Source of the DNA: Methanofollis fontis
GTDB lineage: Archaea > Halobacteriota > Methanomicrobia > Methanomicrobiales > Methanofollaceae
NCBI RefSeq assembly: GCF_004297185.1
Contig: NZ_PGCL01000001.1
Span: 124,001-188,000 of the forward strand
Direction of reading: 5' to 3'
Length of the DNA: 64,000 nucleotides
Within the stretch, counting starts at the first letter, position 1. Every line of letters starts with the position of its first letter. The notes beneath the pieces were generated by a model. It had not been told where the DNA came from. It searched no databases and saw only the letters and a list, made by a program, of their open reading frames with translations. Position numbers and translations under genes: made by a program. Below, piece by piece: positions 1 to 64,000 of this stretch.

Positions 1-2643
1 CGAGTTTTCGTCGGTGAAAAGACCGATGGACCCGGCACTGGAGAAATTCAGGCGGACGGTGGCGGTCCAGACCTGATTGTATTCGATCGTCCCGATGCCA
101 AAGGAGAGCACCCGGTCGTCGGCCCAGTCGCCTGTGTCATCGACGGTACCACTGTAGAGGTCGTCACCGGTTGCAGAGGTGTTTGTTATCCAGGTCGAAA
201 CACCCTCCACATACTCATAGGAGAGCACGCCGGCGCTGGAGACGCTCTCGCCATCGACGGTGACATCAGCCAGACTGGCGTCCAGGGCAGTGTTGAAGAC
301 CGACGCCACCCTCAGGTCATCCTTGATATCCTCTAAAAATCCCTCAAGATCCGACTCAAAGTCCTCGTTTTCAACGTAGCAGTATTCCCCATCAGTCTGA
401 TCCGCAAGCGTAGAGAGATCTCTCCCAATCTTACCATTGACGTTTCCATTATGCGTGTCGATGAGCAGGACATAGATCCTCACATCGTTATCAGAGGCAT
501 AATTCGCAAGGTTCTGCCAGCGACCCCCGGAACCCCACATATGTCCGTTGCCCCTCCCATCGTCCGGAAATATATAATAATCCTCTTTTTCATATGTGCC
601 ATCCGGACCGAGAGGGTTACCATACAGAGTGCCAAACTTCCCGCCCCCGCCATTGTTCCAGAAGTCGTCCAGAAGAACAACCACGGCACGCGCATCATCA
701 GCACTCCCATTGTCGACGATCTCGGTGATTGATTTATACAGCGCCAACCTCAGTTCGTCACCGCTATGTTTGCCCTGCCCCTTTGAAAGACTCGAATAGG
801 GGATGAGGCATTGAACAGAATCATTGAAAGAGCCATACGAAGTACTGAGTGGTAAATCCAGTGTCACTTCTTCGTCAAAGCGAACCGTCCCGCTTTTTGT
901 ATAGTGTGTTGTAATGTAGGCTTCAGCGCCACTCCCACCACCAGGATCATAGCCAATCTCATTATACACACTCTTAGTGTTTCCTGAATTCATCTCGCGG
1001 AGATCTGCCATTAGTCCAGCCGGAGTTTCCTCACCATACGACACCAGTCCGAGACTGTCCACGTCCTCATCCATCAATCCGGCAAAATACATCGAGGCGT
1101 TCATGGCGATGACCATCGGGTCGGGATAGCCGCGCAGCATCGTGGGGGTGCGGCTGATGCACATCATCACATCGGCCGGAGGGGGGGCGAACTCCCACCC
1201 ATCGCCCCGGATCGAGATCGTCACATCCGCCGTATTGTTGACGACGAGTGTCTCGGGTTCTGCAGAGACCGAAACCGAGACGGAGGGGTAGTTTCGCCAG
1301 GCAAGGTCCAGGCTCCGGGTGACCGGGGTGCCATTCAGCGTCGCTGTCGCCGTCAGCGTGCACGTGCCGGTCGAGGGATCGCTCGAGGAAAATTCACCGG
1401 GGATGAAGGTGGCGGTCGCCACACCTCCGGACGTGGTGACGGTGGCGAGATTAAGCGAGGGGGCAGTGCCTCCCCCCCTTTCCTCATCGGTGATCGAGAA
1501 GGTCACCTCCACCTCCTCATCGGGAGGGGTGCCGCCCTCTGTGGTGATGCGGGCGGTGACCGCGGCCGTCGATGAGGAATCGACGTCCAGACTCTTCATA
1601 TTCAGGAGGGAGGCGGTCAGCGCCATATTCACCGGGGCGGTCGAGGTGAAGGAGACGGTATCGGAGGTCGTGACCGATCCGTTTCCGACCGCCGTCGCCG
1701 TGAGCACCACATCCACCGGCGTCACCTTCGGGCCATAACGGACGAGCGCACTGCCAAATCTGTTGGTCGCAACCGTCGCTGTCTCGCCCAGGCTGGAGGC
1801 AATCCGCACATCGGCGCCAGAGCAGGGGTTTCCGTATGTATCGAGGAGAGAGTATGCAATCAGCACTGTGTCTTCACCGTTTGCCGGGCAGGAGGCGGAG
1901 GCATAGGCACTTGTGATGGAAACCGGCGTCCCGTTCGCCACGCCCTCGATCGTCATATAGACATCGGCGACGGTGCCGGGGGCGTCGAGAAATACGATGT
2001 TCTCACCGGCGGTCGTGTCCAGGCGGAGGGTGGCCGCGGCCTGACCGGCGCTGTCGAGGGGGAGGGTGATCGCATCACCCGTACCGCCGTCAGTCACGAA
2101 TGCCGCGGCATTGCCCGGCGAACCCACCGAGAGGTTGACCGTCTCGACATCAAGGGCGTCATCGATCGGGTTGCCCCAGCAATCCTCGATACCGACAGTG
2201 ATCGTCACATCAGACCCCACCGTCGCTCCCTCGGGAAACTCGAGAAGCGTGATCGCATAGGGGTCGTCATGGTCGATGTGCACGACCACGCTACCGGTGA
2301 CCGGCACATCCTGCCCGTCCCAGATTGCCGAGGCGGTGATCTCAACCGGACCCGCAACGGTGGACGGATGGAAGGTCGCCGTCGCAGTGCCATGGGCATT
2401 TGTCACCGGGTGCGCCGGCGTGATCGTGCCGCAGGAGGGATCACAGGAGAGATCGACGGCGGCGGCGTTCACCCCGGCACCACCATCGGCGACCAGGACA
2501 TGCAACGAAACGGACCCCCCATCGCCGGCAACGCTCCAGAGGGGATCGGCCGATATCGTGACCTCAGGGCTATCGGACGCAGTCGCCGCCTGACAGAAAA
2601 AAAGGACCAGGACAAAGGCTGCAAGAACACTATGCATTTTCAT
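1..2643 (-). CDS. Secreted Ig-like/VWA surface protein (C-terminus outside window)
   Basis: The minus frame is open from 2643 to the window edge, giving at least 881 residues with no stop. The start is the ATG at 2643, preceded by a GAGGGGAG ribosome site and a TATA box. A signal peptide (MKMHSVLAAFVLVLFFCQA) leads into about five tandem Ig-like domains of the invasin/Big_1 type, each with phrases such as 'VTNAHGTATATF' and 'LDTYGNPCSGADV'. A von Willebrand A-like domain follows from about residue 480. Its metal-site motif is degenerate: CISRTPTM stands where DxSxS would be expected, and VVVLLDDF replaces the usual LLTDG strand. It is probably a cell-wall or adhesion protein exposed outside the cell. 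The missing C-terminus would show the anchor type. Confidence 0.85.
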   Translation of the reverse strand, partial: MKMHSVLAAFVLVLFFCQAATASDSPEVTISADPLWSVAGDGGSVSLHVLVADGGAGVNAAAVDLSCDPSCGTITPAHPVTNAHGTATATFHPSTVAGPVEITASAIWDGQDVPVTGSVVVHIDHDDPYAITLLEFPEGATVGSDVTITVGIEDCWGNPIDDALDVETVNLSVGSPGNAAAFVTDGGTGDAITLPLDSAGQAAATLRLDTTAGENIVFLDAPGTVADVYMTIEGVANGTPVSITSAYASASCPANGEDTVLIAYSLLDTYGNPCSGADVRIASSLGETATVATNRFGSALVRYGPKVTPVDVVLTATAVGNGSVTTSDTVSFTSTAPVNMALTASLLNMKSLDVDSSSTAAVTARITTEGGTPPDEEVEVTFSITDEERGGGTAPSLNLATVTTSGGVATATFIPGEFSSSDPSTGTCTLTATATLNGTPVTRSLDLAWRNYPSVSVSVSAEPETLVVNNTADVTISIRGDGWEFAPPPADVMMCISRTPTMLRGYPDPMVIAMNASMYFAGLMDEDVDSLGLVSYGEETPAGLMADLREMNSGNTKSVYNEIGYDPGGGSGAEAYITTHYTKSGTVRFDEEVTLDLPLSTSYGSFNDSVQCLIPYSSLSKGQGKHSGDELRLALYKSITEIVDNGSADDARAVVVLLDDFWNNGGGGKFGTLYGNPLGPDGTYEKEDYYIFPDDGRGNGHMWGSGGRWQNLANYASDNDVRIYVLLIDTHNGNVNGKIGRDLSTLADQTDGEYCYVENEDFESDLEGFLEDIKDDLRVASVFNTALDASLADVTVDGESVSSAGVLSYEYVEGVSTWITNTSATGDDLYSGTVDDTGDWADDRVLSFGIGTIEYNQVWTATVRLNFSSAGSIGLFTDENS

Positions 2644-2680
2644 GACTACTCCCCTCTCAGTTACATGAAACATAATTGAG

Positions 2681-2695
2681 TTATAATATATATAG
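2681..2695 (-). promoter_or_regulatory. TATA box for the Ig-like/VWA surface gene
   Basis: On the minus strand this reads CTATATATATTATAA. Transcription would start about 25 bases downstream, near 2660, leaving a short leader that just contains the ribosome site. Assignment is from position and composition only. Confidence 0.55.
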
Positions 2696-2775
2696 ATTCC
2701 TATTTTTTCAGAAATCTGAAAAAAAGATTTTTAGCATAAAATATGATTTTTTCTGCCAATAATCCCGAATACAGT

Positions 2776-2790
2776 AAGAAAAAGATTAAA
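2776..2790 (-). terminator. T-rich terminator after the PEGA-like gene
   Basis: On the minus strand this reads as T-rich sequence (TTTAATCTTTTTCTT) about 20 bases past the stop of the PEGA-like gene. A second run of T lies near 2721-2732. Such oligo-T tracts are the usual archaeal termination signal. Confidence 0.45.
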
Positions 2791-2810
2791 AGGGCAGCAG
2801 GACAGGCGCC

Positions 2811-4217
2811 TCAGAAGCTCCGCCGACCCGGCTTTTTGCGGCGGAGGGTCAGGCCCTTCGCCTTCCCGAGGACGACCGGGACGACGATCACTGCCACCAC
2901 CAGCACACCGGCGACCGCCCCCAGGATCCAGAGGGGGATCCCGTCCGCATCCAGGGTCATCATCAGGGACTCGCCCGACGACCCGACGGCGATCTGGCGG
3001 TCCAGATATGCCGTGCGATACCCCTCGTGCGAGGCCGAGATATTATAGACACCGGGTGTGAGCGAGAGGGCGATGCTGCCGTCCACTGCCGTTGAACCCT
3101 TCACGACACCGTCCACCGCCACCGCCGCACCCTGCAGGGGACGGTGCTCACTGTCCTCGGCCAGCACCGAGACCGGCACCGGTATAGGGGCAAGTTCAGC
3201 GACAATGTCGCTTTTCTGGTCAAACGAGGTGCATGTCCCCTGCCAGGAGGCGTAGCCGTCGGCGCTCACCCCGATCGCATGACTGCCCGCCACAACCGAA
3301 CCAAGACTGAACCGCCCGTATGCATCGGTCGTGCCGGCGACAGAACCATCGACCGTCACCGTCGCTCCCTCGATCGGCTTTTTCTCTGTATCGAAGACCG
3401 AGATGAAGAGCGGATAGGTGGACTTCGAGAGGAATACATCGGTGACGACCGAGTCCTCTGCGATATACACCTCCTGCGCGTATTCCCGGTACGACGGATG
3501 GGTCACGCCAACAAGGTAGGAACGCCCCAGATCAAGGACCGTTGCCAGCGTCCCCTCAGATCCGGTCGTTCCCCGCACCGTCCCCCCAACTGTGATCGTG
3601 GCATTGGCGATTGGATCACTGGTCTGGGCGTCGAGCACCCTGAAGGCGAACCGACCGGTCGGGTAGAGCCAGAACTGCACCGTTCTGGCCTCACCGTCCA
3701 TCTCGAGATCGCGCGTGATGCCCTCATAGTCATCGGCCTCGATCTCGACCACATACTCTCCTTCCGCATCCACATCGAATGATGCCAGCCCGAGGGAGTT
3801 CGTCCGCCCGGATTCGACGACACTGCCCCCCCCTGCCAGGATCTCGATCCATGCACCGCTGATCGGTTCGATAGAGTCGGCGTCGTAGACCACCACCTCC
3901 AGGTCCACTGTATCTGGTTCAAGCAGCACCGTGACCGAGGTGTCGTCCTCATCGATCGTATCTGACCAGTCCTCGTAGCCTGACCTGACCACCCGGAGGG
4001 AGAACCGGGAATCATAGGTGTGGTAGAAGTAAAACTCGCCATACGAGTCGGTGATCCCCTCATAGGCACCGTCGACATAGATCGAAGCACCCTGGACATA
4101 GGCGTTGTCATCGCCGTCCCGGACGGTGATCGTCAGGCCGAGCGCCTGCACCGCCCCGACCAGGAGCATCATGGCGATGAGAACGAACAGCAGCGCAAAC
4201 CGCGGTTTATTCCCCAT
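2811..4217 (-). CDS. Five-repeat PEGA-like surface protein with C-terminal membrane anchor
   Basis: The chosen start is the ATG at 4217 ([19 protein letters not shown]), which has GGAGGT upstream and opens with a signal peptide; a longer in-frame reading from 4280 would bury it inside deoA. The mature protein is five tandem beta-sandwich repeats of about 80 residues. Each has a 'G(A/T)xVxVDG...GxTdxxGxfxxx' core and a 'GY' turn, typical of PEGA or carboxypeptidase-regulatory-like domains. A single membrane helix ([20 protein letters not shown]) and a basic tail ([11 protein letters not shown]) end it, so the repeats face outwards. Its start overlaps the 3' end of deoA by 11 bases, suggesting coupled translation. 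Ligand unknown. Confidence 0.88.
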
Positions 4218-5751
4218 ACGAACCTCCGCCGCCCCAGTGCCGACCGGGCAGGCGATCAAGGAGCATTCCTTCAACAACAATCGGCATCAACCGTCTCCCC
4301 TCCTCCAGCGCCTTCTGGAGACGCCACTGCCGGTCGGCATACACCGTGAATATCGGTTCGCCGGCCTCGACCTGCGTCCCCTTCTTTGCATGGATGAAGA
4401 TACCCGCACCGGCGTCCTGCGGCGCACCCGCCGCACGGGCGATCGAGATCAGGGCGCGGTTGTTCAGCTCGATCACATAACCGTTCCCCGGCGCCTTCAC
4501 CACATAAGAAAATTGACCGGGGAGGATATCCGCGGCCTTCACATCCGGGTCCCCCCCCTGGACCTCGATGATCTGCCGCATCTTCTCATACGCCCTGCCC
4601 GACTCCAGGATCTCGCCGGCCACCCGGTAGCCCTCCCCCGGTGCCGCCTTGCCCGACATCTCAAGGATGATGCCTGCAATCGAGAGACTCTTCTGGATGA
4701 GCGAGTTGGGTTCGTTCGCCCCCTCAAGGACAGAGAGCGCCTCGCGCACCTCGAGGCGCGGCCCGATGGTATGCCCCACCAGGGACTCGCCATAGGTGAG
4801 GGCGCACTCCACCCGCATCCCCAGGCGTTCGCCGAGTTCGATGAACTCCCGCGCCAGCTTGCGCCCCTCTTCGATCGTGGGCACCTTGGTGTGCTCGCCG
4901 ACCGGGATATCGATCGCCACCACGTTCGCCCCCACGGCGAACTTCTTTGCCATCACCGAGGCGAGCATCTGTCCCCTCGCGTCGATCTTGAAGGGATACT
5001 CGATGGTGATGAAGCGGTCGTCGGCAGGCGCGATGTTCGTTGCCCCGCCCCAGACGATGACGGCGCCCACCCGCTCGGTCATCTGCTGCACCTCGGCGGC
5101 GGAGAACTCCACCGGCGCCAGCACCTCCATCAGGTCCGCCGTTCCCCCCGCCCCGGTGATCGCCCGCGAACTGGTCTTGGGGATCTTCAACCCGGCGGCG
5201 GCGACGATCGGTACGATCAGGAGCGTGATCTTATTGCCCGGTACACCACCGATCGAGTGCTTGTCGACGATCGGATAGGAGGGAAAATGGAGACGTTCGC
5301 CGGTATCGACCATCGCACGCGTGAGGTATTCGACCTCGTCCATATCAAGGGGGTTGATGTAGGTGGAGATGATATAGGCAGTGAGTTCGCTCGGCGAGAG
5401 CACATCTGCAACGACGTCCTTGATGATCGCATAGGTCTCGTCCTTGGTGAGACGCCCGCCATCCATTTTCTTCTTGATATAATCAAGGGTCGTCGGTCGA
5501 TCGGCCGCCCGGACCTCCACTTCCGCCGCCTCGAGCACATCGATCTGCACCTGTGTCGGACGGTAGACACCGATCACGCCCGGGTCAATGAGCGAGGCGG
5601 TGGTATCGACAAAGGCAGATATCGATTCACCGGTGACCCGGTTTTTCACTTCAACCCGGTCGCCGCCCCTGACACTGATCTCCCTCGCATCGGCTGAATG
5701 GAGGAGGACACCGCGGTGCTCGATGTCGATCAGCCTCGTTGTGAGTTTCAT
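4207..5751 (-). CDS. deoA: AMP phosphorylase
   Basis: This 514-residue protein belongs to the archaeal AMP phosphorylase branch of the thymidine/pyrimidine nucleoside phosphorylases. The enzyme splits AMP with phosphate into adenine and ribose 1,5-bisphosphate, the first step of the archaeal nucleotide-salvage route that can feed type III RuBisCO. An N-terminal extension of about 85 residues ([20 protein letters not shown]...) is typical of the archaeal form. The glycine-rich phosphate site [11 protein letters not shown] and the [20 protein letters not shown] stretch are intact. It is cytosolic, which makes the translational overlap with a secreted PEGA-like protein unexpected. The length fits the family. 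Confidence 0.95.
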
Positions 5752-5933
5752 GGATAGTGATACTCCTCTTTACTCCTATGAAAAATTCGCGTTTTTCTTC
5801 TGCCACCTATTTGATGCTCAATGCCCTTAAGGGACCCGCAAGGTATGGGTGAAAGGCCAGAACACCCCGAACAACAGAGACGAACGGGAGGCGGGCAGAA
5901 GGATGGGCAAGAAAAGACAGACGGATAGCGTTC

Positions 5934-5948
5934 GAAAAAAAGGGGGGT
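5934..5948 (-). terminator. Terminator of the S-layer-type gene
   Basis: Directly after the stop of the S-layer-type gene, the minus strand reads AACCCCCCTTTTTTTCG. This C-run then T-run fits archaeal intrinsic termination. No strong hairpin was seen. Confidence 0.5.
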
Positions 5949-8354
5949 TTAGTTCCTGCGCATAACCAGGACTGCAACTGCACCGAGGCCGATCAGGGAG
6001 ATCAGCGCACCGAAGCCGGGCTGAGTGACCGGGGTGGTGGCGGCAGTGGTCACCGGGGCGGTGGTCACCGGAGCGGTGGTCACCGGGGCGGTGGTCACCG
6101 GAGCGGTGGTGGTTGCCGGGGCCTCGAGCACGTTGAAGGTGGCGCTCTGGGTCACATCGGCATCCACGGACTCGACGGTAACCGAGTACTGGTCAGCCTT
6201 GAAGTTGGATGCATCGACGTCGAAGGACCACGTGTTGTAGTCAGTGCCCTCAGCGACGGTCACCGTGCCGGACGCACCGGAGAAGGAGGTTGCCTCATCC
6301 TTGGAGGTCGGCTGGAAGGACGCGGAGGTCACGTCGACGGTCAGGTCATCGCCGACGGCCAGGTTGGTGGTGCCGGAGATGGTGAACTTGTCGCCAACTG
6401 CCTTGTCGCCGATGGAGTCGATCCTGATCCAGGCCTCTTCGAGGTTGAAGGAGACCTTGCGGTAGGTGTCGTCACAGTTCGGCGAGTTGATCATGTCGAC
6501 GAGAGCGGTTGCGCCCTCAGAGGCGGACAGACCACCGAGGTCAACGACGGTAAGAGACCAGTCGTTGGAGATGGTGAAGACGGTGGTCGAGCCCGGGGCG
6601 ACGGCGAAGACGTTGAAGACGCCGTCGGTCATCGGGTGCTGGACGACCACGTAGTACTGGCCGGTAGCCAGGTTCTGGGTGTCCGCACGCTCGAGAGTGT
6701 ACTCGAAGGTGCCGTCGTCCTCAACAGAGGCGGTCGCACCGAGCAGGCGGTAGTTCTTGCCGAAGATCCAGATCTGGACCTGGTCGGGCTTGCCCTCGGC
6801 AACGCCGGTGAGCTTCAGCTTGTCGCCCTTTGCAACGACTGCACCGATGTCATCGAGCGAGAGGTACGGGGACTTCAGAACGACCGAGAAGGTCTGGTAC
6901 TTCACGCCGGAGAGGTGGGACTTGTCAACGTTGACACCGTTGCTGTCAACGTTGTTGGAGGCAGCGTAGACGGTGTAGGTACCCGCGTCAAGGACGGAGC
7001 CGGTGTTTGCAAGGGCGGCGGTGTCCCAGCGGTATTCCCAGGTGTCGTCGGACTCGACAGCACGCTGGACGTAGTTGCCGCCAGAGGCGGGCTTGGTAAC
7101 GTCGTTAAGCTGCACACCGTTGCCGTCACCGAGGTTCGGGCCGGTCATGAAGAGGTAGACGTTGTCGGAGTCGGTGTTGGTACCGGAGAGCTTGACCTCC
7201 TCACCGAGGTAGTAGGAACCTGCGCCCTCGGCGGTGATGGTGACCTCACCCTCCTCAATCTTGACCTTCACCTCATCGTACTTGGAGGCGTCGGACGGGT
7301 CGACGACCTTGATCGTGAAGGTCTTGTCGTCGGTCTGGGAGGTGGTTGCGAACTCAATGGAGCGCTTGCCGCCTGCGTCGGTAGCGACGACAGCAGCGGT
7401 GGAGGCGACGTAGACACCGGCAACAGTTGCACGCTCACCGTTGGCGAGGGTGTCTGCGGCGGGGTCAACAGCGCCTGCAAAGGCAACGTTGGTGATGGTC
7501 ACGGACGGCTGACCCGGCTTGATGGTCGGGTACTGGGCCGCTGCAACGCTGGCGTCCTTGATGTAGAGGTAGTAGTTCGTCTTGGAGTCACCGGTGACGG
7601 TCACGACGAACGGGTTGTTCCTGACGACGTTCTCCTTGTTGGACTCGATGGCGATCTCCTTGGAGGCGACAGTGAAGCTCACCGAGTTGGAGTTGGTTGC
7701 GTAGTCAGAGAAGCCGCCCGGAGTCTGCCACTTCGCCTGAGCGGAGTAGGTGCCTGCCTCGAGCTGGCTGATGTCGATGTTCCGGATGTAGGTCCTCGGA
7801 GCGTTCAGAGCGTGGTTTGTGAAGGACTGGAGAACACCTAACCTGTCGGGGATCTCAGTGAGGACACCACCGCCGGGGGTCTTGAGCTCGACCTTCACGG
7901 TTGCGGTCGTGAGATAGGTACCGACCTCGGTCGCATCGAACTGGAAGGCAATGGGCGTGTTCTTGGTCACGGTCTTGCCGGCGATGGACGAGGTGATGTC
8001 GTTCTCGAGAACCGCACCAAAGACAACCGTCGGGTCACGGATATAAACCTTGTTCAACGTGTTCTGCACGAGGAAGTAGGTACCGTAGTTACCCTGCAGG
8101 TCGATCGCGGTCAGATCGAGGCTAGCCGCGTTGGCGATCGGGATCGAGAAGATCTGACCCTTGGCCGGATCGTCGTCGGTGTACTTTGCGAGCTGGTTGC
8201 CGTTCGCCGCGAAGGCAGTAAGGTCAAGACCAGACTCATAGTCAAAGATGGTGTCTCCATTGACGACTGCACGGGCAGCGGCCGGCATGACAAATGCGGC
8301 GGCGGCTACGAGCAGCACGGCGGCGACAACCATCATTCTGGATGTACTCTTCAT
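5949..8354 (-). CDS. S-layer-type surface glycoprotein with PGF-CTERM tail
   Basis: An 801-residue secreted protein. A signal peptide (MKSTSRMMVVAAVLLVAAAA, ending in AAARA) is followed by the VVNGDTIFDYESGLDL entry motif that opens methanogen S-layer-like proteins (DUF3821 class). Beta-sandwich domains rich in Asp and Thr fill residues 30-730. A Thr/Pro stalk of TTAPV units then leads to the sorting signal: PGF, a hydrophobic helix (ALISLIGLGAVAVLVM) and RRN. PGF-CTERM tails are processed by archaeosortase A and lipid-anchored, which is family knowledge. A strong AAAGGAGG ribosome site precedes the ATG. Acidic composition, its own promoter and its own terminator suggest high expression. It may be the main S-layer protein, though that is not provable here. 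Confidence 0.9.
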   Translation of the reverse strand: MKSTSRMMVVAAVLLVAAAAFVMPAAARAVVNGDTIFDYESGLDLTAFAANGNQLAKYTDDDPAKGQIFSIPIANAASLDLTAIDLQGNYGTYFLVQNTLNKVYIRDPTVVFGAVLENDITSSIAGKTVTKNTPIAFQFDATEVGTYLTTATVKVELKTPGGGVLTEIPDRLGVLQSFTNHALNAPRTYIRNIDISQLEAGTYSAQAKWQTPGGFSDYATNSNSVSFTVASKEIAIESNKENVVRNNPFVVTVTGDSKTNYYLYIKDASVAAAQYPTIKPGQPSVTITNVAFAGAVDPAADTLANGERATVAGVYVASTAAVVATDAGGKRSIEFATTSQTDDKTFTIKVVDPSDASKYDEVKVKIEEGEVTITAEGAGSYYLGEEVKLSGTNTDSDNVYLFMTGPNLGDGNGVQLNDVTKPASGGNYVQRAVESDDTWEYRWDTAALANTGSVLDAGTYTVYAASNNVDSNGVNVDKSHLSGVKYQTFSVVLKSPYLSLDDIGAVVAKGDKLKLTGVAEGKPDQVQIWIFGKNYRLLGATASVEDDGTFEYTLERADTQNLATGQYYVVVQHPMTDGVFNVFAVAPGSTTVFTISNDWSLTVVDLGGLSASEGATALVDMINSPNCDDTYRKVSFNLEEAWIRIDSIGDKAVGDKFTISGTTNLAVGDDLTVDVTSASFQPTSKDEATSFSGASGTVTVAEGTDYNTWSFDVDASNFKADQYSVTVESVDADVTQSATFNVLEAPATTTAPVTTAPVTTAPVTTAPVTTAATTPVTQPGFGALISLIGLGAVAVLVMRRN
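6051..6110 (-). repeat. 15-bp tandem repeat encoding the TTAPV stalk
   Basis: Four perfect-length 15-bp units encode Thr-Thr-Ala-Pro-Val. They alternate between two variants differing at one base (caccggggcggtggt and caccggagcggtggt), so the array is two copies of a 30-bp higher-order unit. This suggests recent duplication and possible length variation of the stalk. Confidence 0.9.
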
Positions 8355-8473
8355 TCAATTCCTCCTTTAACGTAAACGTGGTGAGCAGACAAACCTCTTC
8401 GACAGGTGTCGAAATCGGATTCACCATGCCCAATACTCCGATTGCCGGAATATACGACATTATTAGTGTAACA

Positions 8474-8485
8474 CTTAATATATCC
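8474..8485 (-). promoter_or_regulatory. Promoter of the S-layer-type gene
   Basis: On the minus strand the sequence GATATATTAAGT is a good TATA box. Initiation about 25 bases downstream gives a 5' leader near 95 bases before the ATG at 8354, long for an archaeal mRNA. The whole gap 8355-8671 holds this leader and the start of thyA; I see no further gene in it. Confidence 0.5.
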
Positions 8486-8671
8486 TTTGTGGTTGCGCGC
8501 CCGCTAAGGCGGCGTTCCAGCCACAGAGCAGAGAGATAATCCATAATTGAGAGCACATTCAAGAGATAACCCGTATCATCACACAATTTTCTGGCGGACA
8601 CGGCAGCATCCACCCCTGCCCCCCGGAAAAAGTCACAACAATCAAGTCTCCAGCCCCGCCATCTGATCACC

Positions 8672-9397
8672 ATGAGAGTGATCCGGGCCCCCACGCTGGC
8701 GAGGGCGCATGAACTGGTGGTGAAGATGATCCTGGAGAAGGGATATGTACTCGACACCGAGGAGGGGGAGGCGACGGTGGAGTTCGAGGAGACGGCGATC
8801 ACCGTCGAAAACCCCTTTGCCGAACCGATGGGAAGCGACCGCTCCCGCTTCGGCACACGCTTCCTCCGGTCCTATGCCGACGCCCTCCTCCATGGTTCGG
8901 AGGCGATCTTCGAGTACGACTACCACGGCAGACTCTATGACTGGGGCCAGGGCCTCGGGATGGAGGGCACCGAGGTCCACGCCGACCAGGTCGCATACAT
9001 CAAACAGAAGCTGGCCGCCTCCCCGGAGAGTCGGCGCGCCGTCGCTGTCACCTGGAACCCGCCGGTGGACGAGAGCCTCCGGGACTGCCCCTGCCTCCAG
9101 CTCGTCCAGTGTGTCGTGCGGGACGGGGCGCTCGCCATGAAGGTGGTCTTCAGGAGCAACGATATGCTCAGCGCCGCCGGCGCCAACATGTATGCACTGG
9201 CCCATCTCCAGAAGGAGGTCGCCGACAGTCTCGGTCTCCCCTGCGGCCCGTACACCCACATCTCCCTGGTGCCACATATCTACTATATCAGGGATGCCGC
9301 CGACATCCCCCCGTTCTGCAAAGAAGGCTCTGAAATCCGGCCAATACCTGAAGTATGCCGGGCCTGCGGGCGCTGCCCCCGATCTCAGGGAGACTGA
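8672..9397 (+). CDS. thyA: Archaeal thymidylate synthase
   Basis: This 241-residue protein resembles the short archaeal ThyA family, which makes dTMP from dUMP by reductive methylation using a folate or methanopterin-type one-carbon donor. The catalytic cysteine is the second one in DCPCLQLVQ (about residue 141), aligning with the PCH...Q motif of classical ThyA. The dUMP-binding block FRSNDMLSAAGANMYALAHL is intact, as is the C-terminal THISLVPHIYY segment. The C-terminus carries CRACGRCP, a CxxCxxC cluster that may bind metal. It stands alone, divergent from the S-layer-type gene. No ribosome site is obvious. Confidence 0.92.
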   Translation: MRVIRAPTLARAHELVVKMILEKGYVLDTEEGEATVEFEETAITVENPFAEPMGSDRSRFGTRFLRSYADALLHGSEAIFEYDYHGRLYDWGQGLGMEGTEVHADQVAYIKQKLAASPESRRAVAVTWNPPVDESLRDCPCLQLVQCVVRDGALAMKVVFRSNDMLSAAGANMYALAHLQKEVADSLGLPCGPYTHISLVPHIYYIRDAADIPPFCKEGSEIRPIPEVCRACGRCPRSQGD

Positions 9398-9448
9398 CAC
9401 CAATCCGTCAGCCTTTTAAGCCCGAAGAGCGAACAGAATAAGGCACAC

Positions 9449-9521
9449 AGCCCGGTAGTGTAGCGGTCAATCATGGGGGACTCTGGATCCCCCGACAGCA
9501 GTTCGAATCTGCTCCGGGCTA
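9449..9521 (+). tRNA. tRNA-Gln (CTG)
   Basis: The 7-bp acceptor stem AGCCCGG/CCGGGCT, anticodon stem GGGGA/TCCCC with loop CTCTGGA (anticodon CTG at 9483-9485), and T arm AGCAG-TTCGAAT-CTGCT all fold. The CCA end is not encoded. A TATA-like CCTTTTAAG lies about 35 bases upstream. No intron. Confidence 0.95.
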
Positions 9522-9571
9522 TATCTTCTTTTCCGACAGACTGATGCCAGAAGCCTGCGCCATTCTTCTCC

Positions 9572-10417
9572 ATGAAGCGAGGCTACCGCATCGGCGCCGG
9601 TGTCCGGTCCGACGACGAACGCACCTTCCCGGTGCTTGCCCGGATGTATGAGGTCGGGACGATCGACCATGTCCAGGTGCAGGTGATCCCCGAACCCGCA
9701 CCCCTCTTCCACCGCCACATCGAGAGAATCGCCGATGCCGGGATCACCATCGTCATCCACGCCCCGCACCATGCCCACGGCGTCAACCCCTGCGCTCCGT
9801 CTGCCTACGACGACCGACCGGCGGCTGAAATCCAGGCATGGACCGAATCGGCCCTCGCAGAGACGTTGGAGGCCGCCGACATCACCACCGCCGACCGGAT
9901 CGTGCTCCATACCGGCCGTTACCTGCCGGGAGAGCGGGCAGAGGCGGAGACAACCTTCGCCGCCTTCCTGGACAAACACTTCGACCCCCGCTTCATCCTG
10001 GAAAACCTGCCGTCGGTCTATGCGGACTATCCCCTCCTCGGAAACACCGCCGAAGAACTCGTCCTACTCGGCGGGGGTCGCATCAGGGGTTACTGCCTCG
10101 ATTTCCCCCACCTCTACTGCACCGCCAATTATCTCCACCGCCCTTTTGCAGAACTCCTCGCTCCCTTCGCCGATCTTCCGCTCCGCCTCTTTCACCTCTC
10201 CAACAGCAGGCGCGGCTCGATCACCGACGAGCACCTCCCCCTCGACCACCCGGACGGGGGACTCGACTTCACCGAGGTCATCCCCTTCATCGCACAGCGA
10301 CCCGCCATCGACGTCAGCCTGGAGTATAAACAGAACGATCCGGCGGTTTATGACGAGCAGGTACGGGCATTCGACCGCATCTACCATTCAGTGATGGGAA
10401 CGGCGGAAAAAGAATAG
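9572..10417 (+). CDS. Sugar-phosphate isomerase/epimerase-like TIM-barrel protein
   Basis: A 281-residue protein of the xylose isomerase-like / endonuclease IV TIM-barrel superfamily, expected to bind divalent metal in the cytosol. Barrel-strand motifs appear in order: VQVQVIPEP, TIVIHAPH, DRIVLHTGRY, FILENLPS, GYCLDFPHLY and LRLFHLSNSRRG, followed by DEHLPLDHPDGGLDF. The His, Glu and Asp residues at strand ends fit metal ligands. The substrate cannot be told from sequence. It begins 50 bases after tRNA-Gln and has no clear ribosome site. Confidence 0.8.
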   Translation: MKRGYRIGAGVRSDDERTFPVLARMYEVGTIDHVQVQVIPEPAPLFHRHIERIADAGITIVIHAPHHAHGVNPCAPSAYDDRPAAEIQAWTESALAETLEAADITTADRIVLHTGRYLPGERAEAETTFAAFLDKHFDPRFILENLPSVYADYPLLGNTAEELVLLGGGRIRGYCLDFPHLYCTANYLHRPFAELLAPFADLPLRLFHLSNSRRGSITDEHLPLDHPDGGLDFTEVIPFIAQRPAIDVSLEYKQNDPAVYDEQVRAFDRIYHSVMGTAEKE

Positions 10418-10424
10418 GTATTTT

Positions 10425-11147
10425 TCAGGCAAGGAATGCGGCGAGCACGCCGGTCAGGAAAACGCCGTCGAAGGTGCCCGCTCCCCCGATGCTCACCATC
10501 GGCGCCCCGAGTTCGCCGAGACGGTTGAGATTCAGGAGGTCAGCGCCGATGAGGGTGCCCAGGGTGCCTGAGATATAGGCGATGACCGGTGCGGCGATGA
10601 TCGAGGCATCGCCCCCGCCGGCAAACAGGGCGAGGACCAGGGCAACGAGGAGGGCCACAAGCGGGGGCACAAAGAAGGGCGTGGCAATGCCGAGTCCGGG
10701 CACCGGACGGGCCACGCGGTTGGTGACCAAGGTGACGATCAGCACCCCGACGAGCGACAGGACGAGCACTGTATAGGCCCCCGTGACGATCACCGACTCG
10801 GCCAGGAGGTAGAGCGAGATCAGGAGCGGGATGAGGGCGCCGCCCAGGTTGATCGCCACCGTGGTCTCGGCCGCCATCTCGGGAATCTTATACACCCATC
10901 CGTAGAAGGGGTTGTAGACCTTCTCCATCCGCACCGGCCCGCTCTTCACCGTCGTCAGCGGGAGGTTCACAAAACTCCCGATGAGGGTAAGAACGATCAG
11001 GAGAAGGACCGTCCCCGTCGAAAACCCGAGTTTGGCAAAGGCCCCGCCGATGACGCTCAGGAAGAGGAAGGGGATCAGGATCACCAGGACGACGAAGAGG
11101 AACGCCATCATGATGAGGCTGAAGGGGTTGAAGACGCATCTGCCCAT
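10425..11147 (-). CDS. DUF1614-type membrane protein
   Basis: A 240-residue integral membrane protein with about six to seven helices. The PLTTVKSGP loop and the conserved end GADLLNLNRLGELGAPMVSIGGAGTFDGVFLTG match the DUF1614 family of archaea and bacteria, whose role is unknown. Acidic and glycine residues in the last helices hint at transport, but that is speculation. It is convergent with the TIM-barrel gene and follows flpA on the same strand, with only 21 bases between them. Confidence 0.82.
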   Translation of the reverse strand: MGRCVFNPFSLIMMAFLFVVLVILIPFLFLSVIGGAFAKLGFSTGTVLLLIVLTLIGSFVNLPLTTVKSGPVRMEKVYNPFYGWVYKIPEMAAETTVAINLGGALIPLLISLYLLAESVIVTGAYTVLVLSLVGVLIVTLVTNRVARPVPGLGIATPFFVPPLVALLVALVLALFAGGGDASIIAAPVIAYISGTLGTLIGADLLNLNRLGELGAPMVSIGGAGTFDGVFLTGVLAAFLA

Positions 11148-11168
11148 GGAGAAAAGAGGGATGAGATG

Positions 11169-11774
11169 TTATTTCAGGGCTTCGCAGATGATCGCCGCAT
11201 GATCACGGTGATAGGGCTCGAGCCAGCGCACCTCCCGCACTGACAACCCCCCGGCCTCAAGGACCTCGACCGTCCTGTCCAGCACGTCCTGCGGACTCTG
11301 CCTGATATCGACACTGCGCGTCTTGAGCATCAGCACCAGGGTGCCGCCCGGACGCAGGAAAATGGCGTTTTTCAGGGCGATCCCCGCCTGGTCCGGTTGG
11401 GCCACGTCCTGATAGACGAGATCGACCTCCTCCACCATGCAGGCATAGTGGTCCGGGCGACCCGCATCGTCCATGATCGGGATGATGTTTTTCCTGCGCC
11501 GGCAGACCTCGAGCAGGTCCTGCATCGGGCGCGGGGCGAACTCCACCGCATACACCACCTCCACGTAGTCGGCGACATGGGAGACGGTGGTGCCATTCGC
11601 CGCACCCAGGTAGAGCACCCGCATCGAGGAGGTGAGATCGATCTCCCCCCCGAGGAGGAGGAGCGCCGCGCACTTCGAGCGGTAGGGATCCCAGACACGG
11701 TAGTCCCCGATCGTCCGCTCGCCGTAGACTCCCCCCTCACCCGGGGATACGAGCACGCCCTGGATCCGGATCAT
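11169..11774 (-). CDS. flpA: Fibrillarin-like rRNA/tRNA 2'-O-methyltransferase
   Basis: A 201-residue fibrillarin, the catalytic subunit of archaeal box C/D RNPs, which methylates ribose 2'-OH groups at guide-RNA-directed sites using S-adenosylmethionine. The SAM motif VLYLGAANGTTVSHVADYV sits at about residues 52-70, the acidic motif VEFAP follows, and VYQDVAQPDQAGIALKNA carries the conserved active-site Asp. A short N-terminal region is normal for the archaeal form. Its ATG overlaps the TGA of nop5 (ATGA), so the two partners are translationally coupled. Confidence 0.96.
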   Translation of the reverse strand: MIRIQGVLVSPGEGGVYGERTIGDYRVWDPYRSKCAALLLLGGEIDLTSSMRVLYLGAANGTTVSHVADYVEVVYAVEFAPRPMQDLLEVCRRRKNIIPIMDDAGRPDHYACMVEEVDLVYQDVAQPDQAGIALKNAIFLRPGGTLVLMLKTRSVDIRQSPQDVLDRTVEVLEAGGLSVREVRWLEPYHRDHAAIICEALK

Positions 11775-12616
11775 GGATTGCCTCCCGCCGCATCGATGCG
11801 CCGCTGCGCCCCCTCAAGGAAGCCGGCATCCGGTTCACCCCGGAAATGATCGATTCTGGCCGCAATGGCGAGTTTGGCCGCAAGCACGCGGGCAACACGT
11901 CCCCGCACCTCCTTTGGCGCATTGTGCACCCGGCGGTGCTGGAAGATGATCCCGTGCTTGGGGGAGGGGGCCGCACCGCGGATATGGGAAAAGATGGCGG
12001 TACGGGCACCGAGCACCTGGATGGCACCGGCCGGCATGCGGGCCAGGGAGGAGAGGCCGCCCGCCTCGGCCATCAGGCGCGCCGCCACCAGCCCGCCGAC
12101 CAGGGCGCTCGTATTCGGGAGCACCGCATCGGCCCGACGGGAGACCTCACGGGCAAGACGGGAGCGCATCTCCCCGAGGGCCTCGATCTCCGCCCCGACC
12201 CCCCGCAGTCCGGGGGAGGGGCTGCGCCGGATCCGTCCGGTCAGCGCCTTGCCGCCGCGCCGGTACTTGCGGGTGAAGCCGGGATCGATCACCGATTGCC
12301 ATTCGACGGCGCGTTCGAGGAGGAGGTTGATCACGTGGTCGGCCTCGTCGAGGGTGCGCACCATCTGGAGAAGTTCGACGTCCGGTCCGGCGAGCGCACC
12401 GGCCACCGCCCGGCGGGCGCGCTCCATGCAGACCTCCCTGAGCAGGGAGAGATAGGCAGCGCGGTCCGCCGCCACCCCGCAGATCCGCGCCGTCTCCGGG
12501 TCTGGTCGCCGGAGCGACGGCCCCATCTCCTCTATCCGCCGCACATACGCTGCCGGATCCTTTCCGGGGGGCGTGCACGTCCCTCCTTCGACATCCCCAA
12601 ACCAGTAGCGCTCCAT
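11771..12616 (-). CDS. nop5: Nop5 (Nop56/58-like) box C/D RNP scaffold
   Basis: The chosen start is the ATG at 12616 (MERYWFGDVEGG), because an earlier in-frame start at 12703 would run into the divergent exchanger gene. The 281-residue product has the Nop domain signature PNTSALVGGLVAARLMAEAGG, then LARMPAGAIQVLGA and the KHGIIFQH region. A coiled-coil stretch precedes it (GAEIEALGEMRSRLAREVSRR). Nop5 bridges fibrillarin and L7Ae on guide RNAs. It is shorter than many archaeal Nop5 proteins because the N-terminal domain is reduced. It is directly upstream of flpA, the usual operon order. Confidence 0.93.
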   Translation of the reverse strand: MERYWFGDVEGGTCTPPGKDPAAYVRRIEEMGPSLRRPDPETARICGVAADRAAYLSLLREVCMERARRAVAGALAGPDVELLQMVRTLDEADHVINLLLERAVEWQSVIDPGFTRKYRRGGKALTGRIRRSPSPGLRGVGAEIEALGEMRSRLAREVSRRADAVLPNTSALVGGLVAARLMAEAGGLSSLARMPAGAIQVLGARTAIFSHIRGAAPSPKHGIIFQHRRVHNAPKEVRGRVARVLAAKLAIAARIDHFRGEPDAGFLEGAQRRIDAAGGNP

Positions 12617-12687
12617 CAGAACCCGTGGGCGGGCAGGGACCATTAACATAGGGGACGCGCTCAACCTGATCTCCAGCGGACGACTCC

Positions 12688-13605
12688 ATGATCCTTGAAG
12701 CAATCATATTTCTTGTGGGAATCGCCCTTCTGGTCAAGGGTGCGGACCTCTTTGTCGGCGGCGGGAGCGGTCTTGCCTCCCGCTTCGGCATCTCGGCGGC
12801 CACGATCGGGTTCACGGTCATTGCCTTTGGCACCTCCCTCCCCGAGTTCGTGGTGAGCGTCAACGCCGTCGCAGCCGGCGATCCCGGCATCGCCCTCGGC
12901 AATGTCCTCGGGAGCAACATCGCCAATATCGCCCTTGTGCTGGCCATCTGCGCCTTTATCAGGCCCACCCTCGTGGGGAGCGGAGGCGCCGACATGACCG
13001 AGATCGGGCTGATGCTCTTTGCAACGGCGCTCTTCATCATCTGTGCCTTCAGGGGCGTCTTTGATGCGCTCGCGGGCATCGTGATGCTGGCGGCCTTCGT
13101 CGTCATCCTCACCGTCCTCTGGCAGCGCGGCGGCGTGGAGAATGATGGCGAGGGTATCCGCAGTCACGGGCGCCGCGATATCCTGATGACCGTCGGCGGT
13201 CTCGCCGCTGTGGTGATCGGGGCACAGTTCGTCGTCGACGGCGCCACGGCGATCGCCACATCCTTCGGCATACCGACGATCGTGATCGGGCTCTCGATGG
13301 TGGCGGTCGGCACCTCCCTGCCCGAACTCGCCACCTCCATCATGGCCATCATGCGGAGGGAGGAGGGGATCTCGGTCGGCAACATCCTGGGGAGCAATAT
13401 CTTCAACCTGCTGTTCGTAATCGGCGTGGGCGCCCTCATCGCACCTATCCCGGTCATCAGCCCGGCTGACATCCTTGCCACCGCCCTCTTCTCGGCGGCG
13501 GTCGTCCCCCTGTTTCTCGGGGGCGAACGCTTCACCCGCATCTGGTCGGCCGGACTTCTGGTCGGTTATGCCGGGTATATCGCCCTGATCTTCAACCTCC
13601 TCTAG
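12688..13605 (+). CDS. Calcium/sodium exchanger (CaCA family)
   Basis: A 305-residue membrane protein with ten predicted helices in two inverted halves. Each half carries an alpha-repeat: FTVIAFGTSLPEFVVSVNAV ... GNVLGSNIANIALVL, and LSMVAVGTSLPELATSIMAI ... GNILGSNIFNLLFVI. The paired Glu residues in GTSLPE and the GS(N)N loops are the ion-binding core, both intact. It matches the short YrbG/NCX_Mj type, which exchanges Ca2+ for Na+ across the cytoplasmic membrane. It is divergent from nop5 with 71 bases between. Confidence 0.94.
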   Translation: MILEAIIFLVGIALLVKGADLFVGGGSGLASRFGISAATIGFTVIAFGTSLPEFVVSVNAVAAGDPGIALGNVLGSNIANIALVLAICAFIRPTLVGSGGADMTEIGLMLFATALFIICAFRGVFDALAGIVMLAAFVVILTVLWQRGGVENDGEGIRSHGRRDILMTVGGLAAVVIGAQFVVDGATAIATSFGIPTIVIGLSMVAVGTSLPELATSIMAIMRREEGISVGNILGSNIFNLLFVIGVGALIAPIPVISPADILATALFSAAVVPLFLGGERFTRIWSAGLLVGYAGYIALIFNLL

Positions 13606-14837
13606 AGCACCGCCACGCCCAGGGAGGAGAGGATCACCGGCACCATCACCGCTCCCATGCAGGAGACGCGTCGCACCTCGACAAGGGCCGGCACCCGCCC
13701 GATCAGGGTGGCGGCGCCCAGGATGAAGAGCCCGAAGGGGCCGCAGAGCAGAAAGGAAAGGACGACCACAAACAGGATCACGATGCGGTTCAGGTGACGG
13801 AGCGGCATTTTTGAGAAGATTCCAGCCGTCCCCGAGAGGAGAAGAGTCAGCCCGAAGGCGACGGCGGCGGCAAGCACGCCGGCGAGGAGCAGCATCGGAT
13901 AGGACGGGAGGGTGAGGGTGCCGAGGGCCGCCATCACCCCGTTTCTCATCCTCCCGATCGCATACAGGGCAGCAAGCCCGATGAAGGCGTTCGCCGTGTT
14001 CGCCGCACTCGTTGCCACGATATAACCGCGCCGCTCGTCCCCGTAGTCGATCACCGATGCCAGCACGGCATTTGCCGCGGCATTGGAGAGGCCCGGCAGC
14101 CAACCGACGATCGCGCCCGCCGCCGAACCGGCAAGGGAGGTGCGGACGAGGGAGCGAACGGGCGGGAGGGAGGCAATCCGCTCCTGCGGCGGCATCCTCC
14201 CTTCTGCCGCCGATAGCAGGACGGCGACGCCGAAGAGACCGGAGAGAAGGGGCATGAGCACCGAACTCCCGCCGTTCCATGCCAGATATGAATAGCGGAA
14301 GGCAAACAACCCGAGCAACCCGGAGACACAGAAGATCCCCGCCGACCACGAGGGGGACTCTGAGAAGACGACGAGGTAACAGGCGACGACCAGCAGGATC
14401 AGACCAATCCCCCAGTCGATGGCGGGCTGGAGGGAGGGCAGGAGAAGGATGAAGAGGGCGGAGAGGGGGAGCGCCCAGAGAACGGCGCATGCGCTGCCGA
14501 CGGCCGAGAGGCGCACCGCTTCGGACGCCCGCCCCTCGAGACAGAGGGCATGGGCGGGGAGGACCATCACCGCCGTATCGGCGTCCGGCACCCCGAGAAA
14601 GGTGGAGGGGACGCAGTCCAGGAAGGTATGGGTGACCAGGGCGGCGACGAGCGCTGCCGCCAGAACAGGCGTGCCGAGCGTCCCGACGAGCAGGGGGGAT
14701 ACCGAGAGGAGGAGGCCGGCCATCGTATTCGCATGAACGCCGGGGACAAGACCGCTGACGGCACCGAGGGCGGCGCCGGCCAGCGTGCCGGCGATGAGGG
14801 GGGCGATCACACTGGGAGGATCGTCCCGGCCACTCAT
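13602..14837 (-). CDS. TctA/DUF112-like tripartite transporter permease family protein
   Basis: A 411-residue integral membrane protein with about ten helices. The N-terminal GLVPGVHANTMAGLLLS and the central GWLPGLSNAAANAVLAS are the paired G-x-x-PG-x-x repeats of the TctA/DUF112 family. Archaeal members usually lack the bacterial TctB and TctC partners, and none is visible here. The substrate is unknown; a carboxylate is possible by family. Its stop overlaps the stop of the convergent exchanger by 4 bases. Confidence 0.82.
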   Translation of the reverse strand: MSGRDDPPSVIAPLIAGTLAGAALGAVSGLVPGVHANTMAGLLLSVSPLLVGTLGTPVLAAALVAALVTHTFLDCVPSTFLGVPDADTAVMVLPAHALCLEGRASEAVRLSAVGSACAVLWALPLSALFILLLPSLQPAIDWGIGLILLVVACYLVVFSESPSWSAGIFCVSGLLGLFAFRYSYLAWNGGSSVLMPLLSGLFGVAVLLSAAEGRMPPQERIASLPPVRSLVRTSLAGSAAGAIVGWLPGLSNAAANAVLASVIDYGDERRGYIVATSAANTANAFIGLAALYAIGRMRNGVMAALGTLTLPSYPMLLLAGVLAAAVAFGLTLLLSGTAGIFSKMPLRHLNRIVILFVVVLSFLLCGPFGLFILGAATLIGRVPALVEVRRVSCMGAVMVPVILSSLGVAVL

Positions 14838-14902
14838 AAAAGGTGCCGGTATGCGAGAGAGGGGGAAACGGTGATATCACACCCGCACCGACCATTCCTC
14901 CA

Positions 14903-15595
14903 ATGTTGATCGCGATCACCCGTCTGGCCGAGAAGGCAGGGAAGGACGCCGGCGTCTGCGCGGCATTCGGGCACACATGCTATACCGTCTCGCCCCTCAG
15001 GGCCGAGGTCATCGGGGACGAGGTGGAGCGATTTGTAGAGGAGGCAAACCGGGGAGCATTCGACTGCATCTTCTTCACATCCGCCCTCCCCGCAGCGATC
15101 GTGGCGCCGCTGCTTGACCTGCCCCACCCGGTCAGGCTTGTGGCGATCGGTCCGCAAACGGCGCGGACACTTGTTGAGTTCGGTCTGTCGCCCGAAACCC
15201 TGCCGTCCTTTTATTCCGCCGATTTCGCCCCCCATATCGGGGAATGGCTCCGAGGAAAACGGGTGGGCATCCCGAGGGCGGCGGTCCCGAACCCTGACCT
15301 GCTCTCCTCCATCAGGGCGGCGGGGGGGGAGGCCTGCGAGTACCCCTGCTATGACCTCATACCCTCCGGGGAGGACCTGGACACCGGACGGGCAGACGCC
15401 GTGCTGTTCACGAGCGCCTCCTCTTTCAGGGAGGCGCGCTGGAGTCGCCGCTCAGGGCAGATCGTCATCGCCATCGGACGGGTGACGGCGCGGGCGATGG
15501 AGGAGGGCGATGTCGTCCCGGACGTGGTGGGGGACGGATCCCTCTCCGGAACCCTGGAGGCCCTGAACACCCACACAGGAGCGGCCGATGTCTGA
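14903..15595 (+). CDS. hemD: Uroporphyrinogen-III synthase
   Basis: The start is placed at the ATG of MLIAITRLAEKAGKDA (14903); the upstream extension from 14843 has no family-like sequence. The 230-residue product has the two-lobe HemD pattern: FDCIFFTSALPA in the first lobe and VLFTSASSFREA in the second, with VAIGPQTARTL and IAIGRVTARAMEE as the paired conserved strands. It cyclises hydroxymethylbilane to uroporphyrinogen III, needed for F430, cobamides and sirohaem-type cofactors. Similarity in this family is always low, so function rests on the pattern. The end overlaps cbf5 by 8 bases. Confidence 0.88.
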   Translation: MLIAITRLAEKAGKDAGVCAAFGHTCYTVSPLRAEVIGDEVERFVEEANRGAFDCIFFTSALPAAIVAPLLDLPHPVRLVAIGPQTARTLVEFGLSPETLPSFYSADFAPHIGEWLRGKRVGIPRAAVPNPDLLSSIRAAGGEACEYPCYDLIPSGEDLDTGRADAVLFTSASSFREARWSRRSGQIVIAIGRVTARAMEEGDVVPDVVGDGSLSGTLEALNTHTGAADV

Positions 15596-16514
15596 GCGCC
15601 GCCTGCCGGGCGTGCCGCCCGCCGGCCTGATCGTCGTCGACAAGCCGCGAGGACCGTCGAGCCATCAGGTCGCTGCATGGGTCGGCGATATGCTCGGCGT
15701 GCCGGTGGGGCATGCCGGTACCCTTGACCCGCAGGTTTCGGGCGTGCTCGTGGTCATGACCGGTCCGGCGGTCCGCCTCGCCCCGGTGCTCCTGCGCGAA
15801 CAGAAGGAGTATGTCTGCGCCATGCGCCTCCACGGGGACGCCGATCGCACCCGGATCGAGGAGACCGCCGCCACCTTTGTTGGGCGGGTCTACCAGCGCC
15901 CGCCCCGCCGGAGCGCCGTGAAGCGGACGCTGCGGATCAGGAAGATCCGCGACCTTGAGATCCTGGACATCGAGGGGAGGCTGGTGCTCTTCCGCGTCGT
16001 CTGCGATGCAGGCACCTACATCAGGTCCCTCTGCCACCATCTCGGTCTGGCCATCGGAACCGGCGCCCATATGCAGGAGCTCCGCCGGACGCGCTCGGGG
16101 TCGTTCACCGAGGATGAGGCGGTCAGCCTCCATGATATCAGGGATGCCGCTGTCGCCACCGAGGGCGGGGATCCGGCGCCCCTCTCCCGGATCATCCTGC
16201 CGCCGGTGCGGGGGATCGGGGACATGCCCAGGATCGTGGTGCGTGATGCGGCGATCGACGCCCTCTGCCACGGGGCGCGCCTTGCCGGCGTGGGTGTGGT
16301 CTCCCGGACAAAGTACCGCAAAGGAGAGACGGTCGCCGTCCTCTCGCAAAAGGACGAACTTGTCTGTCTCGGCGAGGCGCTCTCTGCGAGCGATGCCTAC
16401 GCACCGGGTGAGACCGGACTGGTGCTCGCCCCCCGGACGGTGATGATGGCGCCGGGCACCTATCCGCGGGGGTGGCGATCCAGAGAGCGACCGGAACCGA
16501 CGACCCGGGCATGA
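15588..16514 (+). CDS. cbf5: H/ACA RNP pseudouridine synthase Cbf5
   Basis: A 308-residue TruB-family protein. The catalytic motif GHAGTLDPQVSGVL carries Asp near residue 47, preceded by VDKPRGPSSHQV. A conserved FRVVCDAGTYIRSLCHHLG block and a C-terminal PUA domain (about residues 215-295) complete the archaeal Cbf5 layout. It is the catalytic subunit of H/ACA guide RNPs (with Nop10, Gar1 and L7Ae, not in this window) and also acts on tRNA position 55. A GGAG site lies in the hemD tail, so translation is probably coupled. Confidence 0.94.
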   Translation: MSERRLPGVPPAGLIVVDKPRGPSSHQVAAWVGDMLGVPVGHAGTLDPQVSGVLVVMTGPAVRLAPVLLREQKEYVCAMRLHGDADRTRIEETAATFVGRVYQRPPRRSAVKRTLRIRKIRDLEILDIEGRLVLFRVVCDAGTYIRSLCHHLGLAIGTGAHMQELRRTRSGSFTEDEAVSLHDIRDAAVATEGGDPAPLSRIILPPVRGIGDMPRIVVRDAAIDALCHGARLAGVGVVSRTKYRKGETVAVLSQKDELVCLGEALSASDAYAPGETGLVLAPRTVMMAPGTYPRGWRSRERPEPTTRA

Positions 16515-16579
16515 AGACCCCGCCGACTCCAGAGAGATAGAATTAAAAAACCACGCCGCCAATAGTTTAAGGCACGACT

Positions 16580-16664
16580 GCTGAGGTAGTCTAGTGGTAG
16601 GGCGCGGGCCTGGAAAGCCCGTGGGGCGTTGAGCCCCTCGGGAGTTCAAATCTCCCCCTCAGCG
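16580..16664 (+). tRNA. tRNA-Ser (GGA)
   Basis: Acceptor stem GCTGAGG/CCTCAGC, anticodon stem CGGGC/GCCCG with loop CTGGAAA (anticodon GGA), a long variable arm (TGGGGCGTTGAGCCCCT) and T arm GGGAG-TTCAAAT-CTCCC. This is a class II tRNA with G as discriminator, as expected for archaeal tRNA-Ser. CCA is not encoded. Confidence 0.95.
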
Positions 16665-16684
16665 TTCGTAAATACATCTTCTGT

Positions 16685-16769
16685 GCCGGGGTAGTCTAGT
16701 CCGGGAAGGCGGTAGCCTCGAAAGCTACTGGTGTTCGGCACCTCGGGAGTTCAAATCTCCCCCCCGGCG
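16685..16769 (+). tRNA. tRNA-Ser (CGA)
   Basis: Acceptor stem GCCGGGG/CCCCGGC, anticodon stem GTAGC/GCTAC with loop CTCGAAA (anticodon CGA), a long variable arm and the same T arm as the preceding tRNA-Ser. It starts only 20 bases after the other tRNA-Ser, so the pair may be co-transcribed and probably arose by duplication. Confidence 0.95.
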
Positions 16770-17274
16770 TTTTCAATTTAAGTTCAATTCTCCAGTGAAA
16801 TCTTCAAATATCGCCATTTTACCGGGCACACACATGCCGGACCAGCAGGGCCGGAGCGTTCTTCGGTCAGGTAGCCCGGCACCCCCTCCCCGGTGTGAAA
16901 AAACCGACATTCCAGCCGCATTTTCCCAATTCCGAGCGCCCGGATCTCGAATATACGAGGAGATCTCCAGGAATGGACATCCTGGAGGGATCAGGCCGAA
17001 TAAACCGACATCCATGCGGTTTGATGGAAAAACGAGAGCCCATTTTCCGCAGAGAGGGGGGAACGGTCGACAGGGGATCAGCGGGGAGGCACACGGGACA
17101 GGAGAAGTGTCGAAATAAGCCGCCTTTCTCGAAGAGGATATGGCGGGGAATGTGGCAGATACCGGATTTCAGAGGCGATTATGAGATTTCTTCAGCCACC
17201 CTTCCCATGGTCCGGACCTGCCGCGGTTCACGATGCAGAAGCACCGCCGGTAAAAATTGGATGGACCTGAAAAA
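16770..17274. other. 505-bp gap with a perfect hairpin, no convincing gene
   Basis: No reading frame here has a good start, ribosome site or recognisable product, though some frames are open on both strands. It contains a perfect 8-bp inverted repeat with a 7-base loop (16965-16972 with 16980-16987, CTCCAGGA/TCCTGGAG). Two loosely similar pieces beginning AAACCGACAT occur near 16907 and 17006. I saw no RNase P or SRP RNA core motif. Confidence 0.5.
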
Positions 17275-18381
17275 TTATTTTAAGAGCAGCATTGTAGCCG
17301 TCTGGTTTATGTGACCGATATACTCCTCGCCATAGGTGCTGAACCCGATTGTGGGGATCTCGGCAAACAACCTGCCATAGTCATCTGTCGCTCCATTTGC
17401 CTCAAGTTCGAGGGTTCGCAGAATGCAATTGAAGTTGATCAGCGCCGACACCCCCTCCATCGAGGACACATTCCCGTCTAACGCAGACGCCGTGTCCTCG
17501 ATGATATCGGTCGATTCCAGGAGGGAGAGCTCCATACCTTCATTGACATTACAGTAGAACCGTATCTTCCCGTCCTGGATCTGTTGCGGACTCCGGACAT
17601 AGATCTCTTCGCCCGCGACAAGACCAACCGGATGGCGCATGAAGTGGTTGACGGCATCCTCCACCGTCGTCCCGAGGGCCTCGGCATATGCCCGTGATGC
17701 AGGCATTCCATCAAATTCTAGGATTTCACGGTTCGCTTCATCCACCTTTGTCGGAGTGAGCACGTTGTCAAGAGTGACGAAACTCTGGGTCTTTATAATC
17801 CCGAATCCCTTTGAGGGCCGGATCACTGCAAGGACTGCAGCATTTGTGTAGGTCTTCCCGTCAGCAAACACATGAGTTGAAGAAAACTGGAGGTCGTCCC
17901 CTGCAGAACCGCCGATGAAGGTGACATCGGTCAGGTCGCCAATCTTCTCCATCGTCCTCTCTTCGGCACCACTGAGGCCATCGATCAGGATCATCCCGAC
18001 ATATTTCTGGAAATCAAGATCCTTCATCGAAACACCGAAGTGATCCTTGAACCGGGTGAAAGCGGCATAAACGCTGTTTGGATCCTTCAGGTCCTCGACG
18101 ACCTGGAGATCGATGTCCTCCACAGTTTCTGCATCAAGAGCCATGGCAACAAGGGAGTTCTTCAGCATTTTTCCACTGATAATCTCTCCTGCAGTTGTGC
18201 AACCAAAAACACGGGCGCCCGCAAAGCCCTGGTTCATTCCTGCACTGATCGATGCGGGATCAAACACCGACGACGAGAAAAAGACCACCGCTTTCGGATC
18301 CATGCCTGCAAAGGAATCCTTGATTTCAGAAACAGCACCATCAACAGACGTATTTTGAGAACATGCAATTTTGACACTCAT
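17275..18381 (-). CDS. FIST-domain sensory protein
   Basis: A 368-residue soluble protein made of FIST_N (about 25-215) and FIST_C (about 220-360), a sensory pair thought to bind small ligands. Typical family phrases are VFFSSSVFDPASI, ARVFGCTTAGEI, VTFIGGSAGDDLQ, the VNEGMELSLLES segment, and GVSALINFNCILRTLEL ... PTIGFSTYGEEYIGHINQTATMLLL at the end. It lacks any output domain, so it probably passes information to another protein. AAGGTG precedes the ATG. The 66-residue gene just upstream and the nearby chemoreceptor and kinase suggest a signalling role. Confidence 0.92.
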   Translation of the reverse strand: MSVKIACSQNTSVDGAVSEIKDSFAGMDPKAVVFFSSSVFDPASISAGMNQGFAGARVFGCTTAGEIISGKMLKNSLVAMALDAETVEDIDLQVVEDLKDPNSVYAAFTRFKDHFGVSMKDLDFQKYVGMILIDGLSGAEERTMEKIGDLTDVTFIGGSAGDDLQFSSTHVFADGKTYTNAAVLAVIRPSKGFGIIKTQSFVTLDNVLTPTKVDEANREILEFDGMPASRAYAEALGTTVEDAVNHFMRHPVGLVAGEEIYVRSPQQIQDGKIRFYCNVNEGMELSLLESTDIIEDTASALDGNVSSMEGVSALINFNCILRTLELEANGATDDYGRLFAEIPTIGFSTYGEEYIGHINQTATMLLLK

Positions 18382-18407
18382 TTTTTCACCTTGATTAACT
18401 GTTCAGT

Positions 18408-18608
18408 CTACAACCGCACTCCCATCTCTCCGGCGATGGTATTCAGTTTGGCAATGATTGCGGGGTCATCGGGGGATGCGCTCGTGAATTTTTCTGGATT
18501 GATCCCTTTGAGGATCAATTTTGTCTTTGTTGTTGTTTTCAGGATCTCATCACCCTGAGAACGTTGATCGATAATCTGTTCGATCATCCTGTTGATCTGC
18601 CCTGCCAT
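18408..18608 (-). CDS. Small 66-residue protein upstream of the FIST gene
   Basis: A short open frame (MAGQINRMIEQIIDQRSQGD...) with a strong TATA box 27 bases before its ATG and no ribosome site, so the message is probably leaderless. It ends 26 bases before the FIST start on the same strand. The predicted product is mostly helical, with a TKLILKGINPEKF strand-turn and a C-terminal PAIIAKLNTIAGEMG helix. I do not recognise the family. Its placement suggests a partner or adaptor of the FIST protein (inference). Confidence 0.7.
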   Translation of the reverse strand: MAGQINRMIEQIIDQRSQGDEILKTTTKTKLILKGINPEKFTSASPDDPAIIAKLNTIAGEMGVRL

Positions 18609-18629
18609 GGTACAACGAATAATATAATT

Positions 18630-18640
18630 TTATATATAAA
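18630..18640 (-). promoter_or_regulatory. TATA box for the 66-residue gene and FIST
   Basis: The minus strand reads TTTATATATAA, centred 27 bases from the ATG at 18608. That spacing puts transcription start at or next to the start codon. Confidence 0.6.
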
Positions 18641-19119
18641 CATTTTGATCCTATAAAGATGATAAATTTTTAATAGATTATATTATTGTGACACATATTA
18701 AAAATGGCAGCCAGATACTCTGATTCAAACCAGATCCTCCCGCCGGGGACAGCAAGAAACGGATGGTTTTCCATCTGCACCGCCGGAGGAGTTGTCCGGA
18801 CACGTCGTTCAGGAATCTCAGAATATAATGGTTATCCCCCTGAAACGCTTCAATCATATTTTCTATCCAGATAAGGTTTCAAAATCCATTTAAATAGAAT
18901 ACACGGACTCTGATGCATCCTGATGACAGAAAACCCCCATGAGCGGATTAACATACATCAAACATTATTATGTAAAAATTTTCAAAATCTTTTTATAATA
19001 TCGAGATGTATTGCCAGAACGATATCTCATGGAGAGCGCATTTCGAATGAAAATGAAATATGGGCCTTCATATGATTTCAATTGATTTTGAAGTGAAATA
19101 CGGCGAAAAGAGGCAAATT
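18641..19119. other. AT-rich divergent regulatory gap between sensor genes
   Basis: About 480 bases, much lower in GC than the flanks. A plus-strand TATA box (TTTTATAATA, 18991-19000) serves the chemoreceptor. A 56-residue frame at 18704-18874 (+) ends in a PAS-like phrase (ISEYNGYPPETLQ); it lacks a ribosome site and is more likely a fragment than a gene. Confidence 0.45.
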
Positions 19120-21147
19120 ATGGAATCTGAAGTCCATCTGGAGGAAAAAGAGACACCGATTGACCTGGAGGGTATCACCGATCATGCGCCACCATCGGAG
19201 GGGGAACACCACCTCAACCATATCCCGACGCCCGTGCTTGTAACCGATACCGATTACACGGTCCGGTTCATCAATCATGCGGGTGCCAATCTGATCGGAG
19301 AACCCAGAGAGGCATGCATCGGTCAGAAATGCTATGACCTCTTCTGCACCCCACTCTGCAACACCCCACAGTGTGCCCTTTCACGTGCGATTGAGGAAAA
19401 TCTCACCGTACACACAGATTCGGTTGCCCGCCTTCCATCCGGGGACAACCCCATACGCTATACAGCCACACCATACACAGACCAGAAAGGAGACCTTATC
19501 GGTACCGTCGGAAGCATCACCGAAATTGCAGACGAATATCTGGCATTGTCTGAGATGATGAACCTGCAAGAGGAGATCCAGGCAGGAAATACTCATGCCC
19601 GCCTTGAACCCCTCCTCTTCCAGGGCGAGACCGTTCAGCGGATGGTGCAGGAGATCAATGCAACCCTGGATGCGATCACCGAACCCCTGAATATCGCCAT
19701 CACCTCTACCGGACAGATCAGCAATGGACAGATGCTCGAAGAGATCTCTACAGAATATCAGGGCCAGTATGCAACACTGGTGAATAATATCAACCGCTGC
19801 AGAGACGGGTATGCAGCCTTGGACACCGTAGCATCAGCACTCCGGCAGGTTGCCGTCAATGACTATACCTGCCCCCTCAATGGCCGGTATCCAGGCATCA
19901 TCGCTGAAATTGCAGAGAGCATCAGCATGATCCAGCAGCAGGGGAGGGACACAGTCGAGCGGATAGAGAGGATCGCAGACGGGGACCTCAGCGATCTCGA
20001 GAGCCTAAAAACCAACGGAAACCACTCAGAGGATGGCACCTTCACACCGGCACTTATCAGGATGATGGAGGTGATCGAGAACATGAATATCGATTTCGAG
20101 TTGCTCACCGATGCGATCGCTGCCGGTAAAATCACTACACGGATCGACACGGCGCACCATCAGGGCAGATACAGGACAATTGTACAGAGCATCAACACCG
20201 CCCTGGACATGTTAACAGGCCCCTACAGCGAGATCAACCGGGCAATATCAGATATCGATTCCAGCACACGTGAAACCGGCAGAGGGACGGCCGAAATTGC
20301 AAAGGCCACCCAGAAAGTGGCCATAACAAGCCAGCAGTGTGCCGAACTGAATGCCCAATTTATGGGGAAAATAGAGGAGATTGAGCGGCAGATCAGCGAC
20401 CTGTCCGCATCCAACGAGGAGATCGCCAGTTCATCGATAGAAGTGCTTGAACGAACCGAACAGACAGTCCTCCATGGAAAAGACGGCGTAAAACTGGGCC
20501 AGGAGACCAGAGAAAAGATGGCGTCGGTCGAGGAGATATCCCAGCAGAGCGTGAGGGACATATCTGAACTCAACGCCCAGATGACCGAGATCAGTAAGAT
20601 TGTCAAGTTGATCAACGACATCGCCAGTCAGACCAATCTCCTCGCATTGAACGCCGCAATTGAAGCTGCCCGTGCAGGTGAACACGGGCGCGGGTTCGCC
20701 GTTGTCGCCGGAGAGATCAGGAACCTGGCAGGAGAGTCCAAAAAAGCCAGTCAGAATATCGAGGACCTGATCGCATCCATCATTGCAAACACCAACAAAA
20801 CAGCGGCAAATATGGAGAAGGGATATTATGAGATCTCCATAGGGGTGGAGAGTGTAAACCGGACCATCGAGGCATTGAACAATATTGTCAGTGGTGCAGA
20901 AGCGGCAAGTTGCGATATCGGCGAGATTGCCAAGGCGATCGATGGACAGGCAAGTGTCGCAAACCAGATCATGCAGGCAATGGAGAACGGGACGGCATTG
21001 AACCGTGAAAACCTGGACAATATCCAGGAATTGGCGGCGATCTCCGAAGAAACCAGCGCCTCGACCGAGGAGATTGGTGGAGCGACATATGAACTGAGCA
21101 CCATCACAGGACGTCTCAAAGAAACCATGGGGAAGTTCGAGGTCTGA
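19120..21147 (+). CDS. Soluble methyl-accepting chemotaxis protein with Cys-rich PAS domain
   Basis: The start chosen is the ATG at 19120, with AAGAGG six bases upstream; in-frame starts at 19060 and 19072 have no ribosome site. The 675-residue product has no membrane helix. A PAS domain at about 30-150 carries five cysteines in [20 protein letters not shown], suggesting a bound cofactor or redox sensing. HAMP-like repeats follow (about 165-390), then the kinase-control tip [20 protein letters not shown] and [18 protein letters not shown]. Gln/Glu pairs flanking the tip could be methylation sites. It should control CheA through the CheW encoded next. No CheA is in the window. Confidence 0.93.
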
Positions 21148-21165
21148 ACAGAAGAGAGGGACAGT

Positions 21166-21633
21166 ATGGCAACAGTCGATGTCGTAAAATTTCAGCTTGG
21201 CGATTCACTCTATGCCCTGGATATCCATCTCGCACAGGAGATCGTCGAGATGCTGCCGATCACACCGGTGCCCCGTGCACCCCCCCATCTGGCAGGTATC
21301 GTCAACCTCCGGGGCGAGATTACCAGAATTATCAACCTCAACAAAACACTCGGCCTTGAGGCTGATAACACCAGAGAAAATCGAAAAATCATTGTTCTTG
21401 CTCCAGAGGCCTCAAATGGCTCCAGTGTCGGGATGATTGTAGACGATGTGCATAGTGTCATCCAGGCAGCCGAGACAGAGGTCGACCGGACGCTGTCAGA
21501 TGAGTCATATATCAAGGGGATCATCAAGTCCATCGAGAAAAACGGCCCAGAAGGAGACGAATCCGGCGATCTGATCATCTGGATAGACATACAGAGAGTG
21601 CTTCAGGAACTGGTTGAGAGAAACGAATCATAG
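21166..21633 (+). CDS. cheW: Chemotaxis coupling protein CheW
   Basis: A 155-residue CheW-like protein: VVKFQLGDSLYALDIHLAQEI, then PPHLAGIVNLRGEITRIINL and VGMIVDDVHSVIQ, the standard strand order of the double SH3-like fold. It couples chemoreceptors to the CheA kinase. It lies 18 bases after the chemoreceptor with a GAGAGGGA ribosome site, so they form an operon and are likely dedicated to each other. Confidence 0.95.
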   Translation: MATVDVVKFQLGDSLYALDIHLAQEIVEMLPITPVPRAPPHLAGIVNLRGEITRIINLNKTLGLEADNTRENRKIIVLAPEASNGSSVGMIVDDVHSVIQAAETEVDRTLSDESYIKGIIKSIEKNGPEGDESGDLIIWIDIQRVLQELVERNES

Positions 21634-21644
21634 AGGTTGAAAAG

Positions 21645-21812
21645 ATGTCACGCAATTATGAAACACGTCTTGTGAAAGAGACACAGAACACCCCGCATCA
21701 GGACATGGATGCGACCCCAAGGGATTCAATCAGGGAATTCCGGGATCTTCACCGGCAGTTATCGGAAAAAATTGAGGACTACTTCAATCAGGCAGGACTC
21801 GATCTAAAATAA
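21645..21812 (+). CDS. Small 55-residue protein following cheW
   Basis: A short frame, MSRNYETRLVKETQ..., ending GLDLK, starts 11 bases after the cheW stop with a GAGGTTG ribosome site at good spacing. It is charged and largely helical (FRDLHRQLSEKIEDYF). The spacing argues that it is translated with the receptor and cheW. I do not recognise it; it could be a small adaptor or the tail of a receptor-associated module. No similarity could be tested. Confidence 0.6.
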   Translation: MSRNYETRLVKETQNTPHQDMDATPRDSIREFRDLHRQLSEKIEDYFNQAGLDLK

Positions 21813-22187
21813 CGCCCCGGAGCCCCACCCGAACGACCTGGCAGCATCGCTCCATAATACCTCCTTTTACGCCAATTTTGTCCCTTTCAGCCCAGATCAT
21901 CCATAAATAAATATCAGACCAGACAGTATTGACTGACAGGTCACCTCACCAACCCCCGATCCTTCTTCGGCAGGATCATCCTGGACGTTCTCCCGATCTC
22001 CATCCCGCCTTCAAGATCGGCGGCGGTCTCATCATCCGATATACGGCCCCAGAATGGTGACAGAACGCACCGTCATCCCGCCGATGTGGGGTGGTGCGGC
22101 GGCATGGGGAAAAGGGCGCATCTTTATATGACCCTTCCCCCCTATCCACTCTTACCAGATGAAGAACCCTGAAGCCGGCGATCTCCA
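21813..22187. other. 375-bp gap before the hybrid kinase
   Basis: No supported gene. A plus-strand TATA-like CTTTATATG near 22120 could drive the hybrid kinase about 65 bases downstream. The rest shows no clear repeat or RNA. Confidence 0.4.
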
Positions 22188-24338
22188 ATGATATCAATCC
22201 TGTATGTCGATGACGAACCAGGCCTGCTTGAGATCGGAAAGATTTTTCTCGAAATGAACGACGATTTCTCTGTCGATACCGCCGGATCGGCAGAACAGGC
22301 CCTCCAGAAGCTGACAGACCAGAGATATGACATCGTCATCTCTGACTATCAGATGCCGGGGACCGATGGGATCGGGCTATTAAAGGCGATCAGAGGATGG
22401 TCCGACTCCCTCCCCTTCATCCTCTTTACAGGGCGGGGACGGGAGGAGGTGGCGATCGAGGCCCTCAACAACGGGGCCGATTTCTATCTCCAGAAGGGCG
22501 GGGCCCCGGAGGCCCAGTTCACCGAACTTGCTCACAAGGTCAGGCAGGCGGTACTCCGGAGACGTGCAGAAACAAAATTCTCGCGTATCTTCAACCATGC
22601 CAGCGATCCCATCTTCATCCATGATATGGAGGGCCGTATCATCGAAGCAAACCAAAGGGCTCTGGACGTGTTCGGCTACTCCCACGACGAGATGATCGGA
22701 ATGGATGTCCGGTCCATTCATCCGGAAGGAGATCGGCACCTCTCCGAAGAGGCATTCAGGAGGATCGGTGGCAACGAGCAGATCATATTTGAGATCAGGT
22801 GCATCGACAGAGAGGGCCAGACCTTTCCTGCCGAGATCTCCGCAAGCAGATTCGATCTCGGCGGCCGACAGGTGATCCAGGGGGTAGTCCACGACCTCTC
22901 CGAACGGCTGGAGAGCGAACAGACCTACCGGGAGATCTTCAACGCCACCGGAGAGGCGATCCTGGTGGCCGATCCGGAAACCGGGGAGTACATCGATGCA
23001 AACCGGAGTGCACGGGAGATGTTCGGCATGGGGGAGGGCAGGATTCACAATCTGCGCCTGGGCGACCTCAGCACAGGCACCCCCCCCTACGACCGTGAGG
23101 GCGTGATCGGTCTGGCAGAACGGGCACATGAGAAGGGGCCGCAGGTTGTGGTGTGGCACGTCCGCCAGAGGGACGGCACCCCCTTCTGGATCGAGGCGAC
23201 ATTCAGGGAGGCGAAACTCAACGGAAAACGGCGCGTCCTCTTTGTGGCGCGGGACATCAGCGACCGCCTGAGGGCGGATCGGGCGATGCGACTGGTGCAG
23301 TATGGCGTGGAACAGGGGCGTGACATCGCCTGCTGGCTGGACAGCACAGGACGCATCGTATATATCAACGAGGCAGCGTTCCGGTTGCTCAGGTATTCGC
23401 GAGAGGAACTGCTCGGGATGCACATCTGGGATATCGACCCGGAATTCACCCCTGAGGAGTGGGGGCGCCATCTCGCCTCCATCCAGAAGGGGGGATCTAT
23501 CGCTGTCGACAGCAGTTTCCGTACCAGGCATGGTCTAATGATCCCGATGGAGATTACCTGCACTCACACCAGCTTCGAGGGTGAGGAAGGGTGTTTCTGC
23601 TTTGCACGCGACGTCACAGAACTGAAAGAGAGCGAGATCCGTCTTGTTCAGGTGAACAAAAAGCTGAACCTGCTCAGCAGCGTTACCCGCCACGATATTC
23701 TCAACACCCTGACCGTTCTCCATGGTTATCTCGAGATCATAGAGGACGAGACCGAAGAACCGGCGATTCTCAACTACCTGAAGAAGAGTGAGGAGGCGGC
23801 CGGGGCAATCAGGAACCAGATCGAATTCACCCGGACCTATCAGGACCTCGGGGTTCATGCTCCAGTCTGGCAGGGCCTCAGACCGCTGCTCACCCGCCTC
23901 CGGACCGACGGCGTCGCACTGCAGGTGGAATGCGGAGGGGTTGAGGTGTATGCAGACCCCCTCCTCAGGAAGGTCTTTGAGAACCTCATGGACAACAGCA
24001 TCCGTCATGGGGGGCATGTGACAGAGGTCAGGGTCGGATGCCGGGATGAAGAGGGAACGCTCATCCTCACCTGGGAGGACAATGGCACCGGCATCCCGCC
24101 GGCAGAGAAAGAACGGATTTTTGCGCGCGGATACGGGCGGAACACCGGTCTCGGGCTGTACCTTGCCAGGGAAGTGCTCGGGATCACCGGATGCGGCATC
24201 ATCGAGGAGGGTGAGGAGGGGCAGGGGGCGCGGTTCGTGATCAGCGTGCCGGCGGGAAGGCATCGGCGGGTGCGTGAACAGAATCCCCGACCGGGTTCCG
24301 GGGATCCCCTGACGCCGTTGTCCGGACCACACCGTTGA
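22188..24338 (+). CDS. Hybrid receiver-PAS-PAS-PAS histidine kinase
   Basis: A 716-residue cytosolic signalling protein. The N-terminal receiver domain (1-120) has the acidic pair DD at 8-9, phospho-acceptor Asp53 in ISDYQMPG, and Lys103 in YLQKGG. Three PAS domains follow, starting near residues 128, 245 and 365. The kinase core is of the archaeal HDILN type: phospho-acceptor His502 in VTRHDILNTLTVLHGY. The ATPase domain has ENLMDNSIRHGG (N box), WEDNGTGIP and GRNTGLGLYLAREV. A receiver placed in front of a kinase in one chain suggests it is itself the target of another kinase. No ribosome site is clear. No partner regulator lies nearby. Confidence 0.93.
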   Translation: MISILYVDDEPGLLEIGKIFLEMNDDFSVDTAGSAEQALQKLTDQRYDIVISDYQMPGTDGIGLLKAIRGWSDSLPFILFTGRGREEVAIEALNNGADFYLQKGGAPEAQFTELAHKVRQAVLRRRAETKFSRIFNHASDPIFIHDMEGRIIEANQRALDVFGYSHDEMIGMDVRSIHPEGDRHLSEEAFRRIGGNEQIIFEIRCIDREGQTFPAEISASRFDLGGRQVIQGVVHDLSERLESEQTYREIFNATGEAILVADPETGEYIDANRSAREMFGMGEGRIHNLRLGDLSTGTPPYDREGVIGLAERAHEKGPQVVVWHVRQRDGTPFWIEATFREAKLNGKRRVLFVARDISDRLRADRAMRLVQYGVEQGRDIACWLDSTGRIVYINEAAFRLLRYSREELLGMHIWDIDPEFTPEEWGRHLASIQKGGSIAVDSSFRTRHGLMIPMEITCTHTSFEGEEGCFCFARDVTELKESEIRLVQVNKKLNLLSSVTRHDILNTLTVLHGYLEIIEDETEEPAILNYLKKSEEAAGAIRNQIEFTRTYQDLGVHAPVWQGLRPLLTRLRTDGVALQVECGGVEVYADPLLRKVFENLMDNSIRHGGHVTEVRVGCRDEEGTLILTWEDNGTGIPPAEKERIFARGYGRNTGLGLYLAREVLGITGCGIIEEGEEGQGARFVISVPAGRHRRVREQNPRPGSGDPLTPLSGPHR

Positions 24339-24424
24339 GCCGCGGTCACCAAAATAGTCAATCGAGAATCTTCATCCGCCCTGCGGACAACACCTGCGCA
24401 ACGGCACAGGCACAGACTGAATAG

Positions 24425-24790
24425 TGCAGTATCGGATATTCACCCTTTTACGAACTCCTCGAAGAATTCAGCGAGGGAATCGCCATCTCTGATCAGGACG
24501 GGCGGATCATCTGGACAAACAGGCATCTTGAAGACCTCGCCGGCGCGCACCCCGGCAAGCATCACGGGTTCAGAAACAGTCGCCCTTCTCCTCCACCATG
24601 TTCTGCCGGTCGATAAAAACCCCGAAATCTTTGAGGGGGTAGTCAGGACCACCCTTCTCAATGGTCTGGCGGCCCGAGGCCTCCGGTGCCTGCTGCAACC
24701 GGATGGATCTGCCAGGATCGATTATTCCAGCCAGATCATGGAGAAAGGGCCATTTGCCGGACTGCAACCTAAACGCTTCAGATCTATCCA
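24425..24790 (+). pseudogene. Frameshifted remnant of a PAS sensor
   Basis: One frame (24425 on) reads FYELLEEFSEGIAISDQDGR and IIWTNRHLEDLAG, clear PAS-domain sequence, then breaks. The frame shifted by one base continues with LLLHHVLPVDKNPEIFEGVV, RTTLLNG and SARIDYSSQIM, up to GPFAGLQ. Together they look like one PAS domain split by a frameshift near 24560-24590. There is no start codon or ribosome site for the first part and no kinase after it. It is probably what is left of a sensor gene next to the intact hybrid kinase. Confidence 0.6.
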
Positions 24791-24837
24791 GAGATCATGA
24801 TCGTGGGTCTCGGTCGGGCACACGGAAAAAAGATCCA

Positions 24838-25257
24838 TCAGGGGATGGACAGCGATACTTCCTGTTTTGCCTGGAAATCCAGACGGGTCGTATAGCGTCC
24901 CGCCGAGTGCCCGGCACCGGATACGCGTCCTTCCGCCAGATCCCGGAGCAGTATCTCCCGGATCACCATGCTTGCATACACCTGAATATAACTGCGCTGC
25001 TCATGGGTCCACCATCGGTTGACCGGAGCCGAATACCCACAGTACGGGCAGGAACTGTCGGTCACCGTATCCTCTTCAAATGAGTAGAGGCGGTTGGAGT
25101 TCAGTACATTGAAGGAATTCAGACGTGCTCTGGAGATGCGCCCGATCTCCTGCTCAGTCAGTTGCATCTTGAAGGTCCGCTCACATGAGGGGCAGGACCG
25201 TGCAATATACCCATCATCGTCAAAAGGAAATGGAATACGGATGTTGATGTCGCTCAA
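24838..25257 (-). CDS. Small zinc-ribbon protein, TTG start
   Basis: A 139-residue protein with two CxxC pairs, SCPSCERTF and SSCPYCGYS, about 50 residues apart, fitting a zinc-ribbon. The only sensible start is TTG at 25257, preceded by GGGGTGAT, a good match to the 16S anti-Shine-Dalgarno region. The ends are hydrophilic; there is no signal or membrane helix. Function unknown; nucleic-acid binding is possible. It stands alone, convergent with the PAS remnant. Confidence 0.72.
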   Translation of the reverse strand: MSDINIRIPFPFDDDGYIARSCPSCERTFKMQLTEQEIGRISRARLNSFNVLNSNRLYSFEEDTVTDSSCPYCGYSAPVNRWWTHEQRSYIQVYASMVIREILLRDLAEGRVSGAGHSAGRYTTRLDFQAKQEVSLSIP

Positions 25258-25503
25258 GGCATCACCCCGGGGATCACAACGCTACGGCATCGACCGGCAC
25301 CGGATCTCCCACTCAGAATGCAACAGACCCAGATAAATACCCTTCGACTTTATCCTTCATGTTCAATAGAAAAATATGATTTAATTGGGAAATAATAACG
25401 AAAATAGCCCAAATTAATGACCTATTTTGACAGCAGAGCAGATATTGCCAAAAAGATGGCCATGACACGGCCCCGGCATCCGTCCCCTGCATGGACACAC
25501 ACC

Positions 25504-26667
25504 TCACTCGGCCCCGAGCGCCTCGATCGGATTGAGTTTTGCCGCCCGTATCGCCGGATACACACCGGAGAGCACACAGACGATGATCCCGATCGCCATG
25601 CCGAGGGGGGCATAGAGCAGGGTCTGCGGGGCGAAGAAATAGGTGGTGTCCTGGAACATCACCGATACGAGGGCATATCCGCCGATCAGACTGACAAGCG
25701 CCCCCACCGCCGAACCCGCCACACCAAGGATTGCGGCCTCATACAGGAATATCAGGCTGATCTCGTGTTTCTGGACGCCGATGGAACGCAGGATCCCGAT
25801 CTCCTTGATCCGTTCGGAGACCGACATCAGCATCACGTTGAAGATGCTCACCGCCGCCACAATCAGGGATATCCCGCCGATTGCCATGACAAACAGCGAG
25901 ATGTTCCCGAGCGCCTCGTTGATCATGTCCAGAAACGCACGGGAGTCCCAGACCGTCACCGTCTCCTCACGACGGTTCATTTTCGTCTCGATCGAATCCT
26001 TGACGCGGTCGATGTCGTTGATGTCGTCCACCACCACCTGGACCATATCATAGCCCGAATCCCCATAGGTCGAGGTAAACCAGGTGTCAGAGACGATGAT
26101 TCCGCTGTCGGTCATCATGGTTCCGGAAAAACCCGATTCCTCCAGGATGCCGACAACCCGCACCGTCTTTATACGGGTGTCCTCCCGCCCCACGGCAATC
26201 CTGGACCCCACCCGCATATCATATTCGCTCGCCAGCGTCGGTCCGACCAGCGCCCCCTCTCCCCCCCGGAGAGAGACCCCATCCGCGACCTCGGCGATGT
26301 CTTCGATATCGCCGGGGTCAAGGGCATAGATCGCCGCATACCCGGAGGTCGATCCGACGGCAATCCGGTCGGACCCCGCATGGATGGGGATCACCGTGTT
26401 TGCACCTGCCGCCAGTTTGATATCGCGCACCTGCCGCTCGGTGATCCCGCCGTCGTCCCCTGAGACCGCCTTCGGGTAGATGACCAGGGCATTGGCCCCC
26501 TCGGAGAGCTGCGAGGAGACGCTGAGCTGCAGGGTCGAACCCATGATCCCCATGGCCGTGATCGCCAGCACGCCGATGACGATGCCGACCGCCGCAAGCA
26601 GGGAGCGGAGAAAGTGCAGCCTGACATTCCGGCGTGCAAGGTCAAAGAGGATGCGAGAGAAGATCAT
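25504..26667 (-). CDS. MacB/FtsX-type ABC transporter permease
   Basis: A 387-residue permease with one N-terminal helix (LLAAVGIVIGVLAITAMGIM), a large extracellular MacB-like periplasmic domain (about 45-250) and an FtsX domain with three helices at the C-terminus. The conserved SERIKEIGILRSIGVQKHEI and PAIRAAKLNPIEALGAE end are family hallmarks. It uses mechanotransmission to export lipoproteins, peptides or antibiotics, as known for the family; the substrate here is not known. Its ATG overlaps the TGA of the ATPase gene (ATGA), so the pair is coupled. Confidence 0.93.
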   Translation of the reverse strand: MIFSRILFDLARRNVRLHFLRSLLAAVGIVIGVLAITAMGIMGSTLQLSVSSQLSEGANALVIYPKAVSGDDGGITERQVRDIKLAAGANTVIPIHAGSDRIAVGSTSGYAAIYALDPGDIEDIAEVADGVSLRGGEGALVGPTLASEYDMRVGSRIAVGREDTRIKTVRVVGILEESGFSGTMMTDSGIIVSDTWFTSTYGDSGYDMVQVVVDDINDIDRVKDSIETKMNRREETVTVWDSRAFLDMINEALGNISLFVMAIGGISLIVAAVSIFNVMLMSVSERIKEIGILRSIGVQKHEISLIFLYEAAILGVAGSAVGALVSLIGGYALVSVMFQDTTYFFAPQTLLYAPLGMAIGIIVCVLSGVYPAIRAAKLNPIEALGAE

Positions 26668-27338
26668 CCGACGATCCTCCCGTCCAGAATGGTGATGATC
26701 CGGTCGGCGTAGTCCGCAGTCTGCCGGTCATGGGTGACCATAACAATCGTCCTGCCCTGCCGGTGGAGGTCGGCGAGCAGGTCCATGATCTGCTCGCCGG
26801 TGCGGGAATCCAGGTTGCCGGTGGGTTCGTCGGCGAGCAGGATCCGGGGATCGTTTGCGAGTGCCCGTGCGATCGCCACCCGCTGCTGCTGCCCGCCCGA
26901 GAGTTCGGGGGGGGTGTGGGTGATCACCTCTCCTTCAAGCCCCACCTGCCGCAGGAGATCGATGGGGCGGTCCGCGGCACTCCGGTGCCTGTTTTTCATG
27001 ATCAGGGGGAGTTCGACATTTTCATATGCGGTGAGGAGGGGGATGAGGTTGAACTTCTGGAAGATGAAGCCGATGGCGTCGCGACGCAGCTCAGTCAGTT
27101 CAAAATCGGTCATCGAACCAACATCCCGCCCGTCGATCAGCAGACTGCCCGAGGTCGGGACGTCCAGGCAGCCGATCTGGTTCAGGAGCGTGGACTTGCC
27201 TGACCCCGAGGAACCCATGATCGCAACGAACTCGCCCTCCAGAATCTCCAGGGAGAGACCATCCAGTGCGACCACGTCCCCAGCAGGACGCGGATAGACC
27301 TTTCTCACATCCTTCATCTCGATTACCGGCATGGCCAT
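26664..27338 (-). CDS. LolD/MacB-type ABC transporter ATP-binding protein
   Basis: A 224-residue ATPase. Walker A is GSSGSGKST, the Q-loop follows at [10 protein letters not shown], the signature is [15 protein letters not shown], Walker B is [12 protein letters not shown] and the H-loop is VTHDRQ. All are intact. It powers the FtsX-type permease encoded next. AGGAG lies upstream of the ATG; a second in-frame ATG two codons later is possible. Confidence 0.95.
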
Positions 27339-27491
27339 CGCAGAAAAACTCCTGTCTCAGTGGTATGGGGTTCCCGCACCCGGAGGGAGGGGTGCGGGGC
27401 GTATTCTCATACTTATCTCACCCCTCACTATATATTTGCCGACTGCCGCACCGGATAGCTACATATGCGCCGACTCTAAGTGATCATACGG

Positions 27492-28184
27492 ATGTTTCTC
27501 GCCTGCCACCTCATCGCCGGGATTGTCATCGGCATCATCATTGCCCGGGCATGCGGGGACCGCCGGGCCATCCCCGCCTGTGCCCTCGGCGCACTCATCC
27601 CCGACATCGTCGACAAACCCCTCGGCCACATCTTCCTTGCGGAATCGCTCGGATACGGCAGGATCTATCTGCATACCCTCCTCTTCCTGGTCATCGTGCT
27701 GGCGATTGGCGCCCTGATCTTCTGGCGCTCCAGAAACGTGCTTGTGCTCGCCGCAGGAGCGGGCATCGCCTCCCACCAGGTGCTGGATGCCATGTGGCGC
27801 GAACCCACAAACTGGTATTACCCATTTCTCGGGCCCTTCAGCGGCTCCGGCGACACCACATCGTTCATGGACCTCGTGATCTCCGAAATTTCGGCACCGA
27901 GCGAATGGCTCCTCCTCGTTGCGACAGCAATCTTCTGCCTGTTCCTGTTCTATCGGGGGGAGAGTATCATCGGGGGCAGGGCGCTTGAACGGATCCTCCC
28001 CCCCCTCGGCATCCTGCTCATCCTCGTCGGCATCTGGACGGCAGGCGCCGGCGTGCTGGATATCACCGCACCCCTCACCGGGTGGGAGAGCGCCGAGGAC
28101 AACATCCTCTGCGGGGCGGTGATCGCCCTTTCGGGGTGTGCGGCACTCTTTTTCAGGACGAACGGATCCGGGACGAACCCCTGA
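27492..28184 (+). CDS. YdjM-like membrane-bound metal-dependent hydrolase family protein
   Basis: The start is placed at the ATG of MFLACHLIAGIVIG (27492), which has GTGATC six bases upstream; a GTG at 27480 is the alternative. The 230-residue product has about five membrane helices. Conserved His and Asp residues line the family-like motifs: ACHLIAG, LGALIPDIVDKPLGH, YLHTLLF and ASHQVLDAMW. These match the LexA-binding, inner-membrane-associated putative hydrolase family (DUF457, YdjM). Whether it hydrolyses anything is unproven. Confidence 0.82.
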   Translation: MFLACHLIAGIVIGIIIARACGDRRAIPACALGALIPDIVDKPLGHIFLAESLGYGRIYLHTLLFLVIVLAIGALIFWRSRNVLVLAAGAGIASHQVLDAMWREPTNWYYPFLGPFSGSGDTTSFMDLVISEISAPSEWLLLVATAIFCLFLFYRGESIIGGRALERILPPLGILLILVGIWTAGAGVLDITAPLTGWESAEDNILCGAVIALSGCAALFFRTNGSGTNP

Positions 28185-28583
28185 GGGCGCAAACCAGAGT
28201 GTACCGCCGGGAGAGTGTGGCGCCGGGGCACCCTCCATTGTGATCTCCCCACCCTGTTCCTGTGGAAGGTTCATCCACCCACTCCAGATTCGCACCGGCA
28301 GGTTTCGTGATCGCATGAAAGTGCCATTCGTTCAGGTGGAGAGGCACCGGGATTGAGACATCACCGGGGGAGATGATGTCAGCGTTGTTGTATTGACCTC
28401 ACCCCCATTCAGCCTGCGACGATTTACACGGGGAAGACCCCTCATCTCAGTTGCCTGAGAGAACCGTCTTCGCCCTCTCCTCATGGCAGGGGGAGGAGCG
28501 GGAAAGCGAGAGAAACAGGAACATCAATTTTCTTAAAGTAAAATCCACGACCCAATAGAGCAAAAAATAGAAAAAATGGGGTT
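28185..28583. other. 399-bp convergent gap
   Basis: No supported gene. A perfect 7-bp inverted repeat with a 10-base loop lies at 28357-28380 (GACATCA/TGATGTC). Small frames on both strands lack starts with ribosome sites. Confidence 0.45.
28561..28576 (-). terminator. Terminator of the cohesin-dockerin operon
   Basis: Just past the last stop of the four-gene operon, the minus strand reads ATTTTTTCTATTTTTTG. Two runs of six T in a row are a strong archaeal termination signal. Confidence 0.55.
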
Positions 28584-31500
28584 TTAACGCCGCTGCATGT
28601 AGAGGTATGCACCGGCGGCCACGACCACGATCACAATGACCAGGATGATCCAGGTCATCGGGAGACCGCCCTCACCGGACGGTGCTGCAGTGGTCGAGGG
28701 AACGGTCGTCACCGGGGGCACCGTGGTCGACGGGGTCGTCGGTTCCTGCGTGACCGGGGTCACGACTGCAGCGTCGGTGAAGAGACCGTAGGTGCTGAAG
28801 TGGGTGATCGACGCTGTCACAGTGTGGGTGGCGGCGTCAACGACCGTCGGGACGTTCTCCCAGACCTGGGTCGTCGGGTTGTACCACTTCACGACAAGAT
28901 TGTCCGGGTTGCCGCCTGCCTCTGCAAGCGCCGTGGCCCATTCCTCATCGCTCAGGTTGAAGGTGAGGTCGATTGCCGGGGCGAAGGTGGCGCCTGCCGG
29001 CGAACACTCCACCGCATACCCAAGGAAGGCGAACGAGACACCGGACGGGACCGCCGGCACATCGTCGAGTTCACTGATCTCGATCTCCTTCAGGGCATTG
29101 CCGTCGGCGTCGAGGGCGGTCACACCCGTATTCAGGTAGAGGTCAGCGCGTTTCTCCTGAGAGTAGACCATGTAGGGCTTGAGCACACCGCCCCAGGAGG
29201 CGGTGAGGATCTCGGCCGAACCGGTCGAGGTGGAGGTGGTCACGGAGCTGCCGCCGCCGCCACCGCCGCCACTCGGGGCGTTCACGGTGATGGTGGCGAC
29301 CGCCGAGTCGTTGCCGAGCGGACCGGTGACCGTCAGGTTCGCCACATAGGTGCCGGCGTTGACATAGACATGGGTCGGGTTCTGCTCGATGGAGGTGGCG
29401 CCGTCACCAAAGTCCCAGGCCCATGCGGTGATGTTCCCGGTGGAGAGGTCGGTGAAGGTGACCGTCAGCGGGGCGGTGCCGGTGGTCGGGGTTGCGGTGA
29501 AGACTGCCGCCGGCACCGGTGAGGTGACGACGAGCGTCTGCTGGGTGGTGTCGCTGCCGCCAAAGCCCGTCACCGTCAGGTTCACGAGGTAGGTGCCGGG
29601 TGCGGCGTAGGTGTGGGTCGGCGGGTTCTGCACGGTGGAGGTGGTGCCGTCGCCGAACTCCCATGCCCAGGTGTTGATGTTCCCGGTGGACTCGTCGGCG
29701 AAGGTGACCGCCAGCGGGGCAAACCCGGTCGTCGGGGTCATGTTGAAGTCTGCCACCGGGGCACCGGGGGTGCGCACCTGGATCTGGTGGACGCCAAAGG
29801 CCTGGACCGTGCCGTTCACATGTTCGGCCACCAGGTAGACACCATAGGTGCCGGCGAGCAGACCGTCGGTCGGGACCGAGACGGTGGTGGTGTTCGAGGC
29901 GACTGCATACCCGGCGGCGTCAGGGCTTGCATAGATGTTGCCGTAGAGTTTCTTTGTCGCCGGGATGCCGTCATAGGTCAGGTTGGCGCGGATCATGTCC
30001 ACATTGAGGGCGCTAGCGTCGATACCGACCGTCGCATCCCAGGTGGCGTCCCTGAGCACGACCGCCGAAACACGCCGGGCGGATGTGGTGAAGGAGGCAT
30101 CGAAGTCGGTGCCGCGGTTGACGGATGCGGGCACCGTCCCGACCTCGTTGGTGTTCATCACGGTGAACGGCATCGCCTCAACAAAGCCGATGCGGTCGTC
30201 GTCCACGCTGATGGCGGCGATGATGTAGTCACCGGCCGGGAAGACGAGGTCCGGGAGGGCCTGCGTGCTGAGGCGGTAACCGGTGCTCAGGTTCACCTGG
30301 TTGGCAGACAGCGCCAGCGTGTCCATGATCTTCCCGGAGGCCGGGATGGTGATGGCATTGCCCTGCTGGGTGCCCGGCACCTCAGAGAGGGTGCCGATGT
30401 CGTTGACCGTATACTTGCAGTAGCCGCCGTTGATGAAGAACCAGGCGTTCTGCTGGATCAGTTTGTTGTAGTCGACGTCACCCTCGGCAGATTTGCCCTC
30501 GTTTGCCATCTGGGCAAGATAACTCTCGTTCGCCTCGAGGATCAGGAGGTTGGCTCCGTCGATGTAGGGTGCCTGCACCTGGAAGTTGAGCACGCTGCCC
30601 GGGTTATAGGTCCAGATATTGTCATAGGTGTCGGCACCGGTGTAGGTCGCATTGGCGGTGTCATCGACATCCACATAGGTGTCGTTCGTGACCTGACCCA
30701 CATGCGTCACCGAGCGGGCGATGTCGCCGAGCGTTGGGAAGGGCACCTCGCGGGCATTGTAGAGGGTAACCGACCCCTGTGCGGTGAGGTCAAGCTGCCG
30801 CATCGCCGTGAAGTTCGTGTCGATGCCTGAGATCGTGCCCATCTTTGTCGAATTTATCCAGGCCATGTAGTTGTAATACAGGTGGAAGGGCACATAGGCG
30901 ACGTTCTCCGCCTCGTCGAGGGCGGCAAACACCATGTTCCGGTTGCCGACCGAAATGCTGACACTCCCCGCACCGACGGCGTCGGTCGAGGTGAAGAAGA
31001 TCTCCTGTGTGTCGTTGTCCATGAGGCGGACGGTGTCCGCACCGGCGACGTTCCAGTTGAAGTTCAGCGTCTCTTCGGCCTCGACATAGTCGTCACCATC
31101 GGTTCCGGCGATGGCGAAGGCGTTGATCACCGGCGGGACGGTGTCGATCGTGAAGCTCCAGTTGAGGTAGCGATCGGACGGCGGGAGCAGGAGGTCGGTG
31201 CCGGTGACGTTCACGTACCAGACCCCGTCGGCCATCGCCGGCGGTGTCATATTAACAACATAGCCTTCAATATAATCGAAATCCAGCGGGATGGTCTGCG
31301 CCCCGTAGAGCGTCATGGTGAAGGTGGCCGGATTGATCTGCTGGGCAAAGGCAGAGATCTGCACAGGCTGCACATTGCTGGCGCCTGTCGGGTACGGCCT
31401 CGAGAAACCGACCGGCGAAACCTCGATCAGTTTTTCCACGGTGTCTCGGTTTCCTTTCGGGTCGCTGGCCATCACCTTGAGGGTCACGGCCTCATAGACC

Positions 31501-32180
31501 GGCCAGGTGACCTGGGTGTCGAAGGTCCAGGTGTCGGAGGCGGTCTGCGTCAGCGGGAGTACAACAGTCTGGTTGTAGGTGCCGTTGTCAATCCATGCGG
31601 TGGCACTGTTGCCCCAGACGCCACCGACATCCATGATGCTGCCGGTGATGCTGAAGGTCGAGGAGACCGTGGCAGGCGTGGTGATGGTGATGGCAGGGGG
31701 GACCTGGTCGAGGGTGGCGACCGTGCCGTTCTGGATGGTGACACTCGTCTTCAACTCAACGAGATCGGTGTCTCGTACCGAATTCACCTTGATCGTAATC
31801 GGAGAGATGCTTCCATCAGAAGGATCCTTGACCGCTCCAAACCTCAGATCAGCCAGCAAGACTGGGCCAATCGGGTAACCGGATGCATCAAAACCATTGA
31901 TCGTGATGACATTGCCCACCGGGTTGATGTTCGATGCATTCTTTTTCACCCCATCTACATAGGCAATGATCGTATCATTAAAGGTCAGCTGGACATTATA
32001 TGCCCCGGCTGCCGGATCAAACTGGTTATCCAGATAAAGATGAACCGTTCCAGGATCAGCCTGCGTTACGTCTGTCGCATTGGTCACATAGACCGTCCCT
32101 GTTCCAGCCGCCTGCGCCGTTCCAAGGCAGCAAAGCAGCAAAAAACAGGAGATAAACAATAATCGGGATTTATCCATCAT
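28584..32180 (-). CDS. Large PKD-domain surface protein with cohesin-like head and membrane anchor
   Basis: A 1198-residue secreted protein, last in the four-gene operon. A signal peptide (LLFISCFLLLCCLGTAQA) is followed by a cohesin-like module at about 25-135 (VHLYLDNQFD, YNVQLTFNDTIIAYV, LLADLRFGAV). Several beta domains fill residues 145-800. Two PKD domains follow (about 805-985), each with WxFGDG and a NLTVTG end. A glycine run links to a domain beginning SAEILTASWGGVLKPY. A TTPSTTVPPVTT stalk and one helix (WIILVIVIVVVAAGAYLYM) with QRR form the anchor. Its start overlaps the preceding stop (ATGA). Many NxT/S sites suggest N-glycosylation. It may anchor partner proteins (inference). 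Confidence 0.88.
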   Translation of the reverse strand: MMDKSRLLFISCFLLLCCLGTAQAAGTGTVYVTNATDVTQADPGTVHLYLDNQFDPAAGAYNVQLTFNDTIIAYVDGVKKNASNINPVGNVITINGFDASGYPIGPVLLADLRFGAVKDPSDGSISPITIKVNSVRDTDLVELKTSVTIQNGTVATLDQVPPAITITTPATVSSTFSITGSIMDVGGVWGNSATAWIDNGTYNQTVVLPLTQTASDTWTFDTQVTWPVYEAVTLKVMASDPKGNRDTVEKLIEVSPVGFSRPYPTGASNVQPVQISAFAQQINPATFTMTLYGAQTIPLDFDYIEGYVVNMTPPAMADGVWYVNVTGTDLLLPPSDRYLNWSFTIDTVPPVINAFAIAGTDGDDYVEAEETLNFNWNVAGADTVRLMDNDTQEIFFTSTDAVGAGSVSISVGNRNMVFAALDEAENVAYVPFHLYYNYMAWINSTKMGTISGIDTNFTAMRQLDLTAQGSVTLYNAREVPFPTLGDIARSVTHVGQVTNDTYVDVDDTANATYTGADTYDNIWTYNPGSVLNFQVQAPYIDGANLLILEANESYLAQMANEGKSAEGDVDYNKLIQQNAWFFINGGYCKYTVNDIGTLSEVPGTQQGNAITIPASGKIMDTLALSANQVNLSTGYRLSTQALPDLVFPAGDYIIAAISVDDDRIGFVEAMPFTVMNTNEVGTVPASVNRGTDFDASFTTSARRVSAVVLRDATWDATVGIDASALNVDMIRANLTYDGIPATKKLYGNIYASPDAAGYAVASNTTTVSVPTDGLLAGTYGVYLVAEHVNGTVQAFGVHQIQVRTPGAPVADFNMTPTTGFAPLAVTFADESTGNINTWAWEFGDGTTSTVQNPPTHTYAAPGTYLVNLTVTGFGGSDTTQQTLVVTSPVPAAVFTATPTTGTAPLTVTFTDLSTGNITAWAWDFGDGATSIEQNPTHVYVNAGTYVANLTVTGPLGNDSAVATITVNAPSGGGGGGGSSVTTSTSTGSAEILTASWGGVLKPYMVYSQEKRADLYLNTGVTALDADGNALKEIEISELDDVPAVPSGVSFAFLGYAVECSPAGATFAPAIDLTFNLSDEEWATALAEAGGNPDNLVVKWYNPTTQVWENVPTVVDAATHTVTASITHFSTYGLFTDAAVVTPVTQEPTTPSTTVPPVTTVPSTTAAPSGEGGLPMTWIILVIVIVVVAAGAYLYMQRR

Positions 32181-32941
32181 TGCACCTCCTCAATTGTATT
32201 ATGATGTCTTCTCCAACATATTAAACCAGCAACACAAATTGATATAAAGATTCCGGAACACGAGAGGGGCGATTTCTGCGGAGAGGTCTGCGTAGCGACA
32301 GTTGAAGCCTCAGATGCCGAAATACCCGTTGTAACAGTGATCTCCTCTGCTGTTGTGGCGATCGGAGTTATGTCGGATTCGGGTGCGCCGCCGGTGTCAT
32401 CACCATTGTCTTCCTGAACCGAGGGTCCAGATGTAGCAACTTCTGTAGTTTGTGGAGTTGTATCTTCTGAACCTCCGGGAGTCTGAATACCGGCAGAGTC
32501 ATCTGAGTCTTCCGGACCCTCTTCTGTCGGGGTAACCGGCACTGCATAATCAGCATTGGTCCGCGGAATTTCATCAGATCTCTGGTTGAGCAGAGAGCGT
32601 ACCCTGATATCCAGTGAAGCAGGATCACCCGTCACCGTCAACGAGGCCACAGGAACATCCCCGGTGAGTATTTCAGAAACCTGGAATCCGGCCAGAATCA
32701 CCATACCGTCCTGCTGATCATTGACCGCCCCGCTGAAGGGGGAGGAGAGTGTAACGCCCGACACCTGAACATCCTCCGGATAGAGAAGGACGATATCAAA
32801 CGCACCAAGCCCTATGCCGTCATCCGGCACACCGGCGACGATAAGAGAATTGTTCTCGTAGATGACAGAAGCGGCAATAGTCGGTGAAACCAGACTAATT
32901 GTCAGAACAGCCAGAAAAATCAAAAATGGTGATTTTTTCAT
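32177..32941 (-). CDS. Short cohesin-like protein with C-terminal membrane helix
   Basis: A 254-residue protein: signal peptide, one cohesin-like module (about 24-130), a long acidic Ser/Thr/Pro linker (about 131-220) and a C-terminal helix (GIFISICVAGLICW) followed by RRHH. The cohesin-like strands include GLGAFDIVLLYPEDVQVSGV, then VILAGFQVSEILTGDVPVAS and LDIRVRSLL. With its single binding module on a flexible tether, it looks like a wall or membrane docking post. AAGGAGG precedes its ATG, nine bases after the preceding stop. Confidence 0.85.
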   Translation of the reverse strand: MKKSPFLIFLAVLTISLVSPTIAASVIYENNSLIVAGVPDDGIGLGAFDIVLLYPEDVQVSGVTLSSPFSGAVNDQQDGMVILAGFQVSEILTGDVPVASLTVTGDPASLDIRVRSLLNQRSDEIPRTNADYAVPVTPTEEGPEDSDDSAGIQTPGGSEDTTPQTTEVATSGPSVQEDNGDDTGGAPESDITPIATTAEEITVTTGISASEASTVATQTSPQKSPLSCSGIFISICVAGLICWRRHHNTIEEVQ

Positions 32942-32950
32942 ATTACCTCC

Positions 32951-35900
32951 TTAGTTGAGATCAGGGATTAGCCCTGCATCATACTGGGCAATCCTGAGTG
33001 CATCAGCAATATTGACCATCTGGTCACCTGTGACATCACAGTAGCCATAGGTTTCGGGGGCACCCTTAATATACGCATCAAACTGGGCAACACGAAGGGC
33101 ATCCCAGATACCAACAATGTCCTCCCCGACAAGTGACTGACCCGCAAGACCTCCGGTGATCCTGATTGAGACTTCAGAAACGCCATCAGGTGCATTGTAA
33201 ATGACGATAGTCGCATTGGTGGTTACAAACTCCTGATACGGATCCAGATTGGAGAACGAACCATTCCTGACCTCATATTCACTCGAGTTCAGAATCTCTC
33301 CGTTCAGCGTGACCACCGGGTCGTTCAGCATGAAGCGCTCCGGGAACTCAAGGGCAAGCCCAAGCATTCCGCCGTTGCCAACAAGTGTCGCGTTGTAGGT
33401 GGCGTTCTCGGCAAAGCCCGCCGAAAGCACGGCCGGAACCTCGGAGACACCGCCCAGTGAACCGCTCCCCTGCGAGAGGATGAGGCGCGGCGTCGTGAGA
33501 TCGGTCGGCATCATCACCGTGACACTGGTGTTGCTGTTCGCTGTGACGGCAACGGTGTCGTTGACGGTGATGTAGCCCTCCTTCGAGACCGAGAGCGGGT
33601 AGGTGCCCGCGAGCAGACCGGTGAAGGTGTGGCTCGATGCCGTCTGGCTCTCGCCGTCAAGAATGATCGTCGCCTCCACCGGGTTGCTGTCCTCATCGGT
33701 GACAGAGACTTCCACAGCGCCGCGGCCGGTGACGCTCAGGCTCTTCTCCGAGAGGGTGACGTTCATCTCGTCGTAGAGCGGCCTGAACCGGAGCTGGAAG
33801 TCAAGGGTGCCCACCTGCTCGGGCGTGACGTCGAAGACATAGTCATAGGTCGAACCGCTTTCCCAGTGGTCGGGCTCGATGTAGATCGAGGTGGCGTCAT
33901 CGTTGACCGAGCTGCTCAGCCTCTCATAGGAGACCGTCTCCCCGTTCTCGGTGATGGTGCCGTTTGCAAAGGTGAAGCCCTCGATCGGAACCTCGATCAG
34001 CGGCGAGAGAACGTTTTCACCCGAAACGACCCGCAGGGTCAGTTCGCCGGACTCGTTCGCCACCAGCGGGGACGGACTTGAGGTGAGGCTGACGGAGTCG
34101 AGCATCGCCTGCGGCAGGGCATCGCCGAGGAGGTCCATGTTCTCGGATACGCTGAGCACACCCGTTGCTCCGGTGTCCGGGAAGCCGTCGCCGAGCATCT
34201 GGATGGTGCCGCTGTCCTCGATCGTGTCATCGATCTCGTTGATCGGTGCGCGCTGGTCGTTCTCGACCGACACAAGGATCGCACCCGTTCCGCCACCGGA
34301 CCTGGTCACCTCGACCTGGTGCTCCTTCACCGTGGAGTAGTCATCGATCGTGCGTTTCAGACTGCCGACCGCCATCATCGCCGCCATCTGGTCGGCAGTG
34401 AGGGTGTAGGTCTCCTTCGGGGTGTCTGAATCGACGGTGATGGTGCAGATAGGAGTGCCGTCGATGGAGACATCGATCGTACCCGAACTCACCACGATCG
34501 GCTGACAGTGGATCAGGGCATCGATCGCCGCCTGGGTGGCCCAGGTGTAGCCCCAGCTGCCGCCGGAATCGTACTGGTTGATCAGCCAGCCCACGCCTCT
34601 CTGGATCGTCCCGTTGTCCGCAGTGATGCCGGTTGCGTTCAGGGCGAGCACGGCATAGGCGGTGCTCTCGGTCCTGCGGCCGTTGCTGTACCAGCCGTAG
34701 TACGAGTCTGCATCCCAGTGCCCGTCGCCGGAGTCCTGGTTTGCAATGAGCCAGGCGGTCGCATTCGCCTTTGCATTGTCGATCTGGGTTTGTGTTACAT
34801 CGACAGAGGTCGTGCCATAGGACTCCAGACCCCAGAGGCCGAGCGCCGTTGCCATTGCCTTATCGTCGTTGCCGCCCCAGTGCCCGTCTTCAGCCTGATT
34901 CTCAATGAAGTAGCGGGTGGCGTTCTGCATGTTCTCCGTCATGTAGGTCGCATAGGGCTCGGAGACCGTGCCCTGCGTCCTGATCATGTCATGGATCAGC
35001 ATCACAAACCCGGTGTTCGAGGTCGGGGTCCAGGCATGGCAGACGCCGGCGCTCCACGTCCAGGTGCCGCTCGAGGGGTTGTCCGGGTTCTCGTGGAACC
35101 ACTCGACGAGTTTCTCGAAGTTGACGGTGCCAGAGGAGACGGTATCGCCGGTGCTGATCTTGCCGGTCAGCAGGCGGTTTAAGTCCTCAGTGGACTCGTT
35201 CACCCGCGCCAGCGTGTAGGCGGCGTACGAACTCGAGGACGACTCAGAGGCACCGTAGCCCCAGAGGCTCCATCCGCCGTCAGAGTGCTGGCCGCGCGTC
35301 CCCCCGTTCACCAGGACATTGATGCCGCCCTGCACCGAGGCGTTGGCATCGTCGCGGATCGTGGCGTAGTTGGTCGGTTTGTCAGGGCGGTCAAGATAGT
35401 AGTTCTTCACATTCAGCGAGGCGAGCATCTGTGATGTGGTCTGCTCGACACAGCCGTAGGGGTAGCGGACGAGATATCCAAGCCCCGTCAGGGTTCGGCC
35501 GCGGGCGCCAGACTGGACGGTGATGGTGGTGACATTATCATAGGTGTTGTTGGTGTGCAGGGTGTTGAAGGTCATACCGAAGGTGCTGTCGCTGTTGGCG
35601 TTCACCGAATCCACCGAACTGACCGGGATGGATGGGATCCAGATGAAGACATCACGAGGAGAGGTCTTCGAGACCGTCTTCCCGTTTGCCGACACGGTCA
35701 GGTTGATTGAATCGGCGGCAATGGTGCCGGGTCTCGAGGTCCGCATAGAGAAGCCAATATAGTTCCAGTAGCCGCCACCCATCCAGCGGTCGCCTTCAGC
35801 ATCGCTATAGACTTCCATTCCGGCAGGAACGCTCAGGTTGTAATGCACCCTTCCGCTCTCACTCGGCTTGACGTACCAGGCCACCCCGAACCACTGCTCT

Positions 35901-36775
35901 GCCTGGGCACGGGACGGTCCATAGACATAGGGGTAGAATTCAAGCGTGTATTCCCTTGCCGTCACCGACCGTTCGGCAGCTGGAGTGCCGACAACCGGGA
36001 GGCCGGTATCGGAGGTGACCGTCACATTGAGGGTGTAGATGCCCCCCGCCGTCGGCGTCCACGCGGTCCGCTGCACGTCCTGTCCATATGCCGCCAGCGT
36101 GACCCCGCTCCGCTCGGTGGTGTTGAAGACCGAACCGTCGGGGGCGTAGATGGTGGTGTTGATCGTCAGTGCCGAGGTCGGGATGCCGCGTTGGTTCACC
36201 ACTGTGAAGATGCCGAGGGTCTCTGCGCCCTCGGGCACACGCTCACTCGGGACACCAACTCTCGATACGATGCGGTTGACCCGCTGCGTGGTGATCGTGG
36301 CGTTCGTGATCGAGTCCACCGGGATGTCGTCGCCGCTCGTCGAGTTCAGGAAACCGTAGTTGTTCACGACCGCAACAACATCGGTCGATTTGCCGGTGTC
36401 GTCAGCAGTCCGCAGGCGCACCGTGAAGAGGTCGGCGCTGCCCGAAACACCATCGAGCGTTGCGTTCACCGCAGCGACGCGGATACGCCCGCTCTGGGCG
36501 TTGTAGGCGGTGTCATTCACGTCGCCGGAGAAGAGCGGGCCGATCGTCACGCCGCCGGGTTCGGTGACCAGGGTGACCACCGAGGGGTCCCAGCGCAGGT
36601 CGATATCAAACCCACCGAGATGTTCAACATTCTCAACCCGCAGTGTCAGATCGGTGATATCACCGAGTGCACTGGTAGAATTCTGGGGCGTGACCATAAG
36701 GTCAGCCGCGGATGCCGCTGAAACCAGAAGGGCGGTGAGGATGAACCCCACCACCAGGATCTTTCTCGTATTCAT
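32951..36775 (-). CDS. Cohesin - thioester (alpha-2-macroglobulin-like) - dockerin surface protein
   Basis: The start is the ATG at 36775 with GAGGTGAT upstream; the longer frame begins at a poorer TTG. The 1274-residue product begins with a signal peptide, then a clear cohesin module at about 23-165 (DLTLRVENVEHLGGFDIDLR). Macroglobulin-like beta domains lead to YPYGCVEQTTSQM, an intact thioester motif (Cys442, Gln445) of the alpha-2-macroglobulin/complement family. An alpha/alpha toroid with repeats such as WLIANQDSGDGHW follows (about 430-800). PEGA-like and other beta domains come next, then a dockerin-like pair whose second loop is DVTGDQMVNIADALRIAQ. It has no anchor, so attachment is probably through its dockerin. 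Confidence 0.9.
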   Translation of the reverse strand: MNTRKILVVGFILTALLVSAASAADLMVTPQNSTSALGDITDLTLRVENVEHLGGFDIDLRWDPSVVTLVTEPGGVTIGPLFSGDVNDTAYNAQSGRIRVAAVNATLDGVSGSADLFTVRLRTADDTGKSTDVVAVVNNYGFLNSTSGDDIPVDSITNATITTQRVNRIVSRVGVPSERVPEGAETLGIFTVVNQRGIPTSALTINTTIYAPDGSVFNTTERSGVTLAAYGQDVQRTAWTPTAGGIYTLNVTVTSDTGLPVVGTPAAERSVTAREYTLEFYPYVYGPSRAQAEQWFGVAWYVKPSESGRVHYNLSVPAGMEVYSDAEGDRWMGGGYWNYIGFSMRTSRPGTIAADSINLTVSANGKTVSKTSPRDVFIWIPSIPVSSVDSVNANSDSTFGMTFNTLHTNNTYDNVTTITVQSGARGRTLTGLGYLVRYPYGCVEQTTSQMLASLNVKNYYLDRPDKPTNYATIRDDANASVQGGINVLVNGGTRGQHSDGGWSLWGYGASESSSSSYAAYTLARVNESTEDLNRLLTGKISTGDTVSSGTVNFEKLVEWFHENPDNPSSGTWTWSAGVCHAWTPTSNTGFVMLIHDMIRTQGTVSEPYATYMTENMQNATRYFIENQAEDGHWGGNDDKAMATALGLWGLESYGTTSVDVTQTQIDNAKANATAWLIANQDSGDGHWDADSYYGWYSNGRRTESTAYAVLALNATGITADNGTIQRGVGWLINQYDSGGSWGYTWATQAAIDALIHCQPIVVSSGTIDVSIDGTPICTITVDSDTPKETYTLTADQMAAMMAVGSLKRTIDDYSTVKEHQVEVTRSGGGTGAILVSVENDQRAPINEIDDTIEDSGTIQMLGDGFPDTGATGVLSVSENMDLLGDALPQAMLDSVSLTSSPSPLVANESGELTLRVVSGENVLSPLIEVPIEGFTFANGTITENGETVSYERLSSSVNDDATSIYIEPDHWESGSTYDYVFDVTPEQVGTLDFQLRFRPLYDEMNVTLSEKSLSVTGRGAVEVSVTDEDSNPVEATIILDGESQTASSHTFTGLLAGTYPLSVSKEGYITVNDTVAVTANSNTSVTVMMPTDLTTPRLILSQGSGSLGGVSEVPAVLSAGFAENATYNATLVGNGGMLGLALEFPERFMLNDPVVTLNGEILNSSEYEVRNGSFSNLDPYQEFVTTNATIVIYNAPDGVSEVSIRITGGLAGQSLVGEDIVGIWDALRVAQFDAYIKGAPETYGYCDVTGDQMVNIADALRIAQYDAGLIPDLN

Positions 36776-36787
36776 CTCCAAATCACC

Positions 36788-39700
36788 TCACACGATCCTG
36801 AAGTAGGGATCCCTCAGGCCCACATTCTTCTGGGCGATGAACATCGCATCGCCGACCTCGATCGCACGGTTCTCGTGGACATCCGTCTGGAGGAAGGAGG
36901 TCGTTCCGACGGTCGGCTTCGACTCCAGCCCGACAACCTCGCGGAGCACCCGGAGAGTATCAGCCTGGTTCACCGAACCATCGCCGTTCGCATCGCCATA
37001 CAGGAGGAGGACGGCGCTGCCGTCCGTCACTTCGACCGGGATCTGGTACTCGTCGGCGTCAAATAACTCGACATCCACCAGACCGAGCGCCGTCTCATCG
37101 CCGCCCGAACCAATCACCGAGATGTGGACGGTCGCCACGGTCAGGTTGCCGCTGAAGCTCTCCGCCTGACAGTTGCCAAAGATGACATAGCCCTCGTCGA
37201 CATGATTCAGGTTGACGGTAAGCGCACCGACATCACCGGCAGATACACCGGTCACCGTGACCGCCGAGGGATCGAAGGTGAAGGTCATCGCGAACGTTGC
37301 GAGATTCTCCGCACCCCCTACCACGATCGGCAGGTCATAGGTCGTGCCGGGCACGAGCACCAGGTCTGTCGGAAGTTCGATGGAGGTGGTCGGGTGCAGG
37401 TAGCAGTGAACCGTTTTGGTCACCCGGTTGTTCGCAAACGTGGTCTCGTAGTCGGTGACGCCGTCCGGGTTCACCTCGAGGGCGAGGGTGTAGGTTCCTG
37501 GGTCGGCGAGGAGGGTCTTGTTCCGCCAGACCGTATAGGACTCGCCGACGCCGAGCGCCGGGACGGCGATCTCCTCGACCGCCTGTCCGGTGATCAGGTA
37601 GTCCATCGTCGTGGCAACGGCCGCCACCTCACCCTGGTTGGTGACCACGAGGGCGATTGGCGTGGCGGTGCCGCTCTGGACCACCGTCGGGGGCACAATG
37701 ATCTCCGCCGCCAGGTCGGGGGCGGTGATCCGCACCGGGTAGACGATGTTGTTGTTTGCATAACAGATCTCATCGATCGTGCGGTCAGGGTTGACGGTGA
37801 CGTTCACCTTCGCATCCACCGGCAGGTGATAATCGCTGGTGTTGATGCCATAGTCGGAGGCATAGGCCTCGACATTGGTATGCAGGGCCTGTTTCGTCTC
37901 ACCCATCGGAATGTTGCCGTTATAGGTGGTGGACTGGTCCTTGTCTCCGATCGCCGCCCGGACCACGATCTCCTCATCGGTATAGATGAAGTCGGCGGTG
38001 CCCTGGTTGGTGATGTAGAGATAGAGGTCGTTCACCTTCACCGAGTCGTCCCGGTTCAGCTTCACCACGTGGGGAGCGCTGACCGATGGCACGAAGTCGG
38101 GGAGGGCAGCAGTTGCAAGACGGAAGGTGCCGTCATAATACCAGGAATTGGATTTGACGATCTCGTCACCGTCATAGCAGACCACCTTGTAGGGCACATT
38201 GTCAGAGAATCCGAGCATAATGCGCTCTTCTCTCAGTGCCGCAGAGGGGGCATGGATGGTCAGCGTCGCCCGACCACTGGAATCGGTGTATCCGGTCAGC
38301 ACCTCGGAGTAGGGGTCAGGATACTCCATGGCCAGGTGATCAATGTTCAGCGGGCGCACATCGTCATTATAGGTGCTCGAGGCATCCATTGCGGCAGCGC
38401 CAAGGAAGAACCCGACCTTCGCGTTGCTGATCGGGTTGCCGTCACTGTCGGCGACGGTGAAGGTCACCGGCACCGTTTCCCCGACGAGCACATCAGGCTT
38501 CACTGTGTAGGAGACACAGGCGCCGGGCACATCAAAGAAAGAGACACCTACACCCATTAACGAGCCATCTGGCTGCAGAACCGAAGCATGTGCCTCATAG
38601 GTGCCGTTCTGTGAGGGGGTGACGTTCTTCGCCCATGTACCGGTAAAGGCAAGGGTGTCGGCAAATTCCGTCCCGAGCGTCTTCCAGTTGAAGTACGGGC
38701 TTGCAGTAAACACCCCGCGCTCGACTATCGGCGTGTCATCCGGCCCGTAGGAGTAGAGTGAGACCATGTACGAACCGCTGCCCTGATAGTCGACCTCCAT
38801 CCACCGGCTTTCGGTGGCGGGTTCGAGGCACCTGAGGGCGGCCGCCGTCTGCTGGTATCCGGTGATGATGCCGGGGTCAATCCGGCTGAACCTAACAGGA
38901 TAGCCCTGGATATAATCCAGAACCCAGGCAGAGGAGCTGATGCCGTCGGTGATCAGGATCACGTCCTCGGATGCCTTCCCGGACACGTTCAGCGTGAAGG
39001 TGCAGGTGCCGTCGGCAGCGGTGGTGTTCGTCTGCACACCGTCAGCGGTGTAGAGTCGAACCGTCTTTCCGGCATCATCGGTCACCTCGCCGGTGGTGCC
39101 GTTCACGGTGATCACCGAGGCGGTGAGGCTGGCCGTGTCCGCTGGCACCGAGTGGTAGTCGCCCTGACTCCAGGTCGCAGCCCATTCATAGTCCATGATG
39201 ACGAGGTAGGTGCTGTCGAGCCCTTCGACGCTTTCCGGCACCGTGGGTGTCACCCGGTGAAGGGTCCACGGCGACATCGAGCCATAGACAACCGAGACCA
39301 TATACGAGTCATAGCTGCCGTAAAACTCCTCATCGGGGTCAACAAACTTGACGACCGCCACATAGCAGTCCTCGGGCATCGTGAACTGATAGACACCGAT
39401 GCCGTTTCTCACCTGCACCGTCCCGACAATCTCCTCAGGCTCCATGCCGCCGGTCGCCTCGACCAGGGCGGCATCGTCCACCGGCATGCCGGCGGCGAGC
39501 GCTCCGCCGACCTCTGCCGGCAGGGAGAGGATCTCTGTCTCGGTGAAGGCGGTCACGTACACCGCATAGTCCTTGGAAGTGATCGTCCCACCAATGCCAT
39601 GAGGTTCTGCCACCTGCAGGGCGATGTCAATCGTGCTGCCGGCAGGGCAGATCGCCTGTTTGGGCGAGGACATGCCTTCATACCAGACTTCATAGGCAAA

Positions 39701-42058
39701 TGCCACGGACCCGGCCCTGCGACCATCGATCGTGACGCTGAGATCCGAGCCATATACATTTATATTGAATTTCGAAAAGTCGACCGTTGCTTCGACCACG
39801 CCGTTCACCGGCGTCAGGGTCTCATCAAAGAACGTGGTCGTAGAATTCGCCACCTTCAGCTGCACCGTATCGGAGTAGGCCGATCCATCGACGTCAAGGA
39901 GCGGGTAGCGCATTGTGATGGCGCCGTCCGGCGGGGCGATGAACGACTGCGACTCAAAGAACGGCACATAGATGTAGCCATTTCCTCCACCCTCAGAAGA
40001 GGGCTTGAGTTTCTGCGAACTCAGGGTGCGGCCCTGCCAGGTCGCCTCGGTATAGAAATAGGCGTTCACCGGGAAGCTGGTGATGTCGATGGTGGCCGTT
40101 GCCCTGCCATCGGCATCGGTCACGCCCGATGCGTTGATGAAAACCGGGTTATAGTAGTTATAGTAGACCTTGAATTCCACCGTTTCTCCTTCAATCGGAG
40201 CGCCGGCTGTTGCGTTCCAGCAGACGCCGAGCATTGTCACGGTGTTCGGGTCGGTGTCAGCATCATATGAGGGACCGCCGAAGAGCTCGGTGAGATAGGG
40301 CGAGGGCAGTGTGCCGTGCAGACCGTCGGTCGCCTCGACCGCCAGATAGGAACTGATCCGGCCTGCACCGTAGAGGTTGTTCTCCTCATAGGTCGCCATC
40401 GCCGTACCGTCCTCCTTGATGTGGACGGCCGTCTGCATCAGAGTCTGCTTCACCTGTGCCGGCGTGAGGGTGTCGTTGCCGGCGAGCATCAGGGCGACGG
40501 TGCCGGCCACACCCGGCGTTGCCATCGAGGTGCCGTCCATGACGGCGTACTGGCCGTTCGGATAGGCGGAGAGGATGCCCACACCAGGCGCCATCAGGTC
40601 GGGCTTGATGTAGGGGTTCGTCCGGTTCACCGGCCCGATAGAGCTGAAACTTGCCCGGTAGTCCATGCAGTAGTCGGTAGCGCCGACGGTGATCACGTCC
40701 TCGGCCGTTCCCGGCGTGCCGATGGTGCCGGTGCCGACGTCGCCGTTATTGCCGGCCGCAACGACCGCCACCACGCCGAGGTCGGCGAGGTTGTTTAGCG
40801 TCAGGTCATATGCGGTGTTGCCGTCGGACTGGCGTGCCTCTGCGATAGCCGCTCCTTCGAACATCACCGACTCGTTTCCGTTGTTGGTGACCTGCAGGAG
40901 CCAGACACCGTTCCAGTTTCCGCTGTTGCTGGCATACGGCGCCTTGAACTTCACCACATCCGACGACTGGTCAAAGCCGTTCCAGTCGATGTAGCCGCCG
41001 GTCGCAGTTACATTGTTGGGGGCATAGAGGGTCATCGAGAGGTTGGCGGGTTCGGCGTCATTATAACCATACTCCTGCTGGAGGGCGTAGCCGCCGACGA
41101 CAAACTGGGGTTCCAGGAGTCCTCCGTTCGAGGCGATATTTCCACCCACCTCAAGCGTCAGGTTGAGCGTTTCACCGGCCGCAAGAGAGAAGTACTCCTG
41201 TTTGTTTGCGTCCCACGCATAGCTTCCCACACTGAGGGAGATCACGTCGGCATCGTTCTCGACCGACCATTCGATGCCCTTGATGATGTCGGAGGTCAAG
41301 CCTGAACCTGCCGAGTTCAGCACCTTGGCACCGATCAGTTCGGCTTCGGGTGCGGTACCCAGTATGAGGGCCTGAATGCCATCATAGGTCGAAACCATCA
41401 CTTCGCCGCCGGCCGCCGTGCCGGCACAGTGGGTGCCGTGGCCGTTGTCGTCATAGGCCGAGGTGTTGTCCCCGTTCACAAAGTCGGCAAAGCCGACGAC
41501 ACGCTCGCCGAAGGCCGGGTGCGTCCCGTCGATACCGGTGTCCACCACAGAGATCCGAACACCTTCGCCCATGTTCCCGGCGTCCCAGACGGCCGGGGTC
41601 TCGATCCAGTCGAGATGCCAGGGCAGCATGAACTCATCGCCGCTCCGCATGTACTGGGCATCGACGGTGTCAGAGACCTCAAATACTGGGTCGTCCACCT
41701 GCACCCGCATATCGGGCTCCACATGGTCGACACCGGGCAGGAGGGCAATCCTCTCGATGGTCGACTTATCGGCCTCGACACGGAGCGCATTCACGATCCA
41801 GAACTGTTCCGCCGACTGTGCGGCGTCACTGTCGATTGCACTGATGGATGAGAGCACGGACGCCTGCGTGGCAGCCGCCTGTGCCTTCATCATCGAATAC
41901 GTCGTTCCTCGGTCCGGCTGGTCTGTGAGCACCACAATATACGGCATCGTGTCATCTGTTCCGACAACAGAACCGTCAGGGGCTCCGGCAGCGACACTGC
42001 CAACCAGAACCAGCAGTATGAAAACAGTCAGAAAACTCCGCGTACAAACGCGCGTCAT
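36788..42058 (-). CDS. Subtilisin-like surface protease with CARDB, cohesin and dockerin modules
   Basis: The start is the ATG at 42058, spaced seven to eight bases from GGAGG; a GTG three codons earlier is less likely. The 1756-residue product has a signal peptide, an I9-type propeptide (about 35-120) and an S8 catalytic domain. The triad is Asp173 (SVVDTGIDGTHP), His207 (NGHGTHCAGT) and Ser511 (GTSMATPGVAG), with oxyanion Asn437 (AAGNNGD). An insert of about 125 residues resembling a P-domain jelly roll lies between ISLSVGSYAW and the Asn. Many beta domains follow, including two CARDB domains, a cohesin (about 1560-1680) and a dockerin with loop DANGDGSVNQAD. It leads the operon, 12 bases before the thioester gene. 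Confidence 0.92.
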   Translation of the reverse strand: MTRVCTRSFLTVFILLVLVGSVAAGAPDGSVVGTDDTMPYIVVLTDQPDRGTTYSMMKAQAAATQASVLSSISAIDSDAAQSAEQFWIVNALRVEADKSTIERIALLPGVDHVEPDMRVQVDDPVFEVSDTVDAQYMRSGDEFMLPWHLDWIETPAVWDAGNMGEGVRISVVDTGIDGTHPAFGERVVGFADFVNGDNTSAYDDNGHGTHCAGTAAGGEVMVSTYDGIQALILGTAPEAELIGAKVLNSAGSGLTSDIIKGIEWSVENDADVISLSVGSYAWDANKQEYFSLAAGETLNLTLEVGGNIASNGGLLEPQFVVGGYALQQEYGYNDAEPANLSMTLYAPNNVTATGGYIDWNGFDQSSDVVKFKAPYASNSGNWNGVWLLQVTNNGNESVMFEGAAIAEARQSDGNTAYDLTLNNLADLGVVAVVAAGNNGDVGTGTIGTPGTAEDVITVGATDYCMDYRASFSSIGPVNRTNPYIKPDLMAPGVGILSAYPNGQYAVMDGTSMATPGVAGTVALMLAGNDTLTPAQVKQTLMQTAVHIKEDGTAMATYEENNLYGAGRISSYLAVEATDGLHGTLPSPYLTELFGGPSYDADTDPNTVTMLGVCWNATAGAPIEGETVEFKVYYNYYNPVFINASGVTDADGRATATIDITSFPVNAYFYTEATWQGRTLSSQKLKPSSEGGGNGYIYVPFFESQSFIAPPDGAITMRYPLLDVDGSAYSDTVQLKVANSTTTFFDETLTPVNGVVEATVDFSKFNINVYGSDLSVTIDGRRAGSVAFAYEVWYEGMSSPKQAICPAGSTIDIALQVAEPHGIGGTITSKDYAVYVTAFTETEILSLPAEVGGALAAGMPVDDAALVEATGGMEPEEIVGTVQVRNGIGVYQFTMPEDCYVAVVKFVDPDEEFYGSYDSYMVSVVYGSMSPWTLHRVTPTVPESVEGLDSTYLVIMDYEWAATWSQGDYHSVPADTASLTASVITVNGTTGEVTDDAGKTVRLYTADGVQTNTTAADGTCTFTLNVSGKASEDVILITDGISSSAWVLDYIQGYPVRFSRIDPGIITGYQQTAAALRCLEPATESRWMEVDYQGSGSYMVSLYSYGPDDTPIVERGVFTASPYFNWKTLGTEFADTLAFTGTWAKNVTPSQNGTYEAHASVLQPDGSLMGVGVSFFDVPGACVSYTVKPDVLVGETVPVTFTVADSDGNPISNAKVGFFLGAAAMDASSTYNDDVRPLNIDHLAMEYPDPYSEVLTGYTDSSGRATLTIHAPSAALREERIMLGFSDNVPYKVVCYDGDEIVKSNSWYYDGTFRLATAALPDFVPSVSAPHVVKLNRDDSVKVNDLYLYITNQGTADFIYTDEEIVVRAAIGDKDQSTTYNGNIPMGETKQALHTNVEAYASDYGINTSDYHLPVDAKVNVTVNPDRTIDEICYANNNIVYPVRITAPDLAAEIIVPPTVVQSGTATPIALVVTNQGEVAAVATTMDYLITGQAVEEIAVPALGVGESYTVWRNKTLLADPGTYTLALEVNPDGVTDYETTFANNRVTKTVHCYLHPTTSIELPTDLVLVPGTTYDLPIVVGGAENLATFAMTFTFDPSAVTVTGVSAGDVGALTVNLNHVDEGYVIFGNCQAESFSGNLTVATVHISVIGSGGDETALGLVDVELFDADEYQIPVEVTDGSAVLLLYGDANGDGSVNQADTLRVLREVVGLESKPTVGTTSFLQTDVHENRAIEVGDAMFIAQKNVGLRDPYFRIV

Positions 42059-42100
42059 AGATACCACCTCCGGGGTTATAGAAGAGAAGAAACCCTTATG

Positions 42101-42155
42101 ATTTATAGATTCCGAATATTCCTCATAAAATTAAATAAAAACTATTATATATTAT
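42101..42155. promoter_or_regulatory. Divergent promoters for the protease operon and the plus-strand surface gene
   Basis: On the minus strand ATCTATAAAT (42101-42110) sits about 25 bases before a start site that would leave a short leader to the protease ATG. On the plus strand TTATATATTAT (42145-42155) suits the divergent gene at 42250. The 190-base gap is very AT-rich. Shared regulation is possible. Confidence 0.45.
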
Positions 42156-42249
42156 GGGCCATCTCCGCACTCCAGACCGGGAATCGGAGCAGAGGGCAAT
42201 AAAGAGCAAGGACACAAAGGAGATATAGTTTCCAGCCTGATATTCTGCT

Positions 42250-43428
42250 ATGGTACAGCCCAGCACCCCCCGGCTGCTGGCAGTGATTATCGGGCTGATT
42301 CTTCTGATTGCCCCCCTTTCTGCCGCAACCGTCACCATGTCACCCTCCACGATCACGGAGGACACCCCTATCACCATCACGGTGCACGACCTCGCAGACA
42401 ACAGTACCTTTATGATACGCGTCTCGGCGTCGATCCCCCTCGACGGAGACGGACGGTTCCAACTGAGCACCAACAACCTCCAGATGCCGTTTGCGCTCGA
42501 TGACGGCCGCGTTTCCATCCATGCAGAGAACGTCAAGGCCGCAAACCTCACTGCCCGCATGGGTGGGCGAGCCATCACCATCTTCGGTGACGGCGAAAAC
42601 GGCGTCGTGGACATGAACCAGATGGGCGACATCCCGCAGGGCCTCATCTCCTACATCACCCTCGAGGGCGTCGGACTCGCCGCCAGCACGCCAGTGGTGG
42701 CATCGGTCGATCTCTCCGGAAAGAAGATCGGGCCCGATGACTCCGTGGTCACCTTCTCGGTGAACGGGTTTACCGGCGGCAGCGCCGATGTGAAGGTCTA
42801 TGTGGACGGTGTCCTCGTCCCGACCACACCGACGACCACCGCACCCTCCTCCAGCGGAGGGGGAGGGGATGACCCGGTGACCACCACCGAACCCGAACCG
42901 GAGAGTGTCACCGTCACCTCCCCGGACAGTGGGTGTGCCCTGTCCTTTGAGAGCGGCGCTCTCGAGGGTGCAGAGAGTGGCGATCTCTCGATATGGGTCA
43001 GCAACCGCGCCGTTCCCGAAGGCTGGACAGCCGTGAAGGGCCCCTATGCGATCCTGCCCGACGGCGTAACCTTTAACCCGTCGGCGACCATCTCCATCAG
43101 CATGGACGGTGTCGGGGACGACACCTCGACCGCCTACACCCTGCTCGCCTGGAACGGTCAGGCCTGGAACCCCCTGCAGAGCAGGATAGAGGGCGACGTC
43201 ATCTCCGCCGAGATCGATGAGGGCGGAGAGTTTGCCCTCGCCACCCCACCCGTGGTGGTGACCACCGCTCCGGCGGCAGGAGAACCGGCAGAGACCGTCA
43301 CCATTATTGAGACGACAGCTGCACCGACCGCCGAACCGACCACCACACCGGCACAGTCCCCCCTCCCGCTCATCTGCACCCTGGGTGCCCTTGGAGCGGC
43401 CGCCGCCATCATCGTGGGCAGGCGATAA
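42250..43428 (+). CDS. Secreted surface protein with C-terminal membrane helix
   Basis: A 392-residue protein with a signal peptide (LLAVIIGLILLIAPLSAA), an N-terminal beta domain (about 27-195), a TTTAPSSSGGGG linker, a second beta domain (about 220-330) and a Thr/Pro stalk ending in a helix (LICTLGALGAAAAIIVG) and RR. The second domain (SFESGALEGAESGDLSIWVS) resembles the C-terminal domain of the large PKD protein in the opposite operon. The tail resembles archaeal sorting signals but lacks the PGF motif. It is divergent from the protease and could share its regulation. Function unknown. Confidence 0.82.
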   Translation: MVQPSTPRLLAVIIGLILLIAPLSAATVTMSPSTITEDTPITITVHDLADNSTFMIRVSASIPLDGDGRFQLSTNNLQMPFALDDGRVSIHAENVKAANLTARMGGRAITIFGDGENGVVDMNQMGDIPQGLISYITLEGVGLAASTPVVASVDLSGKKIGPDDSVVTFSVNGFTGGSADVKVYVDGVLVPTTPTTTAPSSSGGGGDDPVTTTEPEPESVTVTSPDSGCALSFESGALEGAESGDLSIWVSNRAVPEGWTAVKGPYAILPDGVTFNPSATISISMDGVGDDTSTAYTLLAWNGQAWNPLQSRIEGDVISAEIDEGGEFALATPPVVVTTAPAAGEPAETVTIIETTAAPTAEPTTTPAQSPLPLICTLGALGAAAAIIVGRR

Positions 43429-43443
43429 ATCCGGTGAACCGAT

Positions 43444-44424
43444 ATGAGTGAAGAAAAGCCCGCAATTGTTGAGGCCCTTGAACCCGGGGCGGTCCAGAAG
43501 GACCTCCTCGCCATCGCCCTCTGGACGGTGGCGACCGTCCTCTGCATCTATCTCCCGGTGCTCAACGAGAGCGTGCTGCGGGTGGTCTTCGGCCTCCCCA
43601 TGGTCCTCTTCATCCCGGGCTATGCACTCATCGCCGCACTTTTTCCCGCAAAGGACGATCTCGACGGTATCGAACGGGTCGCCCTCTCCTTCGGGCTCTC
43701 GATCGCCGTCGTCCCCCTCATCGGACTGGCGCTCAACTACACGCCCTGGGGCATCCGCCTCGATCCGATCCTGACATCCCTGGTGATCTTCACCTTTGCG
43801 ATGATCGCCGTGGCGCACTGGCGGAGAATGGTGCTGCCACCCGAACAACGCTTTGTCGTTCCCTTTGCCTCCATGGCGATAGAGGCGCGTGAAGAACTCT
43901 TCCCGGAAGAGGCCTCTCGCCTCGACCGGGCGCTCTCGGCCATACTCGTCCTGGCCATCATCGCCGCCGTGGCGACGACGGTGTATGTGATCGTCGTCCC
44001 CAAGGAGGGCGAACACTTCACCGAGTTCTACATTCTTGGTGACGGTGGGAAGGCCGCAGACTATCCGACCGACTTTTTTGCAGGGACGAATCAGTCCCTG
44101 ATCATCGGCGTGGGCAACCACGAGTACAGGAACGTGACCTACACCGTCGAGGTGCTGCTCACAAACCAGACCTTCGATACGGCGACAAACACCAGCACGG
44201 TGCATGAAATGGAGCGTATCGGACGGTTTTCACTTGAGATCCCGCACAACGAAACGGTCGAAGAACCATATGCGTTCAGCGTCGACCGGACGGACATGAA
44301 CAGGCTCCAGTTCCTCCTCTTCAACGAAACCGTGCCCGCCGACGCCATCTGGGGCACAGACCGGGTCAACGCCAGTTACCGGGACCTGCACCTCTGGATC
44401 AGGGTCAGGCCGCCGGTTCAATAA
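43444..44424 (+). CDS. DUF1616-type membrane protein
   Basis: A 326-residue protein with four to five membrane helices in the first 190 residues, then an extracytoplasmic beta domain (about 190-326) rich in Asn-glycosylation sites. The segments LPMVLFIPGYALIAALFPA and FGLSIAVVPLIGLALNYTPW match the DUF1616 family, often found in archaeal surface or glycosylation loci. It starts 15 bases after the surface protein gene, so they form an operon. The final 20 bases overlap a convergent gene. Role unknown. Confidence 0.85.
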   Translation: MSEEKPAIVEALEPGAVQKDLLAIALWTVATVLCIYLPVLNESVLRVVFGLPMVLFIPGYALIAALFPAKDDLDGIERVALSFGLSIAVVPLIGLALNYTPWGIRLDPILTSLVIFTFAMIAVAHWRRMVLPPEQRFVVPFASMAIEAREELFPEEASRLDRALSAILVLAIIAAVATTVYVIVVPKEGEHFTEFYILGDGGKAADYPTDFFAGTNQSLIIGVGNHEYRNVTYTVEVLLTNQTFDTATNTSTVHEMERIGRFSLEIPHNETVEEPYAFSVDRTDMNRLQFLLFNETVPADAIWGTDRVNASYRDLHLWIRVRPPVQ

Positions 44425-45169
44425 TAATGTGAAGGTCGCTGCCCGCAGGCGATGCCGAGGCAATGCGTGCGGGGCGACCGGTCCCTTCTGCCATAATACA
44501 GGCGACAAGACTGCATACCGGGCACCCGACCATCGTGCAGCACCGCGGCGACGCCGCCCGCACCGCCGCACACCCGGCACCGAGGGAGAAGCCCTTCAGG
44601 TCCACGACCAGGTTCTCGCCATCAAATGAGGCGGCGACCGAGTCCGCAATCTCCAGTGCATCGGCACAGACCTCAGCGATCGCCTCGCAGAGGCGGTCGG
44701 GGTCGGACGGCACCTCAAATGAACAGTAGTTCTTCAGATAAGAGAGGAGAGGGGCGCAAAGGGGCCGGATCACAACCGCATCCCCCTCAATCCCGGTGAT
44801 ATAGGAGGTGCCCTCCGGGATATCGGTCGGCACCCGCCCGCTGACCGGGATCACCTGCATGGCACTGCCGTCCTCCCGCGGGGGCAGAAACTGTGCATCG
44901 CCCTGCACCCCCAGGTCGGCGATGAGGGTGGCCACATCCACGGTTCCGCCGACCGGGAGGAGGGCGGCGATCTCCGGGTCCATCGGTTCGTCCTTGGAGA
45001 GGGTGAGCAGGAAGACACCGGCGATAAACGAGCCGAAACCGGCAAGGACAAGGGTCGCAGAGGTCAGATCCCCCCTGCCGGTGAGAGCGGCAAGGATCAG
45101 CGCCGCCGCCGCCGCACCGAGGAGGAGGAGCGCTGCACGTGTAGTATCATTGGTTCCCGAGAGTTTCAT
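44405..45169 (-). CDS. Archaeal hypothetical protein with two membrane helices
   Basis: A 254-residue protein. Two N-terminal helices (LLLLGAAAAALILAAL and TLVLAGFGSFIAGVFLLTL) are followed by a cytosolic domain with several Cys residues (CCTMVGCPVCSLVACIMAEG). The cysteine-rich segment could bind metal. I recognise it only as an archaeal conserved type. Last gene of the Lhr-MoxR operon; its start overlaps the preceding stop (ATGA). Confidence 0.75.
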   Translation of the reverse strand: MKLSGTNDTTRAALLLLGAAAAALILAALTGRGDLTSATLVLAGFGSFIAGVFLLTLSKDEPMDPEIAALLPVGGTVDVATLIADLGVQGDAQFLPPREDGSAMQVIPVSGRVPTDIPEGTSYITGIEGDAVVIRPLCAPLLSYLKNYCSFEVPSDPDRLCEAIAEVCADALEIADSVAASFDGENLVVDLKGFSLGAGCAAVRAASPRCCTMVGCPVCSLVACIMAEGTGRPARIASASPAGSDLHIIIEPAA

Positions 45170-45621
45170 GGTTCACCCCGTTGTGAGGTCCAGGCAAGCC
45201 TGTACCAGAGCACGAGCACCGCCCCGCCGAGGGCGGCAGCGCCGATGAGCAGAAGCACCGACGGAAGATAGACATGCCGCATCATGGCAAGGGGAGCGAT
45301 CCCGAAAGCGACCGCCACGGCGAAGGCAAGAAATCCGAAGTAATCGCTCCGTCTGCCGAACAACCCGCATCCATCGATCATCCCCCCGAGCACAACGACG
45401 AGAATCGCCAGAGAGAAGAGCGGCGAGGAGAGACCGGCGGCAACGGCGAGGAGTCCACCTGCCGCCAGCAGCAGAAACCAGCGGTCCGCACGCCCCGCAG
45501 ACAGCAGAAAAACGGCGGCGAAAACGGCAACACCGGCCAGACCGGCGATCCATGCCGGACCGCTCAATGCGGCGGCGATGCCAAGAACAGCTGCGATACC
45601 GGCCCAGATCCGCCCGTCCAT
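45166..45621 (-). CDS. Small integral membrane protein
   Basis: A 151-residue protein with about five hydrophobic helices (AGIAAVLGIAAALSG, VFAAVFLLSA, LLLAAGGLLAVAAGL, LAFAVAVAFGI, VLLLIGAAALGGAVLVLWY). It starts directly after the DUF58 stop with GGAGGAGAT upstream. I cannot assign a family. Position suggests it works with MoxR and DUF58. Confidence 0.7.
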   Translation of the reverse strand: MDGRIWAGIAAVLGIAAALSGPAWIAGLAGVAVFAAVFLLSAGRADRWFLLLAAGGLLAVAAGLSSPLFSLAILVVVLGGMIDGCGLFGRRSDYFGFLAFAVAVAFGIAPLAMMRHVYLPSVLLLIGAAALGGAVLVLWYRLAWTSQRGEP

Positions 45622-46911
45622 CTAGATCTCCTCCACCGCTTCGATCTGGTGGGGGGCGAGCAGCCGCGCCGCACGCCCGGCACCCTCCGCCCCCAGGGCA
45701 TAGACCTGCATCTCCATCCCCTGCCGCCGGGCCTCAAGGGCGATCTGGACCAGATGACTCGGGTCACCCCTGAACGTCGAGTAGAGGAGGACGGTCGCCG
45801 CACCTGAGGCGCGGATCGCCCGGCCCACGCCCTCCCTGAAGGGAAGCGGCGGGGCATTCCCGCTATATGCCGAGAGGATGCCGGAAAGACGCCGCCTGTA
45901 TTCCGGTGCCTCCCCCGGGGTCCGCTCGATGGCGCGGATCCGGGAGCGGGCAATCACCGGATCGAGATAGCGGTAGAGATGGACCGCCCGCTCCGTCGGC
46001 GTGATCCCGGAGAGCGCATCCAGGATCTCCTTCTCCGCGCTCCCGGACGGAAGGTAGGAGAGGATCTCCGCGCCCGAGACAATGAGGAGTGGACACGCCC
46101 CGAAACGGGTGAACGTCCCCTCCACCCCACCATTCACGGACATGGAATAGCGTGCGAACTCCTCTTTCCCGGGTGCATCGCGCCGGTCGGGGAGGTCGAC
46201 GATCACAAATGGTCTCCCGCCGCTTATCCCTTCGACCTCCCTGACGATCATCGTCCCGTACTTCGCCGAGAGTTTCCAGTCCACCATCTCGAGGGAATCG
46301 CCGACGATATACTCCCGGTAGCCCCTCGTCTCCTGTCCCCGCAGGATCCTGTTCTTGCCGCCCTCGATCTCACCGGAAACATCACCCCTGCCTGCGCCCG
46401 CCACCGGAATGCTCTCGGGCGTGATCCTGAGAGAGGGTGCCGAGAATCCCTCCCCCCGCAGAGTGAGACTCCCGGAGAAGAAGGGATCGTGCGCCCGGAC
46501 GACGAGACCGCCAAAGGAGGTATCGCCCGCCGCCATGAGGCGGAGCACCGACCGGAGCACCGTCTCACCCGGCGCCTGAAGGCGGGGGGGATCGACGTTT
46601 TCCACAATGGCAACAGGAGGGGCGATATCCTCAAACGTCACGGAAAGAGGGGTTCCGGGATCATGGGCGACCACGGACGCCACCCGGATGCGCGAACCCT
46701 GCCGTGCAATCCGCTTTCCGGTCGTCCTTTTCACCGTCACCGTGGGCAGGAGAAGGGCAAACTCCCGGTAAAAGGATCCGGCACGGTAGACCAGGAAAAG
46801 CGCGAGAACGCCGGCAGCCGCCATACCTGCAGTATCGTCAAACAGCAGGGCATATACGCCGAGGGAGACGGCGAGGACGGCGATCCCCTCTGCTGCCGGG
46901 CGGGGCCTCAC
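45622..46911 (-). CDS. DUF58 domain protein
   Basis: A 429-residue protein with two N-terminal membrane helices, a beta domain and the DUF58 core ETRGYREYIVGDSLEMVDWK followed by LSAKYGTMIVREVE at about residues 195-230. A von Willebrand A-like fold follows (FVIVDLPDRRD). DUF58 proteins accompany MoxR AAA ATPases, and that is the arrangement here. The start is GTG at 46911, three bases after the moxR stop, with GAGGTGTCC inside the moxR end. Function is unknown but a chaperone or metal-insertion role with MoxR is often proposed. Confidence 0.9.
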   Translation of the reverse strand: MRPRPAAEGIAVLAVSLGVYALLFDDTAGMAAAGVLALFLVYRAGSFYREFALLLPTVTVKRTTGKRIARQGSRIRVASVVAHDPGTPLSVTFEDIAPPVAIVENVDPPRLQAPGETVLRSVLRLMAAGDTSFGGLVVRAHDPFFSGSLTLRGEGFSAPSLRITPESIPVAGAGRGDVSGEIEGGKNRILRGQETRGYREYIVGDSLEMVDWKLSAKYGTMIVREVEGISGGRPFVIVDLPDRRDAPGKEEFARYSMSVNGGVEGTFTRFGACPLLIVSGAEILSYLPSGSAEKEILDALSGITPTERAVHLYRYLDPVIARSRIRAIERTPGEAPEYRRRLSGILSAYSGNAPPLPFREGVGRAIRASGAATVLLYSTFRGDPSHLVQIALEARRQGMEMQVYALGAEGAGRAARLLAPHQIEAVEEI

Positions 46912-46914
46912 GGT

Positions 46915-47883
46915 TCAGGACACCTCAACACTGTCAAGGATCTCCGCGATCACCGTATCGACCGAGACCTGCCCCAGGATCGCCTCACGCTCGAGGAGGA
47001 TGCGGTGACGGAGCACCGGTGAGGCGAGCGACTTGACATCGTCAGGTATGACATAGTCGCGGTGATCGATGGCGGCATGCACCTTTGCACCCCGCAACAG
47101 GGCAAGGGAGGCGCGGGAACTGGCGCCGAGGCGGACATCGGCATGCTCCCTTGTGGCGGCCACGATATCGGCGATATAGTGCATGACCGCATCATCACTG
47201 CGGATAGACCGCACCTCAGTGATCATCTGCCCGACGTCCTCGTTGGTGAGAAGGGGCGGTATGGATTCCTCGTAGTCCGTCCAGTTGAGACCGCCGGCAT
47301 TGTCCCGCCTGATAATCTCGAGTTCGTCTTCGACGCCGAGATGGGTGAGCGGTATGCTGTACATGAAGCGGTCACGCTGCGCCTCCACCAGGGAGAAGGT
47401 CCCCTCGAACTCATACGGGTTCTGCGTGGCGATCACAAAGAAGGGTTTGGGGAGGGGATAGGTGTTCCCATCGATTGTTGCCTGATGTTCACTCATCGAC
47501 TCGAGCAGGGCCGACTGGGTCTTCGGGGTCAGACGGTTGATCTCATCCACAAGCACAAAGTTCGAGAAGATCGGGCCTTTCTGGAGGACAAACTGACTCT
47601 CGTCTGCCACATAGATACGCACACCGATGATGTCTGCCGGCTGGACGTCCACCGCACCCTGTACCCGTTTGAACGAGTACGAGAGAAGTTTTGCCATGAT
47701 CTTCGAGACGGTGGTCTTCGCCGTGCCGGGTACACCCTCAATGAGCACTGCGCCTTCAGAGAGCAGACCGATGAAGATCAGTTCAATAAGGGGTCTGTTC
47801 CCGACCACAAACCGCTGCGTGGTCTCGACCACCTCCTCGTAGGTATCTGCTATGAAATCAATATCACACTCGTTCGCAACCAT
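46915..47883 (-). CDS. MoxR-family AAA+ ATPase
   Basis: A 322-residue AAA+ ATPase. Walker A is GVPGTAKTT, Walker B FVLVDEINR, sensor 1 VIATQNP, and the arginine-finger region QRDRFMYSIPL follows. The C-terminal helical lid is complete with GASSRASLALLRGAKVHAAI. MoxR proteins are remodelling ATPases working with DUF58 or VWA partners on membrane-linked targets. It is cytosolic. AGAAGGAA precedes the ATG, and the preceding DUF4350 gene ends six bases before its start. Confidence 0.95.
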   Translation of the reverse strand: MVANECDIDFIADTYEEVVETTQRFVVGNRPLIELIFIGLLSEGAVLIEGVPGTAKTTVSKIMAKLLSYSFKRVQGAVDVQPADIIGVRIYVADESQFVLQKGPIFSNFVLVDEINRLTPKTQSALLESMSEHQATIDGNTYPLPKPFFVIATQNPYEFEGTFSLVEAQRDRFMYSIPLTHLGVEDELEIIRRDNAGGLNWTDYEESIPPLLTNEDVGQMITEVRSIRSDDAVMHYIADIVAATREHADVRLGASSRASLALLRGAKVHAAIDHRDYVIPDDVKSLASPVLRHRILLEREAILGQVSVDTVIAEILDSVEVS

Positions 47884-47889
47884 TTCCTT

Positions 47890-48762
47890 CTACCTGTGTA
47901 TCCGTTTTCTGAAATAATATGCTGCCGCACCGATACAGAGCCCCGCACATACCACCTGGAGGAGCGGATAACCCTTCACCGTCCTGACGACCAGAGTCAG
48001 CGGTCCGTCGGTGGCGGTGCGGCTCCAGCCCGTGTCCACGAGCACGACCGGGCGGAGATCGAGGATATTCTCGATAAACCGGGTGTTGTCGGCACCGATC
48101 CCGTTCATTGAATTGAGAAAGATGCCGGGATCGCCGACCACGATCACCTCTCCGCCGCCCGAGAGGGCGGTGACGGCAACCGGGTACCGACCAACCGCCT
48201 CGGCCCCGTCGATCCGCCCGTTCCCGTTTTCGTCGATCCATGAGAGGAGGGACGTCTGGAGCAGCGTCTCACCGCCCGTCACGGCGGCGGGACGGTTGAA
48301 CAGCACCGCCGATACATTTGCAGTGGCGGTGTGGTTGCCCACCGGATACCCCCTGACGGCCGTATGGGTGTCATAGTCCGTGTCGACCGAGCTGAGATTG
48401 AGCCCGCCGATGGAGAGGGGCAGATCGAGCCCCTCCAGCAGGGCATTGCCGCTCCCGGTATCGTCACAGATGATGACCGTGGTGTTTCGTGAGAGAAAAT
48501 CACGGACGGCATTGATGCGGGCCGGTCCCGGTGGTCCCTCGGGAGCGATGACCAGCAGCACCGCATCATCATACCCGGCAAGAGCGGCGGGATCGACGAC
48601 CTCCTCTGCCCCCCGTTCCTCGAGAAGGGAAAAAAACACCGATGTGCCGTTCCACTGGATATTCGTGCGGCTGTAATCCTCATAGGTCGTGGCGAGATGG
48701 ACGCCGGCGCAACAGGCAACGATGAGCAGGATGACGGCGACCGCCACGGATTCTCGCCTCAT
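47890..48762 (-). CDS. DUF4350-type membrane protein
   Basis: The start is the ATG at 48762 (MRRESVAVAVILLIVACCAG) with GGAGG upstream; a longer in-frame reading overlaps the binding-protein gene. The 290-residue product has an N-terminal helix, a soluble domain with TSVFFSLLEERGAEEVVDP and VGDPGIFLN, and a C-terminal helix (LLQVVCAGLCIGAAAYYF). This two-helix layout fits DUF4350, which recurs beside MoxR and DUF58. A short calcium-loop-like stretch (DENGNGRIDGAEAVG) lies in the middle. Start and preceding stop overlap (ATGA). Confidence 0.85.
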   Translation of the reverse strand: MRRESVAVAVILLIVACCAGVHLATTYEDYSRTNIQWNGTSVFFSLLEERGAEEVVDPAALAGYDDAVLLVIAPEGPPGPARINAVRDFLSRNTTVIICDDTGSGNALLEGLDLPLSIGGLNLSSVDTDYDTHTAVRGYPVGNHTATANVSAVLFNRPAAVTGGETLLQTSLLSWIDENGNGRIDGAEAVGRYPVAVTALSGGGEVIVVGDPGIFLNSMNGIGADNTRFIENILDLRPVVLVDTGWSRTATDGPLTLVVRTVKGYPLLQVVCAGLCIGAAAYYFRKRIHR

Positions 48763-49931
48763 TGCGCCGCCTCCGGGAACACATACATACCGCTCCCACC
48801 CTCCAGACCGCAGAAGTCGCTGAAATACCGGGCCTGGAGATCTGCAGGATCGAGGGACCGGCAGCGCTCCGGGTACAGCCAGCGGGCAATATACTGGAGA
48901 CCGATGCCGAACTGAGGCCCCTCGACGACAGAGGAGTGGATCAGGTAGACCGCCCCGCTGTCGACCGCCGGAACGGTCGTCCATCCGGGTCTGAGCCCGA
49001 TCGCATTCCTGACCTCGATAAACCGCAGCGAGATCCGGTCACCAAACCCGCCGAACCGGCAGGGTTCATGCCCGACCATCTTGATCATCACACCGGGGGC
49101 GGCAGCAACGACCTCTCCGTCGGTGACCGGGCACCACCCGCTGTTCTCAGGCACCACAACGCCCCCGGCGGCAGACACAAGGTCACCAAGGGGGGTGCCC
49201 GCACCGGCAGCGGTATAGGCGGCGGCGTCCTCGGCATACACCTGTACACGCTCCTCCCCCCCCAGACCGGCAAGGCATGTTGCAACGGCAGACTCCTGTG
49301 CATCGATAAATGCGATCAGGTCATCGGCACCCTTTTCGCGCACGAAAAGGAGGCCGAGGGAATCGATTTCGTCACGGATGGTGCCGGGAGAGGTGCAGGA
49401 GAACCGCACGACCGGGACCCCGCATGCGGCTGCGGCGGCGGCAGCGGCATTGCCGCTGGCGTCGGCAGGGACGATGACAAGATCAGGGGCGATAGAGGCG
49501 ATCGTACCTTCATCAGGCCCTTCAAGGTCACCGACCGCCGGGCAGTTCGCCACACCGGGGAAATAGGACACCTCCATCAGGATCGGATCGGCCACACCGG
49601 ACACCATGGCCATCGGAACCCCGATCGCCCGCATCGTATCCAGCACAGTGGATGAGAAGACCACCACCGAACCCGGAGGACGCTCGAACACGACGCTCTG
49701 CCCCATGCCGTCGGTGCAGGTATGGGGGGCGCCGCCCCAGAACCGCAGCACATATGCGGCGTCCCGGAGATCATTTCTGTCAGGGCACTCCCCACTGCCG
49801 TTCCGGTAGGTGATATCAAGATAGGCGAAGGCGGCCGAGACAAACTCCCCCTCGGAGAGACGGTTGTTGCCGTCGGTATCACATGGAATGGCCGCCCATA
49901 CCGGTGCGGCGCAGAGAGAGACCAGAATCAC
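48759..49931 (-). CDS. TroA/BtuF-like solute-binding protein with N-terminal calcium-loop module
   Basis: A 390-residue product from GTG at 49931. An EF-hand/dockerin-like loop CDTDGNNRLSEGEF opens the mature protein, with a second possible half (PDRNDLRDAAYVLRFW). A TroA-like type III binding domain follows, resembling iron-siderophore or cobalamin binders (ERPPGSVVVFSSTVLDTMRA, SIAPDLVIVPAD). No ABC permease or ATPase is adjacent. From GTG the signal peptide is only about 13 residues. Reading the frame seven codons upstream gives a full signal peptide and an AGGAGG site at proper spacing, but the codon there is ATA. So the true start may be a rare codon, or the base may be in error. Confidence 0.82.
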   Translation of the reverse strand: MILVSLCAAPVWAAIPCDTDGNNRLSEGEFVSAAFAYLDITYRNGSGECPDRNDLRDAAYVLRFWGGAPHTCTDGMGQSVVFERPPGSVVVFSSTVLDTMRAIGVPMAMVSGVADPILMEVSYFPGVANCPAVGDLEGPDEGTIASIAPDLVIVPADASGNAAAAAAAACGVPVVRFSCTSPGTIRDEIDSLGLLFVREKGADDLIAFIDAQESAVATCLAGLGGEERVQVYAEDAAAYTAAGAGTPLGDLVSAAGGVVVPENSGWCPVTDGEVVAAAPGVMIKMVGHEPCRFGGFGDRISLRFIEVRNAIGLRPGWTTVPAVDSGAVYLIHSSVVEGPQFGIGLQYIARWLYPERCRSLDPADLQARYFSDFCGLEGGSGMYVFPEAAQ

Positions 49932-49948
49932 AAGATAAAGCGCTCTTA

Positions 49949-50446
49949 TTATCGATCCCTCCTCAGCAGCAGGGCAACGACCCCACAGGCCGCCAATGGG
50001 ACAAGCAGCGGACCGGCAGCGGCCCTGGCGGTCGTGTCTTTCGACGGCACCGTCACCATTCCTTCTCCATTCACGAATACCCAGGTCGGTTCGATCGCCC
50101 CCCCCTCACTGGAGATAAAGTCCTCCCAGACCCCTGTGATCATCCCTCCCCCCTTGCCGGATGCACGAATTCGGTAGTGGATGGCCGAATCTCCGATGAG
50201 CACAAACGACACCTGCCGACCCTCGACCGAGAGGCGACCGGGCGGATGGGTGGTGGAGACAAACTCAAACCCCTCAGGAAGGGTCTCGACGATTCCGCCG
50301 GTGTCGATGTCACCGGTATCGATGGAGACGACCACCTCCTCTCCACCTCCAGAAACACCAGAGATCGTCCGCTCGGGCGCGGCCATGACAGGAAGCGCCA
50401 GGGACACCAGAGCGATGAGGAGGAGGGAGAAGAGGCGGGGGTTCAT
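49949..50446 (-). CDS. Small anchored surface protein
   Basis: A 165-residue protein: signal peptide (LFSLLLIALVSLALPVMA), one beta domain (ETLPEGFEFVSTTHPPGRLS and VSFVLIGDSAIHYRIRASG) and a C-terminal helix (AGPLLVPLAACGVVALLL) with RRDR. This beta domain is common in methanogen surface and dockerin-bearing proteins. Its ATG overlaps the helicase stop (ATGA) and its 3' end carries the AGGAGG site for the next gene. Function unknown. Confidence 0.8.
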   Translation of the reverse strand: MNPRLFSLLLIALVSLALPVMAAPERTISGVSGGGEEVVVSIDTGDIDTGGIVETLPEGFEFVSTTHPPGRLSVEGRQVSFVLIGDSAIHYRIRASGKGGGMITGVWEDFISSEGGAIEPTWVFVNGEGMVTVPSKDTTARAAAGPLLVPLAACGVVALLLRRDR

Positions 50447-52596
50447 TTACTCATGGGTTGAGGCCCCGGCAGAGATATATTTTCTCCCGGTCCGGCGATC
50501 CCGCACGCCTGCAGCACGGTCACAAAATCATCAACACCGTCAACATCAGCCCTGATCATCCCCGAAAAAAGGTGCGGGGGGAGAAGCGTGCCGAACTTCC
50601 ATTCTTCAGCATCCAGGAGGGGAAGAACACCGGCGATCCGGGCGGGCGTCCATCCCTTCACCCTTCGGATGGCGTCACAGACCTCCAGTGCCGGATGGGG
50701 ACCGGTAATCCCAGATATCAACAGCCAGAGGTCACCGGAACGGATGCGCGGGCCGTCCCCCAGTTCGGTGCCGAGAACAGTGGCAAGGGTCCGGTTGAAC
50801 CGCCCCCCATGACATGAGAGGACGAACACCCCCTCGGGCCGCTCACTGACCACGAATCCATCCCCGGCGAAAGGATGGCCGATCTCCTCTGCGATCCCGC
50901 GGATCGCCGCGGATTCGGGCGGGGCCAGAGGGAGGGGGGAACACCCGGCGGCAAGGATCCGTCCGACCGATCCGGCGACAGAACGGCTCATGGGAGCACC
51001 CGAACCCGACCAGAAAGGACGGCGGTCTGAGGAACGCCGCCTTCCCCCTTCACCGACCACCGTGGCAATCCGGTGAGCGGGATCGAGGGAGATGATCCGC
51101 CATCGCCGCCCGCCGAGGGTGCAGACGGTGCCCGTGCCGCCGGCCACAAACCGCCCGTCGAGGCTGCCCGCCTCCTCGCCGTCCGGGGTGAGGGCCCGCC
51201 AGGACCCCCCGGCGGCAAAGATCGAGAGCAGGTCCCGACCACCCGATCGGGCGGGACCACGTTCTGCGGCGGGCCCGAGCATCAGAAACCCCCCGTCCTC
51301 CACAAGATACCCATCCTCAATCAGGGCGGCGAGAATGGCGTCGCAGTCCTCCCGGCGAAAACCAGAGAAGGGGGAGAGGGAGAGGAGGGAGGAGAGCAGG
51401 ACCTGCCGCCCGACCCGGCGCCGTCCCATGAGGAAGAGGAGGAGCTGCTGGACAAACACCGTGTATGGCAGAGAAGGCGGACGGAGTGGCTCAACCTCCC
51501 GCTGCATCGCCGCCTCGACGGTGGCCACGGCGACCATGAGATCGAGGTCGTTGTCAAGGACGAATGCCATGATCGCCGGGCCCCCCCGCCGCCCGGTCCG
51601 TCCGAGGCGCTGGAGAAACGAAGAGACCGATGGCGGCGGTCCGGCCTGGACAACAATATCGAGGCCGCCGATATCGATACCGAGCTCGAGGGTGCTCGTG
51701 CAGATCACGCAGGCCGGATCCGGTCCGGCAAGGGACTCCTCCGCCGCCTGCCGCACCCCTGGCGAGAGCGAGGAATGGTGGACGGTGAGGTGTTCGACCA
51801 GTCCGTCCATGGAGGCGCACAGTCCCTCGGCATCGCTCCTGCTTCCCACAAACACCAGGGCGTGTTTTCCCCGGACAAGATTGGCGACGGCGCGGGCCCG
51901 CCCCTCCCTTCCTGACACCGCGAAAGAGAACCGTTTTTTACCCGGCACCGGCGGAACAGCAACAAGCCGCCGTTTCCGTCCGGGGCCGGATAACCAGTCC
52001 AGCACCTCCCCGGGGTTGCCGATCGTGGCCGACAACCCGATCCGCCGGAGGGGGCGGGTGGCGATCATATCGAGACGGTCGCAGAGGCAGCGCATCTGCA
52101 CGCCCCGCTGATCGCCGGCAAAGGCGTGCACCTCATCGATCACCACATATCGGAGGCGCTCGAGATCACCTCGCAGCCTGTGGTCCTGGAGGATCACCTC
52201 CAGCGACTCCGGTGTCGTGACCAGGATATGCGGGGGGTCGCCCTCCCCCCAGGTCCGCTCCCCCTTCGGCACATCCCCGTGCCATTTCCCAACAGTGACG
52301 CCGGCCGGAACACAGATGGCCGAAATTCTCTCCTCCTGATCGTTAATCAGGGCTTTCAGCGGCGATATGCAGATGCAGCAGACCCCTGCAAGACCGCCCT
52401 TCAGAATGGCGTCAAGAACAGGGATAAGGGCCGCCTCGGTCTTCCCCCCGGCCGTACCGGCGACCACGAGCAGGTCGCCGCCCTCCGCCGCCGCCCGGAT
52501 CGTCTCCTCCTGAACGGGTCGGAGACCGTCCCATCCCAGGCGGTGGGCAAGCACCCCCTGCAGCGTCGGATGAAGCGATGCATAGAGGCTGTTCAC
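50443..52596 (-). CDS. Lhr-like DEAD/DEAH-box helicase
   Basis: A 717-residue superfamily 2 helicase. Motifs in order: RPVQEETI (Q motif), AGTAGGKTEAAL (Walker A), SPLKALINDQ (Ia), TTPESLEV (Ib), VIDEVHAF (II, DEVH), LSATIG (III), CTSTLELGIDIGG (V) and QRLGRTGRRGG (VI). The C-terminal half resembles the winged-helix and core regions of Lhr-type helicases, which act on DNA or RNA:DNA hybrids in repair. The start is GTG at 52596. It leads an operon of otherwise surface and MoxR-type genes, an odd pairing. Confidence 0.9.
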   Translation of the reverse strand: MNSLYASLHPTLQGVLAHRLGWDGLRPVQEETIRAAAEGGDLLVVAGTAGGKTEAALIPVLDAILKGGLAGVCCICISPLKALINDQEERISAICVPAGVTVGKWHGDVPKGERTWGEGDPPHILVTTPESLEVILQDHRLRGDLERLRYVVIDEVHAFAGDQRGVQMRCLCDRLDMIATRPLRRIGLSATIGNPGEVLDWLSGPGRKRRLVAVPPVPGKKRFSFAVSGREGRARAVANLVRGKHALVFVGSRSDAEGLCASMDGLVEHLTVHHSSLSPGVRQAAEESLAGPDPACVICTSTLELGIDIGGLDIVVQAGPPPSVSSFLQRLGRTGRRGGPAIMAFVLDNDLDLMVAVATVEAAMQREVEPLRPPSLPYTVFVQQLLLFLMGRRRVGRQVLLSSLLSLSPFSGFRREDCDAILAALIEDGYLVEDGGFLMLGPAAERGPARSGGRDLLSIFAAGGSWRALTPDGEEAGSLDGRFVAGGTGTVCTLGGRRWRIISLDPAHRIATVVGEGGRRRSSDRRPFWSGSGAPMSRSVAGSVGRILAAGCSPLPLAPPESAAIRGIAEEIGHPFAGDGFVVSERPEGVFVLSCHGGRFNRTLATVLGTELGDGPRIRSGDLWLLISGITGPHPALEVCDAIRRVKGWTPARIAGVLPLLDAEEWKFGTLLPPHLFSGMIRADVDGVDDFVTVLQACGIAGPGENISLPGPQPMSK

Positions 52597-52644
52597 AGAA
52601 CAAAGTTCGAGGCCCTCACATAACTATCTTCAGATTGTGCGAAA

Positions 52645-52658
52645 CCTATATATATGAT
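52645..52658. promoter_or_regulatory. Shared palindromic TATA box between divergent genes
   Basis: The sequence CTATATATATGATG is nearly symmetrical. On the plus strand it lies about 25 bases before the ATG at 52676, implying a leaderless message. On the minus strand it would start transcription near 52625, 30 bases before the helicase GTG. One TATA element appears to serve both directions. Confidence 0.5.
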
Positions 52659-52675
52659 GATTCTGAGGGATTGCC

Positions 52676-53038
52676 ATGCCTCTGACCTCGGAGGTGGCGC
52701 AGCCGATCGTCCCCGGGGCGGCGCCGCTCACCCGCCGCGAGATCATGGACCTCCTCCCCGAAGTGCCGGGATGGGATTTTAAAAATGGCCGTTTGAACCG
52801 GCAGTTCACCTTCGAATCTGTCAGTGAGGCCATCGCATTCATCAACGAGATCATTGCCCTCGGTTCTGAGAGCGCAGAGCACTATCCAGACATCTGTCTC
52901 TCCAACTACCGGCATGTGGAGGTCTCGTGGTATACCCACGCCTCCGGTGGACTCACCAGGACCGACCTGATTCTCGCCGCCCGCCTCAACAACCTGATAC
53001 AAAAAAACGGGATCATGAAGGCGAGCCAGACCGCCTGA
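52676..53038 (+). CDS. Pterin-4a-carbinolamine dehydratase-like protein
   Basis: A 120-residue protein with the family active-site pattern: SAEHYPDICLSNYRHVEVSW then THASGGLTRTDLILAARLN, where classical enzymes have EHHPD, Y, V and THxxGGLTxxD. The first His of the usual HH pair is replaced by Y's neighbour (EHYPD), leaving one His. The enzyme dehydrates 4a-hydroxypterins. Methanogens have no phenylalanine hydroxylase, so here it may act on methanopterin-type or molybdopterin metabolism (inference). The message appears leaderless. Confidence 0.88.
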   Translation: MPLTSEVAQPIVPGAAPLTRREIMDLLPEVPGWDFKNGRLNRQFTFESVSEAIAFINEIIALGSESAEHYPDICLSNYRHVEVSWYTHASGGLTRTDLILAARLNNLIQKNGIMKASQTA

Positions 53039-53052
53039 ACCACCGGGCAGAC

Positions 53053-53454
53053 CTAGTCATTGAGCCCGAACGCACGGGTTATTGATGCCCGCAACGCCTC
53101 TCGAGACAGTGCTCCGGTGACCCTCCCCACGGGCCGACCGTTCTGGAAGAAGACGAGGGTGGGGATCACCGATATCATGGAAGTCCGCGCCGTCTCCGGG
53201 CACTCATCGACGTTCACCTTGCAGAAGGCCACCCGACCAGCATATTCCACAGCAAGGGCCTCGACTTCGGGTGCAACACGCCGGCAGGGACCGCACCACT
53301 CCGCCCAGAAATCAACAACGAGCAGGGGGTGTTCTGCAAGCGCCCGCGCAAAGGTCAGGTCCGAGAGAGGGGGAACCCCGGCGCCCATCAGATTGAGACG
53401 GGCCTCCATCTCCTCACGTTTCTTTTTCCTGATAGAAGCGATCTCATCGTCCAT
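53053..53454 (-). CDS. Thioredoxin
   Basis: A 133-residue thioredoxin with an intact WCGPC active site (DFWAEWCGPCRRVAPEVE), the cis-proline region VIPTLVFFQNG and a closing helix. An N-terminal charged extension of about 28 residues (SIRKKKREEMEAR) precedes the fold, an uncommon feature. It reduces disulfides in the cytosol. It is convergent with the dehydratase gene and divergent from the initiator tRNA gene. Confidence 0.95.
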   Translation of the reverse strand: MDDEIASIRKKKREEMEARLNLMGAGVPPLSDLTFARALAEHPLLVVDFWAEWCGPCRRVAPEVEALAVEYAGRVAFCKVNVDECPETARTSMISVIPTLVFFQNGRPVGRVTGALSREALRASITRAFGLND

Positions 53455-53507
53455 GGATTGAAGTGAACCCCCGGGATTATCTATCTCTCGGCAGGAATAG
53501 AGACAAA

Positions 53508-53517
53508 CTATAAATAT
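53508..53517. promoter_or_regulatory. TATA box shared by initiator tRNA and thioredoxin
   Basis: CTATAAATAT on the plus strand is about 33 bases before the tRNA. Its complement ATATTTATAG is equally good for the thioredoxin gene, whose start would be near 53487. This is the second apparently bidirectional TATA box in the window. Confidence 0.5.
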
Positions 53518-53544
53518 GACGAATGAGAGATGTATATACTCCGA

Positions 53545-53619
53545 AGCGAGGTGGGGTAGTCAGGAAATCCCGACGGGCTCATAACCCGTAGATCGATGGT
53601 TCAAATCCATCCCTCGCTA
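53545..53619 (+). tRNA. Initiator tRNA-Met (CAT)
   Basis: Acceptor stem AGCGAGG/CCTCGCT with an A-T first pair, anticodon stem ACGGG/CCCGT with loop CTCATAA, and T arm GATGG-TTCAAAT-CCATC. The three consecutive G-C pairs next to the anticodon loop and the A1-T72 pair mark it as the initiator. CCA is not encoded. Confidence 0.93.
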
Positions 53620-53935
53620 CTCAGTCTTTTCTGGATCGCCTTCATCCGTGAGAATTGCCCCGGGCAGAGAACAGATCGATCGAGAGCCCCTGCCAGAAGG
53701 CACCGAAACGGGCAGTAAATCTATATCTCAATTTTTTCTCCCCTGGCGGGGAGAACCCCACATCATCAGAGGCGGACGCCAATACAGAAACATCAACGAG
53801 GCGACCCGTCACCGCTATCGTGATGCGGATGGAGGCACAGCAGAACCCGCCAACCAGGGACCGGTCCCGCCACCATCACACAGAAAAGAGAGGGCGGTCT
53901 CCCCCCTCAGAAGAGCAAGGCAACGCGCCTGTGCA
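53620..53935. other. 316-bp gap downstream of initiator tRNA
   Basis: No supported gene. A T-rich stretch (TCTTTTCTGG) directly after the tRNA may end its transcript. The rest shows no clear signal. Confidence 0.4.
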
Positions 53936-55348
53936 TCAGTCCAGGTCCAGGCGGGTCTGGATACTGTCGCGCCTGAAGGCGACGCACCGATGGTCGCAGC
54001 ACTCCCCGGGCACCTCCACCGGATACTGACCGGTGAGACAGGCCGTACACAGGTGCCCGATCTCGATCCCGATCGCCTCCACCATCTTCTCGAGAGGGAT
54101 ATGGTAGAGGGAATCGGCATGGATGAGGTCGCGCACCTCGTCGGTCTGACGGGCGCTCGCGATCAGTTCGCTCCTTGTCGGGAAATCGACGCCCAGGTAA
54201 CAGGGGGCGATGATCGGCGGCGACCCCACCCTGAGGTGCACCTCCCTGGCGCCGGCATCCCTGACGGTGTCGATGAGGCGCCGGGAGGTTGTTCCCCGTA
54301 CCACAGAATCATCGACGAGCACAACCGACTGCCCTTCAAGATGTTTCCTGATCGGGTTGAGTTTGATCCTGACCGCACTCTCCCGCATCGCCTGGGTGGG
54401 CATGATGAAGGTCCGGCCCATATACCGGTTCTTCATCAGCCCCTCCAGGTATGGCGTCCCCGAGACCCCGGAATACCCGATCGCGTACGCCGTCCCCGAA
54501 TCAGGCACCGGCGCCACGAGGTCCGCATCCGCAGTGGCGCCGCGGGCGAGTTCCTCGCCGATCCGGCGACGGGCATCATAGACCAGCGTGCCGTCGATGA
54601 TCGAGTCCGCACGGGCAAAATACACGAACTCAAACATGCAGTGCGCCTTCCGGTCGGAATCAGCGATCTGCGTCGAGCGTATCCCGCTCTCCGTGATCTT
54701 CACCATCTCGCCTGGGCGGACATCCCTGAGCAGGGTGCCGTTCAGGGCGTCGATCGCCACGCTCTCCGATGCCACGATGTATCCAGTGTTGGTCCGTCCG
54801 ATGCAGAGGGGCTTGATCCCGAGAGGGTCGCGGAAGGCGTAGAGGGCGTCGTCCAGGGTCAGCACCACCGAATACGAGCCCTGCAGCTCGCGCATCGCCG
54901 CCGCCACCGCCTCCTCCACGAGACCGGAGCGCCGGATCTCGTGGGCGATGATCGTGGCGATCACTTCCGAGTCGGTGGTGGTGCAGAAGATCTGGCCGTC
55001 CTGCTCATAGCAGGTCCGCAGTTCGTCGGTGTTCACCAGATTGCCGTTATGTGCCAGAGACAGCGTATGCTCCCTGAAAACAAAATTGAACGGCTGAATA
55101 TTTTCGGGCAGATTTGCCCCCGTCGTGGGATATCTGACATGCCCAATCCCGACCGTACCCCTGAGCCGACCAAGGATCTGCTCATCGAAGACCTCTGCAA
55201 CAAGTCCCCGCCCCTTATGGACATAGGGTCTCTGATCAAAAGTAGAGATCCCCGCGCTCTCCTGCCCGCGGTGCTGGAGAGCGTAGAGGGCATAGTACAG
55301 CGGGAAAGAAACACCGCCAGCATCCACGATGCCAACGATCCCACACAT
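53936..55348 (-). CDS. purF: Amidophosphoribosyltransferase
   Basis: A 470-residue PurF, committing PRPP and glutamine to purine synthesis as phosphoribosylamine. The glutaminase nucleophile is Cys2 (MCGIVGIVD), with no propeptide, followed by LQHRGQESAGI and GHVRYPTTG. The PRPP loop is VVLVDDSVVRGTTSRRL. Cysteines in HCMFEFVYF, IAPCYLG and HLCTACLTG match the four ligands of the 4Fe-4S-type PurF (as in Bacillus subtilis). It follows the L37e gene by 13 bases, the last of an LSm-L37e-purF group. Confidence 0.96.
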   Translation of the reverse strand: MCGIVGIVDAGGVSFPLYYALYALQHRGQESAGISTFDQRPYVHKGRGLVAEVFDEQILGRLRGTVGIGHVRYPTTGANLPENIQPFNFVFREHTLSLAHNGNLVNTDELRTCYEQDGQIFCTTTDSEVIATIIAHEIRRSGLVEEAVAAAMRELQGSYSVVLTLDDALYAFRDPLGIKPLCIGRTNTGYIVASESVAIDALNGTLLRDVRPGEMVKITESGIRSTQIADSDRKAHCMFEFVYFARADSIIDGTLVYDARRRIGEELARGATADADLVAPVPDSGTAYAIGYSGVSGTPYLEGLMKNRYMGRTFIMPTQAMRESAVRIKLNPIRKHLEGQSVVLVDDSVVRGTTSRRLIDTVRDAGAREVHLRVGSPPIIAPCYLGVDFPTRSELIASARQTDEVRDLIHADSLYHIPLEKMVEAIGIEIGHLCTACLTGQYPVEVPGECCDHRCVAFRRDSIQTRLDLD

Positions 55349-55361
55349 GTTCCAACAAACC

Positions 55362-55544
55362 TTAATGGGTCGGCGTCTTCGGGCGCTTCGTTGTCCACTT
55401 CCAGCTGCTCATCTTCGTGCTCCGCCCGAACCCGCAGGCAGAACAAACTTTGTGGCGGGCGTGGAAGGATACCTTCCCGCACCGGCGGCAGGTGATATGC
55501 GTGTGTTTCTGCCGCTTACCCATCGATGGTGTACCTTTTGACAT
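55362..55544 (-). CDS. rpl37e: Ribosomal protein L37e
   Basis: A 60-residue protein of the large ribosomal subunit: [16 protein letters not shown] then [12 protein letters not shown]. The CxxC...CxxC zinc site is intact. A GAGGTGAA site precedes the ATG. It lies 15 bases after the Sm-like gene, an arrangement conserved in archaea. Confidence 0.96.
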
Positions 55545-55559
55545 CTCTGTTCACCTCAA

Positions 55560-55841
<282 letters not shown>

Positions 55842-55890
55842 TTAAACATACCGCGGCGAACGATTTTAGTGCAAATACGCCCAAAATGTG

Positions 55891-56394
55891 ATGAAGATGG
55901 ATGACATTGCGGTAAAAAAGCGGCACACGATCAAGCGGTCGGCGGCGGCGCGAATCGGGCAGGCGCTCACCGGGGAGATCGGAGCCGCAGAGGAGCTCTT
56001 CCGCACAAAAAATCTGGAGGTCGTGGAGACGAACTCTCCCTTCACCCTCTACCTCATCGATAAACGACCGCTCCTGATGGAGTATGAAGGATGGATCTTT
56101 CCGACGGTGCGGGGTGCGGTGGAACGCCCGTTTCCGGAACGGAGGGTGACCGTCGATTCGGGTGCCGTGCCATTCGTCATGAACGGCGCCGACATCATGC
56201 GTCCGGGCGTTGTCGGGGCCACAGACGACGTGAAAAAGGATGCCCCTGTTGTGATCGCTGAGGAACGGCATGGCAAGCCACTGGCCATCGGAATTGCCCT
56301 CTATGACGCGGAGGATCTCCTCGGACAGCAGAAGGGAAAGGTGGTAAAAACCGTGCATCGGGTAGGCGACGCCCTCTGGAACATCGAACTCTGA
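55891..56394 (+). CDS. PUA-domain RNA-binding protein
   Basis: A 167-residue protein with an N-terminal pre-PUA domain (KKRHTIKRSAAARIGQAL) and a C-terminal PUA domain (about 75-155): RVTVDSGAVPFVMNGADIMR then PGVVGA and KPLAIGIALYDAEDL. The layout resembles MCT-1/Tma20-type proteins, which act in translation. There are ATG codons at 55891 and 55897 and no ribosome site, so the message may be leaderless. Divergent from LSm. Confidence 0.88.
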   Translation: MKMDDIAVKKRHTIKRSAAARIGQALTGEIGAAEELFRTKNLEVVETNSPFTLYLIDKRPLLMEYEGWIFPTVRGAVERPFPERRVTVDSGAVPFVMNGADIMRPGVVGATDDVKKDAPVVIAEERHGKPLAIGIALYDAEDLLGQQKGKVVKTVHRVGDALWNIEL

Positions 56395-56441
56395 GGACGG
56401 TTTGGATACCATTAAATAAATTCCATTCTACAGTTCTTTTT

Positions 56442-56813
56442 ATGGGTAAATTCCTCGATTCCATCATCGGCAGATCCACTCCCGCCCATCAGAATGAGTA
56501 TATGGAACTTGATCTCACCTCCTACGAGGGCAGCACCGGCGAGGAACCCGCCTCGATGTACCTGAAAGTGGCCCAGATCGGGGACATTAAGGACACCCCC
56601 AAGGTGAAGGACGAGGTATACAACGGCAATGTGGTCATCGTCGATATATCTCGCCTGAAACTGGACAAGATCATGTACGAACGCGTGCTCAAGGATCTCA
56701 GACAGGTGGCCCACGACGTCAACGGCGATATCATCGGCCTCGGCGACCAGCACTACGTGGTCATCACCCCGATGTCGGTGAAGATCTCGCGAGAAAAGAT
56801 CGGAGGAGTGTAG
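56442..56813 (+). CDS. sepF: SepF-like cell division protein
   Basis: A 123-residue protein. An N-terminal amphipathic start (MGKFLDSIIGRS) would bind the membrane, followed by the SepF core (SMYLKVAQIGDIKDTPKVKD, VVIVDISRLKL, VNGDIIGLGDQHYVVITP). SepF is the archaeal membrane anchor of FtsZ. It overlaps the ZPR1-like gene by one base. Confidence 0.93.
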   Translation: MGKFLDSIIGRSTPAHQNEYMELDLTSYEGSTGEEPASMYLKVAQIGDIKDTPKVKDEVYNGNVVIVDISRLKLDKIMYERVLKDLRQVAHDVNGDIIGLGDQHYVVITPMSVKISREKIGGV

Positions 56814-57316
56814 TGCGGACTGTCCTCCGTGCGCCCTGTCAGGTCTGTAACCGGGAGATCGAATATATCTATCAGACAGAAAATATCCCATATTTTTCTG
56901 AAATCCTCATTGAGAGCGCATGCTGCCCCTGTGGCTGGCGGATGAGCGATACCTTCATCCTGAGCGAGGGGCAGCCCTCCCACTCCGAGATTGTGGTGGA
57001 GAGGGTCGCGGATCTGGACATCCGGGTAATCCGGAGTTCGTCGGGCACAATCACCGTACCAGAACTCGGCATCGAGATCAAGCCCGGACCGGCATCCGAG
57101 GGTTTCATCACCAATGTGGAGGGCGTGCTTGACCGCATCGACGACGTCCTCCAGATGGCGCTCCGCACTGCCGAAGGGGAGGAGAGGGAACGGGCGTGTT
57201 CGATCAGGGACAGAATCGCCGCCGTCCGCGAAGGACGGGAGAGGATCACCCTGATCATCGACGACCCGGCCGGCAACTCCGCCATCATCCAGAACCCTGC
57301 GGACGGCAGGGAATAA
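56813..57316 (+). CDS. ZPR1-type zinc-finger protein
   Basis: A 167-residue protein with one ZPR1 unit: PCQVCNREIEYIYQTENIPY and CCPCGWRMSDTF give a Cys4 zinc site, followed by a beta domain with VRSSSGTITVPELGIEIKPG. Eukaryotic ZPR1 has two such units; archaea have one. The GTG start at 56813 has GGAGGA from the sepF end. Its role in archaea is unknown; a link to elongation factor folding is proposed for eukaryotes. Confidence 0.92.
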   Translation: MRTVLRAPCQVCNREIEYIYQTENIPYFSEILIESACCPCGWRMSDTFILSEGQPSHSEIVVERVADLDIRVIRSSSGTITVPELGIEIKPGPASEGFITNVEGVLDRIDDVLQMALRTAEGEERERACSIRDRIAAVREGRERITLIIDDPAGNSAIIQNPADGRE

Positions 57317-57451
57317 CCACACACCTCCCTATTTTACAGAGAGAATATCGCACGGCCCCAGGAGACCCATTCACAAAACCCGGCGTTTCCGGGGGCGATT
57401 CACCCCGTACTGACAATTTTTCCACTCCCCCCTATCGCATGGGGGATGGGT

Positions 57452-57475
57452 CCGGGAGGGGTCCGCCCCTCCCGG
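57452..57475. terminator. Perfect 10-bp hairpin between convergent genes
   Basis: CCGGGAGGGG and CCCCTCCCGG flank a TCCG loop (57462-57465), a perfect GC-rich stem between the convergent ZPR1 and purM genes. It could end transcription from both sides or act as an RNA element. Unlike archaeal oligo-T terminators, it has no T-tract directly after it on the plus strand. Confidence 0.5.
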
Positions 57476-57548
57476 TGAAGTGGGTCATTCATCCCGGATC
57501 CCCGGTTCCAGGGCCAGGTTTCAGAAGCGGTCCCCCCACGGCAACCCG

Positions 57549-57562
57549 AAAAAAAAGAAAAA
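57549..57562 (-). terminator. Terminator of purM
   Basis: The minus strand reads CTTTTTCTTTTTTTT about 15 bases past the purM stop, a strong oligo-T signal. Confidence 0.55.
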
Positions 57563-57576
57563 GAGGTTTCGATTTT

Positions 57577-58575
57577 TCAGCGGATCCTGCCGCCGCGGAG
57601 GAATGCCCCGCTCCCCTCCATCACGGTGCCGACGACGGCCGCATCGGGCACGGCACGCCGGAGAGCGGGGAGTTCATCCTCATTCAGGACGAATGCATAG
57701 CCCATCCCCATATTGAAGGTGCGGTACATCTCGTTCTCCGAGAGCCCACCCTGATCGCCAATCCACGCCAGGATCTCCGGCACCGGCAGGGGATCGGTGA
57801 TATCGAAACCATGGTCCGAGAGACGGGTGAAGTTCAGCAGACCACCGCCGGTGATGTGACACATGCCGTGGATCTCGCACGCCGCGGCGGCATCGAGGGC
57901 CTCGCGGTAGATGCGGGTGGGCGTCAGCAGGGCCTCGCCGACCGTCCGCCCCGAGGGCAGGACGAGATCGAACCCGCCGTTCTCGAGTGCCACCTTCCGT
58001 GCAAGGGTATAGCCATTGGAATGGACGCCGGTGGACGGCACGCCGACGATCAGGTCACCGGGAACGATCCCCTCGCCGGTGACGACGCGGTCCTTCTGCT
58101 GCGCACCCAGACAGGTGCCGGCCAGATCCAGCCCGGTCACCAGACCCTTCAGGGTCGCCGTCTCCCCGCCCACGATATTCATATTCGCCTGCCGCGCCCC
58201 CTCGTTCAGGCCGATCCCGATCTGCCGCATCTTATCCAGCGAGATGCCGTCAGTGGCGATATAGTCCACGAAGGCCACGGGCTCGAGGTTCATCACGAAG
58301 AGATCGTTCACGTTCATGGCGATGCAATCGATGCCGACTGTCGTCCAGTCCTGGAGGGCGTCGGCGACCAGCATCTTCGTTCCCACACCGTCGACCGCCA
58401 GGGCAAGCGCCATATCCCCGAACTCAATCAGCCCGGCGAAGTGCCCCACCGTCCCGAGCATCGGGAAGGCGCCCTGCCGCCGGTAGGAGAGCTGCGAGAT
58501 GAGGGCCCGCACCCCTTCCGCCTCGAGATCGATATCCACACCAGCCTCCCGGTATCCATATTCCTCACTCATCAT
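57577..58575 (-). CDS. purM: Phosphoribosylformylglycinamidine cyclo-ligase (AIR synthetase)
   Basis: A 332-residue PurM, which closes the imidazole ring to give aminoimidazole ribonucleotide using ATP. Typical motifs: LALAVDGVGTKMLVA, GIDCIAMNVNDLFVMNLEP, IVGGETATLKG, GVPSTGVHSNGYTLAR and HITGGGLLNF. The start chosen is the ATG at 58575, spaced six bases from GGAGG; the next ATG is one codon later. It overlaps the lysC end by 11 bases. Confidence 0.96.
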   Translation of the reverse strand: MMSEEYGYREAGVDIDLEAEGVRALISQLSYRRQGAFPMLGTVGHFAGLIEFGDMALALAVDGVGTKMLVADALQDWTTVGIDCIAMNVNDLFVMNLEPVAFVDYIATDGISLDKMRQIGIGLNEGARQANMNIVGGETATLKGLVTGLDLAGTCLGAQQKDRVVTGEGIVPGDLIVGVPSTGVHSNGYTLARKVALENGGFDLVLPSGRTVGEALLTPTRIYREALDAAAACEIHGMCHITGGGLLNFTRLSDHGFDITDPLPVPEILAWIGDQGGLSENEMYRTFNMGMGYAFVLNEDELPALRRAVPDAAVVGTVMEGSGAFLRGGRIR

Positions 58576-59968
58576 CACACGCCTCCGAAAGCCTGAACTC
58601 GTCGTGGAGGAGCTGCAACGCCATTCTGCTATCGTCCTGCCGCACCACGAACGAAACGTTCACCTCCGACGACCCCTGCGAGATCATCATCACGTTCACC
58701 CCGGCCTTCCCGAGCGCCGTAAATATCCGTCCCGAGATGCCGGGCGTACCCGCCATGCCGGCACCGACGACGGCCACCGCCACGACGTTCCGGTCCGAGG
58801 TGACCTCACGGACGATCCCCGACTTCACGGGCCCTGAAAGCACCTCGAGCGCCTCCGGGAGGTTGCCCTCATCGATGATCAGGGAGATGTTCGCCTGCGA
58901 GGAGGCCTGCGAGATCATCATCACGTTGATCCCGGCGTTCCCCAGGGCCGAAAAGATCTCACGGGCAACACCCGGGCGTCCGATCATCTGCACGCCGTTG
59001 ACATTCACCAGAGCGACCCGCTCGATATGGGTGACCGCCTTGACCACCCGGCGCTCCCGGTTCTCCTGCCGCCGCACGATGGTGCCCGGATGGTCGGGAT
59101 TGAAGGTGTTCTTCACCCGCACGATGATGTCCTTCTCCATCGCCGGTTCGATGGACTTCGGGTGCAGCACCTTTGCCCCGAAGAAGGAGAGCTCCATCGC
59201 CTCCCGATAACTCACGTACGGAAGGACACGGACGTTCTCGATGATCCGGGGGTCCGAGGTCATCACGCCATCCACATCGGTCCAGATCCAGACCTCGTCG
59301 GCATCGATCGCCCTCCCGACGATCGCCGCCGAGTAGTCCGACCCGCTCCGCCCGAGGGTGGTGACGATGCCCTCCGGCGTGCAGCCCATGTAGCCGGTGA
59401 TCACCGGCACCGAGTCCATCAGCAGGGGCAGGATGCGGCTGTTGATCCGGGGGTCGCTCTGGGGGAGCACCAGTGCATCGCCATGCCGGGCCGTTGTCAG
59501 GATACCGGCCTCACAGCCGTCGAGGGCAGTGGAGGCGATACCGCGCTCCCGCAGAGCGGCGCTGACCAGCAATGCCGAAAGCCGCTCGCCATAGCTGACG
59601 ATGTAGTCGCTGGAGCGGCGCGTCAGTTCATGGAGGGCGTGAACCGCCGTCAGGATATGTTCGAGGTTCTTAAGGCGAGCGTCGATGACCGCCCCGACCT
59701 CCTCCGCCTGTCCGGGTGCCACCGCGACAAGGGTCTTCATGTGTTTTGCCCGGATCGCCTGGATAAATGAAGCGATAGGGGGTTCTTCTACGCTTGACTC
59801 GGCCTCAGCGGCAATGGCATGGAGCTGGTCGGTCACCCCCGATAGGGCGGAGACCACCACCGCCATCTCATGACCTTCGGCATGGTAGCCGTGAAGGATG
59901 TCGACCACACGAGAGATGCATTCCGCATCGCCGACTGATGTGCCGCCAAATTTCATTACAAGCCTCAT
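58565..59968 (-). CDS. lysC: Aspartate kinase
   Basis: A 467-residue aspartate kinase, phosphorylating aspartate for lysine, threonine and methionine synthesis. N-terminal VMKFGGTSVGD, TLGRSGSDYSAAIVG and WTDVDGVMTSDPR form the kinase core (about 1-290). Two ACT domains follow (about 310-465), with VNVNGVQMIGRPGVAREIFS and VVGAGMAGTPGISGRIFTAL, so feedback inhibition by an amino acid is likely. It heads a two-gene operon with purM. Confidence 0.96.
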   Translation of the reverse strand: MRLVMKFGGTSVGDAECISRVVDILHGYHAEGHEMAVVVSALSGVTDQLHAIAAEAESSVEEPPIASFIQAIRAKHMKTLVAVAPGQAEEVGAVIDARLKNLEHILTAVHALHELTRRSSDYIVSYGERLSALLVSAALRERGIASTALDGCEAGILTTARHGDALVLPQSDPRINSRILPLLMDSVPVITGYMGCTPEGIVTTLGRSGSDYSAAIVGRAIDADEVWIWTDVDGVMTSDPRIIENVRVLPYVSYREAMELSFFGAKVLHPKSIEPAMEKDIIVRVKNTFNPDHPGTIVRRQENRERRVVKAVTHIERVALVNVNGVQMIGRPGVAREIFSALGNAGINVMMISQASSQANISLIIDEGNLPEALEVLSGPVKSGIVREVTSDRNVVAVAVVGAGMAGTPGISGRIFTALGKAGVNVMMISQGSSEVNVSFVVRQDDSRMALQLLHDEFRLSEACDDE

Positions 59969-60036
59969 TTCTGGCTCACTCTCACTGATCCCACAGGATG
60001 GTATTTATGTACTGACACCTCCCACGCTATAATAGG

Positions 60037-61656
60037 ATGCGCGCGCTGGACGTAATCGACTGCCACGTCCTTGTGATCGGGAGTGGCGGCGCCGGAGTAA
60101 GGGCTGCAATAGAGGCAGAGCGGTATGGCGAGACGGTTCTCCTTTCCAAGAGCATCACTGGAAAAGGAGGGTGTACAACGATGGCGGAGGGCGGGTACAA
60201 CGCCGTTCTGCGGGAAGGCGACACCTGCGACCTTCACCTGGAGGATACCCTCCGGGGGGGCGCCTATCTCAATGACCCGGCCCTTGTCGAAGCGCTCGTC
60301 GCCGACGCCCCTGCGCGCCTCGGCGACCTGGTCTCCTGGGGCGCCGTCTTCGACGCCTCGGCCGATCACGAGGTGGCGCAGCGATCCTTTGGCGGACAGT
60401 GCCGCCCCCGCACCTGCTATGCCGGCGATCGCACGGGCCACGAGATGATCATGACCCTGATGGAGCGTCTCCGGGGCACCGACGTCCAGCGTATCGACGA
60501 AATGGCGGCGATCGAACTGCTCAAGGACGGCGAACGCGTTTGCGGCGCTCTCGTGCTCGATAAACACGGCGAGATGCGGGCGATCCGGGCGGACGCTGTC
60601 GTGCTTGCCGCCGGCGGCGGGGCGAGGACCTACGACGTCTCCACCAACTCCGGCACCGGCAGCGGTGACGGTTTTGCCCTTGCTTACCGCGCCGGGGCTG
60701 ACCTCATCGATATGGAAATGGTCCAGTTCCACCCCACAGGTGCGGTCTATCCCTACGATGCACGCGGCCGACTCGTCACCGAGGCGGTGCGCGGCGAGGG
60801 CGGACACCTGATCAATGCCAGAGGGGAGCGGTTCATGACCGGCTACGACCCTGATCGCATGGAACTCTCGACGAGAGATGTGGTGGCGCGGGCGATCGCC
60901 ACCGAGGTGCTCGAGGGGCGCGGCACCCGCAATGGCGGCGTATACCTGGACGTCACCCACCTCCCCCCCGAGCAGATCGAGGAGCGGTTGCCGGTGATGC
61001 TCTCTCAGTTCCTCCGCTTCGGCGTGGATATCAGGACCGAACCGATGGAGGTCGCACCCACCGCCCACCATATCATGGGCGGGTGCGCCATCACGCCCGG
61101 CGGGCGGACGACGGTGCCCGGACTGTTTGCCGCCGGAGAGTGCACCGGCGGAGTCCACGGCGCAAACCGCCTGGGTGGCAACGCCCTTGCCGACACCCAG
61201 GTGTTCGGGAAACGGGCCGGCGAATCCGCCGGAAAAGAACCCATTCGAATGGCACAGATCGACGGGGCGCAGGTTGAGGCGCAGCGGCGACGGATCGAGG
61301 ACTTCTACGAGGGCGAATCCTCCCCGGTCTGGGTGACCGACCACCTCCAGCAGACCATGTGGGACGGCGCCGGCATCCGGCGGGACGCCGCCGGACTTGA
61401 GGCAAGTCTCCAGATCGTGGAGGGTCTGACCGCGGCACCCCTCCGCGCCGCCACACCCCGCAACCTGATCGAGTGCTGCGGTGTCCAGAGCCTCTGCACC
61501 ACGGCGATGCTCATCATCAGGTCGGCCCTGATACGCCCGGAGAGCCGCGGCGCACACTGGCGGACCGATGTCCCCCCACAGACCGATCCCGCCCATTCCC
61601 GCTTCGGCCACACCCACATCAGCCTTGAAGGAGAATGGATCGAGGAGGCGGACTGA
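60037..61656 (+). CDS. tfrA: CoM/CoB fumarate reductase subunit A
   Basis: A 539-residue flavoprotein of the succinate dehydrogenase/fumarate reductase family. The FAD site GSGGAGVRAAIEAERYG, the GGCTTMAEGGYNAV loop, the VQFHPTGAV substrate segment and APTAHHIMGGCAI are intact. With TfrB it reduces fumarate using coenzyme M and coenzyme B thiols, giving succinate and the heterodisulfide in the cytosol. Only methanogens have this thiol-driven form. tfrB begins two bases after the stop. Confidence 0.94.
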   Translation: MRALDVIDCHVLVIGSGGAGVRAAIEAERYGETVLLSKSITGKGGCTTMAEGGYNAVLREGDTCDLHLEDTLRGGAYLNDPALVEALVADAPARLGDLVSWGAVFDASADHEVAQRSFGGQCRPRTCYAGDRTGHEMIMTLMERLRGTDVQRIDEMAAIELLKDGERVCGALVLDKHGEMRAIRADAVVLAAGGGARTYDVSTNSGTGSGDGFALAYRAGADLIDMEMVQFHPTGAVYPYDARGRLVTEAVRGEGGHLINARGERFMTGYDPDRMELSTRDVVARAIATEVLEGRGTRNGGVYLDVTHLPPEQIEERLPVMLSQFLRFGVDIRTEPMEVAPTAHHIMGGCAITPGGRTTVPGLFAAGECTGGVHGANRLGGNALADTQVFGKRAGESAGKEPIRMAQIDGAQVEAQRRRIEDFYEGESSPVWVTDHLQQTMWDGAGIRRDAAGLEASLQIVEGLTAAPLRAATPRNLIECCGVQSLCTTAMLIIRSALIRPESRGAHWRTDVPPQTDPAHSRFGHTHISLEGEWIEEAD

Positions 61657-61657
61657 T

Positions 61658-63121
61658 ATGAAAGAGATCACATTCACCATCCGGCGGTTCAACCCGAAAA
61701 CCGACACCGCACCGCACGACGAGGAATACACGGTGGAGGTGCACGAGGGTGCACGGGTGCTCCACGCCCTCCACGCCGTCCACGCACAGGACCCCGGTCT
61801 CGCCTACCGCTGGTGCTGCGGGTCCGGGCAGTGCGGGAGCTGCGCCATGCGCATCGACGGCACACCGGCACTTGCATGCCTCACCGAGGCGCACGACGGG
61901 ATGACCGTCTGGCCCCTCGACCTGCCGGTGGTGCAGGACCTGGAGGTGGACGTCGCCCCGTACCTCGACCGGATCTCACCCCTCTGTTCGTCCGAAGGGG
62001 CGGTGTTCCCGACACAGGCGGAGATCGAGGCGATCAAACCCCTCCGAGAGTGCATCGAGTGCATGTCCTGCGTCTCGGTCTGCCCGGCCCTGAAGGTTTC
62101 CGATTTTGCCGGACCGACGGCGATGCGGCAGGAGATGCGCCTTGCCCTCGATCCGCGTGACACGCAGGACCGCATCGCCGAGGCGATCGAGCATGACCTC
62201 TTCAACTGCACCACCTGCCAGCAGTGCTGGAAGGTCTGCCCCAAGGAGATCCAGACCCCGGGCAAGGCGATCGAGAAGCTGCGGGAGATCGCCAACCGGC
62301 GCGGCCTCACCCTCCCCCGCCACCAGGAGGTGGCCGAACTGGTCAGGACGACCGGTCGATCGGTCGGGAAGACGCAGGAGACCTTCCTGGAACAGGTGCC
62401 CGAGGTGATCGAGCCCGAGGGCGAGGTGCGGGCCACAGTCGGCTTTTTCGTGGGCTGCATGTACAACGGCAGACTTCCACAGACCGCACTGGACATGATC
62501 GAGGTGATGCGGAGGAACGGCATCCGCGTGATCATCCCGCACGAACAGGTCTGCTGCGGTTCCCCGCTGATCCGCACCGGCCAGACGGCGATCGTCGACT
62601 CCCTCAAGCACCAGAACATCGAGGCCTTCACCTCCCGCGATATCGATATCGTGATGACAATGTGCGCCGGGTGCGGTTCGACCCTGAAAAACGATTATGA
62701 CACTCCTTTCACCGTGATGGACGCCACAGAGGTGCTGAACAGGGTCGGGATCGAAGACCCCGCCCCCCTCCACATCACCGTCACCTACCATGACCCCTGC
62801 CACCTCCTCAGGGGGCAGGGCATATCAGAGGAGCCGCGCAAACTCCTCAGAAAGGTGGTCGACCGTCTGGTCGAGACCCCGAACCAGTGCTGCGGGTCCG
62901 GCGGCGGCGTCCGTTCGGGCGTCCCCGAGGTGGCGGGCGCCCTGGGTCAGAAGAGAGGGGAGGCCTTCGAGTCGAGCGGTGCCGAGATGGTCGTATCCTG
63001 CTGCCCCTTCTGCGAGTTCCATATCGCCGAGAATACGCGCCTGCCGGTGAAGGACCTGATGACCCTGCTGCGCCGGGGCTACGAGGAGAAAGACCGGCAG
63101 AAGGCAGCAAAAGAGGAATGA
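61658..63121 (+). CDS. tfrB: CoM/CoB fumarate reductase subunit B
   Basis: The start is the ATG at 61658 with GAGGAGG upstream; an earlier in-frame ATG lies inside tfrA. The 487-residue product has a 2Fe-2S ferredoxin domain (CGSGQCGSCAMRIDG), two 4Fe-4S motifs (CIECMSCVSVCP and CTTCQQCWKVCP) and two C-terminal CCG domains (CCGSPLIRTGQ ... CAGCGSTL; CCGSGGGVR ... CCPFCEFH). The CCG half resembles HdrB and is where the CoM/CoB thiols are expected to react. Confidence 0.95.
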   Translation: MKEITFTIRRFNPKTDTAPHDEEYTVEVHEGARVLHALHAVHAQDPGLAYRWCCGSGQCGSCAMRIDGTPALACLTEAHDGMTVWPLDLPVVQDLEVDVAPYLDRISPLCSSEGAVFPTQAEIEAIKPLRECIECMSCVSVCPALKVSDFAGPTAMRQEMRLALDPRDTQDRIAEAIEHDLFNCTTCQQCWKVCPKEIQTPGKAIEKLREIANRRGLTLPRHQEVAELVRTTGRSVGKTQETFLEQVPEVIEPEGEVRATVGFFVGCMYNGRLPQTALDMIEVMRRNGIRVIIPHEQVCCGSPLIRTGQTAIVDSLKHQNIEAFTSRDIDIVMTMCAGCGSTLKNDYDTPFTVMDATEVLNRVGIEDPAPLHITVTYHDPCHLLRGQGISEEPRKLLRKVVDRLVETPNQCCGSGGGVRSGVPEVAGALGQKRGEAFESSGAEMVVSCCPFCEFHIAENTRLPVKDLMTLLRRGYEEKDRQKAAKEE

Positions 63122-63152
63122 AGACCTCCATACACCCCCATCCCCAGATACC

Positions 63153-64000
63153 ATGGACGCACCCCTATTCGACAGCATCATCATCGTCTTCGGACTTGCC
63201 ATCCTCATCCTTTTCGTCTGCACCCGCCTGCGCATCCCGGCAATCGTCGGTTTCCTCATCACCGGCATGCTCGTCGGCCCGCACGCCCTCGGGCTGATCC
63301 CGGATTCCCAGACCGTCAGCACGATCGCTGAGATCGGGATCATCCTTCTCCTGTTCACCATTGGCATGGAGTTCTCGTTCCAGAACCTGCTCCGCATCCG
63401 CCGCGCCGTCCTAATCGGCGGATCAGTGCAGGTGCTCCTCACCATCGCCGTGGTTGCGGCGGTGGCGATGATCGCCGGCCTCTCGGTCCAGCAGGCGATC
63501 TTCTTCGGGTTCCTGCTCTCTCTCTCCAGCACGGCGATCGTGCTCTCCATCCTGCAGGGGCGCTCGGAGGTCGAGAGCCCGCATGGGCGCACGGCACTGG
63601 GCATCCTGATCTTTCAGGACCTCGTGATCATCCCGATGATGCTCCTGGTCCCGATCCTTGCCGGGGAGGCAGGCGAGGGTGCCTCTTCGATCCCGATGTT
63701 CCTGCTCACTTCGGTGGCGATACTGGGCTTCGTGATCGTCTCCGCCCGCTGGCTCGTCCCCTATCTCCTGTTTCAGGTGGCGCGACTCCGGAGCAAGGAG
63801 ATCTTCCTCCTCTCGATCGTCGTCATCTGCCTCTTCACCGCATGGCTCACTGCCAGTGCCGGTCTCTCCCTCTCCCTCGGCGCCTTCCTGGCCGGGCTGA
63901 TCATCTCGGAGTCCGAATACTCGCATGAGGCGCTGGGGGCCATCCTGCCCTTCAAGGACGTATTCACCAGTTTTTTCTTTATATCGGTTGGAATGCTCCT
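63153..64000 (+). CDS. CPA2-type cation:proton antiporter (C-terminus outside window)
   Basis: Translation starts at the ATG at 63153 and runs to the window edge, 282 residues visible. About nine helices fit the monovalent cation:proton antiporter-2 (Kef/NapA) family: GFLITGMLVGPHALGLI, IGIILLLFTIGMEFSF, LSLSSTAIVLSIL and ILIFQDLVIIPMMLL, where QD is near the expected ion site, then LGAFLAGLIISESEYSHEA. It begins 31 bases after tfrB and may be co-transcribed. The presence of any RCK (TrkA-N) domain lies outside the window. Confidence 0.92.
   Translation, partial: MDAPLFDSIIIVFGLAILILFVCTRLRIPAIVGFLITGMLVGPHALGLIPDSQTVSTIAEIGIILLLFTIGMEFSFQNLLRIRRAVLIGGSVQVLLTIAVVAAVAMIAGLSVQQAIFFGFLLSLSSTAIVLSILQGRSEVESPHGRTALGILIFQDLVIIPMMLLVPILAGEAGEGASSIPMFLLTSVAILGFVIVSARWLVPYLLFQVARLRSKEIFLLSIVVICLFTAWLTASAGLSLSLGAFLAGLIISESEYSHEALGAILPFKDVFTSFFFISVGML

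What the first reader, a model, noticed from the sequence alone, without database searches (positions are those of the whole stretch)
35430..35470. Intact CVEQ thioester motif in an archaeal secreted protein
YPYGCVEQTTSQM (Cys442 to Gln445) fits the CxEQ thioester of alpha-2-macroglobulins and bacterial homologues, including the flanking YPYGC and TTS. Toroid repeats follow, as in thioester domains. Yet the protein is framed by a cohesin in front and a dockerin behind, and lacks the full multi-domain macroglobulin length. A thioester here could bond covalently to proteases, surfaces or other cells.
Basis: partly seen in the sequence, partly recalled or inferred. Interest (0 to 1): 0.85.

Follow-up and report, generated by a model that had tools for sequence, protein, structure and literature searches.

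The report
Archaeal protease–thioester surface gene module
A methane-producing archaeon carries a secreted relative of complement and alpha-2-macroglobulin, with an intact covalent-bonding motif, in a conserved operon with a protease and two membrane anchors that share docking modules, which suggests a surface device that bonds covalently to its targets; no function has been shown by experiment.

Summary
YPYGCVEQTTSQM (C442/Q445) lies in a 1274-aa secreted protein on the minus strand of a Methanofollis-type methanogen. It is a genuine complement/A2M-type thioester domain (TED). Pfam and profile searches identify it. Two AlphaFold models match CD109, TEP1, A2M, C3 and C4 (TED alone: TM 0.76 to C4Adg). 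Cys, Glu and Gln are invariant down to about 23% identity. The cohesin-like N terminus and C-terminal dockerin are confirmed.

Archaeal TED proteins with intact CxEQ were published in 2021 (PMC8416519). What I did not find reported is the setting. The gene is the second of four: dockerin-tagged subtilase, dockerin-tagged TED protein, and two membrane-anchored cohesin-like proteins. The subtilase is directly upstream of TED in 20 of 25 TED-bearing genomes of the order, and fused to TED in one genome outside it. Within the genus the two occur in exactly the same 5 of 12 genomes. In four high-GC genomes the thioester-shielding CTMG is a separate gene, split at a disordered linker.

Best reading: a surface-tethered, protease-coupled covalent capture module. 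Thioester formation, trigger and target remain untested.

The parts
36788..42067 (-). Gene 1: secreted S8 subtilase with signal peptide, catalytic domain, Ig-like/CARDB domains, cohesin-like module and C-terminal dockerin
   Evidence: Pfam S8 2.7e-53, CARDB; catalytic D176/H210/N440/S514 present in 14/14 homologues; start probably the ATG at 42058
36791..37390 (-). Cohesin-like module and dockerin at the C terminus of the subtilase
   Evidence: family profile matches A. fulgidus cohesin 2xdh 4.4e-5 and dockerins, best 3e-3
32951..36775 (-). Gene 2: secreted TED protein, 1274 aa
   Evidence: homologues in Methanofollis, Methanoculleus and Methanogenium
36287..36703 (-). N-terminal cohesin-like module of the TED protein
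   Evidence: PDB cohesins 3l8q 1.4e-5, 2xdh 1.1e-3
35627..36280 (-). Two MG-like beta domains before CUB/TED
   Evidence: all-beta in the AlphaFold model; Foldseek alignment spans them
34493..35509 (-). Thioester (TED) alpha/alpha toroid, inserted between two CUB-like beta segments (about 35510-35614 and 34214-34492)
   Evidence: Pfam PF07678; model pLDDT 86, pTM 0.84; C4Adg TM 0.76
35426..35464 (-). Thioester motif YPYGCVEQTTSQM (Y438, Y440, C442, Q445)
   Evidence: same YPYGC-x-EQ as E. coli YfhM
35036..35038 (-). His580 in the motif VCH, a candidate counterpart of the complement C3 catalytic His
   Evidence: aligned with VIH of canonical A2Ms but not; alignment-dependent, a lead only
34109..34213 (-). 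Disordered, variable CUB-CTMG linker (candidate cleavage site)
   Evidence: pLDDT below 50 at model residues 688-722; variable with gaps; the place where four high-GC genomes split the gene
33722..34108 (-). C-terminal macroglobulin-like (CTMG) domain with PLYDE (Y1001 from the ATG)
   Evidence: Foldseek alignment; LY/MY at this site in 18 of 21 sequences
33512..33691 (-). PEGA domain
   Evidence: Pfam 2.9e-10
32960..33145 (-). C-terminal dockerin of the TED protein
   Evidence: profile vs PDB dockerins 7.9e-10
32177..32941 (-). Gene 3: 254-aa protein with signal peptide, cohesin-like module, low-complexity linker and weakly hydrophobic C-terminal segment (probable anchor)
   Evidence: hhalign to the TED-protein cohesin profile E 8.6e-5, prob 60; no convincing PDB hit; hydropathy
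28584..32180 (-). Gene 4: 1198-aa anchor with cohesin-like N terminus, two PKD domains and C-terminal transmembrane segment
   Evidence: PKD 2.1e-33; NagJ X82 cohesin 0.003; hhalign E 8.8e-7; TM

Best explanation
This is a four-gene archaeal surface module. The TED protein is a shortened member of the complement/A2M (thioester-containing protein) superfamily: cohesin-MG-MG-CUB-TED-CUB-CTMG-PEGA-dockerin. It most likely forms an internal Cys442-Gln445 thioester after secretion, shielded by Tyr438/Tyr440 and by the CTMG domain. Dockerins on the TED protein and on the co-encoded subtilase attach both to cohesin-like modules of the two membrane-anchored partners, so protease and thioester protein sit together on the cell surface. 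Proteolysis, by the partner subtilase or by a foreign protease, most plausibly in the disordered CUB-CTMG linker, would release CTMG and expose the thioester. The thioester would then acylate a nearby nucleophile (protease, other cell, virion or matrix). Shown by computation: domains, fold, invariant motif residues, gene order, co-occurrence, one fusion, the split gene. Inferred: thioester formation, docking pairs, the cleavage trigger, the target.
For: TED: Pfam above cut-off; profile hits to CD109, TEP1, C3 and C4; Foldseek CD109 8e-29 over 961 columns and C4Adg TM 0.76. C/E/Q invariant in 23/23 and CxEQ in every further family TED found. The motif YPYGCVEQ carries the two tyrosines that shield the thioester in E. 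coli/Salmonella A2M (PMC4498604; YfhM AYPYGCLEQ). Dockerins and cohesins. Operon: TED followed by the two anchor genes in 8/8 loci (the small gene of L020 and L022 read) and throughout the order; subtilase directly upstream in 20 of 25 TED-bearing genomes of the order; same order in the distant genome L068 (27% TED identity). Subtilase and TED fused in L069. Subtilase catalytic residues intact in 14/14. Subtilase orthologue present in exactly the same 5 of 12 same-genus genomes as TED; in G004 the locus keeps only the PKD anchor. The own genome has one TED and two S8 genes. Distances S8 vs TED Mantel r 0.90. CTMG is a separate gene in four high-GC genomes, split at the linker.
Against: No thioester has been measured, and TED folds without a thioester exist (complement C5, which also matches). 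Five of 25 TED-bearing genomes of the order lack a directly adjacent subtilase gene (G044, G012, G539, G554, G037; in G539 one lies about 1.3 kb upstream). No recognisable bait-region domain. The shielding CTMG tyrosine is Asn in three homologues. Cohesin-dockerin pairing within the operon is not tested, and the genome holds other dockerin proteins. The evidence for a cohesin in gene 3 is weak. The motif block in the larger model has only pLDDT 55-68. The Mantel correlation cannot separate co-evolution from shared ancestry.
Confidence: 0.5

Rival explanations
1. Protease trap: the TED protein works as an A2M-like inhibitor that covalently catches foreign proteases, or keeps the co-encoded subtilase in check, and the partner protease is its client or an independent effector.
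For: Same superfamily core as A2M, with the bacterial-type motif; protease gene adjacent or fused.
Against: No MG1-6 ring or bait-region domain to form a cage; no A2M_BRD hit, whereas the canonical A2M L071 shows these domains. A permanent fusion in L069 fits partnership better than inhibition.
Confidence: 0.18
2. Covalent adhesin: the thioester is reactive without proteolytic triggering and glues the cell to surfaces or syntrophic partners; the subtilase only matures surface proteins.
For: Surface anchoring through cohesins and dockerins; patchy distribution (25 of 232 genomes of the order) typical of adhesins; covalent thioester adhesins exist in Gram-positive bacteria (own knowledge).
Against: The motif has the shielding Tyr pair, and a CTMG-like shield is present; tight coupling to a protease with an intact catalytic set.
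Confidence: 0.17
3. Self-assembly: the thioester cross-links the module to the cell's own S-layer or glycans, giving a covalently stabilised protease-bearing coat.
For: PEGA, PKD and Ig-like modules in the operon; anchoring architecture; many N-glycosylation sequons.
Against: No specific evidence for self-targets; the noncovalent dockerins would be largely redundant.
Confidence: 0.08
4. Degenerate or purely structural TED: no thioester forms, and the toroid is a binding domain as in complement C5.
For: TED folds without a thioester exist, and C5 structures match the model.
Against: C, E and Q are invariant at about 23% identity across the family; C5 lacks the CxEQ motif (own knowledge).
Confidence: 0.07

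Closest known systems
Archaeal alpha-2-macroglobulin homologues with intact CxEQ (Makarova et al. 2021, PMC8416519)
   Same: TED with CxEQ in secreted archaeal proteins of varied architecture, some near Ig-domain proteins and endoproteases; Methanomicrobia included. The window's family may overlap with their 27 proteins (their accession tables were not open to me).
   Different: The main text does not mention cohesins, dockerins or subtilisins, nor a conserved four-gene order, a protease-TED fusion or a split CTMG.
Bacterial A2M (E. coli YfhM, Salmonella A2M)
   Same: YPYGC-[LV]-EQ motif with both shielding tyrosines; MG-CUB-TED-CTMG order; Foldseek 4u48 5e-25
   Different: No N-terminal MG stack or bait-region domain; partner is a subtilase rather than PbpC; cohesin/dockerin tethering
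Metazoan TEPs, CD109 and complement C3/C4
   Same: TED/CUB core; coupling of a serine protease with a thioester protein
   Different: MG ring absent; motif YPYGCVEQTTS rather than PYGCGEQNM; the protease is an S8 subtilase, not a chymotrypsin-fold convertase
Non-cellulosomal cohesin-dockerin systems of archaea (Archaeoglobus fulgidus; ANME, PMC9012536)
   Same: Cohesin and dockerin modules on archaeal surface proteins without a multi-cohesin scaffoldin
   Different: Here they are carried by a protease, a thioester protein and membrane anchors; PMC9012536 does not mention macroglobulin, thioester or protease cargo

Membership tests
Thioester-containing protein (TEP/A2M/complement) superfamily | CxEQ thioester motif | tested here: met
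   C442, E444 and Q445 invariant in 23/23 and CxEQ in all further family loci
Thioester-containing protein (TEP/A2M/complement) superfamily | alpha/alpha-toroid TED homologous to C3d/C4d | tested here: met
   Pfam PF07678; TM 0.76 to C4Adg 1hzf
Thioester-containing protein (TEP/A2M/complement) superfamily | TED inserted in CUB, followed by a C-terminal MG domain | tested here: met
   predicted secondary structure and Foldseek alignment across the whole 853-aa model; rests on a prediction
Thioester-containing protein (TEP/A2M/complement) superfamily | Chemically formed Cys-Gln thioester | not testable with these tools
   needs mass spectrometry or methylamine labelling
Alpha-2-macroglobulin protease trap (A2M proper, bacterial or animal) | MG1-MG6 ring and bait-region domain | tested here: not met
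   no MG2, MG3, A2M_BRD or A2M Pfam hit, whereas L071 shows them; the N-terminal region is a cohesin plus two beta domains
Bacterial YfhM-type A2M | neighbouring pbpC | tested here: not met
   neighbours are S8, cohesin-like and PKD genes; YfhM/PbpC shown
Cohesin-dockerin complex | C-terminal dockerin with two repeats | tested here: met
   27 PDB dockerins, best 7.9e-10; the first repeat of the window copy has lost its calcium-loop pattern
Cohesin-dockerin complex | Cohesin partner that binds that dockerin | not testable with these tools
   cohesin-like modules are present in all four proteins; binding untested
Cellulosome | Multi-cohesin scaffoldin and carbohydrate-active enzymes | tested here: not met
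   no glycoside hydrolase or scaffoldin among the four operon products
Gram-positive thioester adhesin (TIE) domain | the TIE thioester-domain Pfam family | tested here: not met
   no such hit among Pfam matches at E up to 1; fold and motif are of complement type

The most novel reading that the evidence does not exclude
A protease-activated covalent tagging system on archaeal cells, built like a minimal complement cascade: a surface-docked subtilase acts as the convertase, releasing the CTMG shield of a neighbouring thioester protein that then covalently marks or captures foreign cells, viruses or proteases.
Probability: 0.25. Interest if true: 0.88.

Novelty: new variant of a known kind. Interest (0 to 1): 0.62.

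Why it matters
Complement and A2M couple proteolysis to covalent capture, and whether archaea have anything comparable is open; the 2021 survey only proposed immunity-like roles. Here a thioester protein and an apparently active protease are inherited together, carry matching docking modules, and are fused in one genome. The system is small and present in methanogens of cultured genera (Methanofollis, Methanoculleus, Methanogenium), so the question becomes testable. It would also give archaeal cohesin–dockerin pairs, long without a clear role, a concrete cargo.

Tried and rejected
(1) Chance motif: rejected by Pfam, profile, fold and invariance. (2) Squalene-hopene-cyclase-like enzyme: that profile match scores high (6.9e-17) because of the shared toroid repeats, but the CxEQ site, CUB flanks and TEP fold hits decide against it. 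(3) Full A2M trap: no MG1-6 or bait domain. (4) Cellulosome: no scaffoldin or glycoside hydrolases. (5) Known anti-phage system: PADLOC gives only subtilase-type hits for gene 1 and nothing for the TED protein. (6) Position of the C3-type catalytic His: one search puts His580 on it, shifts the alignment; left open. (7) hhalign of the family profile to a single YfhM sequence was uninformative; hmmsearch aligned only the TED start. (8) Paper searches with macroglobulin plus dockerin found nothing; subtilisin plus thioester plus macroglobulin plus archaea found nothing relevant. (9) One related-loci run failed on the frame and was repeated; several alignment calls failed on coordinates.

Full report
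WHAT IS THERE. The ORF at 32951-36781 (minus strand) encodes a secreted protein. Residue numbers in the alignments count from the TTG and are two higher. The window lies in a 2.36-Mb genome. Its genus is Methanofollis, because contig G007:C22 of a same-genus genome has the length and the sequence match of JASGMW010000002.1, a Methanofollis MAG.

IT IS A TRUE TED. Pfam TED_complement matches above its cut-off, with PEGA and SQHop_cyclase_C. A profile of 19 archaeal relatives finds CD109 (4.9e-10), TEP1 (1.4e-8) and complement C3 in the PDB. Adding canonical A2Ms to the profile raises this to 2.5e-41, which is partly circular. AlphaFold of residues 170-1022 (pLDDT 80, pTM 0.52) aligns by Foldseek across the whole model to CD109 (8e-29), TEP1, A2M, Salmonella A2M, C3 and C5; the low TM scores reflect uncertain domain orientation. 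The TED alone (pLDDT 86, pTM 0.84) matches C4Adg with TM 0.76 normalised to that fragment. The helix starts directly after the Cys, placing Gln one turn on.

MOTIF. C, E and Q are invariant in 23 of 23 relatives down to 22-30% identity, where only 29 of 853 query positions are invariant; every further family locus also has CxEQ. E. coli YfhM reads AYPYGCLEQTAS, and the published structure assigns its two tyrosines, with a Met and Tyr from the C-terminal MG domain, to shielding the thioester (PMC4498604). The window has the same Y-P-Y-G-C, and LY/MY occurs at a matching place in the CTMG-like domain of 18 of 21 relatives, Asn in three. I take thioester formation as likely, not shown.

ARCHITECTURE. 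N-terminal cohesin-like module, two MG-like domains, CUB–TED–CUB, a disordered linker (pLDDT below 50), a CTMG-like domain, PEGA, and a C-terminal dockerin. Compared with A2M, the MG1-6 ring and the bait-region domain are missing. The first repeat of the window's own dockerin is degenerate, while relatives retain better calcium-loop patterns.

THE OPERON. Upstream lies a 1759-aa S8 subtilase with an intact catalytic set, a cohesin-like module and a dockerin. Downstream lie a 254-aa cohesin-like protein with a weakly hydrophobic C-terminal segment and a 1198-aa cohesin-like, PKD-containing protein with a transmembrane C terminus. The genes are 6 and 9 nt apart, then overlap by 4 nt (counted from the TTG start of the TED gene). 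The same order occurs in all eight database loci from Methanofollis, Methanoculleus and Methanogenium and unnamed Methanomicrobiales (the small gene in L020 and L022 was read). In the order, 25 of 232 genomes carry the TED. In 20 of these the subtilase gene is directly upstream on the same strand; in G539 one lies about 1.3 kb upstream; G044, G554, G012 and G037 lack one directly upstream. The order S8–TED–271 aa–1172 aa also holds in L068, a genome outside the order whose TED protein is 27% identical. In L070 the subtilase is nearby. In L069 subtilase and TED are one 2671-aa polypeptide (S8 1.6e-44, TED 7e-12).

CO-INHERITANCE. In the genus, TED and the orthologous subtilase occur in exactly the same 5 of 12 genomes (1 in 792 by chance, ignoring phylogeny). 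In G004 the PKD anchor remains next to the same flanking gene while the other three genes are gone. S8 and TED distance matrices correlate at r = 0.90, which common descent alone could also give. The own genome has one TED and two S8 genes.

A NATURAL SPLIT. In four high-GC genomes (L069, L070, L101, L102; probably Halobacteria, names not given) the TED gene ends after CUB, and CTMG is encoded by the next gene (E 2.6e-18 to 3e-13); in L069 and L070 that gene ends in a recognisable dockerin. The split falls at the linker that is disordered and variable in the window protein. Since loss of TED–CTMG contact is the activating step described for E. coli A2M (PMC4498604), this linker is my candidate for the control point. 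That is inference.

MECHANISM AND RIVALS. Best reading: subtilase and TED protein are co-docked on the surface, and proteolysis exposes the thioester, which bonds to a nearby target. Rivals: a trap or regulator of proteases, an untriggered covalent adhesin, self cross-linking, a dead thioester. The protease could also act only on foreign proteins. The target is unknown. A His at position 580, invariant in the short clade, might correspond to the C3 histidine that favours hydroxyl targets (own knowledge), but the alignment is unstable.

NOVELTY. Archaeal A2M homologues with intact CxEQ in 27 proteins of 24 genomes, some near endoproteases and Ig-domain proteins, were published in 2021 (PMC8416519). 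That paper's text does not mention dockerin, cohesin or subtilisin, and full-text searches found no paper joining macroglobulin with dockerin; subscription papers are not covered. I therefore file the finding as a new variant of a known kind: the known TED protein set in a conserved, dockerin-tethered protease module.

Noticed in passing
window 42250-44424 (+): A 392-aa surface-type protein gene and a DUF1616 gene lie divergently next to the module; relatives of one or both flank many of the homologous loci, and in L063 and L065 the 392-aa relative itself ends in a dockerin.
   Followed up: partly
L069:7942-17216, L070:8006-18845, L101, L102: High-GC genomes have a two-gene version of the TED protein, with the CTMG half as a separate gene; in L069 the subtilase is fused to TED.
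   Followed up: yes
L071, L072, L075: Canonical A2Ms (L071 checked: MG2, BRD, A2M, TED, receptor domain) with an animal-like PYGCGEQNM/PFGCGEQNM motif in 41-47% GC genomes of the same phylum; a separate lineage from the window family.
   Followed up: partly
G000:C6:12911-14587 (own genome): A second S8 gene with PKD domains and a dockerin (996-aa frame), and four further dockerin proteins elsewhere in the genome.
   Followed up: no
L060:11795-14566: In G037 the ORF upstream of TED matches the subtilase protein over 445 aa but has no detectable S8 domain; the protease may be decayed or split there.
   Followed up: no
L010-L014, L063-L067: A second, longer TED clade (about 1700-2000 aa, motif YPHGCPEQ) with extra cohesin/CARDB modules, in the same order of archaea and mostly with the same gene order.
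   Followed up: partly
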